Shown in pieces: positions 1 to 44,679 of a stretch of 44,679 nt of DNA. Source of the DNA: Bdellovibrio sp. (GTDB taxonomy: Bacteria; Bdellovibrionota; Bdellovibrionia; Bdellovibrionales; Bdellovibrionaceae); the NCBI GenBank assembly GCA_025359945.1, contig JANYDD010000005.1:1-44679 (forward strand), given 5' to 3'. Position numbers and translations under genes: made by a program. The notes beneath the pieces were generated by a model. It did not search any database. It was not told the origin of the DNA and saw only the letters and a list, made by a program, of their open reading frames with translations. Numbering within the stretch: position 1 is the first letter of the stretch; each line of letters opens with the position of its first letter.

Positions 1-129
1 TATTGTAACCGATCGGAAGCTGGAAAAAACAATCAAGCCATCCTTATGAGCATCATCGCTACTGCCAAAAGAAATAACCGAAATTTTATGAGTACCGCTT
101 CTGAAAAACTAAGAAACTGCGGAATTTAG
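1..129 (+). pseudogene. IS66-like transposase, C-terminal fragment cut by window edge
   Basis: Reading frame 1 is open from the first base to a TAG at 127-129 and encodes 42 residues. The segment RSEAGKNNQAILMSIIATAK resembles the conserved C-terminus of IS66-family transposases, where a R-S-E-x-G-A motif is followed by a helix of the type AILxSLIxTCK. The rest of the gene lies outside the window, so it may be intact there. No terminal inverted repeat could be recognised downstream of the stop. The family call rests on this short match only; another DDE transposase family is possible. Confidence 0.5.
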
Positions 130-151
130 GTGAGTAGTTACCAATATAAAT

Positions 152-1339
152 ATGCTGAATTACTGGGAAAAGTCAGACTGGGAACTTGACGATAAACACC
201 TCAAAGCCTTGAGCATTAGCCCCTTTTTCCGATCGCCACCTTTTATTCCCGAAAAATCAGGATTGTACGTCATACGTGGGCCACGACAAATCGGAAAAAC
301 TACCTGGCTTAAGTTGATTCTAAAACATCACGTGGAAAAAAATAATTCCTGTTACTTTCAAAGCTGCGAGGACATCGAAGACCATCAGGCCTTAACTGCG
401 TTGCTGAAAAGTACAGAGGATCGAAAGGTAGTTATTCTGGATGAAATCAGTTTTATTTCAGATTGGTATAGGTCCATTAAGAAAACTTTAGATTCTGGAG
501 ACCAACGAATTCTTGTTGTCACGGGCTCAAACAGTGTCGACCTTTTAAAAGGTGCTGATCGTATGCCGGGGCGTTTTGGTTTTGGCGGCGAATTTCTTTT
601 GCTGCCGATGGACTTTGGCGAGTTTCAGAATATGCGAAAGCAAGCAGGATGGCCTATTTTGAGCCCCGTGGATGAGCTAGAGCTGTATTTCAAAGTTGGG
701 GGTTTTCCCTTTGCGCTGCTGGAATCTGGGTCCGCGGGATTGTTTCCGCAAAAAGCCATTCGGACTTATCAAAACTGGCTTGAGGGTGACTTATTGAAAT
801 TAAACAAACAGGTCGTTTATCTGAAAGAGCTCATGGTCGCTTTGGCTCAGGCGATTCAAAATCCTGTCAGCCTGCAAACACTGGCAAAAAAAACGCAAAT
901 GGGCTCACACCATACGGTTCAGGATTATGTGCAGATATTAGAGAACTGTTTTGCAGTTCGGATTTTGTATGCGATGGACCCCAACAGTGGAAGTTATCGT
1001 TTTCGGACCAACAAAAAGTTCTATTTTACAGATCCCCTTATATATTGGGCCGCTGTCGCGTGGTCGGGTGAAAAGATTAAAAAAACGCGATCATCCGAAT
1101 TAGCCGAAATGGTGGCCCATGAATCCCTGCATACAAAATTTGAGAGGATTGGTTTTGTTCAGTCGCAAAATTCCGGAGAAATTGATTTTTTTTCGAAGCA
1201 AAACAATTGGGCGATCGAAGTCAAATGGACCGACGCTGTCACCGAACTTTCGAAAGCATTTAAAACCACAGCCGCAGCTCAAAAAATAGTTTGGTCGAAA
1301 AATAATTTTCTAAAAGACTGGCCCCGCAGCGAAACCTGA
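152..1339 (+). CDS. AAA_14 / DUF4143 family ATPase
   Basis: This is a 395-residue protein of the widespread AAA_14-DUF4143 family, putative ATPases of poorly known role that often travel with mobile DNA. Seen directly: a Walker A motif GPRQIGKT (residues 43-50), a Walker B motif VVILDEIS (93-100) and a sensor-like VTGSNS (123-128). A C-terminal part carries G-E-I-D (342-345) followed by I-E-V-K (355-358), the spacing expected of the PD-(D/E)xK-like fold assigned to DUF4143. No signal peptide or membrane segment is seen, so it is probably cytoplasmic. It follows a transposase fragment by 22 bases and has no operon partner, which suggests a mobile or accessory gene. No clear Shine-Dalgarno sequence precedes the ATG. 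The family is confident; the function is not known. Confidence 0.85.
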   Translation: MLNYWEKSDWELDDKHLKALSISPFFRSPPFIPEKSGLYVIRGPRQIGKTTWLKLILKHHVEKNNSCYFQSCEDIEDHQALTALLKSTEDRKVVILDEISFISDWYRSIKKTLDSGDQRILVVTGSNSVDLLKGADRMPGRFGFGGEFLLLPMDFGEFQNMRKQAGWPILSPVDELELYFKVGGFPFALLESGSAGLFPQKAIRTYQNWLEGDLLKLNKQVVYLKELMVALAQAIQNPVSLQTLAKKTQMGSHHTVQDYVQILENCFAVRILYAMDPNSGSYRFRTNKKFYFTDPLIYWAAVAWSGEKIKKTRSSELAEMVAHESLHTKFERIGFVQSQNSGEIDFFSKQNNWAIEVKWTDAVTELSKAFKTTAAAQKIVWSKNNFLKDWPRSET

Positions 1340-1373
1340 GTTAACCAGATTCCACGGTGTGGCCCTTCGCAGA

Positions 1374-3173
1374 TCAGCCATTCCAGCTTTGTAAAAGCTT
1401 TTCCAATTCATCCTGCCGAAGCACCAACTGCCGCGACAACTCATCAAGTTTTTGAGCATTCGAAGCCAATTGCGGATCAGATATTTCCAGTTCTATTTTT
1501 TTAATTTCATTTTCCGCTTTTGCAATTTGGTTTTCAAGTTGCGCGGATTTTTGATTTTGTTTTTTCTCTGGGGGTTTTGTGGTGGATTGGTTTTTTTGTT
1601 GTTTCAAAATTCTTTGTTGTTGGTCCGCTAATTTCTTTTTCAAAATAATCTGATCATCATACCAATCATTCCACTGATCCAAGCCCACCAACTTAGTGAT
1701 TTCTTTTTCGCCAGATTCGTTGATTCCGAAAGTTAAAATTTGATTGCTGACTTGATCCAAAAAATATCGATCATGCGTGACGATCAGTACCGCGCCTTTA
1801 AACTCTTCAATCATTTCTTTTAGAACGGCTAATGTTTCCATGTCTAAATCATTTGTGGGTTCATCCAAAACCAAAAAGTTTGTTTCTTTCAACATCAGCT
1901 GCGCCAACACCAATCGGCTTTGCTCACCACCAGATAGTTTTGAAACTTGAGCCTTCATTTGTTCAAAGTTAAATAGAAATCGCGAAAGGTAGCTTTTCAC
2001 ATGCGTCAGCTGCCCTTGAAACACCACCTGCTCGCCTCCCGGAGAAATCGTTTCTTGCACAGATAGCTCGGGGTTAAGCGATCCTCGGTGCTGATCAAAA
2101 AAAGAAACTTTAAGCTTTTCAGAATGAAAAACTTTACCGGTGTCGGGTTCAAGATTTTTGGTCAGCATTTGAATCAGCGTCGATTTTCCACAACCGTTGG
2201 GACCCATCAGGCCAATTCGACTGGTCGGAGTCAGCTTTATATCAATCAACGGCACCACACTGCGACCATTAAAAGATTTTGAGATTCCTTCAGCGTCAAC
2301 CAAGACTTTGGGTGATCTTTCGGGCGAAGCAAAATCCAATCGAACTTTCAAATTTTGATTTCTAGATTTTAAATCTTGAACTTCGTCACCCATTGCATTG
2401 GCGGATTTAATTCTAGCTTGTTGTTTTGTTTGCCTAGCTTGAGCTCCTCGACGAAGCCATTCGGTTTCACGACGAAAAGTATTGGTCAGCCTCTCTTGAC
2501 TTTTTTCTTGGCCAGAAAGCAGAAGCTCTTTGCTTTCCAGAAAGCTTGCGTAATCGCCTTTGGTTTGCAAAAGCCCATTGGGATATCGGCGGTTCAGCTC
2601 CATCATTCGGTTGGTCACATTCTGCAAAAAAACCCGGTCATGAGTAATGACTAAAACGGCAAAAGGAGCCGTTCGAAGAAAATCTTCTAGCCATAAAATG
2701 GATTCAACATCCAAGTGATTGGTGGGCTCGTCCAACAGTAAAACTTCGGGCTCGGCCGCAAGTTCGCGAGCTAACGCTACACGCTTTTGCCAACCCCCGG
2801 AAAGCTCGTGCACGGCTTGAGAGGATGTATCAAAAATCGTAAGACTAAGATCTTCGATAATGCCTTGAGCACGAACCATATGTTCCCAATTTTCTGGATC
2901 CAGGTAAGTCATGATCGACTGAAAAATAGAATCACCCGCCTTAAATATCGGAGTTTGTTCCAGATACCCAATGCGAAGGTTTCTTCGAAACGAAACTTGA
3001 CCTTGGTCGGGCGTAATTTTTCGAGCCAAGATTTTTAGAAGAGTCGATTTTCCAGCTCCGTTGGGGCCAATCAAGCCAACCCGATCATCTTCGTGAATCG
3101 AGAGCGATAAATCTTTGAACAATAAACGACTAGCGAATTCTTTAGAAATATTTTGAGCGCCAACTAAAACCAT
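1374..3173 (-). CDS. uup: ABC-F family ATPase (Uup-like)
   Basis: This soluble protein has two ABC domains and no membrane segments, the mark of ABC-F proteins, which act on ribosomes or, for Uup, in replication-related processes. Seen: Walker A GPNGAGKST near residue 36, signature LSGGW, Walker B VLLLDEPTNHLD, second Walker A GPNGCGKST, second signature LSGGEQSR and Walker B FLVLDEPTNDLD. A linker between the domains carries the Arg/Lys-rich R-x-G-A-Q-A-R-x-T-K segment. A glutamine/lysine-rich coiled coil forms the C-terminus, as in Uup. The frame can be extended to a TTG at 3200, but the ATG at 3173 (MVLVGAQNIS) fits the usual ABC-F N-terminus better; this gives 599 residues against about 635 in E. 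coli Uup. The first signature ends in Trp rather than Glu-Gln, a tolerated change. Confidence 0.9.
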   Translation of the reverse strand: MVLVGAQNISKEFASRLLFKDLSLSIHEDDRVGLIGPNGAGKSTLLKILARKITPDQGQVSFRRNLRIGYLEQTPIFKAGDSIFQSIMTYLDPENWEHMVRAQGIIEDLSLTIFDTSSQAVHELSGGWQKRVALARELAAEPEVLLLDEPTNHLDVESILWLEDFLRTAPFAVLVITHDRVFLQNVTNRMMELNRRYPNGLLQTKGDYASFLESKELLLSGQEKSQERLTNTFRRETEWLRRGAQARQTKQQARIKSANAMGDEVQDLKSRNQNLKVRLDFASPERSPKVLVDAEGISKSFNGRSVVPLIDIKLTPTSRIGLMGPNGCGKSTLIQMLTKNLEPDTGKVFHSEKLKVSFFDQHRGSLNPELSVQETISPGGEQVVFQGQLTHVKSYLSRFLFNFEQMKAQVSKLSGGEQSRLVLAQLMLKETNFLVLDEPTNDLDMETLAVLKEMIEEFKGAVLIVTHDRYFLDQVSNQILTFGINESGEKEITKLVGLDQWNDWYDDQIILKKKLADQQQRILKQQKNQSTTKPPEKKQNQKSAQLENQIAKAENEIKKIELEISDPQLASNAQKLDELSRQLVLRQDELEKLLQSWNG

Positions 3174-3310
3174 TTCTTTATCTAACTGACGCCGTCCCAA
3201 ATCGCAACCAGATCACAATCGAAAAGAAGGGCCTAGTCTGATGGCCAGTTTGATTGCCCAATCATCAATTCAGATCAAGTCCAGTCAAAAAAATGCCGAT
3301 TTCATTTTGA

Positions 3311-3805
3311 ATGACCAGCAAAAACAGTCAAGAAAACCGAGAGAATCAGATACTCGCAGGAATTGCTTTCGTGGTCGCATTGATTGGCATACCGGCTTTC
3401 AATCAGTTTATTCAAGAGCCCACCGAAATCCAAGATTTACAGACTAACGGTGGGACATCAAATCGCCTTCCAGCGACCGTTAAAAAAGAACTCTGGTTAG
3501 CCAAGGCGATTAAAAAAGGCAACTCGGTTTTCGTTTCCTGCCAAAAAGAATGGCGCCCTCAAAACACTCACTTGGCAAAAGTGCGTATAGAAATTTCGGA
3601 TTGTGAACGCGAGGAATTTAAAGTCGAAAACAAAACCAATCAGTACACCGCAACGGTTTTTCCAATAAACCAAAGGATTTTCACCACTGATTTTATCGAC
3701 CTTATCGAGGGCGACAACGAAATTTTAATTTCTACCAAAACCAAAGATCAGCAGTGGGAATCAAAAACCCTTAGACTGGTCAGATCCAGCAGCACTGAGA
3801 AGTAA
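3311..3805 (+). CDS. membrane-anchored hypothetical protein
   Basis: This 164-residue protein belongs to no family I recognise. One hydrophobic stretch (about residues 15-28, ILAGIAFVVALIG) follows a charged N-terminus, so it is probably a single-pass inner-membrane protein with the remainder in the periplasm. The region after about residue 55 has alternating polar/hydrophobic residues typical of a small beta-sandwich and contains two Cys residues that could pair. It is transcribed divergently from the ABC-F gene and lies upstream of an acetyltransferase gene in the same direction (57-base gap). No strong ribosome site precedes the ATG. Confidence 0.65.
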   Translation: MTSKNSQENRENQILAGIAFVVALIGIPAFNQFIQEPTEIQDLQTNGGTSNRLPATVKKELWLAKAIKKGNSVFVSCQKEWRPQNTHLAKVRIEISDCEREEFKVENKTNQYTATVFPINQRIFTTDFIDLIEGDNEILISTKTKDQQWESKTLRLVRSSSTEK

Positions 3806-3862
3806 ATTTTAGGTCCGAATTCTATTCGACTTTTTTCAAATTCGTTTATAAACTTTTTAGCA

Positions 3863-4429
3863 ATGAACTTAAAAATAAAAACAACTCGTCTGGATATTCG
3901 TCCGCTGACAGTCAAGGATTTTGTGGCGTGGAAACAAGCCCACCTGGGCAAACAAAAACCCAAAAACAATTGGGATTCAGATCCAAAGACTAAAACCGAA
4001 TTGAACAAAAAAAAATTCTCAATCCATATCAAAAGTCTTGGGCAGGTTAGAAAATCTGATCTGACTTATGCTTTTGCAGTCTTTAACCCAAGCGGCGAAA
4101 TGATGGGTGAAGTGTCGCTGATGGATGTATCAAGGGGTAAATTTCAATCTGCCTACTTGGGTTATTATATTTTTAATCCGCATTGGGGTCAGGGCTTCGC
4201 CAAAGAAGCCGTTGCCGCCGTGATTAAACTAGGATTTAAAGAACTTCATCTTCATCGAATTGAAGCCGGCATTGAACCCGGCAATAAAAGATCTTTGGCC
4301 TTGGCGAAATCTCTGAAAATGCGTCGAGAAGGCGTGAAAAGAAAAGCCTTGTGGATCAAAAAGAAATGGGTCGATATAGTTATGTACACTTTGACCTGCG
4401 AAGATCTGGGATTAACTTACCGAATGTAG
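3863..4429 (+). CDS. GNAT family N-acetyltransferase (RimJ/RimL type)
   Basis: This 188-residue protein has the layout of RimJ/RimL-type acetyltransferases, which move an acetyl group from acetyl-CoA to an amine, often a protein N-terminus. Seen: the N-terminal strand TTRLDIRPLTVKD, the strand motif GEVSLMDV, LGYYIFNPHWGQGFAKEA containing the acetyl-CoA pyrophosphate loop (consensus Q/R-x-x-G-x-G/A; here Q-G-F-A), and HRIEAGIEPGNKRSLALAKS, the conserved N-x-x-S helix of this family. Its convergent neighbour is the ExbD-type gene, three bases away. The substrate cannot be told from the sequence. Confidence 0.85.
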   Translation: MNLKIKTTRLDIRPLTVKDFVAWKQAHLGKQKPKNNWDSDPKTKTELNKKKFSIHIKSLGQVRKSDLTYAFAVFNPSGEMMGEVSLMDVSRGKFQSAYLGYYIFNPHWGQGFAKEAVAAVIKLGFKELHLHRIEAGIEPGNKRSLALAKSLKMRREGVKRKALWIKKKWVDIVMYTLTCEDLGLTYRM

Positions 4430-4432
4430 TTT

Positions 4433-4834
4433 TTATTTTTTATCGATGCTAATCGCGAATTTTTTTACGCCGACGGTTTTGATAATATCCATCACCGAGA
4501 CCACTCGGCCGTGGGGAACATCTTTGTCGGCTGCGATGACCGCTTGGATCTCTGGATTTTTCGCCAATTTTTCTGCTGATTTAATTCGAATGTCGTCATC
4601 GGTGGCTAGGCTTCCGTTAAAAAAAGCCCGGCCGTCGGAACCCAAGGTGATCGACAGTTGGGTTTCTTCCTGGGATTCGCCGCTAGAAGCTTTGGGCAAA
4701 TTCACTTTTATCGCGGGCTTCATAAACATCGGAGCCGTCACCATAAAAATAATTAAAACCACCAAAATAATATCAACCAACGGGACAACGTTAATCTCTG
4801 ATATCGGATCTTCTTGATCGCCGAAATTTTTCAT
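4433..4834 (-). CDS. ExbD/TolR family biopolymer transport protein
   Basis: This 133-residue single-pass inner-membrane protein pairs with ExbB/TolQ in proton-driven motors that energise outer-membrane uptake or keep the outer membrane attached. Seen: the motif INVVPLVDIILVVLIIFMV with the proton-carrying Asp at residue 21 at the start of the transmembrane helix, and a periplasmic domain ending in VKKFAISIDKK. It lies six bases downstream of the partner gene and so forms a two-gene operon. With no TonB or TolA/TolB nearby, ExbD and TolR cannot be separated by context. Confidence 0.9.
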   Translation of the reverse strand: MKNFGDQEDPISEINVVPLVDIILVVLIIFMVTAPMFMKPAIKVNLPKASSGESQEETQLSITLGSDGRAFFNGSLATDDDIRIKSAEKLAKNPEIQAVIAADKDVPHGRVVSVMDIIKTVGVKKFAISIDKK

Positions 4835-4840
4835 TTCAGA

Positions 4841-5470
4841 TCACAGACCTTTCTTTTTCGCGTAGGCCAAACAAATTTCCTTTAGCCCCTCAAGATTACT
4901 AAGAATCGATTTTACCTGCTTTTGGAAGTAGTTATAAAAAATAGTTGCAGGAATGGCGACGAAAAGTCCCGCTGCGGTGGCCACCAACGCCAAGGAAATT
5001 CCGGCCATCACCGTTTGCTGACCGGCCTCGGAGCTGATCGCTAAGTCATTAAATGCTTTCATAATGCCCATGACGGTTCCTAACAAACCAATATAGGGTG
5101 CATTCGAACCAACGGTCGCCAAAAAATTTAAATAACGGTCAAGTTCGGGTCGCTCGGTCAAAGCAAAAGTATTAAAAACTTCCTCTAGGCCTTTTGATCC
5201 GTGATCTTTAATGTGTCTTAGGGCAAATGCTAAAGCGCGACCCTCGACCGTATCGGGGTTGCGCGAGAGGTTTTCGACGTCGTCCAAGCTGTAACTCAAC
5301 AATGCCGATTTAACTTTTAGTCGAACAAGTCGACTTTCGCTAGCGACTTTTCTCAGCGAAAAAAATCTTTCTAAAATCATTCCAATACTAAGCACACTAA
5401 GTACCACTAGAATAATAAGAATGGCCTGGTCGGCAACGGCGGCAAAAGCGAAAATTTTTTCTTGAAGCAT
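4841..5470 (-). CDS. ExbB/TolQ/MotA family proton channel protein
   Basis: This 209-residue inner-membrane protein is the channel subunit of an ExbBD/TolQR-type motor. Seen: an N-terminal hydrophobic helix (about residues 15-35), a cytoplasmic helical region, and two further helices containing the family signatures ATVGSNAPYIGLLGTVMGIM and GISLALVATAAGLFVAIPA. The ATG is preceded by GAGGAG eight bases upstream, a strong ribosome site. The downstream gene is the ExbD/TolR partner. It is divergent from the sulfatase-like lipoprotein gene, with a short shared upstream region. Confidence 0.92.
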   Translation of the reverse strand: MLQEKIFAFAAVADQAILIILVVLSVLSIGMILERFFSLRKVASESRLVRLKVKSALLSYSLDDVENLSRNPDTVEGRALAFALRHIKDHGSKGLEEVFNTFALTERPELDRYLNFLATVGSNAPYIGLLGTVMGIMKAFNDLAISSEAGQQTVMAGISLALVATAAGLFVAIPATIFYNYFQKQVKSILSNLEGLKEICLAYAKKKGL

Positions 5471-5543
5471 TTTATGGACTCCTCAAACTATTCATTCACA
5501 TGTTATTATGTTCAAACGAAATCGTTTAGGTCAAAAGGTTCTC

Positions 5544-7385
5544 ATGCTTTTCCCTCGAATTACTAATTTTGCTAAGGTCAAATGTCAGTCACCAACTGTT
5601 TTTGGACTTTCGTCGGTGATGCTTTTTCTTTTCTTGTGTGGGTGTCAGTGGAGCTCATCCGAAAAAAACCACGTTCTGATCGTGGCTGTGGACCGATTGG
5701 GATTTCAGGATCTTCACTGCAACCAAGACGAAACCCAAGGCAGTTCTGGATTTCAGTTTTTATGTCAGCAGGCAACTCGATTTACACATGCGTACACACC
5801 GTCTTTGCAGTCCAGATCTGCACTAGCTTCAGTTTTAACGGGTCTATACCCCTTTCAACATTTGGTTCGTGATCACAAAAGTCATTTTTTAAAAGCTTCC
5901 GAGTTCACTGTTGCTGAGGGCTTTTCCGAACTTGGATACCGCACATCTTTTTTTACCAGCGGCCCACCAATTTTTAGAACATCGGGTTTGCAGCAAGGCT
6001 TCGAGGTCTTTGACGAAAGCTTTCGACCCACGCTTCAGCGTCAATTTTTGCCCGTTGAAAAAATCCTAAGTCAATATTGGCAATGGAGAAAAGAAAACTG
6101 GGGCGACAATACTTTTTCAGTAATTTATCTATCCGATTTGAATCACCCCGAAGTGGCGACTAAAAATGAATTGGGCGAAATTCGCAATCTTACGATCGAC
6201 AGTCAGCTCGAGACCATTAGTCTATCGCTGGGAAATTTGATGACCGATCTTCAAAAAACCAGTTCCTGGAAAAAAACAGATCTTATATTGATGGGTCTTC
6301 AGGGCCGAAACTCGGCGGGACAAAATAGTATTCCTTGGCTGGATCTTAGAAGTTCGATGTCACATATTACTTTGCTTTGGAAAAAATCATCAGATACTGC
6401 GCTGCCTGCGCTAGATAGCATGTCCAATGAAAATTTCTCGCTGGTGGATGTTGGATCGACGTTGGCTAAAATGGCTGGCCAAAAAAAAGAAGCCGCTCGG
6501 GAAAACCCAGTGGATCAACGATTTAAAATAATTTCACTAACCGATCCCGCAGAGCGTGAGCAAAACGAAAAGCGCTGGATTTTGACCGAAAGCGCCTGGG
6601 GCAGATCTCGTCTTGGTTCGGCACTTCTTTTCTCGGTGCGGGCTCAGGATCAGGTTTATATTCAAGGCACGCTTGAAACTTTCTTTAACACCCTGACTGA
6701 CTTGTCCGAAACCGTTCCCGTCCCCGAGAACGATCTTTCAATTCAGTTGTTCCGAAATCAAGTGGCGCAATGGTTGGCGGATTGGCAAACGCCTTTTTTA
6801 GCCCCGGTCAGGCAGAATGCTTTTAATCCTGTATTGGCTAGGGCGTTTAATTTTGAAGTTTGGAATTTTTTTTCTGCGGCAAAAAAAGCGGACTTTTTAA
6901 CAAGCTTGAAATCAAATCTGCCGCTGATTAGGCACATGCAGGAGTACTATCTTTTGCAAAGCAAAAAATGGGAATGGCTAGCAAAACATCATTCGGGCGA
7001 GCTTCGACAATTGGCCTTTCTTTTTGTTCGCCCCAACCATAACGCGCGATTCGCGTCGGCCTGCCTGAATCTGTTTTTTCAGCGACCCCGTCTTTCTGAA
7101 GTTAAAAAGCTTTGCGACGAAAAGAACATCTGGTCTTTGGCTGCGTTTCTGGCATCGCAGGAAGAGCCTTCTCCTAGAAATGGTTTATATCGACAGCTGG
7201 TCAAAAATTTTTATTTCGCATCGTTGGACCGGCGGATATTGGAAAATAATTGGGGACTGGGGCTGCCGCTAGACCCCAATATCGCAGAAAAAAACTTGGT
7301 TTCAAATTTTGAGATTATCTTATCCTTGCCCCAAAATTTAAAGCTGCGCCAAAGTCTGGATCGGGACGCAGCATCTTTGGAATAA
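5544..7385 (+). CDS. sulfatase-fold lipoprotein, probably inactive
   Basis: This predicted lipoprotein of about 613 residues resembles the sulfatase/alkaline phosphatase superfamily at its N-terminus. Seen: a signal peptide ending in FLFLCGC (lipobox-like), VLIVAVDRLGFQDL matching the first metal-binding Asp strand, and SRSALASVLTGLYPFQH matching the sulfatase block around the nucleophile. No Cys/Ser-x-Pro-x-Arg formylglycine motif is present. The later segment that should read S-D-H-G reads MGLQGRNS, so metal ligands appear missing. The C-terminal third (from about residue 400) has no recognisable domain. I chose the ATG at 5544 because AAGG lies six bases upstream; an earlier ATG at 5508 has no ribosome site. 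It probably binds rather than cleaves a substrate, which is an inference. Confidence 0.7.
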   Translation: MLFPRITNFAKVKCQSPTVFGLSSVMLFLFLCGCQWSSSEKNHVLIVAVDRLGFQDLHCNQDETQGSSGFQFLCQQATRFTHAYTPSLQSRSALASVLTGLYPFQHLVRDHKSHFLKASEFTVAEGFSELGYRTSFFTSGPPIFRTSGLQQGFEVFDESFRPTLQRQFLPVEKILSQYWQWRKENWGDNTFSVIYLSDLNHPEVATKNELGEIRNLTIDSQLETISLSLGNLMTDLQKTSSWKKTDLILMGLQGRNSAGQNSIPWLDLRSSMSHITLLWKKSSDTALPALDSMSNENFSLVDVGSTLAKMAGQKKEAARENPVDQRFKIISLTDPAEREQNEKRWILTESAWGRSRLGSALLFSVRAQDQVYIQGTLETFFNTLTDLSETVPVPENDLSIQLFRNQVAQWLADWQTPFLAPVRQNAFNPVLARAFNFEVWNFFSAAKKADFLTSLKSNLPLIRHMQEYYLLQSKKWEWLAKHHSGELRQLAFLFVRPNHNARFASACLNLFFQRPRLSEVKKLCDEKNIWSLAAFLASQEEPSPRNGLYRQLVKNFYFASLDRRILENNWGLGLPLDPNIAEKNLVSNFEIILSLPQNLKLRQSLDRDAASLE

Positions 7386-7387
7386 CC

Positions 7388-7990
7388 TCAAAGCGACAAA
7401 TGTCCTAAGGTGAAAGGGATCTCGGGATTCAAGTGTACAATCTGGTTAAAAATTTCTTTTAGGGATTCCGTCGAGGGATTAAAATAATCGGATTGAAATT
7501 GCGAATGAAAAAGGAAGAAAATTTGATCATTACTTTGAATTTCAAGCTGCCCCGTATTGGGAAAAATTTCCGACTGCAGCCCAAGACCTGCTAAAGCTAA
7601 GGGTACCGGCGACGAAAACAAAAGCGAATCCGCCGCCGATACACTGATGAGAAAAAACTTATTACCCCTTTTTAAAACCAAATGGGGTGAACCGCATTGG
7701 GCCCAAGAAAAATTTCGACCTTGAATTCTGACGATCAACACTTCAGCAAGGCTAGAATATTTTTTTTCATTCTTCATTTCTAAAAATTGATTGAGCTTAA
7801 AAATTTTTTCAGTCAACGACTCCGACGGCGTGTTCAGAATCTCTGCGATTTCATTTTTTTGACCTTCAGCTGACCAATCCGTCAGGACAAAAAACTCTTG
7901 CGGATCATTCCCTTTAATTAACTGGGGGTGAGGCCGCATTTGATTGCCAATCTGATACGAAAGAAAATTTACGCTTTGTTCAGAGTCCAT
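7388..7990 (-). CDS. PP2C-like protein lacking metal-binding residues
   Basis: This 200-residue soluble protein resembles a degenerate PP2C/SpoIIE-type phosphatase. Seen: FFVLTDWSAEGQKN where PP2C enzymes have a D-G-x-G strand, LIVRIQGRNFSWAQCGSPHLVLKRG in the place of the G-D-S-R-x-Y-L-x-R-x-G strand pair, and IQSNDQIFFLFHSQF in the place of G-D-x-L-L-L-x-S-D-G. The aspartates that bind metal in true PP2C enzymes are thus replaced in all three blocks. It is the last gene of the FHA operon and overlaps the preceding FHA gene by 11 bases, which supports a joint role in phosphothreonine signalling. The family assignment comes from motif spacing only. Confidence 0.6.
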   Translation of the reverse strand: MDSEQSVNFLSYQIGNQMRPHPQLIKGNDPQEFFVLTDWSAEGQKNEIAEILNTPSESLTEKIFKLNQFLEMKNEKKYSSLAEVLIVRIQGRNFSWAQCGSPHLVLKRGNKFFLISVSAADSLLFSSPVPLALAGLGLQSEIFPNTGQLEIQSNDQIFFLFHSQFQSDYFNPSTESLKEIFNQIVHLNPEIPFTLGHLSL

Positions 7991-9845
7991 ATTTTTTCAG
8001 TTTCAGTTGAGATTTTTGATAATAGTCTTCACCAGCATAACTTTGATCTAAAATTTTCTTCCACTTTCCTTTGGCTGCGTCGACTTCGCCGACACTTTCC
8101 TCAAGAATTCCTTCTTGATAAAGATTTTGCATCAATTTCTTGTGATCTTTCTGTGCCATTTCTAGTTTAGTTTTTATTTTTTCATCCTGAGGCGCTATTT
8201 CAAGGCCACTTTTTAAGCTAACAATCGCGGTTTTTAAATCGCCCGATTTTAAAGCTTGATCTGCTTTTTTATCTAGGGAAGCAACTCTTTCAGACATTTT
8301 GCTTTGGATAGAACTGACTTGACGCTTGGCCTTTGATTTTAATCCTTCTGGGTCCGGAAGCGAAAGTTCTGAAACTTGCTTGAACTCTTTCAAAGCTAGT
8401 GCGAAATTTTCTTTTTCTAATTGGGAACTCGCTTTTTGAAATTGATTTTTTAGTTTTTGAACCTGCTCGCGGTAGTCTTTGTTTTTGGCCTCAAGCATGG
8501 ATTTCTGAATCCTGTTTCGTTCAAGCTCACCTTTCAGATTGCTGATATCTGGATGGTCGGGATTCAAAGCCATCACACTGGACAAGCACTGATCCAAATC
8601 GGCGAGCACCCAATTGGCACTCATATTTTTTCGGCACGATTGAACTTGCCGTTGAACTTTTTCCTCGATCTGAATACGATCTTTTTCTTTTCTTTCAAGA
8701 TCTTCCTTGTCGCGCAGGGTTTTCAAGGCAAGCTCGGACATTTCCTCGATTTGTTTAGACTCCTCGTAAAATGGCAAAACTTGATGAATCTTTATCATTT
8801 CCTGACGGGCCATTTCATACTTTCCCTGCATCAAAAGTTGCTGGCCGGTGATGTAAGTTTGTTGGACATATTCTTTTTGGTTAGCAGGAAGGGCTGCGAA
8901 GGATTTTTCTTTTTTTGTTTCTGTGTTCGCAGAATCGATACTTTTTTCAGGCTTTTCGGCGGGGATTAAAAAAAGGCCACCTAAAACTAAAATTCCCGCC
9001 ATTGCATAAACCGCTAGTTTAAAATTTTTGTTTTCTTTAAATTTTAAGACCAAGGGCGGGAATTGATTTTGCAGATGGGGCTCAAAATTTTCTACAGGAA
9101 TATCAGAACCTCGATCGGAAAAAGCAACGGGTTGAATGACTCCTGGATCAATCTGTTGAACTTTTTTTTCAAAATTGGGATCTCGAAGCTCAAACTGAAA
9201 CAAAAGATCGCTGACTGAAATGGAATCGTAGCTTTGCAAAGGAGTCCAATCTTCAGAGCTTAAAGGCCGTCCGTTCAAATGGGTTCCGTTGGACGATTGC
9301 AAATCGCGAATAAGATACTGGCCGTTTTGAAGTTTGATTTCAAAATGACGACGACTCATTTTTTGGTGATCTACAAAAATGGAACAAGGCGTGTCCCTGC
9401 CCGCGACCCAGGAATCGCCTTCTAACTTGTACAAGTTCCGGGCCAGCCCTCGGTGATCTAAAAATTTTAGATAGGCCTTCAAATTTTGTCCGCCAACCAT
9501 GGTTTTTTCGCCAGCATCCAAGTTATCGGTGGTCTGCGAATGGGCTGAATAGGTTGAATCCGTAAACTCGAATTCATAGGGTGGAACTCGAAATCGCGCC
9601 GAATCCCGCAGATTCATTTTATCGATGACTTGATCCTCTAAATATAAAAGTCCATAGCGAGATTCACTCTTGAGCTGCCACCCGCCGTCTTCAAATTTAA
9701 GTTCAAAATGCAGTCGCGAAATACCAGGTTCTTGATCTAAAACAATATCGTTTTCTGATCCTCGACCGACCTTATAGATTTTTTTTCTTGAGAGTTCTAA
9801 TTGCTGAACCTCTTGATTTCCTTTGATTACTTTTATCAGTGCCAT
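7980..9845 (-). CDS. double FHA-domain membrane protein with coiled-coil/TPR-like domain
   Basis: This 621-residue protein likely binds phosphothreonine peptides through two N-terminal FHA domains. Seen: the first FHA has VGRGSENDIVLD and ISRLHFEL (about residues 30-50), though its L-x-x-S-x-N-G block is degraded. The second is complete, with AGRDTPCSIFVD, MSRRHFEI and LQSSNGTHLNGR (about 155-205). One transmembrane helix (about 280-300, VLGGLFLIPAEK) follows, then some 300 residues of charged helical repeats suggesting TPR or coiled coil. Start: the ATG at 9845 overlaps the upstream stop as TGATG, which fits better than the longer frame. Because FHA domains are cytoplasmic, the C-terminal helical part is predicted periplasmic. 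Confidence 0.88.
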   Translation of the reverse strand: MALIKVIKGNQEVQQLELSRKKIYKVGRGSENDIVLDQEPGISRLHFELKFEDGGWQLKSESRYGLLYLEDQVIDKMNLRDSARFRVPPYEFEFTDSTYSAHSQTTDNLDAGEKTMVGGQNLKAYLKFLDHRGLARNLYKLEGDSWVAGRDTPCSIFVDHQKMSRRHFEIKLQNGQYLIRDLQSSNGTHLNGRPLSSEDWTPLQSYDSISVSDLLFQFELRDPNFEKKVQQIDPGVIQPVAFSDRGSDIPVENFEPHLQNQFPPLVLKFKENKNFKLAVYAMAGILVLGGLFLIPAEKPEKSIDSANTETKKEKSFAALPANQKEYVQQTYITGQQLLMQGKYEMARQEMIKIHQVLPFYEESKQIEEMSELALKTLRDKEDLERKEKDRIQIEEKVQRQVQSCRKNMSANWVLADLDQCLSSVMALNPDHPDISNLKGELERNRIQKSMLEAKNKDYREQVQKLKNQFQKASSQLEKENFALALKEFKQVSELSLPDPEGLKSKAKRQVSSIQSKMSERVASLDKKADQALKSGDLKTAIVSLKSGLEIAPQDEKIKTKLEMAQKDHKKLMQNLYQEGILEESVGEVDAAKGKWKKILDQSYAGEDYYQKSQLKLKKYGL

Positions 9846-10927
9846 CAGTACCGTCCCTGCACTTTCATAGAGCACTCGTCGAAATAAAGTTTGGCCTCTT
9901 TATATGTAGGATCGCTGGGATCTTTTAGCATCACGATCACTTTTGAAAAAGCGTCCGCGCAAAGTCTATAGTTATCCTTCGATTTGTAGAGCCGGCCCTG
10001 ATTCATATTGAATTTGACGATCTCATCAAACCGCTTTCTGGCCAGAACCAAGTATTTTTTAGAAAGATCGTGTTGCGGATAAAATGAAAGTGCCGCTTGA
10101 AAGGAAAGAATGGATCGACCATACTGCCCCTGCCGATAATCGCGAAATCCCTTCAAATAATGCTGCAGAGCCAGCTGCAACTGAGGCGTGTCAGCCCCTG
10201 ATTTTTGTTGGTCTTTTTGAATCGTTTGAATATTACTTTCGGCAGCAGCCATCTCTTTAAAAGCCGCTTCACTTTGCCGCAATGTCGATTTTTCCTTTTT
10301 AGTGTCGGGCATTAAAAACAAATAACCCACGACTAGCAAAACCGCGCCAACAATTGAATAAAAGCGAACCCGACTTTGACCAGCAGAAGCCGAAGGTAGG
10401 GGTCTATAACTTTGCTGTTGATTCTGAAAACTGGGTTGTTCCGGAAACGCCACATTAAGGGGCCTAGGTTTTGGATCGGTTTTAATCGCAACTGCATAAG
10501 AGACTGTGGAAGCAACAGTCGGCTGAGAATTCGACGGCCCAGCAGAATTCGCAGCGCTGATCCGAACTGTGGCCTGGTCCATTTCTGCTGTCGCCAAGCG
10601 AACAGAAATCAATTTGAAAATAAATTCTGTATCGCCCACCTGAAGTCTGGAATTATTTTCCAACGGGGCATTTTGAATTTTCAAGCCATTCACGTACAGG
10701 AAATTTTTTTGGCTAATGTTATGAATGGTGAGTAGACCGTCTTCTTGCTTAATCTCGAAATGAAATCGCGAAACCTTCGGATCATTTCGCAAACACAAAT
10801 CATTGTCGTCGCCCCGACCTGCCGTGATCACGGGTTTTTGAAATTGAAAAACTTCGCCCTGATGAGGGCCCTTCAGGATCTCAAGTTTGAAGTTTTTTAA
10901 AGAAGTTAATACCGGAGCAGCACTCAT
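9845..10927 (-). CDS. FHA-domain membrane protein with TPR-like region
   Basis: This 360-residue paralogue of its downstream neighbour has a single N-terminal FHA domain: AGRGDDNDLCLR and VSRFHFEI (about residues 32-58), then a divergent block ending in LYVNGLKI. A proline/serine-rich linker follows, one transmembrane helix (about 197-212, ending YLFLMPDTKKEKS) and a C-terminal helical repeat region (about 255-355) of TPR type. The membrane-exit sequence closely matches that of the next protein (LFLIPAEKPEKS), which points to duplication. The start ATG overlaps the upstream stop by four bases (ATGA). It probably recruits a phosphoprotein to the inner membrane; the partner is not known. Confidence 0.85.
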   Translation of the reverse strand: MSAAPVLTSLKNFKLEILKGPHQGEVFQFQKPVITAGRGDDNDLCLRNDPKVSRFHFEIKQEDGLLTIHNISQKNFLYVNGLKIQNAPLENNSRLQVGDTEFIFKLISVRLATAEMDQATVRISAANSAGPSNSQPTVASTVSYAVAIKTDPKPRPLNVAFPEQPSFQNQQQSYRPLPSASAGQSRVRFYSIVGAVLLVVGYLFLMPDTKKEKSTLRQSEAAFKEMAAAESNIQTIQKDQQKSGADTPQLQLALQHYLKGFRDYRQGQYGRSILSFQAALSFYPQHDLSKKYLVLARKRFDEIVKFNMNQGRLYKSKDNYRLCADAFSKVIVMLKDPSDPTYKEAKLYFDECSMKVQGRY

Positions 10928-12537
10928 GCGGCTTGTGCCTCTTCATCTTGCGAGAAAGTGATAATAAAATATTCAGCCTGTCCGTGAGGATTTCGTAGAG
11001 AATGGCAACTGACTTTTAAGTTATGGCCACCCACTTCAATCTGATCAAAGAAAATATTTTCCTGAGGCGATCTAGCTTGTTCCATCAATTCAGTAATATT
11101 TTTTTGAACGGCTTGATCCGGGAACTGTTGGACCGGTTGGTTCTCGATTTGTCCCGCTGAAACATTTAGTAAATCCTGAAAGGGTCGATTGCATTTAATC
11201 ATTCGGCCCTCGGCGGTTAGGATCAAGCAAGGATAGCCGATCATTTCTGACAGCAAACCCATCTCGACCTCGCGCGAAAAATTTCCTATGGGCTCGGCAC
11301 TTTTAACGCCTTGAGCGGCGCGCACCAAAAGACTATTTAAACCCGTCATCATTTGTTGGAATGCGGGAAATCGAATCGGAATTTCAATGTGGTCTTTGTT
11401 TTCTTTTAAAGCCTGATCCAGTTCCGAATTTAATTTTAACATTGGGTATTCAATAAGTCGGTTCAATACAAAAAAGATGACCAGACCTAAAATCACGCCC
11501 AGCGAAAGCATTTGGATGTAAAGGCTTAGCGCACGACCCTCGTCAAAAGCTAACGTGCCCGGATTATAAATTATCACCGCATACGCTTTAGCAATATTTT
11601 GTTGAATTTCAGCATCGTAAACTAAAATCGGCACTCCGGCGCCGATCAGCCCCGAAAATTCGTCGGTCACTTCTTTGGTTTGGCCTTTTAATTTTTTTAC
11701 AAAGCCGATTTCTTTGGGCTGCATTCCGGCGCGCTCGGGAGGCGAGATAATTTTGCCTTCTCGCGAGACAATATAAACGTCGTCGATACCCTCTTCGCGC
11801 AAGACCATCTGGGTGTCGAAGGATGCGATTTCATTCGATCGAATTATTTTTTCGTTAGCCAATGCCAGCGATCGGGCCACGGTCAACGCTCGCCTGCGAC
11901 TTTCGTTCGAAATACTTTCAGAAGTAATTTGCTTCATCGGGATGACCGACAAAAAGGTCATCATTAAAATAAAAATCCCGATAAATCCCATCACGATCAT
12001 TTTAAATTCGAAAGTCAGTGTTAGCTTGTAAACGCCTGGCATCACCACTTGGTCAAAATAAAGTTGAAGTTTCTCTAAAGACGTTTCCAGCGAAAAAGAT
12101 TTAGGTACTGGCATCGACGAAGACAATCCAGTCCCACCAGAAGACAAAGGCGCAGACAATGGCACAGACATAGGCACTGGCACGCCGATTTGACGCGGCC
12201 GTTGAGCGGCGTCTCGTGCAGAACTCAAAAGTCCCTGCAGCAGACTTTCCTGCACTTGAATCAAATCGCAAATGACTTGATAGACGCTAAACTTATCACC
12301 AAATTTAAGCAGGCCGCCTTGGATTCGAATTCCGTTCAGGAAAGTACCATTGGATGAATTCAAGTCCGCAAGCAAAACCTTGTCGGAAAGAACATTGATT
12401 TCAAGATGCTCCTTAGAAATTCCATTGTCTGGCAATTGAATGTCACACTGGGTGCTGCGACCCAATTTATTTTTGCCGTTTTTTAATGGATATATTTGGC
12501 CGGCCTGTTGACCGGTCAAAATTCTAATGGCCCACAT
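10924..12537 (-). CDS. FHA-domain transmembrane sensor with PAS-like domain
   Basis: This protein of about 537 residues has an N-terminal FHA domain (LGRSTQCDIQLP, ISKEHLEI, LNSSNGTFLNG, all key residues kept), a long Pro/Ser linker and a transmembrane helix (about 178-200). A periplasmic sensor-like region (about 205-335) follows, with VYIVSREGKIISPP typical of a Cache/PAS-type pocket. Then come a second helix (about 338-360), a HAMP-like segment, and a C-terminal PAS-like domain (LILTAEGRMIKCNRPFQDLL). No kinase, cyclase or methyl-acceptor output follows, which is unusual. Start: the ATG at 12537 (MWAIRILTG) puts the FHA strand at the N-terminus; an ATG five codons earlier is possible. The gene overlaps the DUF192 gene. 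Confidence 0.85.
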   Translation of the reverse strand: MWAIRILTGQQAGQIYPLKNGKNKLGRSTQCDIQLPDNGISKEHLEINVLSDKVLLADLNSSNGTFLNGIRIQGGLLKFGDKFSVYQVICDLIQVQESLLQGLLSSARDAAQRPRQIGVPVPMSVPLSAPLSSGGTGLSSSMPVPKSFSLETSLEKLQLYFDQVVMPGVYKLTLTFEFKMIVMGFIGIFILMMTFLSVIPMKQITSESISNESRRRALTVARSLALANEKIIRSNEIASFDTQMVLREEGIDDVYIVSREGKIISPPERAGMQPKEIGFVKKLKGQTKEVTDEFSGLIGAGVPILVYDAEIQQNIAKAYAVIIYNPGTLAFDEGRALSLYIQMLSLGVILGLVIFFVLNRLIEYPMLKLNSELDQALKENKDHIEIPIRFPAFQQMMTGLNSLLVRAAQGVKSAEPIGNFSREVEMGLLSEMIGYPCLILTAEGRMIKCNRPFQDLLNVSAGQIENQPVQQFPDQAVQKNITELMEQARSPQENIFFDQIEVGGHNLKVSCHSLRNPHGQAEYFIITFSQDEEAQAA

Positions 12538-12868
12538 GCAACTGATCTCCAATTTTAATTTGCAACTTTTGAACTGTGCCCGCCGCGAGCTCGATCACTG
12601 AGTCTGCCTTTCTCTGCGGCCACACCATGCGAAAAGGTTCGACGTCACTTTTTATAGAAGTCACCTTCATGGATTTATCGACGAAGACGCAATCAATCGG
12701 GTACTTCATAAAAAAAGTGTGAATGCTATTGCATCTCAGAATCCATAACCCCGCATTGGCAGACAATGAGGAACTGCCCAACAGACCTTGCATCCTGGAT
12801 AACAAGCTTGAAGCTTTGCAAAGTTCTTCAATCAATAAAAGATTTTCCCCACCTTTAAAAAGTTTCAT
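12524..12868 (-). CDS. DUF192 family protein
   Basis: This 114-residue protein belongs to the DUF192 family (PF02643). Seen: RMQGLLGSSSLSANAGLWI followed by CNSIHTFFMKYPIDCVFVDK, the family's hallmark G-L-L-G and S-I-H-T-x-x-M-x-x-P-I-D-x-x-F signatures, and a C-terminal VIELAAGTV. Many family members are exported; this copy has no signal peptide and is probably cytoplasmic. Its start touches the end of the TadC-like gene and its end overlaps the FHA sensor gene, so it is co-translated with secretion/FHA genes. DUF192 genes near type II/Tad secretion genes are known, but the function is not established. Confidence 0.88.
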   Translation of the reverse strand: MKLFKGGENLLLIEELCKASSLLSRMQGLLGSSSLSANAGLWILRCNSIHTFFMKYPIDCVFVDKSMKVTSIKSDVEPFRMVWPQRKADSVIELAAGTVQKLQIKIGDQLHVGH

Positions 12869-13770
12869 TATTTGCCACCGGTCATAAATTGGATGGCCAC
12901 CGGTCCAAAGACCACGATGAAAACAGCGGGCAAAATAAATAAAATCATTGGCACCAACATCAATTGCGAAGCCCTTGCACCAGCTTTCTCGGCATTGACA
13001 AAACGCTGTTGGCGGATTTGCACGGATTGATCTTTTAGTACTTGCGAAATGCTAGCTCCGGTGGCATCGGCATCAATCAGAACAGCCACAAAACTTGTGA
13101 TCTCGCCCGTGTCTAGTCGGCGGCTCAGACCTCGAAGAGCGTCGGCGCGAGAAGCTCCTAGTTTAATATCTTTCAACACAATGTTCAGTTCGTCGGCTAA
13201 AACACGACCGTCGGCTTTTTCGGCAATTCGCTGAATCGCAGAAATAAAATCCAAACCGGCCTCGGTCGATAACGCCAGAAGATCAGCAAAAAAGGGAAGA
13301 TCCGAACGCACCGATAACTCGCGAGATTTTTTTTCGCCTCGTGCATACAAAAATGGAAAGTAAGCGCCGCCAGGAAAAATAGCTAGCACCAGAAAAATGG
13401 GCAAGCCCATTTCAAGTGTAAAATTCAGCAGCACCACCAGAGCCGGAAACACTAAGCCCCAAAAAATTTGCAGGCCAATAAATTCGTCCACATTAAGTTC
13501 CTGGGAAAGGCCAGAGGTCATGATCAGTTTTTCAATGTTCTTTCGATACGACGCACTTTTGACTTTTTGCGAATGTTGAAGTGTCAGCTGGTACACCAAT
13601 GGCCTAGAAAAATTAATCAAAAATGATTTGGACTTCACTGGCTGAGATCCGCTGGCCCACGACAGAACCTCTTGGTCAGCACTTTGATTAAGTAAGACCG
13701 TGACAAAAGAATATACGGCGAAAGCGGCCAGCAGCAGTCCGCCGATCAAAATAAATTCTGCGCTTCCCAA
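12868..13770 (-). CDS. tadC: TadC-like type II secretion system F-domain protein
   Basis: This 300-residue inner-membrane protein of the T2SSF family forms the platform of Tad/Flp-pilus type assembly machines. Seen: an N-terminal transmembrane helix (about residues 4-25), a pair of helices around 100-135, the cytoplasmic F domain (DLPFFADLLALSTEAGLDFISAIQR, typical of TadB/TadC), a second conserved block RALRGLSRRLDTGEITSFVAVL-like, and a C-terminal helix. Start choice: the frame is open up to 13887, but AAAGGAG lies five bases before a TTG at 13770. This gives the normal TadC length and removes an apparent overlap with maf. TadB and TadA are not adjacent; the gene is first in the FHA operon. 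Confidence 0.88.
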   Translation of the reverse strand: MGSAEFILIGGLLLAAFAVYSFVTVLLNQSADQEVLSWASGSQPVKSKSFLINFSRPLVYQLTLQHSQKVKSASYRKNIEKLIMTSGLSQELNVDEFIGLQIFWGLVFPALVVLLNFTLEMGLPIFLVLAIFPGGAYFPFLYARGEKKSRELSVRSDLPFFADLLALSTEAGLDFISAIQRIAEKADGRVLADELNIVLKDIKLGASRADALRGLSRRLDTGEITSFVAVLIDADATGASISQVLKDQSVQIRQQRFVNAEKAGARASQLMLVPMILFILPAVFIVVFGPVAIQFMTGGK

Positions 13771-13775
13771 CTTCG

Positions 13776-13782
13776 CTCCTTT
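13776..13782 (-). promoter_or_regulatory. strong ribosome-binding site deciding a TTG start
   Basis: On the minus strand AAAGGAG is followed by five bases and TTG (13770-13768). It is the best ribosome site in the region and fixes the start of the TadC-like gene within the longer open frame. Confidence 0.8.
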
Positions 13783-13798
13783 GTGATGAATTGTCCGT

Positions 13799-14404
13799 GT
13801 GGAAAAATGGATCCTGGCTTCATCATCACCGCGCCGAAAAAAAATTTTGCAAGATGCAGGAATTTTGTTTTCGGTTCTTCCAATCAATGTATCGGAAAAG
13901 ATTGATGAAAATTTAAATTTGGATGATGCTTTAATGGCATTAACTAGACAAAAGGCCGAAGCTTGTCTTCAGTCCAGTGCCCAGCTAAAAAAAGAAACCC
14001 ATTTTATTCTTGCGGCAGACACGGTCGTGGTTTTGCAAAAAGCAAATCTCCGATTCGAAATTTTGGGGAAACCCGTCGACCAGGATGACGCTTTTAGAAC
14101 CCTCGAGAAATTGTCGAACCGAAAACACTTGGTAAAAACAGCCGTCGGAGTGCTTGAATCTCAAAATCTGCAGTTTCATAGTTTTGTAAGCACGACCGAA
14201 GTCTGGTTTCATCGGTTGAGCGAAAGTCAGATCAAAAATTATCTTTTTCTAGACAAACCCTTTGATAAAGCTGGTAGCTACGGAATTCAGGACCAAAATC
14301 ATTCGTTCGTCGCCGCCCTTTGCGGAAGCGTATCCAACGTGATCGGATTGCCTTTGCCGCAAACGTTGGCCCTTATCAAAAAAACAGAAAGCTTAAACAC
14401 ATGA
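13799..14404 (+). CDS. maf: Maf family nucleotide pyrophosphatase
   Basis: This 201-residue cytoplasmic protein of the Maf/YhdE family hydrolyses modified or canonical nucleoside triphosphates to monophosphates and is linked to septum control. Seen: the N-terminal ILASSSPRRKKIL, AADTVV (about residue 73) with the catalytic Asp, and DKAGSYGIQ (about 155-163), all standard Maf motifs. The loop between AADTVV and GKP is slightly longer than usual. Start is GTG at 13799, which puts the conserved LASxSPRR directly at the N-terminus; the ribosome site is weak. It overlaps yggS by four bases (ATGA) and heads the maf-yggS-proC-divIVA group. Confidence 0.93.
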   Translation: MEKWILASSSPRRKKILQDAGILFSVLPINVSEKIDENLNLDDALMALTRQKAEACLQSSAQLKKETHFILAADTVVVLQKANLRFEILGKPVDQDDAFRTLEKLSNRKHLVKTAVGVLESQNLQFHSFVSTTEVWFHRLSESQIKNYLFLDKPFDKAGSYGIQDQNHSFVAALCGSVSNVIGLPLPQTLALIKKTESLNT

Positions 14405-15051
14405 TTATTTCTTCGAAAGCTCAAGAAATATTAAAAGCTATTCCTTCTTTGGTCACAGTGGTTGCGGTCAGCAAACTTCAGCCCATAGAAAAAATAAAGG
14501 CCCTGTACGATTTGGGGCATCGCGATTTTGGCGAAAATTACGTGCAGGAGTTTATTCAGAAAAAAGATTTGCTGCCAAAAGATATTCGCTGGCATTTTAT
14601 TGGTAGTCTTCAATCAAAAAAGCTGAAGTTTTTAGTTGGCGCTGTCCAATTAATTCACTCAGTAGATTCGCTTGATCACGCGGTAAAAATAAATGGCCTG
14701 GCTGAAAGCTTGGGCCTCCAACAAAAAATCTTAGTTCAGATTAACCTGTCTAACGAAACCACCAAGTCGGGAATTTTTGAATCCGATCTTGAAGCGTTCT
14801 TGATGGCTTTAAAACCTTTAGCTTCCATTTTGGTTGGGGGCTTTATGACGATGCCCCCATTGGATCAAGAACCCGAAAAAGTGCGCCCTTATTTTTCTTG
14901 GCTTTCTGCGCTTTTAAATAATTATAAAAAGACACACCCAGCTTTAAGTATTTTGTCGATGGGCACAAGCCATGATTATCAAGTGGCTCTTGAACAAGGT
15001 AGCAATTGCATTCGGATCGGAACTTTACTTTTTGGAGAAAGAGAAAAATGA
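14401..15051 (+). CDS. yggS: YggS family pyridoxal-phosphate homeostasis protein
   Basis: This 216-residue PLP-binding protein of the YggS/PROSC family controls the free pyridoxal phosphate and amino-acid balance. Seen: VAVSKLQP with the PLP-binding Lys (about residue 24), FGENYVQE, WHFIGSLQSKK, MTMPPL, and SMGTSHDYQVALEQGSNCIRIG followed by FGER. The frame is open further upstream, but the ATG at 14401 overlapping the maf stop (ATGA) gives the usual N-terminus. It ends in another ATGA overlap with proC, so the three genes are translationally coupled. Two small changes from the consensus are seen: Q-S-K-K for Q-x-N-K, and S-M-G-T-S for S-M-G-M-S. Confidence 0.93.
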   Translation: MIISSKAQEILKAIPSLVTVVAVSKLQPIEKIKALYDLGHRDFGENYVQEFIQKKDLLPKDIRWHFIGSLQSKKLKFLVGAVQLIHSVDSLDHAVKINGLAESLGLQQKILVQINLSNETTKSGIFESDLEAFLMALKPLASILVGGFMTMPPLDQEPEKVRPYFSWLSALLNNYKKTHPALSILSMGTSHDYQVALEQGSNCIRIGTLLFGEREK

Positions 15052-15866
15052 AAAATCATTTAAAAATTGGATTTATCGGTTTAGGAAATATGGCGCAAAA
15101 TATTATTCAAGGATTGTTAGAGCAAAACGTGGCTACTCCTCAGCAGGTTTTTGGTTCTAATCGCAGCCCGGGAAAACTTCAGAAAGTGGTCGACCACTGG
15201 AAGATTCAAGGGTTAAAGACCAATGAAGAAGTGATCGACGCGGCTGATGTCATTATTCTTGCAACCAAACCTCAAGACTTTGCTTCGGCGATAGATCCAG
15301 TGATTTCTTCGTTTTTGCCTCATCACATTGTCCTTAGTTTGGCTGCTGGGATCACTTTGCAGGCGCTTCAAAAAAAAATCCCACAAGCCCGAGTCGTGCG
15401 AGTAATTCCAAACATTCCGACTCAAATAAAAAATGGTGTGATTGGATATTTTTCTTCCGAGAATGAAAACTCGATTGATTTGGTGGTCGAGGATTTGTTT
15501 CAGCCTTTAGGCTCTGTTTTCAAGATGGAAAACGAAGAGCAGTTGGAAGCCTTAATGATTTCCACTTCTAGCGGGGTAGGCTTTGTCTACGAGCTGATGA
15601 TGTACTTCGCCGATTGGATCGAGGAACGTGGCTTTGACACGCCCACCGCCAGAAAGATGGTTGTCGATACTTTTTTAGGTGCTAGTCAGTTGGCATCTCA
15701 GCATCCCGAAACTTCGCTTGAAGAATTGCAAAATAAAGTGGCCTCGCGAAAAGGAGTCACAGCAGCTGGACTTGAGTCCATGCGCGAGTCCGAAATCGAG
15801 CGTCTTTTGAGAATAAGTTTCGGAAAGTCAGTGCTTCGCAACCAAGAGCTTGCGAAACTGAGTTAG
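15048..15866 (+). CDS. proC: pyrroline-5-carboxylate reductase family protein (ProC-like)
   Basis: This 272-residue protein of the P5C reductase family has enzymes that make proline from pyrroline-5-carboxylate with NAD(P)H. Seen: a Rossmann motif IGFIGLGNMAQNI at the N-terminus, ILATKPQDF, SLAAGITLQAL, VRVIPNIPTQIKNGV and a C-terminal block KGVTAAGLESM. Two consensus motifs deviate: P-N-T-P is P-N-I-P and S-P-G-G-T-T is S-R-K-G-V-T, so activity on P5C should not be taken for granted. Start: ATG at 15048, four-base overlap with yggS, with GGAG upstream. The place between yggS and divIVA mirrors the division-associated clusters of other bacteria. Confidence 0.85.
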   Translation: MKNHLKIGFIGLGNMAQNIIQGLLEQNVATPQQVFGSNRSPGKLQKVVDHWKIQGLKTNEEVIDAADVIILATKPQDFASAIDPVISSFLPHHIVLSLAAGITLQALQKKIPQARVVRVIPNIPTQIKNGVIGYFSSENENSIDLVVEDLFQPLGSVFKMENEEQLEALMISTSSGVGFVYELMMYFADWIEERGFDTPTARKMVVDTFLGASQLASQHPETSLEELQNKVASRKGVTAAGLESMRESEIERLLRISFGKSVLRNQELAKLS

Positions 15867-15920
15867 CGTCCTTATTCTAAAAGTGGATGTCTTAAATCTT
15901 TAGCTTCATGGAGGAAGCCA

Positions 15921-16475
15921 ATGAAACTGACCCCGATCGATATTTCTCAAAAAACATTCGGCAAAAAAATGTTTGGTTTGGATGAATCAGAAGTTTTTGA
16001 TTTTCTTCAAACCATTTCCCAACAACTGGAAAGCATGATTCACGAGCGAAATACTTTTCGCGAAGCTTTGCGCGAAAAAGAATTGCGTCTACATGATTAC
16101 AAAGAAAAAGATCATATGCTCCAGACCACAATTCAAACCGCAAGCCAGATGTCCGAAAGATTAAGACAGGACTCGGAACGCGAAGCCCGATTGATTGTTG
16201 CGGATGCTCAACAAAAAGCCGAGATGCTGGGCCGAGACGCGCGTGATTCGTTAAAAAAACTGTATCAAGAAATGGCCGAATTGAAAAAAGCCAGAATGCA
16301 ATTTGAAGTTAATTTAAAAGCTTTGGCCGAAGCCCATATCGCCATGATCGACCAGGGTGAAAAGCTGATGCCATCAATTAAACTTCCCGAAGCTGTTTTC
16401 GTCGACACCAAGCGACCCGCCAACTCCGAAAGAACGCTCGAGAAATCAACGGGCATTTCACCGCTGAGCACCTGA
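15921..16475 (+). CDS. divIVA: DivIVA domain protein
   Basis: This 184-residue coiled-coil protein is of DivIVA type and would mark curved membrane at poles or septa and recruit partners. Seen: the N-terminal LTPIDISQKTFGKKMFGLDESEVFDFL block matching the DivIVA membrane-binding motif (Leu in place of the common Tyr in G-Y-D), then a long charged helix (about residues 30-145) and a variable tail. GGAGG lies six bases before the ATG. It is 54 bases downstream of proC. DivIVA is rare in Gram-negative bacteria but known in Bdellovibrio, where it affects progeny shape, which supports the taxonomic call. Confidence 0.92.
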   Translation: MKLTPIDISQKTFGKKMFGLDESEVFDFLQTISQQLESMIHERNTFREALREKELRLHDYKEKDHMLQTTIQTASQMSERLRQDSEREARLIVADAQQKAEMLGRDARDSLKKLYQEMAELKKARMQFEVNLKALAEAHIAMIDQGEKLMPSIKLPEAVFVDTKRPANSERTLEKSTGISPLST

Positions 16476-16545
16476 TGAGCAGCTAATGGGAAAACGCGGC
16501 TTGCGATATCTGCTTTTTTGATTTTGCCTTTAGCGAAATATTTTT

Positions 16546-16562
16546 TTCACTCATTTAGTGAA
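16546..16562. other. short hairpin between convergent genes
   Basis: TTCACT and AGTGAA form a 6-bp stem around a 5-base loop in the 133-base gap between divIVA and the convergent fibronectin-like gene. A run of T precedes it on the plus strand; no clean U-tract follows on either strand. It may help end transcription, but it is weak. Confidence 0.25.
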
Positions 16563-16608
16563 GCGAGCATTTTTTAGCTAATCAAGAATTTTCGAGTCCG
16601 ATTCAATT

Positions 16609-17436
16609 TCAGCTTTTCGGTTTCACAAAAAACTGACGGTCCGCCGGCAAACTGGGCAGACGCGTGGGTGACTCTGAAATCACCCTGATTCGATATTCGC
16701 GAGTGGGAAGAAAATCAAAAGGGATCTCGGTCGCTTTTTGCTTTCCCTGATAAAAAGTCGTCCATTCAACTTCATCTAGGTAGCGATAATCGATCTGAAT
16801 CTTGTACGAGGCCGCTTTTTCAACAAGTGTCCAGGAAAAGATAGAGTCCTGTAAATCAATCTCAAAAGGCGGCGGCAAACGATCGCCGATAATCATAAAA
16901 CTAAATGCTTGATCGCTATTGTCGTAAACTACGCCAGATTCACTTCGAGCAGTAACGATCCAATAATAAGTGATCCCCGGTTTTAATTCTAAATCGATCT
17001 CTTTTTTATCCAACAAGGCGGTTTTTACTTCGCCCTCGGACGTCCACAACCGAAAATAGAATTTTTTTAATCCCGCTCGCGCTTTCCATCGGAACTTAAC
17101 GATGCGACCACGCTCGGTGCCTGCAATCAGTTGAGCTTCATTACCAGGTTCTTCGATCACTAAATCCAGGGGCAGGGCCTCGACGGCCATCGGTGCACTC
17201 CACTTTCCGACTTTCTGATCCTTTCGAATGGATCTTATACGGACTTTATACAAGCCGATCGGAACTTCTTCAGTCAGCGAAGGCTCGGTTTTTTTAAAGT
17301 TCAAAATTTTTCCGGATTCATCTTTCAATTCCACGTCGTAACCAGCACTCATCGGAACGGCATCCCACTCCATCTCGATCTTTGACGTCATCTCTGCAGA
17401 GGCAAAAATATTAAAGATTAAATATAAAAGGATCAT
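16609..17436 (-). CDS. exported protein with fibronectin-III-like repeats
   Basis: This 275-residue protein has a short hydrophobic N-terminus (MILLYLIFNIFASAE), consistent with a signal peptide. Beta-sandwich repeats follow with the signature of fibronectin type III-like domains: MEWDAVPMSAGYDVEL, KFRWKARAGLKKFYFRL and FSWTLVEKAASYKIQI, each followed by a segment like YKVRIRSI or YRIRVIS. Three such units are spaced about 80-95 residues apart. It is probably periplasmic or outer-membrane attached and involved in binding. The start ATG overlaps the upstream stop (ATGA). It is last in the operon that starts with the rhodanese gene. Confidence 0.7.
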   Translation of the reverse strand: MILLYLIFNIFASAEMTSKIEMEWDAVPMSAGYDVELKDESGKILNFKKTEPSLTEEVPIGLYKVRIRSIRKDQKVGKWSAPMAVEALPLDLVIEEPGNEAQLIAGTERGRIVKFRWKARAGLKKFYFRLWTSEGEVKTALLDKKEIDLELKPGITYYWIVTARSESGVVYDNSDQAFSFMIIGDRLPPPFEIDLQDSIFSWTLVEKAASYKIQIDYRYLDEVEWTTFYQGKQKATEIPFDFLPTREYRIRVISESPTRLPSLPADRQFFVKPKS

Positions 17437-18275
17437 GGCCTAGGCTTGATCTCAAGGGTCGAAAGTGTCACCGAATTCGAGGCCATCTTCAAGGCGATTT
17501 CGAAAGCCTGCGGCCGCCCCATCTTTAAACCTTTCTGGCTCAGGGCAAATTGATATGCGGTTAAGAAATTTTGCGACGCTCGCGGGCCAAACTGAATGAC
17601 CCGCAGAGAAATCTGCAAGGCATCGCGGATGGATAAAAAATATTCGTTGTCGTTACGAAGTTTTTCATAGAGCTCTCGAAAGGATGAAAAAACTCCTGAT
17701 TCAAAATAAATATTGTACTGAATTGCTTCTAAAGAAACCTTAAAACAAAGATTCATTGGAAGTTGGTCTTTTTTAGCACCTAAACAAAAATCCAAAAAAT
17801 TTTTAAAATCTTCTCGAACTGTTCGGGTCGACCCTTTAAACTCTTTGGAAAGCTTCAGAGCCATCTCGACAGCAAATTTATAATCCTGATTGTATGTTTC
17901 AGGCGAATAAATCCCTTGAAAAATTTCGACAAAATTCTTTTGAACGTCTTTTGGTAATTTTGAAAAGTCTAAGCCAAAGCGAAGACTACCGGCTGAGCTT
18001 AAGCCCGCCTTCTTTAACAAGAGAATCACTTCTATAAAGCGCTCGCCAGCGCCATTGCATCCTTCCGAAACGATTTCGGCCACGCGCAAATTTTGTTCTT
18101 CGGTCGTGGGAACTTCTTTTTGCTGTTTAAGGAATTCATAGGTTCGAATCAGCTCTGGGGTAGAGTCGCAAAAATCAAAATGAATGTCCTCTTGCGCGCA
18201 AGCGAAAGTGCAAATGACAGTACAAATGACGGCGCAAATGAACTTCGCAACACCACTAACAAAAATTTTTTTCAT
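17433..18275 (-). CDS. exported helical protein of unknown function
   Basis: This protein of about 280 residues has a signal peptide (MKKIFVSGVAKF... ending FACAQ) and an otherwise mostly helical, charged sequence with several Cys. I recognise no family. The hydrophobic core of the signal is a four-residue repeat (F-I-C-A, V-I-C-T, V-I-C-T, F-A-C-A) encoded by a 12-base tandem repeat. The sequence KLSKEFKGSTRTVREDFKNF and similar stretches suggest repeated helical hairpins. Start is either GTG at 18284 or ATG at 18275; the ATG is preferred because the GAGG site would otherwise be only two bases away. It lies 28 bases after the upstream gene and overlaps the fibronectin-like gene. Confidence 0.65.
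   Translation of the reverse strand: MKKIFVSGVAKFICAVICTVICTFACAQEDIHFDFCDSTPELIRTYEFLKQQKEVPTTEEQNLRVAEIVSEGCNGAGERFIEVILLLKKAGLSSAGSLRFGLDFSKLPKDVQKNFVEIFQGIYSPETYNQDYKFAVEMALKLSKEFKGSTRTVREDFKNFLDFCLGAKKDQLPMNLCFKVSLEAIQYNIYFESGVFSSFRELYEKLRNDNEYFLSIRDALQISLRVIQFGPRASQNFLTAYQFALSQKGLKMGRPQAFEIALKMASNSVTLSTLEIKPRP
18208..18243. repeat. 12-bp tandem repeat, three imperfect copies, in a signal peptide
   Basis: GTGCAAATGACA, GTACAAATGACG and GCGCAAATGAAC follow each other without gaps. Being 12 bases long, the unit keeps the frame and encodes a repeated V/F-I/A-C-T/A unit in the signal peptide of the gene at 17433-18275. Confidence 0.8.
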
Positions 18276-18303
18276 TGTTTTCACACCCTCGCAAATCGGA
18301 GTG

Positions 18304-19266
18304 CTAAAACGACCAGTTCAAAGACAGCAACGAGACTGTTTCTTTCTGGGTTGGCACCACGATGTAAGACGTTATCGGCGTGTAGATTCGCCTTTTATAG
18401 TCCTGGTGCCGCTCATAAGTTTCGATGTACCTATGTTCAAAAAAATACGGAAAAAACGAGACCAAAGTCGCAACCGTAGTGAACAAACGCCCGTCTTTAT
18501 TTAAATAATAATACTGAGCCGCATTGATCCCGACCATAGACCAGACGGCAATTGCCCGTGTAGATCGCACCATGCTCGCCTGCTTTTCAAGGGCCTCTTC
18601 CGCCAAGCGTTCACGCAGAAGTTCCGAGCGCTGATCTGTTTTTTTGGTCACATTAATTTTTTGAACTGCAGATCGATACGGAGACATCAGCGACACCCAA
18701 ATGCCACTGATCACCCAGATTCCGCCGATCAGTTGGCCGGCCTGTGCCAGTTGCGCGTAGTCCTTTGATTGCCCCTCGATTAAGTCGGTGCTTAAATAAC
18801 CTTTTCCAACACTTCCCAAGCCCATCGTCAGCAATCCGGGCGCAATATACGTCCAGTTGACTCGCCACCAATTGTCACTTTCTTCTTTGACTTCCAAAAC
18901 AAGTCTTTCGCTGGCCCGGGGAACCACTTGCAGTTCGGGGTAATTCAGATTTTTTAAAAAATCGAAATCCGAAGTTTTATTTTCTTTTCTTTGAGCTTCT
19001 TGTTTTAGAACTTGATCCATTTTTTGGACTTGCTCGTTAGAACCCCTGGGATCTTGAAATTTCTTAACTTGGGGCAAATCAGAAGCGGATTTCTGCTCTA
19101 CTTTTACCGCCTCGGTTGCCTTAGACGCAGGTGTTTGCGCAACTGATGCGGCCGGAGCGTCTAAAAAAGAAGTGTCGACGTTCTCAACAGGCTCTTGCGC
19201 CTGGGAAATTCTAACAGCAAAAAAAATCAACACCACTAACCAGCGGCAATTTTTATTTCGGTTCAT
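18304..19266 (-). CDS. exported/membrane protein of unknown function
   Basis: This 320-residue protein starts with a signal peptide (WLVVLIFFAVRISQAQ) and continues with an Ala/Gln/Lys-rich region (about 25-110). It then has three or four hydrophobic stretches: about 137-150 (IAPGLLTMGLGSVG), about 180-195 (IGGIWVISGIWVSL), about 240-255 and about 262-275. The last residues, LLSLNWSF, end in an aromatic residue, as outer-membrane proteins often do. I do not recognise a family. It lies in an operon with an exported Ppx-like protein upstream (44-base gap) and two more exported proteins downstream, suggesting an envelope function. Confidence 0.6.
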   Translation of the reverse strand: MNRNKNCRWLVVLIFFAVRISQAQEPVENVDTSFLDAPAASVAQTPASKATEAVKVEQKSASDLPQVKKFQDPRGSNEQVQKMDQVLKQEAQRKENKTSDFDFLKNLNYPELQVVPRASERLVLEVKEESDNWWRVNWTYIAPGLLTMGLGSVGKGYLSTDLIEGQSKDYAQLAQAGQLIGGIWVISGIWVSLMSPYRSAVQKINVTKKTDQRSELLRERLAEEALEKQASMVRSTRAIAVWSMVGINAAQYYYLNKDGRLFTTVATLVSFFPYFFEHRYIETYERHQDYKRRIYTPITSYIVVPTQKETVSLLSLNWSF

Positions 19267-19310
19267 AATTTTACATTACTTCGAAAACGTGCGAATCGTC
19301 AGGTCTGGAT

Positions 19311-20330
19311 TTAATTCCAGTACAAATCACTCTTCAAAAGTCCTGTTCCCAAGTGGACGTCCTTTATGAAATTGATTTTTTTAAATCCAAACGCGTCAGC
19401 CAAATTCTTGACCAGCAAAAGGTTTGAGAAAAGATTGTAAGGATATTTGTTGTCTGGAACTTTTTTCGAAAGTTCTTCAAAGGTCAAGCCGGTCAATTCG
19501 ATCAAATGAGTTTGCAAAGCTTCAATGGTTAGGGATTCCGTTCCTAAGGTTTCGCTTATTCCCGCAAAAGGACCGCCCACAGCATAAACAGGGCTTCCAA
19601 TTTTACCGATCTGCAGTCGAAGTTCTTGCCCGTAAAGCTTTGAAAAATCTTTGGTCCAAGCGGCGATTTTTTCCACTTCGGCGGCAGTAATGGGATACAG
19701 ACTTTCTTTATTTTTACGTCCCAAAAACTTAATCAATTCGTCGCGATAAGCGTCGGCACCCATGTTGATCGAGTCCACAATTTGTCGATCATCTATTTTG
19801 GCGCCCAATTGCTGACTGCCCCCGCCCATGTCCCATACGATCCAATTTTTAATTTTTTCGTCGACTAAGCCCTGCAGCGACTGCAAGCCGATCAGACCCT
19901 CTTCTTCTCCAGTCAAAATCAAAATAGGAATACCTAAGTCCACTTTGATTTTTTTAAGCACTTCACTGCCATTCTTCTTCGCTGCACGAAATCCACTGGT
20001 TGCAACTCCAGAAATTTTTACGCCTTTTTCAACTTCACATTCTTTTTTAAACTGCACTAAACTTTTTCTCAAATTTTCCACCGCCGTAGTGGAAAGGACT
20101 TCGTCTTTCACTTCGGCTTTAATTTTAACCTGATCGCGGCGATTCAAAATAATTTTTTTCACTTCCTTGACCACATGGCCCTGCAGTACAACTTGCCCTA
20201 TCACGTACTTAGTTTCGCCGGATCCAACGTCTACAGCACAGCGAATTTCGCTTCTGACAGGAGCCTCGCGAGGAACTCGTTTTTTAGCATCGACCTGAAA
20301 ATTAAATAGAATAAAAAAAAGAACCCACAC
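19311..20330 (-). CDS. Ppx/GppA family phosphatase with apparent signal peptide
   Basis: This 339-residue protein belongs to the exopolyphosphatase/pppGpp phosphatase family (ASKHA fold). Seen: CAVDVGSGETKYVIG (residues 31-45, phosphate-binding loop 1), ILTGEEEG (138-145, matching L-S-G-E-E-E-A with its catalytic Glu) and WDMGGGSQQL (166-175, loop 2). Unlike cytoplasmic Ppx/GppA it begins with a hydrophobic stretch, VLFFILFNFQVDA, that looks like a signal peptide or anchor, so it may act in the periplasm. The HD-like C-terminal domains of long Ppx are absent. Start is GTG at 20330 with AGGAGG seven bases upstream, inside the end of the rhodanese gene. Substrate could be polyphosphate or a nucleotide, or none. 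Confidence 0.82.
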   Translation of the reverse strand: MWVLFFILFNFQVDAKKRVPREAPVRSEIRCAVDVGSGETKYVIGQVVLQGHVVKEVKKIILNRRDQVKIKAEVKDEVLSTTAVENLRKSLVQFKKECEVEKGVKISGVATSGFRAAKKNGSEVLKKIKVDLGIPILILTGEEEGLIGLQSLQGLVDEKIKNWIVWDMGGGSQQLGAKIDDRQIVDSINMGADAYRDELIKFLGRKNKESLYPITAAEVEKIAAWTKDFSKLYGQELRLQIGKIGSPVYAVGGPFAGISETLGTESLTIEALQTHLIELTGLTFEELSKKVPDNKYPYNLFSNLLLVKNLADAFGFKKINFIKDVHLGTGLLKSDLYWN

Positions 20331-20331
20331 G

Positions 20332-20661
20332 TTACTGCCTCCTGATCAATTGTTGATATCCACCTTCGACAAAAAATAAATTCAAATAACCTTCTTCAGC
20401 TAACATTTCAGCCACTAAACCTGAGTTTAAGCCGTTTCGACAAATTAACACGATCGGAGTTTCATGAGACAGCTCCATCTCCAAAATTTCTTCAAAAATT
20501 ATTTGATCCGATTTTTTATTTTGAATCTGTGTGGTGACCGAAGTTAAATGCTTTTGATCGGGACCCTGATAAAAAGAAAAATCAAAATCTTCGAAAAGAA
20601 ACAAGCGAAAGGGCACACGCGCCCGAACTAAATTGTCGAACTGAAAAAAACCGATTTCCAA
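20332..20661 (-). CDS. rhodanese-like domain protein
   Basis: This 109-residue single-domain rhodanese-like protein would carry a persulfide on Cys. Seen: VLICRNGLNSGLVAEMLAEEGY followed by FVEGGY, matching the C-R-x-G-x-x-S active-site loop (Cys74) and the terminal G-G-x-x-x-W-type strand, here with Tyr. The N-terminal half is divergent and lacks a clear H-I-x-G-A-x-N motif. Start is TTG at 20661 with GGAG about nine bases upstream. It is one base from the Ppx-like gene, whose ribosome site lies within this gene's last codons, so their translation is linked. Confidence 0.75.
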   Translation of the reverse strand: MEIGFFQFDNLVRARVPFRLFLFEDFDFSFYQGPDQKHLTSVTTQIQNKKSDQIIFEEILEMELSHETPIVLICRNGLNSGLVAEMLAEEGYLNLFFVEGGYQQLIRRQ

Positions 20662-20783
20662 AAGAACACTCCGCAGTACAAAGCAGCATTATCGACAGCC
20701 TACTTGATTAGTCCGCAGTGTTTAACAGGTATTTTAGGCTAAGACAATAGTCTAGGAATTCTTTCCAACTTCGAAATTGGCAA

Positions 20784-21959
20784 TTAAATTTTATCCGATG
20801 AAATATGAAAAGCTCTGGCTCCGGTAAACTCGGAAATTTCTAAAATTTTGAAAACATCATAAGGATTTTCCATTTCCGATTCAGAATTGCATTTCACTAC
20901 TATGACTGGCTGGACGGCCTGATGATTAAGATGTCGGTAGAACTGTGGCCCACGTGCAAAATCAAATCTCAAAGATTCTAAGCCCCAAATTAGACTTTCC
21001 GAATCGACGGCTCCGCTCACCAAAGCCGCTTCCAGCAGTGCTTTGACGGCGCAGTAAGCATAGGTTCCATGTGCCGCGGGCGGAGTTTCGCCGTACTTCG
21101 TATGAAAAGCTTGATTGAATTTTTTTGCGCTGGCGAAATATTCTTGAAGTCGCCAGTAGTAGCCACTGGTACCCACGATGCTTTCGAACATTTCAGATCC
21201 GGCTTTCAATCGTTGCGGAATGGAAAGATATGTGCAGACCACTTGCATTTTATTTTTTATTCCCATTTCGTTAATATCCTTAAGCATATTGTATTGATCA
21301 GAGCCAAAATTGACGGTCATTAAAACATCCGCTTCGGTTTTTAAAATGCGCTCCAAATGTTGGCGGTAATTTGTTTCTCCAAACGCGTGCATCTCTAGTT
21401 GGATAAATTCCACACCAATCTGATTTCCAACGTTGTAGAATCCAAGCAACGAATCCAAGCCAAAGGGATGATTGACGATTAATAATGCTACTTTGAATCC
21501 GTAGTGACAAAAGGCGTATCTGGCCATCGTTTCAGCTGTTCCAAAAGCCGCAGGGCCCTCGTGAAAAACGTAGCGACTTCGGTTTTTTTTTGCGACGACT
21601 CCATCGCCAACGCTAAGGCCACTATAAACTATTTTTCTTTCTGAACAGATCTGGCCCATTTTGATCATCTCTAGTGCCGAGAGAGCTCCCGCTACAAAAT
21701 CCACTTTGTCTTTTTCAATCAATTCAATCGTGAGTTTTTCTGCTAATTCAGAATTCATTTGAGTGTCTCGGATCAAGGCTTGCGCCTTTCGTCCGGCCAG
21801 ACCTCCGTTGAAATTAAATTCCTCGACAGCTAACTCAATACATCGGGCTTGCTCTGCAGCTTCGACTCCGTAAACACCGGTCAATGGAATAGGAACGCCA
21901 ATTTTTATAGGGACCATATTTTTGGGTATCGGCACATTTTGTTTTGGAAGTAAGTCCAT
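20784..21959 (-). CDS. cytoplasmic branched-chain-amino-acid/amide-binding-protein-fold sensor
   Basis: This protein of about 391 residues has the type I periplasmic-binding fold of the LivJ/AmiC/UrtA group. Seen: IKIGVPIPLTGVYG at the start of the fold, IELAVEEFNFNGGLAGRKAQALIRD, GALSALEMIKMG, and C-terminal HGTYAYCAVKALLEAA. No signal peptide is seen at any possible start, so it probably works in the cytoplasm as a ligand sensor like AmiC rather than as a transport protein; no permease genes are near. Three ATG starts are possible (21989, 21959, 21917) and none has a ribosome site. 21989 would overlap the divergent kinase gene; 21917 is where the conserved fold begins. The divergent neighbour is a sensory kinase. 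Confidence 0.75.
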   Translation of the reverse strand: MDLLPKQNVPIPKNMVPIKIGVPIPLTGVYGVEAAEQARCIELAVEEFNFNGGLAGRKAQALIRDTQMNSELAEKLTIELIEKDKVDFVAGALSALEMIKMGQICSERKIVYSGLSVGDGVVAKKNRSRYVFHEGPAAFGTAETMARYAFCHYGFKVALLIVNHPFGLDSLLGFYNVGNQIGVEFIQLEMHAFGETNYRQHLERILKTEADVLMTVNFGSDQYNMLKDINEMGIKNKMQVVCTYLSIPQRLKAGSEMFESIVGTSGYYWRLQEYFASAKKFNQAFHTKYGETPPAAHGTYAYCAVKALLEAALVSGAVDSESLIWGLESLRFDFARGPQFYRHLNHQAVQPVIVVKCNSESEMENPYDVFKILEISEFTGARAFHISSDKI

Positions 21960-21979
21960 GTTTGATAGAATTTTCACAG

Positions 21980-24163
21980 ATGAATTCATTCGCGGCTAAA
22001 ACTTTTGATCAACAGCTTCGTTTTTTGGCAGACGAGAATAAAAAGTTAAGCGTTGAACTAAGCAATATGTCCAAAGCTCAAGGGAACCTTTACCGATTTC
22101 AGGAAAAGGTCGAACGGCAACGAACTATTTATGCGCAGATTGCAGAAATCGGGCATCAATTTAATCGGGATTTAGACTTTGGTCGTATTTTAGAGGGCCT
22201 GCAAAGATTTATTATCGATCATCTTAACTTTGAGCGGGTCGTACTTTTTTTTCCATGTTCCAATGACGAAAAATTAAAAGTAAAAATGATGGGCGGATAT
22301 TACGACCCTAAAACCCAAGAAAAAATCAACCAACTGGTTATGGATTTTTCTGATCCTATTTTTAAGCTTTTTGATTCAGGGGTGACCCAAATTATTTTTA
22401 ACGAGAATTTACCAACGGCAGAAATGAAGACATGGGCTTCTCAGCTTCTGATGGATGAATTTATTGCCTCGTCTTTAGGAAATGGCGCGGACGGAAAAAG
22501 TTTAGGGTTGTTGTGCATGGGAACTTCAAGGGCCCACTTCCAACACCATTATCGAGTTGAAGTCGACCAGGAAAACAATGCTCTATTTTCTAATATCACC
22601 AGCCAAATCGTGGCGGCGCAAAATACCGTGAAGTTCACGCAAGCGGTTCAACAGGAATCCGCTCAAGTCAGACGACTTCTAAATAATATGCGTCAGGCCG
22701 TGTTTAGCATTGATTCAAATTGCCTTGTAGTTGAACCAGTCTCCAATTTCACCGAAAGTATCTTCGGAGAGTCGCTGGTCGGAAAAAATGTAGTGTCGAC
22801 AGTTTTTTTTGATTTTTGCAAAGACCTGGAAAGCAATTCCGTTCTAAAGACTGCATTAACGACTGTTTTTGGCGAGTCTGACTTGCAATGGGAACTAATG
22901 GAGTCTTCGTTGCCTAAGCAAATTCCTTTTGTGACCAAAGATTCATCAGCCGCGCCTAAAATTCTTAAAGTAGCCTATTCGCCCATTTGGGACAAAGCCG
23001 GTTTACTGGAAAAGATTATGTTCGTTGTCGAGGATATTTCGGCTCTGCAAAAATTAGAAAAACAAGTCCTCCTGGAGCAAACGCGCCTACAAATAATCCA
23101 AGAGATCGCCCGTAATGACATCCTAAGTCTGAACAGAAATTTTTTTGATCGCGCTTATTCGCTGTACTCAGAATCTTTAAAAATCGCTAAAACTCAACTT
23201 GTTCAATCCGAAGTTTTTGACGAACTTCTGGGAAACTTGCACACTCTCAAGGGCAATGCCCGAATGCAGGGCTTTTCTTTTTTATCAAAGCAAATCCACA
23301 TGGTCGAAAGCCAAGTTCTGGAAATGAAAGAATCTCAAATATCCAGCCTACTTCCACTACAACTGCAATTGGTGTTTAAGAGCCTCGAAACTTATGGGCA
23401 AGTCGCGCGAACGGTTTTTGGCTTAAAAAATCCCTTCTTTTCTCTTGGGTCGAATGAGCAAGAACAAATAGCAAGTGCCCAAACCATTGAAGTCGACGCA
23501 AAAAGTTTTAAGGATTTAGAAAATATCCTTCAAAAAGTTTCTGCTCCGACACCAGACCAAATCAAAATCCAAAGAGCACTAAAACAATTGCTCAGTTTTC
23601 CTGTCAAAGATGCGCTTCACAGGTTTCAACCGATGGCGGAAGAAATCGCCTTGAGTTTAGGTAAGAAAATCGAATTTCAGGCCCACGATAATGATCTGCG
23701 CTTAGACCGAAAAAAAATAGATGTCCTTCAAGACGCTATTTTGCACTTAATTAGAAACGCGATTGATCATGGAATCGAACACCCCCAAGAAAGAATTCAG
23801 TCAGGGAAAAAAGAAATCGGGCTCTTAAAAATTCATTGTCAGCAAAATCACGATCAGGCGATCATTACTTTAACCGATGATGGAAGGGGTATCGATCCCG
23901 AGAAAATGGCCTGCGTCGCTTTGAAACGGCATCTTGTTTCGGTGCCAGAAGTAAAAAAAATGAACGACTATCAAAGAAGGCATTTGATTTTTCTACCCGG
24001 ATTTTCTTCGAAAGAAATTGTCACTGATCTGTCGGGCCGCGGAATCGGTTTAGACTTTGTTCAAAAGCAGCTCAATGAAATCGGCGCTGAAATAGAAATT
24101 GAAAGCAAAATAAATCACGGAGCTAAATTTACAATTACCATGCCTCTGCCATCTCAAACCTAA
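21980..24163 (+). CDS. GAF/PAS/Hpt histidine kinase of CheA-like type
   Basis: This signalling protein of about 727 residues has no membrane segment. Domains in order: an N-terminal coiled coil (about 8-45), a GAF domain (about 45-205), a PAS-like domain (about 225-380), and an Hpt-like helix bundle with LHTLKGNARM, phospho-acceptor His about residue 421. A helical region follows, then a CheA-type ATPase with N-box HLIRNAIDHGIEHP (about 588), DDGRGID (about 633) and SGRGIGLDFV (about 684). No CheW-like P5 domain follows, and there is no response-regulator gene nearby. Start: ATG at 21980 begins MNSFAAKTF; upstream TTG codons are possible. It is divergent from, and nearly touching, the binding-protein-like gene. 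Confidence 0.85.
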   Translation: MNSFAAKTFDQQLRFLADENKKLSVELSNMSKAQGNLYRFQEKVERQRTIYAQIAEIGHQFNRDLDFGRILEGLQRFIIDHLNFERVVLFFPCSNDEKLKVKMMGGYYDPKTQEKINQLVMDFSDPIFKLFDSGVTQIIFNENLPTAEMKTWASQLLMDEFIASSLGNGADGKSLGLLCMGTSRAHFQHHYRVEVDQENNALFSNITSQIVAAQNTVKFTQAVQQESAQVRRLLNNMRQAVFSIDSNCLVVEPVSNFTESIFGESLVGKNVVSTVFFDFCKDLESNSVLKTALTTVFGESDLQWELMESSLPKQIPFVTKDSSAAPKILKVAYSPIWDKAGLLEKIMFVVEDISALQKLEKQVLLEQTRLQIIQEIARNDILSLNRNFFDRAYSLYSESLKIAKTQLVQSEVFDELLGNLHTLKGNARMQGFSFLSKQIHMVESQVLEMKESQISSLLPLQLQLVFKSLETYGQVARTVFGLKNPFFSLGSNEQEQIASAQTIEVDAKSFKDLENILQKVSAPTPDQIKIQRALKQLLSFPVKDALHRFQPMAEEIALSLGKKIEFQAHDNDLRLDRKKIDVLQDAILHLIRNAIDHGIEHPQERIQSGKKEIGLLKIHCQQNHDQAIITLTDDGRGIDPEKMACVALKRHLVSVPEVKKMNDYQRRHLIFLPGFSSKEIVTDLSGRGIGLDFVQKQLNEIGAEIEIESKINHGAKFTITMPLPSQT

Positions 24164-24181
24164 TTTCAAAGGTGCAATTCT

Positions 24182-24598
24182 ATGTCCATCCAATTTACAA
24201 GTATCAGCCATGTTTCAATTATTATATCTAACCTAGAAAAGTCAGAAAAGTTTTACAGCGACTTTTTAGGGCTAAAGCCTATTCGGCGACCGAATTTCGA
24301 GTTTCCCGGAATCTGGTATTCTTTAGGTGGCAAAGCCGAGCTTCATTTGATTCTTTGCGAACCAATGACCCATCGATGGAAAGCTCCTAAATCTTTAGAC
24401 TTAATATATCCCCACTTAGCTTTAGCGGTAAAGGATACCGAGCAGGCACTTAAAAAATTAAAAAAATCCAAATATCGGTTTTTCAAGTTCGAATCCTCGC
24501 CGACTCAAAGTCGCCAGCTTTTTGTTCTTGATCCCGATAGAAATATGATCGAATTTATAGGACCCTTTACAAAAAAAACTCAAAAGATAAAAAAATGA
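24182..24598 (+). CDS. VOC superfamily (glyoxalase-like) protein
   Basis: This 138-residue protein has one vicinal oxygen chelate fold. Seen: ISHVSIIISNLEKSEKFYSDFLGL with the first metal His, AELHLILCEP, HLALAVKD and LDPDRNMIEF with the C-terminal metal Glu. It could be a lactoylglutathione lyase, a dioxygenase or a resistance-type enzyme; the substrate cannot be deduced. AAAGGTG lies about seven bases before the ATG. It is 18 bases after the kinase gene and overlaps the next gene by four bases (ATGA). Confidence 0.85.
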   Translation: MSIQFTSISHVSIIISNLEKSEKFYSDFLGLKPIRRPNFEFPGIWYSLGGKAELHLILCEPMTHRWKAPKSLDLIYPHLALAVKDTEQALKKLKKSKYRFFKFESSPTQSRQLFVLDPDRNMIEFIGPFTKKTQKIKK

Positions 24599-25680
24599 AA
24601 AAAATATTCTGTAAAAGGACAGTGCTGGCCCCGTTTTTTATTTTATCTGTATTACTTTCGTTCAGCGCCTTAGCCCAATCCCAAAACCACTTAAAAAGTT
24701 ATCCCCTAGAAAGCTGGGAATTGCAGTTTCAAAGTTCTTTTTTTAACTCAACGGCCAACTATCTCAGCACGGGGGATTCTTACCAGAATTTAACCAAAGA
24801 CAATTACTATCGGCTGACCTTGTTTGATGTAGGAATTCGAAAAATTTTTTCATCCAAATGGTCATTGGGGTTTAGCAATCAGATCGCCGCTGGAGAAAGT
24901 CAGACGCTTTCTTTAAAGCGAACCAATAGTGCCGTAACTCAGTCTAAATTTTTTTCTGACTTTGTTGTGTTTGATGGAAAATTTAATTTTATTTTGGAAC
25001 CCTTCGTCACCTATCCTTGGGTTAGGAATGATTTGACCACCGATGCCATGGCGATCTCAGAAGGGGCCATAGAACTTGGAAGCTTAGTTCGTTTACAAAC
25101 TAGCTTTGCAAAAGTTCGGTGGGGTTTATTTTCAGGGTTCAACTATCGGGACCAAGGACGATCGTCTTTGGTACCCTATGGGACTGCGGCCGAAGTCAAA
25201 CTGGGATCCGTTTTATTGGGTGGCGAGATTTCAGGATATCGCAGTATCGGCTTTGATAAAAACACTTCGTCAGATACTGATCGAGTCAATTGGTCCAACC
25301 GAGTCAACGCCGGAAGCTACAAATTTTACTCGGTCAATCCCAGCTCTTTGGAGTCTCGATTCTGGACGACCTTTTTAGTCGACCCTAGATTTTGGCTAAA
25401 AATAGGAGCGGGGATGACACTGAATGGATCCAGCACCGCCAGTGGTTGGGAAGCCTTTGGGCAAATTCAGTGGCGATTTAAAACGTCCGATACCGCGGTT
25501 CGGGCATCTAGCGAAGTGCAGCGTTTCCGTGCCGATACAGAAGATGGCGTTGACCAAAATCTGTTCCACCCGACCAGTGAATATTCTGAGTCTCCCAAAA
25601 AACTTAAGTCCGTCCTGCAAGACGAGCTAGATCAAACCGAAGCTGCGCAAAAAATACCGCGAGGAGAGCGCCGCCCCTAA
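24595..25680 (+). CDS. exported, probably outer-membrane, protein of unknown function
   Basis: This 361-residue protein has a clear signal peptide (FFILSVLLSFSALAQS). The rest is rich in aromatic residues with alternating strands such as WELQFQSSFFN, WSLGFSNQIAAG and WGLFSGFNYRDQ, as in beta-barrel outer-membrane proteins. The C-terminus (about residues 320-361) is charged and does not end in an aromatic residue, so it may extend past the barrel. No family is recognised. It overlaps the glyoxalase-like gene by ATGA. Confidence 0.65.
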   Translation: MKKIFCKRTVLAPFFILSVLLSFSALAQSQNHLKSYPLESWELQFQSSFFNSTANYLSTGDSYQNLTKDNYYRLTLFDVGIRKIFSSKWSLGFSNQIAAGESQTLSLKRTNSAVTQSKFFSDFVVFDGKFNFILEPFVTYPWVRNDLTTDAMAISEGAIELGSLVRLQTSFAKVRWGLFSGFNYRDQGRSSLVPYGTAAEVKLGSVLLGGEISGYRSIGFDKNTSSDTDRVNWSNRVNAGSYKFYSVNPSSLESRFWTTFLVDPRFWLKIGAGMTLNGSSTASGWEAFGQIQWRFKTSDTAVRASSEVQRFRADTEDGVDQNLFHPTSEYSESPKKLKSVLQDELDQTEAAQKIPRGERRP

Positions 25681-25730
25681 TCTGATCCGCAGCACTAGCC
25701 CTTTTGATTTGATTCAGGTAAAGTTTTCTT

Positions 25731-28406
25731 ATGACTGAACCCAAAACTGACCCAACAACATCAGACCGATATAACCCGCAAGAAGTCGAAAAAAAACTCT
25801 ACGCTTTTTGGGAAGAAAAAGCCTATTTCAAAGCTCAGGATGTATCGACGAAGCCACCCTTTTCGATTTTGCTACCACCTCCTAACGTGACAGGATTTTT
25901 ACATCTGGGCCATGCCTTGGATCATGCGATTCAAGACTGCTTGATCCGATGGAAGCGAATGAGCGGATTCAACACCGTTTGGCTGCCGGGAACTGACCAC
26001 GCCGGAATTGCCACCCAAAGTGTCGTGGAAAAAGAACTCAAAAAAAAAAACATCTCACGGCGTGATTTAGGCCGAGAAAAATTCGAAGAAAAGATTTGGG
26101 ACTGGAAAAAAGAATACGGCGATCGCATCTACAATCAAATGAAAAGGTTAGGCGACTCGTGTGACTGGAGCCGAACGCTATTCACCCTGGACGAGAAACC
26201 ATCCCAAGCCGTTCGAAAAGTTTTCGTTTCACTGTTTAAGCGCGGCTTGATTTATCGAGGCAAAAGATTAGTCAACTGGAGCACCGGTTTAGAAACAGCT
26301 ATCTCGGATTTAGAAGTCGAATACAAAGAAATTAAAGGTACTCTCACCTATTTGCGCTATTACTTGGATAATTCCGAAAACTATTTGGTTGTCGCAACCA
26401 CACGACCCGAAACTTTGTTGGGGGATGTGGCTGTGTGTGTGCACCCCGAAGACGAACGCTATCAAAGTTATATCGGTAGCCGCGTTAAATTGCCGCTGAC
26501 CGATCGATGGATTCCTGTGATCGCTGATGCGTATGTCGATAAAACTTTTGGAACAGGTGTCCTCAAAATAACACCGGCCCATGATTTCAATGATTTTCAA
26601 ATCGGCAAAAAACATCAGCTGCCTTTAATTAATATTCTTAATAAAAACGGAACGCTCAATGAAAATGGCTTGAAGTACGCGGGTCTAAAAACGCAAGAAG
26701 CTCGCAAACGAATGATCGAGGACCTTAAGAAAGAAAACTTTCTTGAAAAAGAAGAACCCTACACCCACTCTGTCGGCCACTGCGAAAAATCGGGCACGGT
26801 CATGGAACCCTTGATGTCAGACCAATGGTTTATGAAAATGTCGGCGTTGGTGGTGCCTGCACGTCGCGTTGTCGAGACCGGCACAATCCGATTTGAACCC
26901 GATTCGTGGACCAAAGTTTACTTACACTGGCTAAATAATATCGAAGATTGGTGTATTTCGCGCCAATTGTGGTGGGGTCATCGCATCCCGGTGTGGACGT
27001 GCGCTCAGTGCGATCATCAGATGTCCGCAGAGTCCGCGCCAACCACGTGTGAAAAATGTCAAAGCACGGAACTGAAACAAGATCCGGATGTTTTGGACAC
27101 CTGGTTTAGTTCAGCATTGTGGCCGATGACGACTTTGGGTTGGCCCGAGAAAACCGAAAGTCTTAAAACTTTTTATCCCACGTCCACATTGGTTACGGGT
27201 CACGATATTATCTTTTTTTGGGTAGCCAGAATGATCATCCTGGGATTGGAGTTTGAAAAAGACGTTCCTTTTAGAACAGTGATCTTGCACGGATTGGTTC
27301 GCGATCAGCAAGGTCGCAAGATGTCCAAGAGCCTTGGAAATTCCATCGACCCTGTTGAAATGATCGAAAAATATGGATTGGATGCTCTTCGATTTTCGAT
27401 GTTGGCTCATATTCATTCAGGCAAAGATTTGAAAATGAGTGAACAACGCATCGAAGGCTATCGAAATTTTATGAATAAAATTTGGAATGCCAGCCGCTTC
27501 GTCCTGCAAAATTTGACTTTGACCGCGAACGACCTAATTGAACCCCTTCAGCGCCAACAGCTTAGCGCTTATGATCAGTGGATCATTCAAAAGCTTTCGC
27601 ACGTTATCCAAATCGTCGAAGAGTCTTTGGAACAAAATCGGTTTTCCGAAGCGGCTCAGGCTATTTACCATTTTATTTGGTACGAATACTGTGATTGGTA
27701 TATCGAGTTTGCAAAACCTTATCTGCAGACCTCTGAAAAAAACATCACCCAAAAAGTTTTAATTCAAGTCTTAGATAGAACTTTAAAACTTTTGCATCCT
27801 TTTGCACCGTTTATTTCTGAAGAAATTTATCAAAAACTGCCCATTAAAAAAGAGGCCTTGGTTATTGAAGTTTTTCCCACAACTTTAAATGAGGCTGCCT
27901 TTTTGTCATTGCGTGATGAAAAATCGTCTTACGAAATTGATCTTCTGAAAGAAGTTATTTCTGCGATTCGCAATATCCGTGGTGAAAATAGAATAAGCCC
28001 CGCTGAAAAACTAAAAGTCACGCTAAGCCCAGTGGACGATATCACTCAGAAGGTTTTAGGGCTTCACAAAGCTACGATCAGCAGCCTTGCACGTTTATCT
28101 GAACTAAAAATCGAGCCTGAGAAAAACTTCGCAAAGTGCGCCGTCAGCTCGGTCCAGGCTCACGGTTTTAATTGCGTTGTTGTGATTCCTCTCGAGGGTT
28201 TGGTGGACTTCAACGAAGAAATTAAACGCCTGCAAAAAAACTTGGAAAAAGCCCATAAAGACATCGAAATTTTAAGCAAAAAATTAAGCAATGAAAACTA
28301 TCTCAAGAACGCGGACAAAGATTTAGTTCAACAAGATCAGCTTCTTCTGGAAAAAGCTAAAAATTTGCAGGTTTCAATTTCTGAATCATTGATTCGATTT
28401 AATTAA
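25731..28406 (+). CDS. valS: valine--tRNA ligase
   Basis: This 891-residue class I aminoacyl-tRNA synthetase charges tRNA-Val. Seen: PPPNVTGFLHLGHAL with the HIGH-type motif HLGH (about residue 58), the editing-domain segment TTRPETLLGD, DVLDTWFSSALWP typical of ValS, RKMSKSLGN (about residue 530), the anticodon-binding domain, and a C-terminal coiled-coil arm from about residue 825. Length matches bacterial ValS (about 880-950). The first 12 residues are a polar extension. It converges with the gene at 28427 with only 20 bases between. Confidence 0.98.
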   Translation: MTEPKTDPTTSDRYNPQEVEKKLYAFWEEKAYFKAQDVSTKPPFSILLPPPNVTGFLHLGHALDHAIQDCLIRWKRMSGFNTVWLPGTDHAGIATQSVVEKELKKKNISRRDLGREKFEEKIWDWKKEYGDRIYNQMKRLGDSCDWSRTLFTLDEKPSQAVRKVFVSLFKRGLIYRGKRLVNWSTGLETAISDLEVEYKEIKGTLTYLRYYLDNSENYLVVATTRPETLLGDVAVCVHPEDERYQSYIGSRVKLPLTDRWIPVIADAYVDKTFGTGVLKITPAHDFNDFQIGKKHQLPLINILNKNGTLNENGLKYAGLKTQEARKRMIEDLKKENFLEKEEPYTHSVGHCEKSGTVMEPLMSDQWFMKMSALVVPARRVVETGTIRFEPDSWTKVYLHWLNNIEDWCISRQLWWGHRIPVWTCAQCDHQMSAESAPTTCEKCQSTELKQDPDVLDTWFSSALWPMTTLGWPEKTESLKTFYPTSTLVTGHDIIFFWVARMIILGLEFEKDVPFRTVILHGLVRDQQGRKMSKSLGNSIDPVEMIEKYGLDALRFSMLAHIHSGKDLKMSEQRIEGYRNFMNKIWNASRFVLQNLTLTANDLIEPLQRQQLSAYDQWIIQKLSHVIQIVEESLEQNRFSEAAQAIYHFIWYEYCDWYIEFAKPYLQTSEKNITQKVLIQVLDRTLKLLHPFAPFISEEIYQKLPIKKEALVIEVFPTTLNEAAFLSLRDEKSSYEIDLLKEVISAIRNIRGENRISPAEKLKVTLSPVDDITQKVLGLHKATISSLARLSELKIEPEKNFAKCAVSSVQAHGFNCVVVIPLEGLVDFNEEIKRLQKNLEKAHKDIEILSKKLSNENYLKNADKDLVQQDQLLLEKAKNLQVSISESLIRFN

Positions 28407-28426
28407 AATTTAACTCATGTCCGAAA

Positions 28427-29527
28427 CTACTGGGGCTGTAAAAAAAAACCAAAAACTTTTTCAAGGGAAATTTTGATTTCTTTGCCGGAATTGCCTTCAG
28501 AAAGATCGTCCTGATTTTCCGGAAATGCCGTTTTTAGATCCATCCTATCCAGCCGCGGCGGCCCCAAATGGATTATCGGTTGGTTGTCGTGCCCTACAAT
28601 CTGCAGACTAAAATTAACGTCCTGAAAGAAGATTTGATCCACCAAAAGATCATCCAAATCCGCAGCCGAAGTGTCAGTCCTTAAAGTAAGGACTGATTGC
28701 TTCTTGATCGCTTCAAAAGAAATTTTGAACTCTGTACTTCCTTGGTTTTTTAAATGACCTTCGGAATCAAAGGTGGGCTTAAGCAGCGCCACTAGTTTGT
28801 TGTCGATAAGAACTTCGTATGCATATTTTCTGGAAGACAGATTACGAAAATTAATCTTAACAAAAAGAAACGACGAAACTTCTCGACTAGGTATCGGGCT
28901 GATTTCGAACTTTTGCAAAACGGACATTTGAGCCAGCACAGTTTTTAACAACATTTCAAAATTCGAGAGGTCCTTAACTTGAAATGTCTGAAGACCTATT
29001 TGTGGATCCAACGCGCTAGCGTAATTCTCAGAAGTCATTTTTTTCCCTAAGCTAGGGCCGAAATCTACAACCGACAAATATTTCAAATTTTTATTTGCCA
29101 TAGAAAACATTGAGAACGGCAAAAATTCAGATTCAGAAGTCTCAAGCCGGCCGCGGGCAGTTTCTAAATTTCCGGCAAATACAAAGCCCAATGTTTTAGG
29201 GTCTTGAAGCGAGTTTTCAATATCGACTAGATGACTACGGCAAAAAATCCGTAGATCTACCTGACCTACCGACAACTTAAAATGTCTAGCCCCATTGCAA
29301 ATTTTGCTTGAATCTAAATTTGCCACCTTTGTCGCCAAAGGGATCAAAAAACTTTCAAACAATGATTTTTGATCTGATTCTGAAAGGCGTCCGATGTGAA
29401 TATCAATCTGGGGCTTTTGATCCAGGACTCGAGCCCGCGCCGGCGTTCCATGAATTGCGGTAAAAATAAAGCTAACAAAAAAGAACTGGCTAAGAAGTTT
29501 ATTTCGCCAGAAGCCTCTGCAACCCAT
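28427..29527 (-). CDS. exported protein of unknown function
   Basis: This 366-residue protein has a probable signal peptide (LLSQFFFVSFIFTAIHGTPARA). The remainder mixes strands and helices and has two Cys in the first 115 residues that may form a disulfide bridge. Phrases such as VSSFLFVKINFRNLSSRKYAYEVLI suggest a beta-sandwich around residues 220-300. I recognise no family. GGAG lies nine bases upstream of the ATG. It is the last of a three-gene group after the oxygenase and the membrane-anchored protein. Confidence 0.6.
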   Translation of the reverse strand: MGCRGFWRNKLLSQFFFVSFIFTAIHGTPARARVLDQKPQIDIHIGRLSESDQKSLFESFLIPLATKVANLDSSKICNGARHFKLSVGQVDLRIFCRSHLVDIENSLQDPKTLGFVFAGNLETARGRLETSESEFLPFSMFSMANKNLKYLSVVDFGPSLGKKMTSENYASALDPQIGLQTFQVKDLSNFEMLLKTVLAQMSVLQKFEISPIPSREVSSFLFVKINFRNLSSRKYAYEVLIDNKLVALLKPTFDSEGHLKNQGSTEFKISFEAIKKQSVLTLRTDTSAADLDDLLVDQIFFQDVNFSLQIVGHDNQPIIHLGPPRLDRMDLKTAFPENQDDLSEGNSGKEIKISLEKVFGFFLQPQ

Positions 29528-29554
29528 AAATTAAACTCCAAAAAAAACGTTTAC

Positions 29555-30346
29555 TTACTGCACACATTGGCACGAGCTGAGTTTACTTACATCGGTGCAT
29601 TTGAAAATGCGATCAGATTTTAACAATTCTATCTCGGCAAGTTTTCCGTTTCGTTCCAGATACTCTAAACGCTCTCCCGTGGGAAAAAGAGCTGAATTAG
29701 CTTTCTCGTGAAAATAAACTTGACCCTGTTTCAACAGGTCCGCGATCTTTTCTGCGTTCGGGTTTTTCGTGTCTTCAGGATCAAGCTCAATGGGGTAAGT
29801 CTGCCCCTGCTGATCAACTCCAAAAAAATGAAGCTCCTGCGCTAAGTCTCCGGTATCGGATTCGGTCATTTCCAGGCGCACGCGTCGCTCGCCCCCAGAT
29901 TTAGTTTTCAAGCTCCAGGCCTCAAATCGATCGACTAAATTAAAACTTCCTAAATTCGCTTTGATCAGGTTCAAAACTTTGTCGATGGTCAATACTTCAA
30001 CGCCTTCAACATCGACCGCAGTAAAATCTAAACAAGCGATCAAATCTTTTAGGATTTGAGCATTCAGCTTTTTAATAACATTGGGATCTGCGCGATTATC
30101 AGTATGCGAAGATTTTAAGTTATCTGGAACGTCATCTTCTAAAACTTCACCGTAGCTTTCAGGACCGCTGCCCGAGCCCGATTCAACTAAAGCCCCATTT
30201 TGCCCAGGTTCGATTTTTTCAGCAGATTTAAAAAATCCCCTTTTCAAAAAGAATAGGCCTGCAAAAACAAGTAAGAGTATCAAAATCAAAATGACCCATT
30301 TTTTTCGCGAATATTTTTTGGGCGGTAGGTTTTGCGGTGTATTCAT
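29555..30346 (-). CDS. membrane-anchored protein of unknown function
   Basis: This 263-residue protein has a basic N-terminus, one transmembrane helix (about residues 17-36, VILILILLLVFAGLFFL), an acidic Gly/Ser-rich linker and a soluble, presumably periplasmic domain from about residue 80. The last residues (CTDVSKLSSCQCVQ) contain three Cys, which with the Cys near residue 102 suggests disulfide bonds. No family is recognised. It overlaps the oxygenase stop by four bases (ATGA). Confidence 0.65.
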   Translation of the reverse strand: MNTPQNLPPKKYSRKKWVILILILLLVFAGLFFLKRGFFKSAEKIEPGQNGALVESGSGSGPESYGEVLEDDVPDNLKSSHTDNRADPNVIKKLNAQILKDLIACLDFTAVDVEGVEVLTIDKVLNLIKANLGSFNLVDRFEAWSLKTKSGGERRVRLEMTESDTGDLAQELHFFGVDQQGQTYPIELDPEDTKNPNAEKIADLLKQGQVYFHEKANSALFPTGERLEYLERNGKLAEIELLKSDRIFKCTDVSKLSSCQCVQ

Positions 30347-31329
30347 TTGACTAGTCCTATCTCACGAAGTCGTTGCATCAAGAAATCATTGGCAGAAATA
30401 TCAGGATATTTAGCACCACCCTCAGCGCAAGATGGAATGCACGAAAGGATCGCCGTAGGATTTGGGTGAAGAAAAAACGGCATTGAATAACGACTAACGT
30501 TTTCACCGTCCGCCGGGTTGATCACTCGATGAGTCGTTGAAGGGATCACGTCATTAGTGATTCGCGCCAACATATCACCAGCGTCCACGATCAAACATCC
30601 CGGATCACTTTCAATATCTAGCCATCGTCCATCGCGATCTTTAAGCTGTAGCCCCGAAGCCGTGGCCGCTGGCAAAATCGTGATCAAATTAATGTCCTCG
30701 TGGGCGGCAGCTCGAACGCAACGAGCATCAACCCCCTGGGGCACCGGTGGATAATGAAGAAGTCGCAAGATAGAACTTCCCTCATCGACCATATTTTCAA
30801 AATAATGTTGCGGAACGCCCAGCGGAAAAGTCAGCGCTTGCAAAAGCGTTCTACCGGCCTGATCCAACGAAAAATAAAAAGGTTCGAACACTTCCCTAAA
30901 CGCCGGAAGCTCGTCGGGCCAAATATTATCTTTGTAAAAACTGGCGTGCGGGTGCCCATGGCCCACCTGACGTCCAATGTGCCAGAACTCTTTTAAATCC
31001 ATAACGGCAGAATCTTTTGCGTGCTCTGAACCAAAAGGCGTGTAACCCCGCATACCACCCGAGGCGCCTGAATATTTTAATTTTAAACGTTCCGGCAGAG
31101 AATAAAACTGCTTCAAGTTCTCGTACGCTTTTTCTAATAGTGAACCTGAAACTTGATGGTTTTTTAAAATAATAAATCCATAATCCTTCAGACCCAAAAA
31201 AAGCTGGTCTATAAAGCGGATCTGTTCTGCCGGCGTTCCTTCAGTGTAAGAATTTAAACTTAATGTAGGCACTTTTCGAATTGGCACTTCAACATTTTTT
31301 ACGGCGTGCGTTTCTGGGCTAGTTTCCAT
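30343..31329 (-). CDS. 2-oxoglutarate/Fe(II)-dependent oxygenase, isopenicillin-N-synthase type
   Basis: This 328-residue cytoplasmic enzyme resembles the IPNS/DIOX family. Seen: a DIOX-N start (VPTLSLNSY and GFIILKNHQV), MRGYTPFGSEHA, the iron ligands H210-x-D212 in AAHEDINLITIL and H267 in STTHRVINP, and R280-x-S282 binding 2-oxoglutarate in SRYSMPFFLHP. All catalytic residues are present. The substrate is not apparent; no biosynthetic cluster is near, and its operon partners are envelope proteins. Confidence 0.9.
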   Translation of the reverse strand: METSPETHAVKNVEVPIRKVPTLSLNSYTEGTPAEQIRFIDQLFLGLKDYGFIILKNHQVSGSLLEKAYENLKQFYSLPERLKLKYSGASGGMRGYTPFGSEHAKDSAVMDLKEFWHIGRQVGHGHPHASFYKDNIWPDELPAFREVFEPFYFSLDQAGRTLLQALTFPLGVPQHYFENMVDEGSSILRLLHYPPVPQGVDARCVRAAAHEDINLITILPAATASGLQLKDRDGRWLDIESDPGCLIVDAGDMLARITNDVIPSTTHRVINPADGENVSRYSMPFFLHPNPTAILSCIPSCAEGGAKYPDISANDFLMQRLREIGLVK

Positions 31330-31370
31330 TTTTGACCCCCCGGAAGTTTATCTAATGATCGGATGCGTTT

Positions 31371-32066
31371 TTATTCAATATCTATTTTGACGACACGTAA
31401 AATCCATATCAGCTTTGGATTTAAAAACTGAAAATGAATGTCTGCATTCATTATTCTTACCGCGTGTTCCAACTTTGAGGCTAGCTGCGGGTTAGTTTTA
31501 TAAACGGTCGGGCGCGGATCCAATTTCAAAGTATTTTCGATCAGAATTTTAAGTTCAAAATTGTCCATCACGGACAGCTGCTCTAAAGCTAGTGGGTCCC
31601 AATTTACAATTACTTCATCGTGTTCACTTTGTAGCACCCAATCGGGTTGATCCGCTTGGATTGAGTCCGCTGCATTAATATAGGGCTTAATATCCAAAAC
31701 CGGCGTTCCATCCACCAAATCTAAACCCGAAACAAAAATCTCTTGGTCAGCGATGCTTTCAATTTTAAGGGCAGAGAGGCCCAAAGGGTTGGGGCGATGC
31801 GGGGACCTGGTCGAAAAAACTCCGCGGGAATGACCCTCCAATCGCGGAGGGTGCACTTTGGCGTGAAATTGATTTTGATTTTTATGAAACCAAAAAATCA
31901 CCCAAATGTGAGAAAATTCAGAAAGACCAAATAAAGAGATTTCGGGCTGAACCCAGGGTTGAAAAACAATCGAACCCCTAGACTGAGGAACCAGATGCGG
32001 TTGTCTAGGGGTGCCAAATTTATCCAAATAACACGAACGAAAGTAGCCTATGGGCCTTAATTCCAT
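31371..32066 (-). CDS. trmO: tRNA (N6-threonylcarbamoyladenosine-N6)-methyltransferase
   Basis: This 231-residue protein of the TrmO (YaeB/TsaA) family adds a methyl group to t6A at position 37 of some tRNAs using S-adenosylmethionine. Seen: PIGYFRSCYLDKFGTPRQP at the N-terminus, FSHIWVIFWFHKN, GVFSTRSPHRPNPLGLSALK and VDGTPVLDIKPY, which are the family signature blocks. The C-terminal domain is also present. It is a single gene between the oxygenase gene and the Crp/Fnr gene. Confidence 0.93.
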   Translation of the reverse strand: MELRPIGYFRSCYLDKFGTPRQPHLVPQSRGSIVFQPWVQPEISLFGLSEFSHIWVIFWFHKNQNQFHAKVHPPRLEGHSRGVFSTRSPHRPNPLGLSALKIESIADQEIFVSGLDLVDGTPVLDIKPYINAADSIQADQPDWVLQSEHDEVIVNWDPLALEQLSVMDNFELKILIENTLKLDPRPTVYKTNPQLASKLEHAVRIMNADIHFQFLNPKLIWILRVVKIDIE

Positions 32067-32096
32067 AAGGCCTTAAAGCTTTAATAAATGCTTTGG

Positions 32097-32861
32097 TCAA
32101 ACACCAATAAAATTTCCAGAACGCTTTTTAAGTGCTTCTAAATTTTTAACGATAATTTCTTTGCCTCGGATTTCTACCAAACCTTCATTTTTAAGTTCAG
32201 TGAGGTGTCGAGACAAAGACTCGTTGATGGTTCCGGCCATCTGCGCAAGTTCATTTCGGGTCAGCTTCAAATTAAGCGACAACCCTTGGGGTGTTACTAC
32301 GCCAAATTTTTCGGTTAAAAGCGCTAGTTGGTAAGCAATTCTTTCGTGTACTGAAGCCAAGTAATGAAGCTGCGAAATGGCTTCATAGTCCTCTAGATCC
32401 TTGATAGTTTGCTTAAATACTGATTGGACTATCGGGTTAGAACTTTTGAAAAAATCAGAAATTACTTCCATTGGATAAATGTAAACAACTGACGGCTTTA
32501 CAGCTTTGGCAGAAAAATTGTAGGTCGAATTTTTAACTAGGGCCTTGAAACCAAAGAAATCACCTGCGCCAACGATTTTATTGATAAACTCTGGAGCCGG
32601 CAATCGGCCGCGACTTTTTTGCCGCTTACTGATCATTTTCACACATCCGGAATGCACAAAGTAAAGACCTTTCGGAGTCTCACCTTCGCGAAATAAAAAA
32701 TCGCCTTCTGAGAAATTTTGGACTTGAAACGCTCGCCCGCTGCCCAAGTCATTTTGATTGGTTGCTGAAACCGTGGCTGCAGCAAAACTATGTGACTGAG
32801 AATGGGGTAAAGCAGAATCTTGGGTGATCGGTTGATGATGGTTGGGACTAATTAAGTTCAT
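32097..32861 (-). CDS. Crp/Fnr family transcription regulator
   Basis: This 254-residue protein has an N-terminal low-complexity extension (about 45 residues rich in His, Ser and Gln), a cyclic-nucleotide-binding-fold domain (GDFLFREGETPKGLYFVHSGCVKM) and a C-terminal helix-turn-helix (LTRNELAQMAGTINESLSRHLTELKNEGLVEI). The four-Cys cluster of Fnr is absent, so it is not a classical oxygen sensor; the ligand is not clear. Start: ATG at 32861 with GGAGG six bases upstream; an ATG four codons earlier is inside that ribosome site. The upstream DNA contains two joined palindromes (see the regulatory entry). Confidence 0.9.
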   Translation of the reverse strand: MNLISPNHHQPITQDSALPHSQSHSFAAATVSATNQNDLGSGRAFQVQNFSEGDFLFREGETPKGLYFVHSGCVKMISKRQKSRGRLPAPEFINKIVGAGDFFGFKALVKNSTYNFSAKAVKPSVVYIYPMEVISDFFKSSNPIVQSVFKQTIKDLEDYEAISQLHYLASVHERIAYQLALLTEKFGVVTPQGLSLNLKLTRNELAQMAGTINESLSRHLTELKNEGLVEIRGKEIIVKNLEALKKRSGNFIGV

Positions 32862-32880
32862 ATGAACCTCCATTTGGCAT

Positions 32881-32906
32881 AGTTTACTAAACTTTAAACT
32901 TTAAAG
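32881..32906. promoter_or_regulatory. two joined palindromes upstream of the Crp/Fnr gene
   Basis: AGTTTA-C-TAAACT (32881-32893) and CTTTAAA-C-TTTAAAG (32892-32906) are perfect inverted repeats that share two bases. They sit 20-45 bases upstream of the Crp/Fnr start codon, a place suited to repression of its own promoter. Neither matches the Crp (TGTGA-N6-TCACA) or Fnr (TTGAT-N4-ATCAA) consensus. Confidence 0.5.
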
Positions 32907-32963
32907 CCAGGCCCAATCAGACCATGTGACAACAAGTGCCTTAATTTTATTGAATTTCAATTA

Positions 32964-32992
32964 TTGACGGGCTCCAGGAAAATCCTTAAAAG
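32964..32992 (+). promoter_or_regulatory. candidate sigma-70-type promoter for the BMP operon
   Basis: TTGACG (32964-32969), a 17-base spacer and TAAAAG (32987-32992) fit the sigma-70 consensus at 5/6 and 4/6 positions. A start of transcription about seven bases later falls at or next to the ATG at 33001, so the message would be nearly leaderless. Confidence 0.4.
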
Positions 32993-33000
32993 CTGTAACA

Positions 33001-34020
33001 ATGCGACAACTCATACTATTTTTAAAAAAATTAAAGCCTTTTTCGGTTTTGATTGGTCTGGTCATGGCAATTTCAGCCTCACTAGCATCAACAAATATTG
33101 GTTTGATTTTAGACAAAGGCGGAAAAGACGACAAATCCTTCAACTCGAACGCTTTTCAAGGAATTTCCAAGGCCCAAAAAGAGCTTGGAATCAGTTTCAA
33201 ATTTGTCGAAGCAACCGATTTGAACTCGTTGGAAAATCTGCACCGATCCTTTGCTAAGAAAGATTTTGATCTCATCATCGGCATTGGCTTTGTGCAGGCG
33301 GATGCGATTAAAAAAGTGGCCGCGGATTTTCCTCAAAAAAAATGGATACTGGTGGATGGTGAAGTCAATCTTCCCAACGTTCGATCGCTAGTCTTTGAAG
33401 ATCATGAAGGCAGTTTTTTGGTGGGCGCATTGGCCGCGATGAAATCTAAAAGTACAATCATTGGTTTTATTGGCGCCATGGATGTCCCGTTGATTCGCAG
33501 ATTTCATATGGGTTTTGAAGCCGGTGTGAAAAACGTTAATCCCAAAGCTAAGGTTCTAGTCAATTTTTTGGGCGTGACTCAAGAATCCTGGAACAATCCT
33601 CCCAAGGCTAAGGAACAAGCTTTATCTCAGTACAATGTGGGTGCGGAAATTATCTTTGCAGCGGCGGGTGCATCTGGCACAGGCGTTTTTGATGCTGCCG
33701 AAGAGAAAAAGAAATTGGCAATCGGAGTCGATTCCAACCAAAATTACTTAAAACCTGGGTTTATCCTAACCAGTATGTTGAAGCGGGTGGACGTTGCTGT
33801 TTTCGAAGCCGCACGCGAAGCAAAGAACGGCCATTTTGTTCCAGGACTAGGTCGTTTTGGTTTGAAAGATCATGGGATTGATTATTCCATGGACCAATTT
33901 AACGAAAAACTAGTCAGTACTGAATATCGAAAGCGGCTGGAAGAATTAAAACAAAAAATTATTCGTGGGGAAATCGTGGTCCCCGACTATTATAAAATTC
34001 CAAAAAAGAAAAACATTTGA
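33001..34020 (+). CDS. BMP family nucleoside-binding protein of an ABC importer
   Basis: This 339-residue exported substrate-binding protein is of the BMP/PnrA-Med type, which binds purine nucleosides or related ligands. Seen: a signal peptide (VLIGLVMAISASLA), IGLILDKGGKDDKSFNSNAFQGI (the family N-terminal block with Asp and Phe for ligand contacts), DLIIGIGFVQADAIKKVA, GSFLVGALAAM, IIFAAAGASGTGVFDAA and AIGVDSNQNYL. There is no lipobox, so unlike many BMP proteins it appears to be freely periplasmic. No ribosome site precedes the ATG. It is the first gene of a complete importer operon. Confidence 0.92.
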   Translation: MRQLILFLKKLKPFSVLIGLVMAISASLASTNIGLILDKGGKDDKSFNSNAFQGISKAQKELGISFKFVEATDLNSLENLHRSFAKKDFDLIIGIGFVQADAIKKVAADFPQKKWILVDGEVNLPNVRSLVFEDHEGSFLVGALAAMKSKSTIIGFIGAMDVPLIRRFHMGFEAGVKNVNPKAKVLVNFLGVTQESWNNPPKAKEQALSQYNVGAEIIFAAAGASGTGVFDAAEEKKKLAIGVDSNQNYLKPGFILTSMLKRVDVAVFEAAREAKNGHFVPGLGRFGLKDHGIDYSMDQFNEKLVSTEYRKRLEELKQKIIRGEIVVPDYYKIPKKKNI

Positions 34021-35531
34021 TCTCGCCTCAGCCTGGGCGGACCCCCGATTTAACTTACGAATTGGAATTTAAAAATATTCACAAAAAATTTGGCGATCTT
34101 TGGGCATGCAAAAATATTTCTTTAAAGATTAAGAAAAATTCGATTCACGCCTTAATTGGTGAAAACGGCGCGGGGAAATCGACACTGTTAAAAATTTTAT
34201 TTGGATTTTATTATCCCGACCAAGGCGAAATTGTTTTTCAACAACAAGCGCTGCAATCTATGAATCCTGATCTGGCCTTGAAAATGGGTCTGGGGATGGT
34301 TCAGCAGCATTTCACCCTAAGCCCCGAAATGTCGGTGCTGGATCATCTTATCTTAACCCGTCCGCCTGGTTCTGTTTTTCTGTCACGGCCAAAAATTTTA
34401 AATAAGTTTGAAATGCTGGCTGGTCAATGGGAACTGAAAGTACCGTTCTTGAAAAAAGTGGGTGAACTTTCCGTCGGAGAACAGCAAAAAGTCGAACTTT
34501 TAGGATTGTTAATTCAGAATGTCAGCGTTTTTATTTTTGATGAACCCACTGCTGTACTTTCTCCAGAGGACTCGGAAATTTTTTTCCAACAAATCTTGAA
34601 GTTAAAAAACGCTGGGAAAACTATAATTTTGGTCACTCACAAGCTGAAAGAAGTTTTAAAATGGTGTGATGAATATAGTTTGCTGTCTCAGGGTCAAATG
34701 GTCCAATCCGGGCCCACAAATTTAGAAAACTTTGATTCGCTTTCGGCGAAGCTGTTGAAAAATGTTAAAATCGACCGCGCCGAATCCTTGTGTTCCGATC
34801 TGGACACTAGGCCTCTGCTGACTTACAAGCGCGAATTTTCCAAATCTGGGGATTTAAAATTTCAAATATTTGCAGGCCAGATTGTCGGTGTCTGCGGCGT
34901 CGAGGGGAACGGCCAAGAAGAAATTTTAACTGACCTTGTGGAATCCAACAGAAATATGGCACTCACCTGGAAAAAGATCTCGATCCAGTCTTTGAATAAT
35001 GATCAACGCCGGGATCTGGGAATCGGTTACCTGCCGTCGGATAGGCTAAAACAGGGGCTGATTCTTTCTGCCGACGTCATTGAAAATGCTTTACTGGCAG
35101 ATGATCGCAGCTGGAATTTTTTTAGTTTTGGTTTTCTTCGGCGAAAGAATGTCCGCGAATTTTTAAAAAAAATCTTTTACGAATTTCAAATAGTGCCGGC
35201 AAATTGGAAATTACCTTTAAGTTCTTTTTCTGGCGGCAACCAACAAAAATTTCTTGTGGCCAAAGAACTTCAAAAAAAAATTCAATTGTTGGTCGCTCCC
35301 CACCCCACTCGCGGGGTCGATTTGCAGTCCGCCGAAAAAATTCATAGCTCTTTTTACGATTTTAAAAATGCAGGTGGCAGTGTTTTAGTAATTTCATCTG
35401 ACCTTGAGGAGTTAATGAAACTTTCCAATCGAATTTTAGTGATTTTTAATCGTCAAATCGTCGGAGAGTTAAAGAATCCCGATTGGGACGAAAAAAAATT
35501 AGGACGACTCATGAGTGGAGGAGTCAAATGA
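34017..35531 (+). CDS. nucleoside ABC importer ATP-binding protein (two ABC domains)
   Basis: This 504-residue peripheral ATPase is of the YufO/NupO type, with a pair of fused ABC domains. Seen: the first domain has GENGAGKST (about residue 48), LSVGEQQKVEL and VFIFDEPTAVLSPED. The second has the degenerate GVEGNGQEEI in place of Walker A, SGGNQQKFLVAKEL and APHPTRGVDLQS, as is normal for this family where one site is weakened. Start: TTG at 34017 overlapping the upstream stop. A GTG or ATG alternative within the first 20 residues is not evident. It ends in an ATGA overlap with the first permease. Confidence 0.93.
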   Translation: MISPQPGRTPDLTYELEFKNIHKKFGDLWACKNISLKIKKNSIHALIGENGAGKSTLLKILFGFYYPDQGEIVFQQQALQSMNPDLALKMGLGMVQQHFTLSPEMSVLDHLILTRPPGSVFLSRPKILNKFEMLAGQWELKVPFLKKVGELSVGEQQKVELLGLLIQNVSVFIFDEPTAVLSPEDSEIFFQQILKLKNAGKTIILVTHKLKEVLKWCDEYSLLSQGQMVQSGPTNLENFDSLSAKLLKNVKIDRAESLCSDLDTRPLLTYKREFSKSGDLKFQIFAGQIVGVCGVEGNGQEEILTDLVESNRNMALTWKKISIQSLNNDQRRDLGIGYLPSDRLKQGLILSADVIENALLADDRSWNFFSFGFLRRKNVREFLKKIFYEFQIVPANWKLPLSSFSGGNQQKFLVAKELQKKIQLLVAPHPTRGVDLQSAEKIHSSFYDFKNAGGSVLVISSDLEELMKLSNRILVIFNRQIVGELKNPDWDEKKLGRLMSGGVK

Positions 35532-36553
35532 AGGGTTTGTTGGGTTTTATTTTTGGATTGGGGCTATCACTGATTTTGGTTTCCGTTTTGGGAGAAAACC
35601 CAATTCATATTTTACAAATCTTTTATAATAGCGTCTTTGCCACCCAGTATGATTTAGCGACCACCCTGTTCACCATGACCTCGTTAATTTTTACGGGGCT
35701 TTCTGTAGCCGTAGCCTTTCACGCGGGACTATTTAATATTGGAGCCGAAGGACAACTGCTGATGGGTTCTTTAGGAATGGCCATCAGTGGTTTACTTTTA
35801 CCCAATTTAATTTTGCCGTATTCGTTTTTATGGGCTTTGGTTTTAGGTCTTTGCCTAGGTGGATTTTGGGGATTTATTCCAGGCTATCTTAAATCGCGTT
35901 GGGGCGGTCATGAAGTGATCGTCACCATGATGTTAAATTTTATTGCGGCTGGAATCGTGAATTACTTTGTCATCGACGTTTTTCAAAACCGCGAAGTGCA
36001 AACTCCTGAGACCATTCCGCTGACGAAAGAATTTTTACTTTCTTCTTTCACCCACGGAATTTTCCCCAGAACACCGGTCAACGCATCGTTCTTATTTGCC
36101 GTTCTATTTTGTTTTTTGTTTTATGTCTTGATTTACCACACCCGATGGGGATTTCAGCTGCGATCAGTGGGAAAAAATCCCGAAGCTTCCAAGTTTTACG
36201 GCGTGCCATATCAAAAAATTCAAATTCAAGCTTTTGTCTTGGCAGGATTTTTAGCTGCCTTCGTTGGAGTAAATGAAGTGCTTGGTTTTTCGGGGCGCCT
36301 TCGATTGGGGTTTTCATCTGACCTAGGATTTTTAGGCGTAGCAGTGGCAATGATGGCTTCGGGTCATCCGATTGGCATTCTGGCTTCAAGTTTTCTTTTT
36401 GCGTTTCTATTGAAAGGTTCTCTGGATTTGGACCTGGAAACTCAAACCATTACAAAAGATTTTGCGCGGGTGATTCAGGCCTTGGTACTTTTGTCAGTCA
36501 TTGGGTTTACTCAGTTTCCATTCAAGCTTCCAGGATTTAAAAGTGGAAAATAG
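35528..36553 (+). CDS. nucleoside ABC importer permease 1
   Basis: This 341-residue inner-membrane protein of the BPD_transp_2 family (YufP/NupP type) has eight or more hydrophobic helices. Seen: LFTMTSLIFTGLSVAVAFHAGLFNIGAEGQLLMGS, which includes the conserved F-N-I-G-A-E-G-Q motif, GGHEVIVTMMLNFIA, and LRSVGKNPEASKFYG containing the cytoplasmic loop motif that docks on the ATPase. Start: the ATG overlaps the upstream stop (ATGA) and has GGAGGA upstream. The next permease gene begins in the last ten bases of this one. Confidence 0.93.
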   Translation: MKGLLGFIFGLGLSLILVSVLGENPIHILQIFYNSVFATQYDLATTLFTMTSLIFTGLSVAVAFHAGLFNIGAEGQLLMGSLGMAISGLLLPNLILPYSFLWALVLGLCLGGFWGFIPGYLKSRWGGHEVIVTMMLNFIAAGIVNYFVIDVFQNREVQTPETIPLTKEFLLSSFTHGIFPRTPVNASFLFAVLFCFLFYVLIYHTRWGFQLRSVGKNPEASKFYGVPYQKIQIQAFVLAGFLAAFVGVNEVLGFSGRLRLGFSSDLGFLGVAVAMMASGHPIGILASSFLFAFLLKGSLDLDLETQTITKDFARVIQALVLLSVIGFTQFPFKLPGFKSGK

Positions 36554-37412
36554 CGCGTTTCTGCTGATTTTATTTTCCACCTTACGTTTGTCGACTCCAC
36601 TACTACTGGCTGGTTTAGGCGGTTTAATTTGCGAAAAATCGGGAATTGTTCAGTTGGCGCTGGAGGCTTATTTATTGGCCGGGGCCCTGGTCGCAGCGAT
36701 AGTAACGTATTGGACAGGTCATCCTTTTTTTGGACTTTTCGCAGCGGCATTTTCAGGACTCTTATTAGCTGCGGTACAGGGATTTTTTATTATTAGACTT
36801 AAAAGCGAGCCCGTGATGACTGGGATTGCGATGAACATTTTAATTTTAGGCTTATGCCCACTGATCACGAAAGCCTTGTTTGATTCCACAGGATCGACTC
36901 CGTCTTTGCCAGCTGAACAAATTCTTCGCCACAGTCCTTTAATTTTGGCGTATTTTTTACTTTTTGTTTTCTATATTATCTATCGCCACACTTTGTGGGG
37001 ATTGCTGATCCAATTTTGCGGGCAGAAACCGGAAGTTCTTGTTGTAAAGGGTTTTTCTCCTGCGCTCGTTCAATGGGCTTCGATATTTATTTCAGGATTG
37101 ATCGCAAGTCTTGGAGGCGCCACTTTGTCGATTTCTCTATCGTCGGGCTATTCGCCGATGATCAGTGCAGGCCGGGGTTATATTGCTTTGGCGTGTGTGA
37201 TTCTGGGTAACTGGACGCCGTTGGGATTGCTTTTCAGCTGTCTATTTTTTGGGTCCATGGAGGCAATTCAAATTTTTATTCAGTCCAGTGGCTGGCAAGT
37301 GTCGCTTAACTGGATCCAATTAATTCCTTATGCAGTGACTTTGTTTGCGGTAGCTTTGAGGCGCCCGATTCTAAGCTTTCTGCCCCGTCTTCAATCGCTG
37401 TTAACACGCTAA
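36543..37412 (+). CDS. nucleoside ABC importer permease 2
   Basis: This 289-residue inner-membrane protein is the second permease of the YufQ/NupQ type. Seen: STPLLLAGLGGLICEKSGIVQLALEAYLLAGA (the E-K-x-G-x-x-x-L-x-x-E block), and SGYSPMISAGRGYIALACVILGNWTPLG near the C-terminus, a hallmark of this subfamily. The frame is open to 36501, but a GTG at 36543 with AGGA seven bases upstream gives the standard N-terminus and a 10-base overlap with the first permease. It is last in the operon, before a strong terminator. Confidence 0.92.
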   Translation: MENSAFLLILFSTLRLSTPLLLAGLGGLICEKSGIVQLALEAYLLAGALVAAIVTYWTGHPFFGLFAAAFSGLLLAAVQGFFIIRLKSEPVMTGIAMNILILGLCPLITKALFDSTGSTPSLPAEQILRHSPLILAYFLLFVFYIIYRHTLWGLLIQFCGQKPEVLVVKGFSPALVQWASIFISGLIASLGGATLSISLSSGYSPMISAGRGYIALACVILGNWTPLGLLFSCLFFGSMEAIQIFIQSSGWQVSLNWIQLIPYAVTLFAVALRRPILSFLPRLQSLLTR

Positions 37413-37472
37413 CAAATTTTAAGGCGCCAGAATTGCGGCTTAAGCAAGATTTGGGTCATCTGCAAAACCAAA

Positions 37473-37500
37473 AAAAAGGCCAACTGATGTTGGCCTTTTT
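37473..37500. terminator. two-way intrinsic terminator
   Basis: AAAAAGGCCAAC and GTTGGCCTTTTT form a 12-bp stem around the loop TGAT. The stem has A-tract and T-tract flanks, so it can end both the importer operon (+) and the outer-membrane protein gene (-), which converge here. Confidence 0.92.
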
Positions 37501-37530
37501 AACGATCAACTTTCTTTCAATTAAAACTTA

Positions 37531-38772
37531 TTAGAAATTATAAGTTAAAGAAGCTTGGCTTCCGAAATTGGTAGTGCTTAAAACACCAGTTGTTCCGGCG
37601 CTAAGAACCATATCCAATAAAAGCTTGTTCATTTTTAAGCCTGCACCGGCAGCAATAACCGTTTTATCTAACATGCTGTCTGTGTTGCTAGTTCCACTGG
37701 CAGTGAATTTTTGAGTAGCGATCAGGATTGGCTGAGTCAAAGAAGCTCGCAATACTAACCAAGAAGCAGCATCAGCTTCTAGACCAACGATGATTGGCAA
37801 AGCAGTTGTTTCAACTTTAGCAGCTGAAGCAGCAGTCTTTTGTTCTTCCGCAACGGCTGCGTAAGAAATACCGTAGAAAACATGTGACATGTCGCCTTTT
37901 ACTTTAGACTCAACACCTAGAGTATAATTGGATATGGCAAGTTTTGAAGCTTCATTACCTGCAGCGTTCTTCAATGTACCACCAGCACTACCGTAGTTTG
38001 CAAATATTTGCATGCTGCTTAAATTGTAGAATCCACCGACCGTGAAGCTTGAATCGCCAGTAAACGTTTCAGACGAACCTGAAGTCGTATTTTTCACAGA
38101 AGAACCAAGACCCGCGTTGACATAACCTTCCCACACATCGGTATTGGCTGAAAGTGAAAGACCTGTTGCTGACTTATCAAAGTTATTAGTGCCCGATTTT
38201 TTAGATGAAGCGGCATAATACAAATGACCACCTAAGCTGATATCCCCCATTTTCATTGCATAAAGCAAAGATAATGGATTGTCTAATCGACGACCTTCAG
38301 CCGAAGAGTACGGTGTTCCAATGACCGCTGAGGAATAGGTTTTTCCTACACCGCCGTTAATCAAGTATGTAAAAGTGCTGCTTTGGCGACCTACATAAAA
38401 CGCCAGCTTAGAATCTCCCATGCTGCGAACAATACCGCCTTCAGCATTTGGTGCCGAGGCCACCGTGCCTGTATATCCAGTTGAAGAGGCTGTGTAAGCC
38501 ATTCCGGTAGTACCGAATTCGAGAGTTACCATGTCTGGGATTGAAGTCAGACGTCCCGGTTTTTCGAAAGTGTCTTGCACGTCGTTAGCTACAGTTACCG
38601 CATTTTGAAGAGCAGCCACCCGGGCTTCTGATGCAAAAACTGTCGCAGAAAGTAAAGATGTCCCAGCGATCAGTGCGCACATTGCAATTGTTGCGCTCGT
38701 TGCGCTCGTTGCGCTCGAAAGCCCCTTGACTAGATCGGTTCTAGCCCCCGTAAAAAATTGTTGTGTATTCAT
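37531..38772 (-). CDS. outer-membrane beta-barrel protein
   Basis: This 413-residue exported protein has a long signal peptide (about 48 residues, ending SATVFASEA). The mature part is rich in Gly, Ser, Thr and Ala, with alternating strands such as VGGFYNLSSMQIFANYGSAGG and LGVESKVKGDMSHVFYGISY. It ends in LTYNF, the terminal Phe required by barrel insertion. It resembles porin-like proteins but no family can be named. AAAGGA lies seven bases before the ATG. The signal peptide contains a triplicated Ser-Ala-Thr. A candidate promoter lies upstream and a strong terminator follows, so it is a single-gene unit. Confidence 0.8.
   Translation of the reverse strand: MNTQQFFTGARTDLVKGLSSATSATSATIAMCALIAGTSLLSATVFASEARVAALQNAVTVANDVQDTFEKPGRLTSIPDMVTLEFGTTGMAYTASSTGYTGTVASAPNAEGGIVRSMGDSKLAFYVGRQSSTFTYLINGGVGKTYSSAVIGTPYSSAEGRRLDNPLSLLYAMKMGDISLGGHLYYAASSKKSGTNNFDKSATGLSLSANTDVWEGYVNAGLGSSVKNTTSGSSETFTGDSSFTVGGFYNLSSMQIFANYGSAGGTLKNAAGNEASKLAISNYTLGVESKVKGDMSHVFYGISYAAVAEEQKTAASAAKVETTALPIIVGLEADAASWLVLRASLTQPILIATQKFTASGTSNTDSMLDKTVIAAGAGLKMNKLLLDMVLSAGTTGVLSTTNFGSQASLTYNF
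38691..38717. repeat. 9-bp perfect tandem repeat, three copies, in a signal peptide
   Basis: TTGCGCTCG occurs three times without a gap. On the minus strand it encodes Ser-Ala-Thr three times in the signal peptide of the outer-membrane protein. Copy-number change would keep the reading frame. Confidence 0.9.
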
Positions 38773-38820
38773 TTGTTGTCCTTTCGTGTTTTGTTTTGTT
38801 TATTAAATGATTACCTTAAA

Positions 38821-38848
38821 AGCTTAAACTGACGATTTTTTTTGTCAA
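38821..38848 (-). promoter_or_regulatory. candidate promoter of the outer-membrane protein gene
   Basis: A perfect TTGACA -35 element (38848-38843) is followed by a 16-base spacer with a run of A and by TAAGCT (38826-38821), which is a poor -10. The start codon is 48 bases further on. The 420-base gap 38773-39192 between this gene and rnr otherwise shows no gene or hairpin that I can support. Confidence 0.4.
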
Positions 38849-39192
38849 TAAATAAAACCAGACAAGTTTTAGTATCTTAAGCCCCTTTTTGTTGTTAAAA
38901 TCACTCAATCGAAAACAATTTTTGGTTTCGAAAATTATTTTTGCTGATTGAAGCTAAATAAAAATGTCTTCCGATAAGCATAAAACCAGTTAGAGAATCA
39001 TAAAAAGTTAAACAGTGAACATTGAATCAAACGTTTGGCCCAAAAATCAACCAACGACCCATTTTAAACCATCGGGATCAGCACTTTGAAAGTAACATCC
39101 ACGACAAAATCAATCCAAAATAATTGCGACATCAAACCGAAGGTACCAAAAATCGCCTTCGTCCAAAACATGAAAGTACAAATAGATAAAGT

Positions 39193-41616
39193 ATGAAGCC
39201 TACAAACAAAAAATTTAAAAAAAATTCTGGCCATAAAATAAAAACAAATCAGGCGGAATCTAAACTTTCGGGTACCGTCAAGCGGCATCCCGATGGTTTT
39301 GGTTTTTTTATTCCGGATGAAATAGAACAGCCCGATGTTTACTTGCCCCGCCACACGATGGATGGAGTTTTATCAGGCGACAAAGTCATTGTTCGAGCAT
39401 CCCCCGAGCCCGGCACGCACCGATTTCGCGGCGAAGTTCTAGAGATTATTTCACGAGCACAAACCAAAGTGGTCGGTATCTTCACTCCGTTGCCCCAAGG
39501 GGGTGGCCTGATTAAAGATGATGCGCACGCTTGGGGAGTCGATCTGAAAATTCCTTTGGCCCCGCCCAATGCTTTAGCGGGAAGTTTTGTCGCGGCGATG
39601 ATTACCGAATATCCGGATTCACCGGTAGGTTTTCAAGGGAAAATCATCGAAGTACTGGGCGATATTGAAGACCCCCTTAATGATATAAAAAGGGTCATCC
39701 ATCAGCATCAGATTCCAGATCAGTTTGACGAACAGGTCGAGCAAGAAGTGCTGCGTCTACCGGATAAGGTGGATTTAAAAAATTTTCCCCAACGAAAAGA
39801 TTTGTCCAACAAGAATTTTATTACTATTGATGGCGCCACCGCAAAAGACTTTGATGATGCTATTTTTGTCGAGGTGGGTTCACAAGGTTTTAAGTTGTTT
39901 GTCGCTATTGCCGACGTTTCTCATTACGTTCGCCCAGGCACAGCGGTGGATCGCGAAGCCTACTTGCGAGGCACCAGCTGCTACTTTCCAAATTTTGTTG
40001 TACCTATGCTGCCCGAAAAATTAAGTAACGATTTGTGTTCACTGAATCCTCATGTTCCCCGGCTAGTTCTAGTGAGTGAAATGCAAATTGGTTTCGATGG
40101 GACCATTCAGCAAAGTTCTTTTTACGAGGCCATCATCGTCAGCTGCGCGCGCGTCACTTACGGAGAAGCCCAGGAAGTGATCGAGGGCAACCCTGTCGAA
40201 AAACTGGCGCAAGTGAAAAAAAATATTTTAGAAGCTCGTGATTTAGCAAATATTTTAATGGCTAAAAGATTTCGCGACGGATCCCTGGACTTAGAAATTC
40301 CTGAAACTGAACTCATTATAGACGCAGCGGGAAACCCCGTTGACATTACGAAAACCGAAAGACTTTTTTCACATCGATTGATTGAAGAGCTGATGCTTGC
40401 GGCAAATATTTCGGTGGCTCGGTTTTTAGACGCGCAAGAGATTCCGGCTTTGTACCGCATTCACGAACCACCCAGACCCGACGCCTTGGCATTCTTGGAA
40501 AAATATTTGGAAACCTACGGCGCGCAATTGTCTAAAACAGGAATTCTGCAAAAAAAGCTGACGCAAGCGTTAGAGTTTTTTGCGGGTCGTCCCGAGGCCC
40601 AGATCTTGAATATTTTAACCCTTCGATCAATGAGTCAGGCGCGTTATTCTGCCGACAACAAGGGGCATTTTGGACTAGGGTTTTCGCATTACAGTCATTT
40701 TACCTCGCCGATTCGTAGGTACCCGGATTTAATTGTACATCGGCTTTTGAAAAGTCAGATCATGAAAAAATCTGATTATCATGTGAGTCCCGAAGAAGAA
40801 CTTGTTCAAGCAGCAGTCCATCTTTCGGCTTGCGAGCAACGATCAGTCAAAGCGGAACGGCAGATCCAGGCCATAAAGAAAGCTCGATTTATGGCGCAGT
40901 TTCTGGGCCAAGAAATGGATGGATTCATTAGCTCGGTCACTAGGTTTGGAGTTTTTGTTTTGTTACGAACCTATGAAATTGATGGATTAGTTAGACTTGA
41001 AGATTTATCAGCTCAGTTTTTGGAATTCGATGAAGAACATTTGAAATTGGTAGCCCCCAGATCTGGGCAGAGCTTTTCGATCGGGGATCCCATTCGAATC
41101 CGAGTCCTTGAAGTTGATCTCTACCAGGGACAAATTAAATTTGAGTTAGCTGAAAAGGTCATAAAAACTGTCGCAATAAGACCCGATCAAAGACCCCAAA
41201 GAGCGGCACGAAATGCTAACTCAAGAACTCAGAAAAGCGGCCAAAGAAACGGCCAAAGAAACCCGCAAGCGAACTCTCAAGGAACCTCAAATGGAACGTC
41301 TCATGGAACCTCTCAATCAAACTTTAACAAAAGCCCTCAAAAAAATGTAGCGTCCCAAAGCTCTCAGCATCAGAATCGAAAAGACCATCCGAAAAGGAAT
41401 GAAAAAAATAACCGCAAAAATCGCCACCATCCTGAAGGCAAAAATAAACAGGCCTCTAAAAACAAGGACGCCAAGGATCAAAGGGTAGTGTCAAAACGTG
41501 AGGAAGAAGTAAAAGCACAGCCGGTGGCACCCAAACAAGCGTCTAAATACTCGTTCGACCTAAGTAAAATTAAGGCTTCGTCGTCATTGCGATCGTTTGT
41601 GAAAAAGAAAAGGTGA
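39193..41616 (+). CDS. rnr: ribonuclease R
   Basis: This 807-residue processive 3'-5' exoribonuclease degrades structured RNA. Seen: an N-terminal cold-shock/OB segment (SGTVKRHPDGFGFFIPD), the RNB catalytic block TIDGATAKDFDDAIFVE (about residue 211, with the metal-binding Asp cluster), SARYSADNKGHFGLGFSHYSHFTSPIRRYPDL-type block near residue 490, and an S1 domain (DGFISSVTRFGVFVLL, about 576). From about residue 660 the protein has a 145-residue tail rich in Asn, Gln, Lys, Arg and Ser, longer and more basic than the E. coli tail. A helix-turn-helix N-terminal extension is absent. No strong ribosome site is seen. Confidence 0.95.
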   Translation: MKPTNKKFKKNSGHKIKTNQAESKLSGTVKRHPDGFGFFIPDEIEQPDVYLPRHTMDGVLSGDKVIVRASPEPGTHRFRGEVLEIISRAQTKVVGIFTPLPQGGGLIKDDAHAWGVDLKIPLAPPNALAGSFVAAMITEYPDSPVGFQGKIIEVLGDIEDPLNDIKRVIHQHQIPDQFDEQVEQEVLRLPDKVDLKNFPQRKDLSNKNFITIDGATAKDFDDAIFVEVGSQGFKLFVAIADVSHYVRPGTAVDREAYLRGTSCYFPNFVVPMLPEKLSNDLCSLNPHVPRLVLVSEMQIGFDGTIQQSSFYEAIIVSCARVTYGEAQEVIEGNPVEKLAQVKKNILEARDLANILMAKRFRDGSLDLEIPETELIIDAAGNPVDITKTERLFSHRLIEELMLAANISVARFLDAQEIPALYRIHEPPRPDALAFLEKYLETYGAQLSKTGILQKKLTQALEFFAGRPEAQILNILTLRSMSQARYSADNKGHFGLGFSHYSHFTSPIRRYPDLIVHRLLKSQIMKKSDYHVSPEEELVQAAVHLSACEQRSVKAERQIQAIKKARFMAQFLGQEMDGFISSVTRFGVFVLLRTYEIDGLVRLEDLSAQFLEFDEEHLKLVAPRSGQSFSIGDPIRIRVLEVDLYQGQIKFELAEKVIKTVAIRPDQRPQRAARNANSRTQKSGQRNGQRNPQANSQGTSNGTSHGTSQSNFNKSPQKNVASQSSQHQNRKDHPKRNEKNNRKNRHHPEGKNKQASKNKDAKDQRVVSKREEEVKAQPVAPKQASKYSFDLSKIKASSSLRSFVKKKR

Positions 41617-41779
41617 TATCTACGCGCCGGACTTGGACTTATTTCACCCGACACTTTAGGTACCAATAGCTTTAGTTTCTTAAGCCTTCGATTGATTCTG
41701 GCGGCCGCATTGGTTATGAGTTTTGAAAGGATAGGGTCCATCGAACCTGCCAGGTCGATACACACTAAAAAACAAAACC

Positions 41780-42298
41780 ATGCCTTACGCTCTTAGAAAA
41801 CAGGAAAAAAATTCGACCTTTTGCGGATGCAAAGAATTTAGCGATGTCGTGGAAGGAATCGGCGATTTTATTCAGTATTGGGGATTTAAAAAAATTCATG
41901 GCTTAATTTGGTCCCATATTTTTTTATCTCAAGAACCCATCGACGCGACCACATTGGTCAAGCGCTTGAAGGTTTCGAAGGCCCTAGTCAGCTTAGCTAT
42001 TAAAGATTTACTTCAATATCAGGTCATACAATTAGCGGGAAAAGGACTGAAGCGAACCGTTTATTTTGAATCTAACCCCGAGGTCATCAAAGTCATTGCT
42101 CAGGTGTTGCGATCGCGCGAGCAAGTCATGCTTAAAAAACTTCGATCCCGGATCAACGACTTTCAGCAAACTCAAATTGAGTTTCAAAAAGGTGTGGACG
42201 CCCAGAAAATGGACGCCCTTTGTGAAATGGTCAACACCGCCGACGACTTTCTTGAAATTCTAATTAGCCAGGAACTTGATGTTCGAGGCGCCAATTAG
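41780..42298 (+). CDS. GbsR/MarR-type transcription regulator
   Basis: This 172-residue protein has a winged helix-turn-helix of GbsR type. Seen: IGDFIQYWGFKKIHGLIWSHIFLSQEPIDATTLVKRLKVSKALVSLAIKDLL, which matches the conserved G-x-x-R/K-x-x-G-x-I/L-x-x-L-x-x-x-x-x-P-x-x-x-x-x-L layout of that family, with the recognition helix at SKALVSLAIKDL. A long charged helix makes up the C-terminal third, probably for dimer contact. Two Cys lie in the first 20 residues (C-x-C). It is convergent with the dioxygenase gene (two bases apart). Confidence 0.8.
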   Translation: MPYALRKQEKNSTFCGCKEFSDVVEGIGDFIQYWGFKKIHGLIWSHIFLSQEPIDATTLVKRLKVSKALVSLAIKDLLQYQVIQLAGKGLKRTVYFESNPEVIKVIAQVLRSREQVMLKKLRSRINDFQQTQIEFQKGVDAQKMDALCEMVNTADDFLEILISQELDVRGAN

Positions 42299-42300
42299 AG

Positions 42301-42963
42301 CTACTTTACAGACGTCAAAGTAATATCAAATCTAGCTTCTGGGAATCCACGCGTTCCAGCAACTAACGGAATGACCACTTTTGATTGCTCGGCGGGTTTG
42401 AGTTTTTGCAAGATAAAATCTTTGTCGTTCAAAGGGTCACCGGCAAAATACAGTTGCGTGATGAGCTCGGGATAACCCAAACATTGAATCTTAAAATGAA
42501 TATGTGGCGGGCGGATCCATCCAACGTCTGCAGGATAAGCGCCAGGGATGATCGTTTTAAACAAATAACTTCCATTGGAGGCTGAAACCCCTTTGCCCCA
42601 GTACTGAAAATGGGGATCTAGTGCGGCAGAGTTTGTATCAGCGGGGTGGTTATACTTTCCCGTCGAGCAAGCTTGCCAGATTTCGACCAAAGCATTTGGT
42701 ACTGGCCTGCAATTCAGGTCAGTGACCTGCCCGGTGACTAAAATAATTTTTCCCGCCGCAACCGTTGGGCTTCCGGCCACAGTCGTTAAATCGGTGTCTT
42801 TGTCGGCTTGATCGACCACGGGATAAAAAGGCCCTTTGGTTTGCGGCGGAGTGGTCTGCTGGCAACTCAATCCATTTCCCGTAGCCTTGGCGCCTATCAG
42901 CGCCCCCATCGAAATCAGTCGTAACTTTAAAGCCTGTCGTCGATTCTTATTGGTCTCTGTCAT
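42301..42963 (-). CDS. intradiol ring-cleavage dioxygenase family protein, exported
   Basis: This 220-residue protein is of the catechol/protocatechuate dioxygenase family, which opens aromatic diols with Fe(III). Seen: TPPQTKGPFYP, the strand VTDLNCRPVPNALVEIWQA, and all four iron ligands: Tyr104 (GKYNHP), Tyr143 (PGAYP), His154 and His156 (RPPHIHFK). The N-terminus has a twin-arginine-like motif (NRRQALKLRL) and a moderately hydrophobic stretch with a Cys at residue 34, so it is probably exported folded through Tat. GGGAG precedes the ATG. It is divergent from a LysR gene that likely controls it. The substrate is unknown; other aromatic pathway genes are absent. Confidence 0.88.
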   Translation of the reverse strand: MTETNKNRRQALKLRLISMGALIGAKATGNGLSCQQTTPPQTKGPFYPVVDQADKDTDLTTVAGSPTVAAGKIILVTGQVTDLNCRPVPNALVEIWQACSTGKYNHPADTNSAALDPHFQYWGKGVSASNGSYLFKTIIPGAYPADVGWIRPPHIHFKIQCLGYPELITQLYFAGDPLNDKDFILQKLKPAEQSKVVIPLVAGTRGFPEARFDITLTSVK

Positions 42964-43014
42964 TTTTTCTCCCTTTGTTGATTTCTAACTTAACCGCAAA
43001 GATAAGATAAATAA

Positions 43015-43052
43015 ATTATACTTTTTCTATTGCTATGATAGTTAAAAACTAT
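43015..43052. promoter_or_regulatory. divergent control region: -10 element and two LysR-type palindromes
   Basis: On the minus strand a perfect TATAAT (43020-43015) can serve the dioxygenase gene. Just upstream of it lie CTAT-N7-ATAG (43027-43041) and ATAGTT-AAA-AACTAT (43038-43052). Each contains the T-N11-A pattern of LysR-regulator boxes. They share four bases, cover the -35 position of the dioxygenase promoter and overlap the LysR start codon at 43051. Confidence 0.6.
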
Positions 43053-43914
43053 GACGCCTAATTATTCAGATTTAAAGTATTTCGTCGAAATTGCTTTGAA
43101 CAAAAGCCTGTCTCAGGCAGCGCTTCGACTAGGTATTAGTCAGCCATCACTTTCAGTCGCCATTCAAAGGCTTGAGACCGCCGTAGGAACACAGCTATTG
43201 ATGCGAAGTAAAAAAGGGGTTGCTCTGACCCCTTCAGGGCGAAGTCTTTTGTCCAAAGCGCATTTATTGATTCAAACTTGGGACGAGACTCATCAGAAGG
43301 TTTCGTCGACACATGCCAACGTTCACGGAAATTTTGTGATCGGTTGTCACCCTTCTGTGGCCCTTTACACATTGCCAGGATTTTTACCTAAGTTTTTGCG
43401 CCAACACCCTGATGTTGAATTTACATTAGTGCACGAGCTTTCGCGAAAAATTTTGGAAGAAGTCGTTTCCGTACGAATCGATTTAGGAATCGTTGTAAAT
43501 CCTTATCGACATCCGGACTTGGTTATTCAAAAAATCTGCCAGGACGAAGTCACTTTCTTCAATTCCAAATCAGGTTTAAAAAGCGAAGATGTATTGATCT
43601 GTGACCCTTCTTTGACTCAAACTCAAAACTTACTTAAAAAATGTCGCCAGCGGGCCGCAGGATTAAAGCCTTTAATTAAACGCATTATTCATTCATCGAA
43701 TTTAGAACTGATTGCTGAATTGACCGCCAAAGGTGCCGGACTTGGAATTTTACCTTCAAGAGTTGCAACCAGATTGGGATCCCAACTTGAAAAGGCCAAA
43801 GGTTTTCCAAGTTATAAAGACGAAATTGCCGTCGTATATAGGTATGAAAATAAAACCGTCAAAACGATTCAGCTTTTGACCGAACAAATTAAAAAAAGTC
43901 TTGAACTGGTTTAG
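43051..43914 (+). CDS. LysR family transcription regulator
   Basis: This 287-residue protein is of LysR type. Seen: the N-terminal helix-turn-helix LKYFVEIALNKSLSQAALRLGISQPSLSVAIQRLE and the following wing block GTQLLMRSKKGVALTPSGRSLL, then an effector-binding fold starting with NFVIGCHPSVALYTLPGFLPKF. It has the usual length. No ribosome site precedes the ATG, and a palindrome covers the start codon, pointing to self-repression. It is divergent from an intradiol dioxygenase gene, its probable target. Confidence 0.93.
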   Translation: MTPNYSDLKYFVEIALNKSLSQAALRLGISQPSLSVAIQRLETAVGTQLLMRSKKGVALTPSGRSLLSKAHLLIQTWDETHQKVSSTHANVHGNFVIGCHPSVALYTLPGFLPKFLRQHPDVEFTLVHELSRKILEEVVSVRIDLGIVVNPYRHPDLVIQKICQDEVTFFNSKSGLKSEDVLICDPSLTQTQNLLKKCRQRAAGLKPLIKRIIHSSNLELIAELTAKGAGLGILPSRVATRLGSQLEKAKGFPSYKDEIAVVYRYENKTVKTIQLLTEQIKKSLELV

Positions 43915-43962
43915 TATGATCGCTCTGTTGAGCTTCTGTTAGATTCGTGCAATATTGAGAGC

Positions 43963-44331
43963 ATGTCGGGATTATCGAAGTTAAATCCAAATTTTGTCGC
44001 CGCCTTTGACGGTCCCAAGTTAGCGGGTGGTCTTTTACTCAAAATTCAGGCAGAGCATTTGGTTCTGCGTGCATTTCTTTTTGGGTCGGCGGCCGAAGGA
44101 AAAAATACGGCGCATTCCGATTTGGATTTTTTATTAGTGATCCCTGACGACGCTGATAAAAAAACTTATTTTTCTTTTGTGAACCAACCTTTTTTTTCAA
44201 CCGTAGCCGTTGATTGGTTGATTTTAAATCAAACCGAATTTGAACAGCAAAAAGAAATTGGCGGAGTCGCTAGAATTGCTTGGCTGACCGGAATTCAATT
44301 ATTTCCAAAAGTTCAGGCCAGTGACTCCTAA
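43963..44331 (+). CDS. mntA: MNT-type minimal nucleotidyltransferase (antitoxin)
   Basis: This 122-residue nucleotidyltransferase domain is of the MNT type. It pairs with HEPN toxins; known members silence the HEPN RNase by adding AMP. Seen: FLFGSAAEGKNTAHSDLDFLLV with Gly41-Ser42 and metal-binding Asp53 and Asp55, and the third Asp84 in VAVDWLIL. The catalytic set is therefore complete. The stop overlaps the HEPN gene by 11 bases, as expected for a toxin-antitoxin operon. Confidence 0.87.
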   Translation: MSGLSKLNPNFVAAFDGPKLAGGLLLKIQAEHLVLRAFLFGSAAEGKNTAHSDLDFLLVIPDDADKKTYFSFVNQPFFSTVAVDWLILNQTEFEQQKEIGGVARIAWLTGIQLFPKVQASDS

Positions 44332-44581
44332 AAAAAACCTTTTATTCCAAAAGGACTACGCAAAGCAATTGTTGGCCATTGCCAAAGGGGATTTGCAATC
44401 AGCTGAAATCTTGCTGGCTTCGGCAAGCTCTGGCCGAAAAGAAAATATTTTATATATGATTCAGCAATCGGTGGAAAAGGCACTAAAATCCGTTCTGATC
44501 TGGAAAGGAGTTTCTTTTCCTATGGTTCACGATCTAGGGATATTATTAATAAGTGCGTTAGATAGTATACATAAACATTGA
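44321..44581 (+). pseudogene. hepT: HEPN-domain protein (toxin), truncated
   Basis: This 86-residue HEPN domain starts with GTG inside the end of the MNT gene. Seen: YAKQLLAIAKGDLQSAEILLASAS, ILYMIQQSVEKALKSVLIWKG and FPMVHDLGILL, which match the first three helices of PF05168-type HEPN proteins. These are usually about 120-135 residues long; the fourth helix with its conserved Arg-Tyr-Pro or Arg-x4-6-His segment is missing. The last residues (SIHKH) look unrelated, and an IS630-type transposase begins 29 bases after the stop, so insertion of that element most likely cut the gene. The toxin is probably inactive. Confidence 0.78.
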
Positions 44582-44610
44582 TTTAATTTTCAGATATGTT
44601 TTAATTGGTT

Positions 44611-44679
44611 ATGAAAAAAACTGACGGCAGAAAATTAGACCATCAAACCCTAGAAGATATGAGAGTACGCGCTGTAAAA
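44611..44679 (+). mobile_element. IS630-type transposase, first 23 codons, cut by window edge
   Basis: An ATG at 44611 opens a frame that runs to the last base and encodes MKKTDGRKLDHQTLEDMRVR followed by AVK. This resembles the N-terminus of IS630-family transposases (D-G-R-x-L-x-H-x-T-L-E-x-x-R-x-R-A-V), which precedes the helix-turn-helix. The left end of the element should lie within about 44555-44610. IS630 elements insert at TA; candidate TA sites are present there, but the inverted repeat cannot be set without the other end. Confidence 0.7.

Follow-up and report, generated by a model that had tools for sequence, protein, structure and literature searches.

A TadC gene joined to FHA and PP2C-fold genes in Bdellovibrionota, probably a signalling module of a Tad-type predation machine

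Why does the gene for a pilus platform protein stand in one operon with three membrane FHA proteins and a relative of PP2C phosphatases? The question is raised by a 44,679-nucleotide stretch of Bdellovibrio sp. DNA (contig JANYDD010000005.1, the window), where six minus-strand open reading frames run from 13770 to 7388. We consider it probable (about 0.6) that the operon supplies the TadC platform subunit together with a signalling module of the genome's single Tad-type (Kil-like) predation machine, controlled by the reading of phosphothreonine. In order of transcription, with the domains of FHA1 set below their gene, the features are:

12868..13770, minus strand: TadC, second inner-membrane platform protein of the Tad (type IVb/IVc) pilus; Pfam T2SSF, 2e-19; orthologue Bd0470
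12524..12868, minus strand: small DUF192 (COG1430) protein; Pfam DUF192, 5.4e-19; position constant in relatives; orthologue Bd0471
10924..12537, minus strand: FHA1, predicted transmembrane sensor (FHA-TM-CitA-like periplasmic domain-TM-PAS); Pfam FHA, 1e-15, and PAS; AlphaFold and VIA; orthologue Bd0472
12289..12468, minus strand: FHA domain of FHA1; site residues R, S, H, N and G invariant in 46 of 46 sequences
11542..11931, minus strand: predicted periplasmic CitA-type (PAS/PDC) sensor domain, FHA1 residues 203-332; VIA matches 9mrh, 8bgb, 2j80 and 1p0z
10954..11229, minus strand: cytoplasmic PAS domain of FHA1; Pfam PAS_9, 2.8e-5, and PAS_4, 5.2e-5
9845..10927, minus strand: FHA2 (FHA-TM-TPR), TM near residues 189-205; Pfam FHA, 5e-12, and TPR_2, 2e-4; orthologue Bd0473
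7980..9839, minus strand: FHA3 (FHA-FHA-TM-TPR); Pfam FHA, 8.7e-29 (two domains); full-length matches in relatives; orthologue Bd0474
7388..7990, minus strand: predicted PP2C-fold pseudo-phosphatase; AlphaFold, Foldseek and VIA; core aspartates lost; orthologue Bd0475

The six-gene operon proposed in the initial annotation is borne out by this layout. Four of the five junctions are overlaps, of 1, 14, 4 and 11 nt, and FHA2 and FHA3 are separated by a 5-nt gap if translation of FHA3 starts at the ATG at 9839. TadC, which shares 64% identity with its L063 orthologue, begins with TTG and has an AAAGGAG motif 5' of the start; a pattern search 5' of the gene for a FliA (sigma-28) promoter gave none on the TadC strand.

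TadC lies apart from TadA and TadB, as had been remarked from the sequence, and these are located on contig C90. Pfam finds just two single-domain T2SSF proteins in the genome, the window TadC and the TadB of C90, which leaves the TadB/TadA operon no other TadC to pair with. That operon (L071, 9392-16204) encodes TadB, a TadZ-TadA fusion as the central ATPase, the secretin RcpA/CpaC, CpaB and pilin-like (TadE-like) proteins, with no FHA match on C90. A prepilin peptidase of the TadV type is found in the sister-class cluster L174 (Peptidase_A24, 1.9e-14); none is seen within the C90 operon.

As a system, the operon is not new. It corresponds to bd0470-bd0475 of B. bacteriovorus HD100 in its six genes, in their order and in the neighbouring genes on the Maf and DivIVA side, and the two are orthologues in different genera, not distinct systems. 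FHA2, FHA3 and the PP2C-like protein of the HD100 locus (L160) have 386, 674 and 228 residues, in agreement with the lengths of Bd0473, Bd0474 and Bd0475 in the consulted portion of PMC12034629, which describes bd0470-bd0475 as a single operon. Its necessity for predation is likewise known from B. bacteriovorus. According to the consulted portion of PMC6561027, transposon data identify TadC and one FHA protein (Bd0474) as necessary for predation; TadC is required for attachment and killing, and a Bd0474 mutant attaches without killing or rounding its prey. The HD100 orthologue of FHA3 is required exactly at the step from touching to killing. Published work also shows binding between it and the TPR protein Bd0075; the window's genome encodes an orthologue of the latter on contig C103 (46% identity). 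In HD100, the TAD operon bd0109-bd0119 carries TadA and TadB, while tadC stands apart as bd0470; both tadC and bd0108-0121 decrease in host-independent strains (PMC3818213), which points to co-regulation. We take the predation role from these phenotypes of the HD100 orthologues.

To follow the operon through the phylum, we compared gene order in 40 loci of the family and order, 80 named loci and 20 loci of other classes. Relatives in the collection were found by scanning with the TadC alignment, that of FHA3 being too variable. The phylum consists mostly of predatory bacteria. All relatives with sufficiently long contigs carry all six genes in this order; the genes are not scattered, and since the arrangement is identical in every locus with enough sequence, a chance assembly is excluded. 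The six genes are one evolutionary unit. RcpA and TadZA follow the six genes in at least 11 of the 20 sister-class loci, in most cases accompanied by CpaB and TadB, so that in many sister-class genomes the six genes lie inside one full Tad cluster, which is split in the Bdellovibrionales. The nearly complete relative G040 retains the TadB operon, and TadC and FHA3 were not found in it, a point against the reading proposed here. An apparent fusion of the FHA3 and PP2C-like genes in L128 was dropped, its stop codon containing an unknown base.

The sixth protein is matched weakly by Pfam (SpoIIE, E 0.095). Its AlphaFold model (pLDDT 90.7) has a PP2C fold, with PppA (6jkv) as the best Foldseek match (E 6e-11) and a VIA alignment to 2pk0 over 200 residues (Z 15.9, rmsd 4.2). 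Together with the alignment of relatives, the model upholds the initial view of a PP2C-like protein without its aspartates. None of the four core metal-binding aspartates (motifs ED, DG, [ST]DG and DN) is kept in 71 of 72 Bdellovibrionales sequences, and the remaining one keeps a single aspartate; Pro, Thr, Ser, Arg and other residues replace them. All four are retained in 8 of the 19 sister-class orthologues, for example those of L171 and L174, while the aspartate of the third metal is absent from all 91 sequences. On these alignments, the ancestor of the pseudo-phosphatase appears to have been a PP2C with the metal-binding aspartates that sister classes still retain. Its active site was lost repeatedly although the gene itself was never given up, which suggests a natural example of an enzyme becoming a binding protein. 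One ordinary PP2C is encoded elsewhere in the genome. Bd0475 is named hypothetical in HD100, and neither its relation to PP2C nor the FHA1 sensor domain appears in the consulted portions of PMC6561027 and PMC12034629. Our literature search found no prior report of the pseudo-phosphatase, the FHA1 sensor or the phylum-wide history, and nothing relevant on pseudophosphatases in Bdellovibrio or on Tad systems with FHA and PP2C proteins except the paper on the Kil system discussed below. With the present reading, the hypothetical Bd0475 gains a predicted fold and a likely role.

FHA1 is predicted to hold a periplasmic domain flanked on both sides by long helices (AlphaFold, pLDDT 86.9). This domain aligns to the CitA-type structures over 114-121 residues (VIA, Z 14.4-14.7, rmsd 2.3-2.8), and by its modelled architecture FHA1 appears to be a transmembrane sensor, more than a scaffold. 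The second FHA domain of FHA3 keeps R, S and N in 27 of 27 sequences, with His often replaced by Gln; FHA2 retains most phosphothreonine-site residues, and the first FHA domain of FHA3 is without the Asn-Gly pair. From these residues, we infer that the FHA domains may read phosphothreonine. The initial annotation had further proposed a duplication from sequence shared by two FHA proteins after their membrane helix, which is not supported: BLAST of the post-helix regions gives E 0.18, the likeness being confined to the short string TKKEKS, and a profile comparison of the FHA2 and FHA3 segments detects no more than generic TPR similarity at 9% identity. Their FHA domains are related (32%), as any two FHA domains would be. 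An Alpha_kinase match on FHA2 (E 0.026) falls on the TPR region and was taken as chance. The TPR and periplasmic parts of these proteins might be purely structural.

A motif search found no kinase-motif reading frame in the operon, as initially noted, or in any of about 140 related loci. Two Hanks kinases, of the distant kind that the initial annotation suggested looking for, are encoded elsewhere in the genome, and phosphorylation is presumably written elsewhere.

In the mechanism that we propose, FHA1 with its periplasmic domain, FHA2 and FHA3 with their TPR parts, or both would detect a signal from the envelope or from prey contact, and a kinase whose gene lies outside the operon would couple it to threonine phosphorylation. 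By collecting phosphorylated partners at TadB and TadC, the FHA domains would license the Tad machine to assemble or fire; the pseudo-PP2C would bind phosphoproteins or act as an adaptor, without being an enzyme. Of the membrane scaffold first suggested to read phosphorylation for a Tad platform, the membrane FHA module linked to Tad stands, whereas FHA1 would be a sensor and not just a scaffold. Taking the type VI secretion phospho-switch as a model, we tentatively extend this to a Tad-type predation machine with its own FHA signal relay, a picture in which we place less than even confidence. A CitA-like sensor with FHA output and two FHA-TPR relays reaching the periplasm would link prey contact to platform activation, and a PP2C that lost catalysis repeatedly would read, not erase, threonine phosphates. 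Reading the operon as platform, sensor, phospho-readers and pseudo-phosphatase gives a concrete, testable model with named residues to mutate.

An unlikely but weightier alternative casts the FHA proteins as constitutive structural components, an inner-membrane ring or scaffold like YscD/PscD of type III secretion that would hold the Tad platform and extend its TPR parts into the periplasm, with no phosphorylation switch and the PP2C-fold protein as a packing subunit. Pfam Yop-YscD_cpl matches all three FHA proteins, YscD/PscD is among the structural matches of FHA1 (VIA), and YscD-type domains with an FHA fold can function without phosphothreonine. The lack of a kinase in every locus, the lost PP2C catalysis and the strict co-conservation, typical of structural subunits, fit this reading as well. 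It accounts poorly, however, for the invariant FHA1 site and the conserved residues of the second FHA3 domain, for a periplasmic sensor domain and a PAS domain in FHA1, and for sister-class PP2Cs with all core aspartates.

The cluster could also be a mere conserved neighbourhood, co-transcribed for convenience, in which the DUF192 and PP2C-like genes have nothing to do with Tad; within the order the flanks (Maf, YggS, ProC, DivIVA and a sulfatase-like gene) are indeed conserved too. In other classes, however, these flanks change while the six genes stay joined and often continue into Tad genes; moreover, a DUF192 gene also belongs to a Firmicutes Tad operon (PMC12786226), and a model in the consulted portion of PMC12034629 docks Bd0475 onto Bd0473, which makes this reading very improbable. 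Least probable of all is a phosphatase that remains active through an atypical metal site: the predicted fold is fully preserved, but the core aspartates are gone from nearly all Bdellovibrionales and that of the third metal from every sequence. We retain the reading of a TadC subunit with a phosphothreonine-reading module.

This arrangement is reminiscent of the type VI threonine phosphorylation pathway (PpkA-Fha1-PppA), where an FHA scaffold and a PP2C-fold protein also stand beside a contact-dependent envelope machine, PppA itself being the top structural match of the sixth protein. Here, in contrast, no kinase is found in the locus, the PP2C is inactive by sequence, three membrane FHA proteins are present, one with a sensor domain, and the machine is of the Tad type without type VI parts. 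With Tad/Flp pilus loci the system shares TadC, the components on C90 and the joint cluster of many sister-class genomes; it differs in that TadC is accompanied by FHA and (pseudo-)PP2C genes, which to our knowledge standard Tad loci do not carry. Compared as gene sets, the system also resembles the Kil system of Myxococcus xanthus, a Tad-like system for contact-dependent killing (MXAN_3102-3108 and MXAN_4648-4661; PMC8460266), which likewise combines a Tad platform, a split into two gene clusters, many FHA proteins and a link to prey contact. Its TadA-type ATPase KilF is fused to an FHA domain, whereas the ATPase here is fused to TadZ, and the authors of that study list homologues in Bdellovibrionales (PMC8460266).

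The window, contig C44, is part of a 2.74 Mb draft genome. The genes concerned are:

13770-7388, minus strand: six-gene block encoding TadC, DUF192, FHA1-PAS, FHA2-TPR, FHA3 (two FHA domains plus TPR) and a sixth protein
5508-7385, convergent with the operon: sulfatase/alkaline-phosphatase-superfamily protein

Adjacent genes of the block overlap by 1–14 nt, with one 5-nt gap, and Maf, YggS, ProC and DivIVA genes flank the operon on the opposite strand. The sulfatase-like gene is kept beside the operon through most of the order and is not beside it in the other classes looked at.

The six-gene order is more than chance. It is identical in 40 of 40 loci of the family and order, within the limits of their contigs, with DUF192 undetected in one (L066), and each has an ORF of about 190–250 residues after FHA3. 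The order is also kept in 80 named loci wherever the contig is long enough; nearly all are labeled Bdellovibrionales or Bdellovibrionaceae, and in the one that places DUF192 ahead of TadC the cause is only an over-long ORF start. A named strain, B. bacteriovorus kdesi (L084), also has the operon. Furthermore, 20 loci from other classes of the phylum keep the order, the exceptions being genes hidden by the locus end, divergent ORFs or split ORFs; in L167, the TadC gene lies a few kilobases upstream of the rest. In a phylum-wide sample of 114 genomes, 97 have FHA3-type matches with E below 1e-30. In G040 (locus L183), a nearly complete relative, the entire TadB operon is present and TadC and FHA3 were not found, reflecting either real loss or an assembly gap.

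Four T2SSF proteins are encoded in the window's genome: two double-domain proteins, the TadC of the operon and a lone one on contig C90. The C90 genes comprise TadB, a TadZ-TadA fusion, a secretin, CpaB and TadE-like genes, with an RHS-repeat gene after TadB and no TadC gene on that contig. This operon corresponds to the HD100 TAD operon bd0109-bd0119 (locus L182; PMC5430801). Of the 20 sister-class loci, at least 11 have RcpA and TadZA genes downstream of the block on the same strand, mostly with pilin-like genes and CpaB ahead of them and TadB behind. Since the block runs on into RcpA/TadZA there, it belongs to a Tad cluster; in Bdellovibrionales, as in some lineages of the sister classes (L164, L165, L177), this cluster is split up. 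We found no earlier report of a phylum-wide six-gene unit joined to the sister-class Tad cluster among the papers accessible to us. In host-independent strains, tadC and bd0108-0121 fall together (PMC3818213).

An RHS-repeat/DUF6531 protein of ~550 residues is encoded at these positions:

L071 (contig C90), 7707-9365
L178, 17641-19344
L182, 5195-6847
L183, 7931-9568

Its gene comes after that of TadB not only in the window's genome but also in HD100, where it is Bd0109 of the hit locus, and in Tad clusters of sister classes, so this Tad type seems to include it as a regular component. After it, a small secreted-looking protein (L071, 7410-7694) occupies the position of Bd0108; mutating that hit-locus protein leads to prey-independent growth.

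From likely starts, the locus of G036, a genome that we take to be B. bacteriovorus HD100, encodes FHA2, FHA3 and sixth proteins of 386, 674 and 228 residues. These equal the lengths given for Bd0473, Bd0474 and Bd0475 in PMC12034629, where Bd0470-Bd0475 are described as one operon. Both this operon and its part in predation are already known: a Bd0470 (TadC) mutant is reported to show no attachment, killing or rounding of prey, and a Bd0474 mutant to attach and fail in killing and rounding (PMC6561027). In a published two-hybrid test, Bd0474 also bound Bd0075, a TPR protein (PMC12034629), and a Bd0075 orthologue is found on contig C103 of the window's genome (46% identity over most of the searched part). 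Among 12 Bd0075-negative genomes of the phylum sample (family f18 and others, uncorrected for relatedness), 7 are also without a clear FHA3; this joint absence agrees with the reported interaction.

The sixth protein has 200 residues and a weak SpoIIE match. Its AlphaFold model, built from 52 sequences of the window and loci, has a pLDDT of 90.7 and a pTM of 0.87. In Foldseek the top matches are phosphatases of the PP2C family, led by PppA from the type VI phospho-switch of P. aeruginosa (6jkv, E 6e-11); VIA comparison with 2pk0 gives Z 15.9 and rmsd 4.2 over 200 residues, and a 37-relative profile matches tPphA by sequence (E 0.0013). On a joint alignment of Bdellovibrionales and sister classes, none of the four core metal-binding aspartates is present in 71 of 72 Bdellovibrionales sequences and one remains in the other; in sister classes all four are intact in 8 of 19 and the DG aspartate in 17 of 19. 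The third-metal aspartate is absent from all 91 sequences, so the activity of the sister-class proteins is uncertain too. In a midpoint-rooted FastTree tree of TadC, FHA1 and FHA3, Bdellovibrionales form one group without core aspartates, and full sites are scattered across the other group. Given the midpoint root, we infer, as the simplest reading, an intact ancestral site that decayed repeatedly and was lost totally in Bdellovibrionales. The reading frames are intact, so the protein has probably been retained for a role other than catalysis. No earlier report of Bd0475 as a PP2C-fold pseudo-phosphatase was found among the accessible papers.

In the FHA1 model (pLDDT 86.9), the stretch 1-97 resembles FHA domains (Z 19.6, 6i2r), and the predicted FHA binding-site residues are invariant in 46 sequences. 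Residues 203-332 match the CitA periplasmic domain (Z up to 14.7, rmsd 2.3-2.8, 114-121 residues), followed by a PAS domain (Pfam); an earlier report of a CitA-like sensor in Bd0472 was likewise not found among the accessible papers. The second FHA domain of FHA3 keeps R, S and N, and the first is without Asn-Gly. A membrane helix is present in both FHA2 and FHA3; the TPR helices that come after it are predicted to lie outside the cytoplasm, following the prediction for Bd0474 in PMC12034629. A second FHA cluster, with two FHA proteins, lies on contig C3 (L073, 6658-14214); by eye, the pair surrounds a MotA/ExbB-like and an OmpA/MotB-like long coiled-coil protein, and a protease-like gene adjoins.

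The model we propose builds on the observed parts, conservation, fold, lost catalytic residues and lone TadC, and on predation phenotypes from papers. FHA1 would sense an envelope or contact signal, a distant kinase would phosphorylate threonine, and FHA1 and FHA3 would read the mark. FHA2 and FHA3 may join periplasmic partners such as Bd0075, and the pseudo-PP2C may bind phosphoproteins or FHA2; a published multimer model of Bd0475 with Bd0473 has an ipTM of 0.604 (PMC12034629). After contact, the FHA proteins and pseudo-PP2C would jointly govern the TadB/TadC platform. A YscD-like structural scaffold operating without phosphorylation is the plainest alternative. FHA signaling in Tad-like predation machines was already proposed in the paper on the Kil system, which also lists Bdellovibrionales homologues (PMC8460266).

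No kinase was found by motif across the roughly 140 loci. Elsewhere, the window's genome encodes two Hanks kinases and one ordinary PP2C. A candidate for the kinase acting on the FHA proteins is encoded on contig C28 (L075, 901-6033): it has 1710 residues, and after its Hanks kinase domain comes an apparent AAA-type ATPase.
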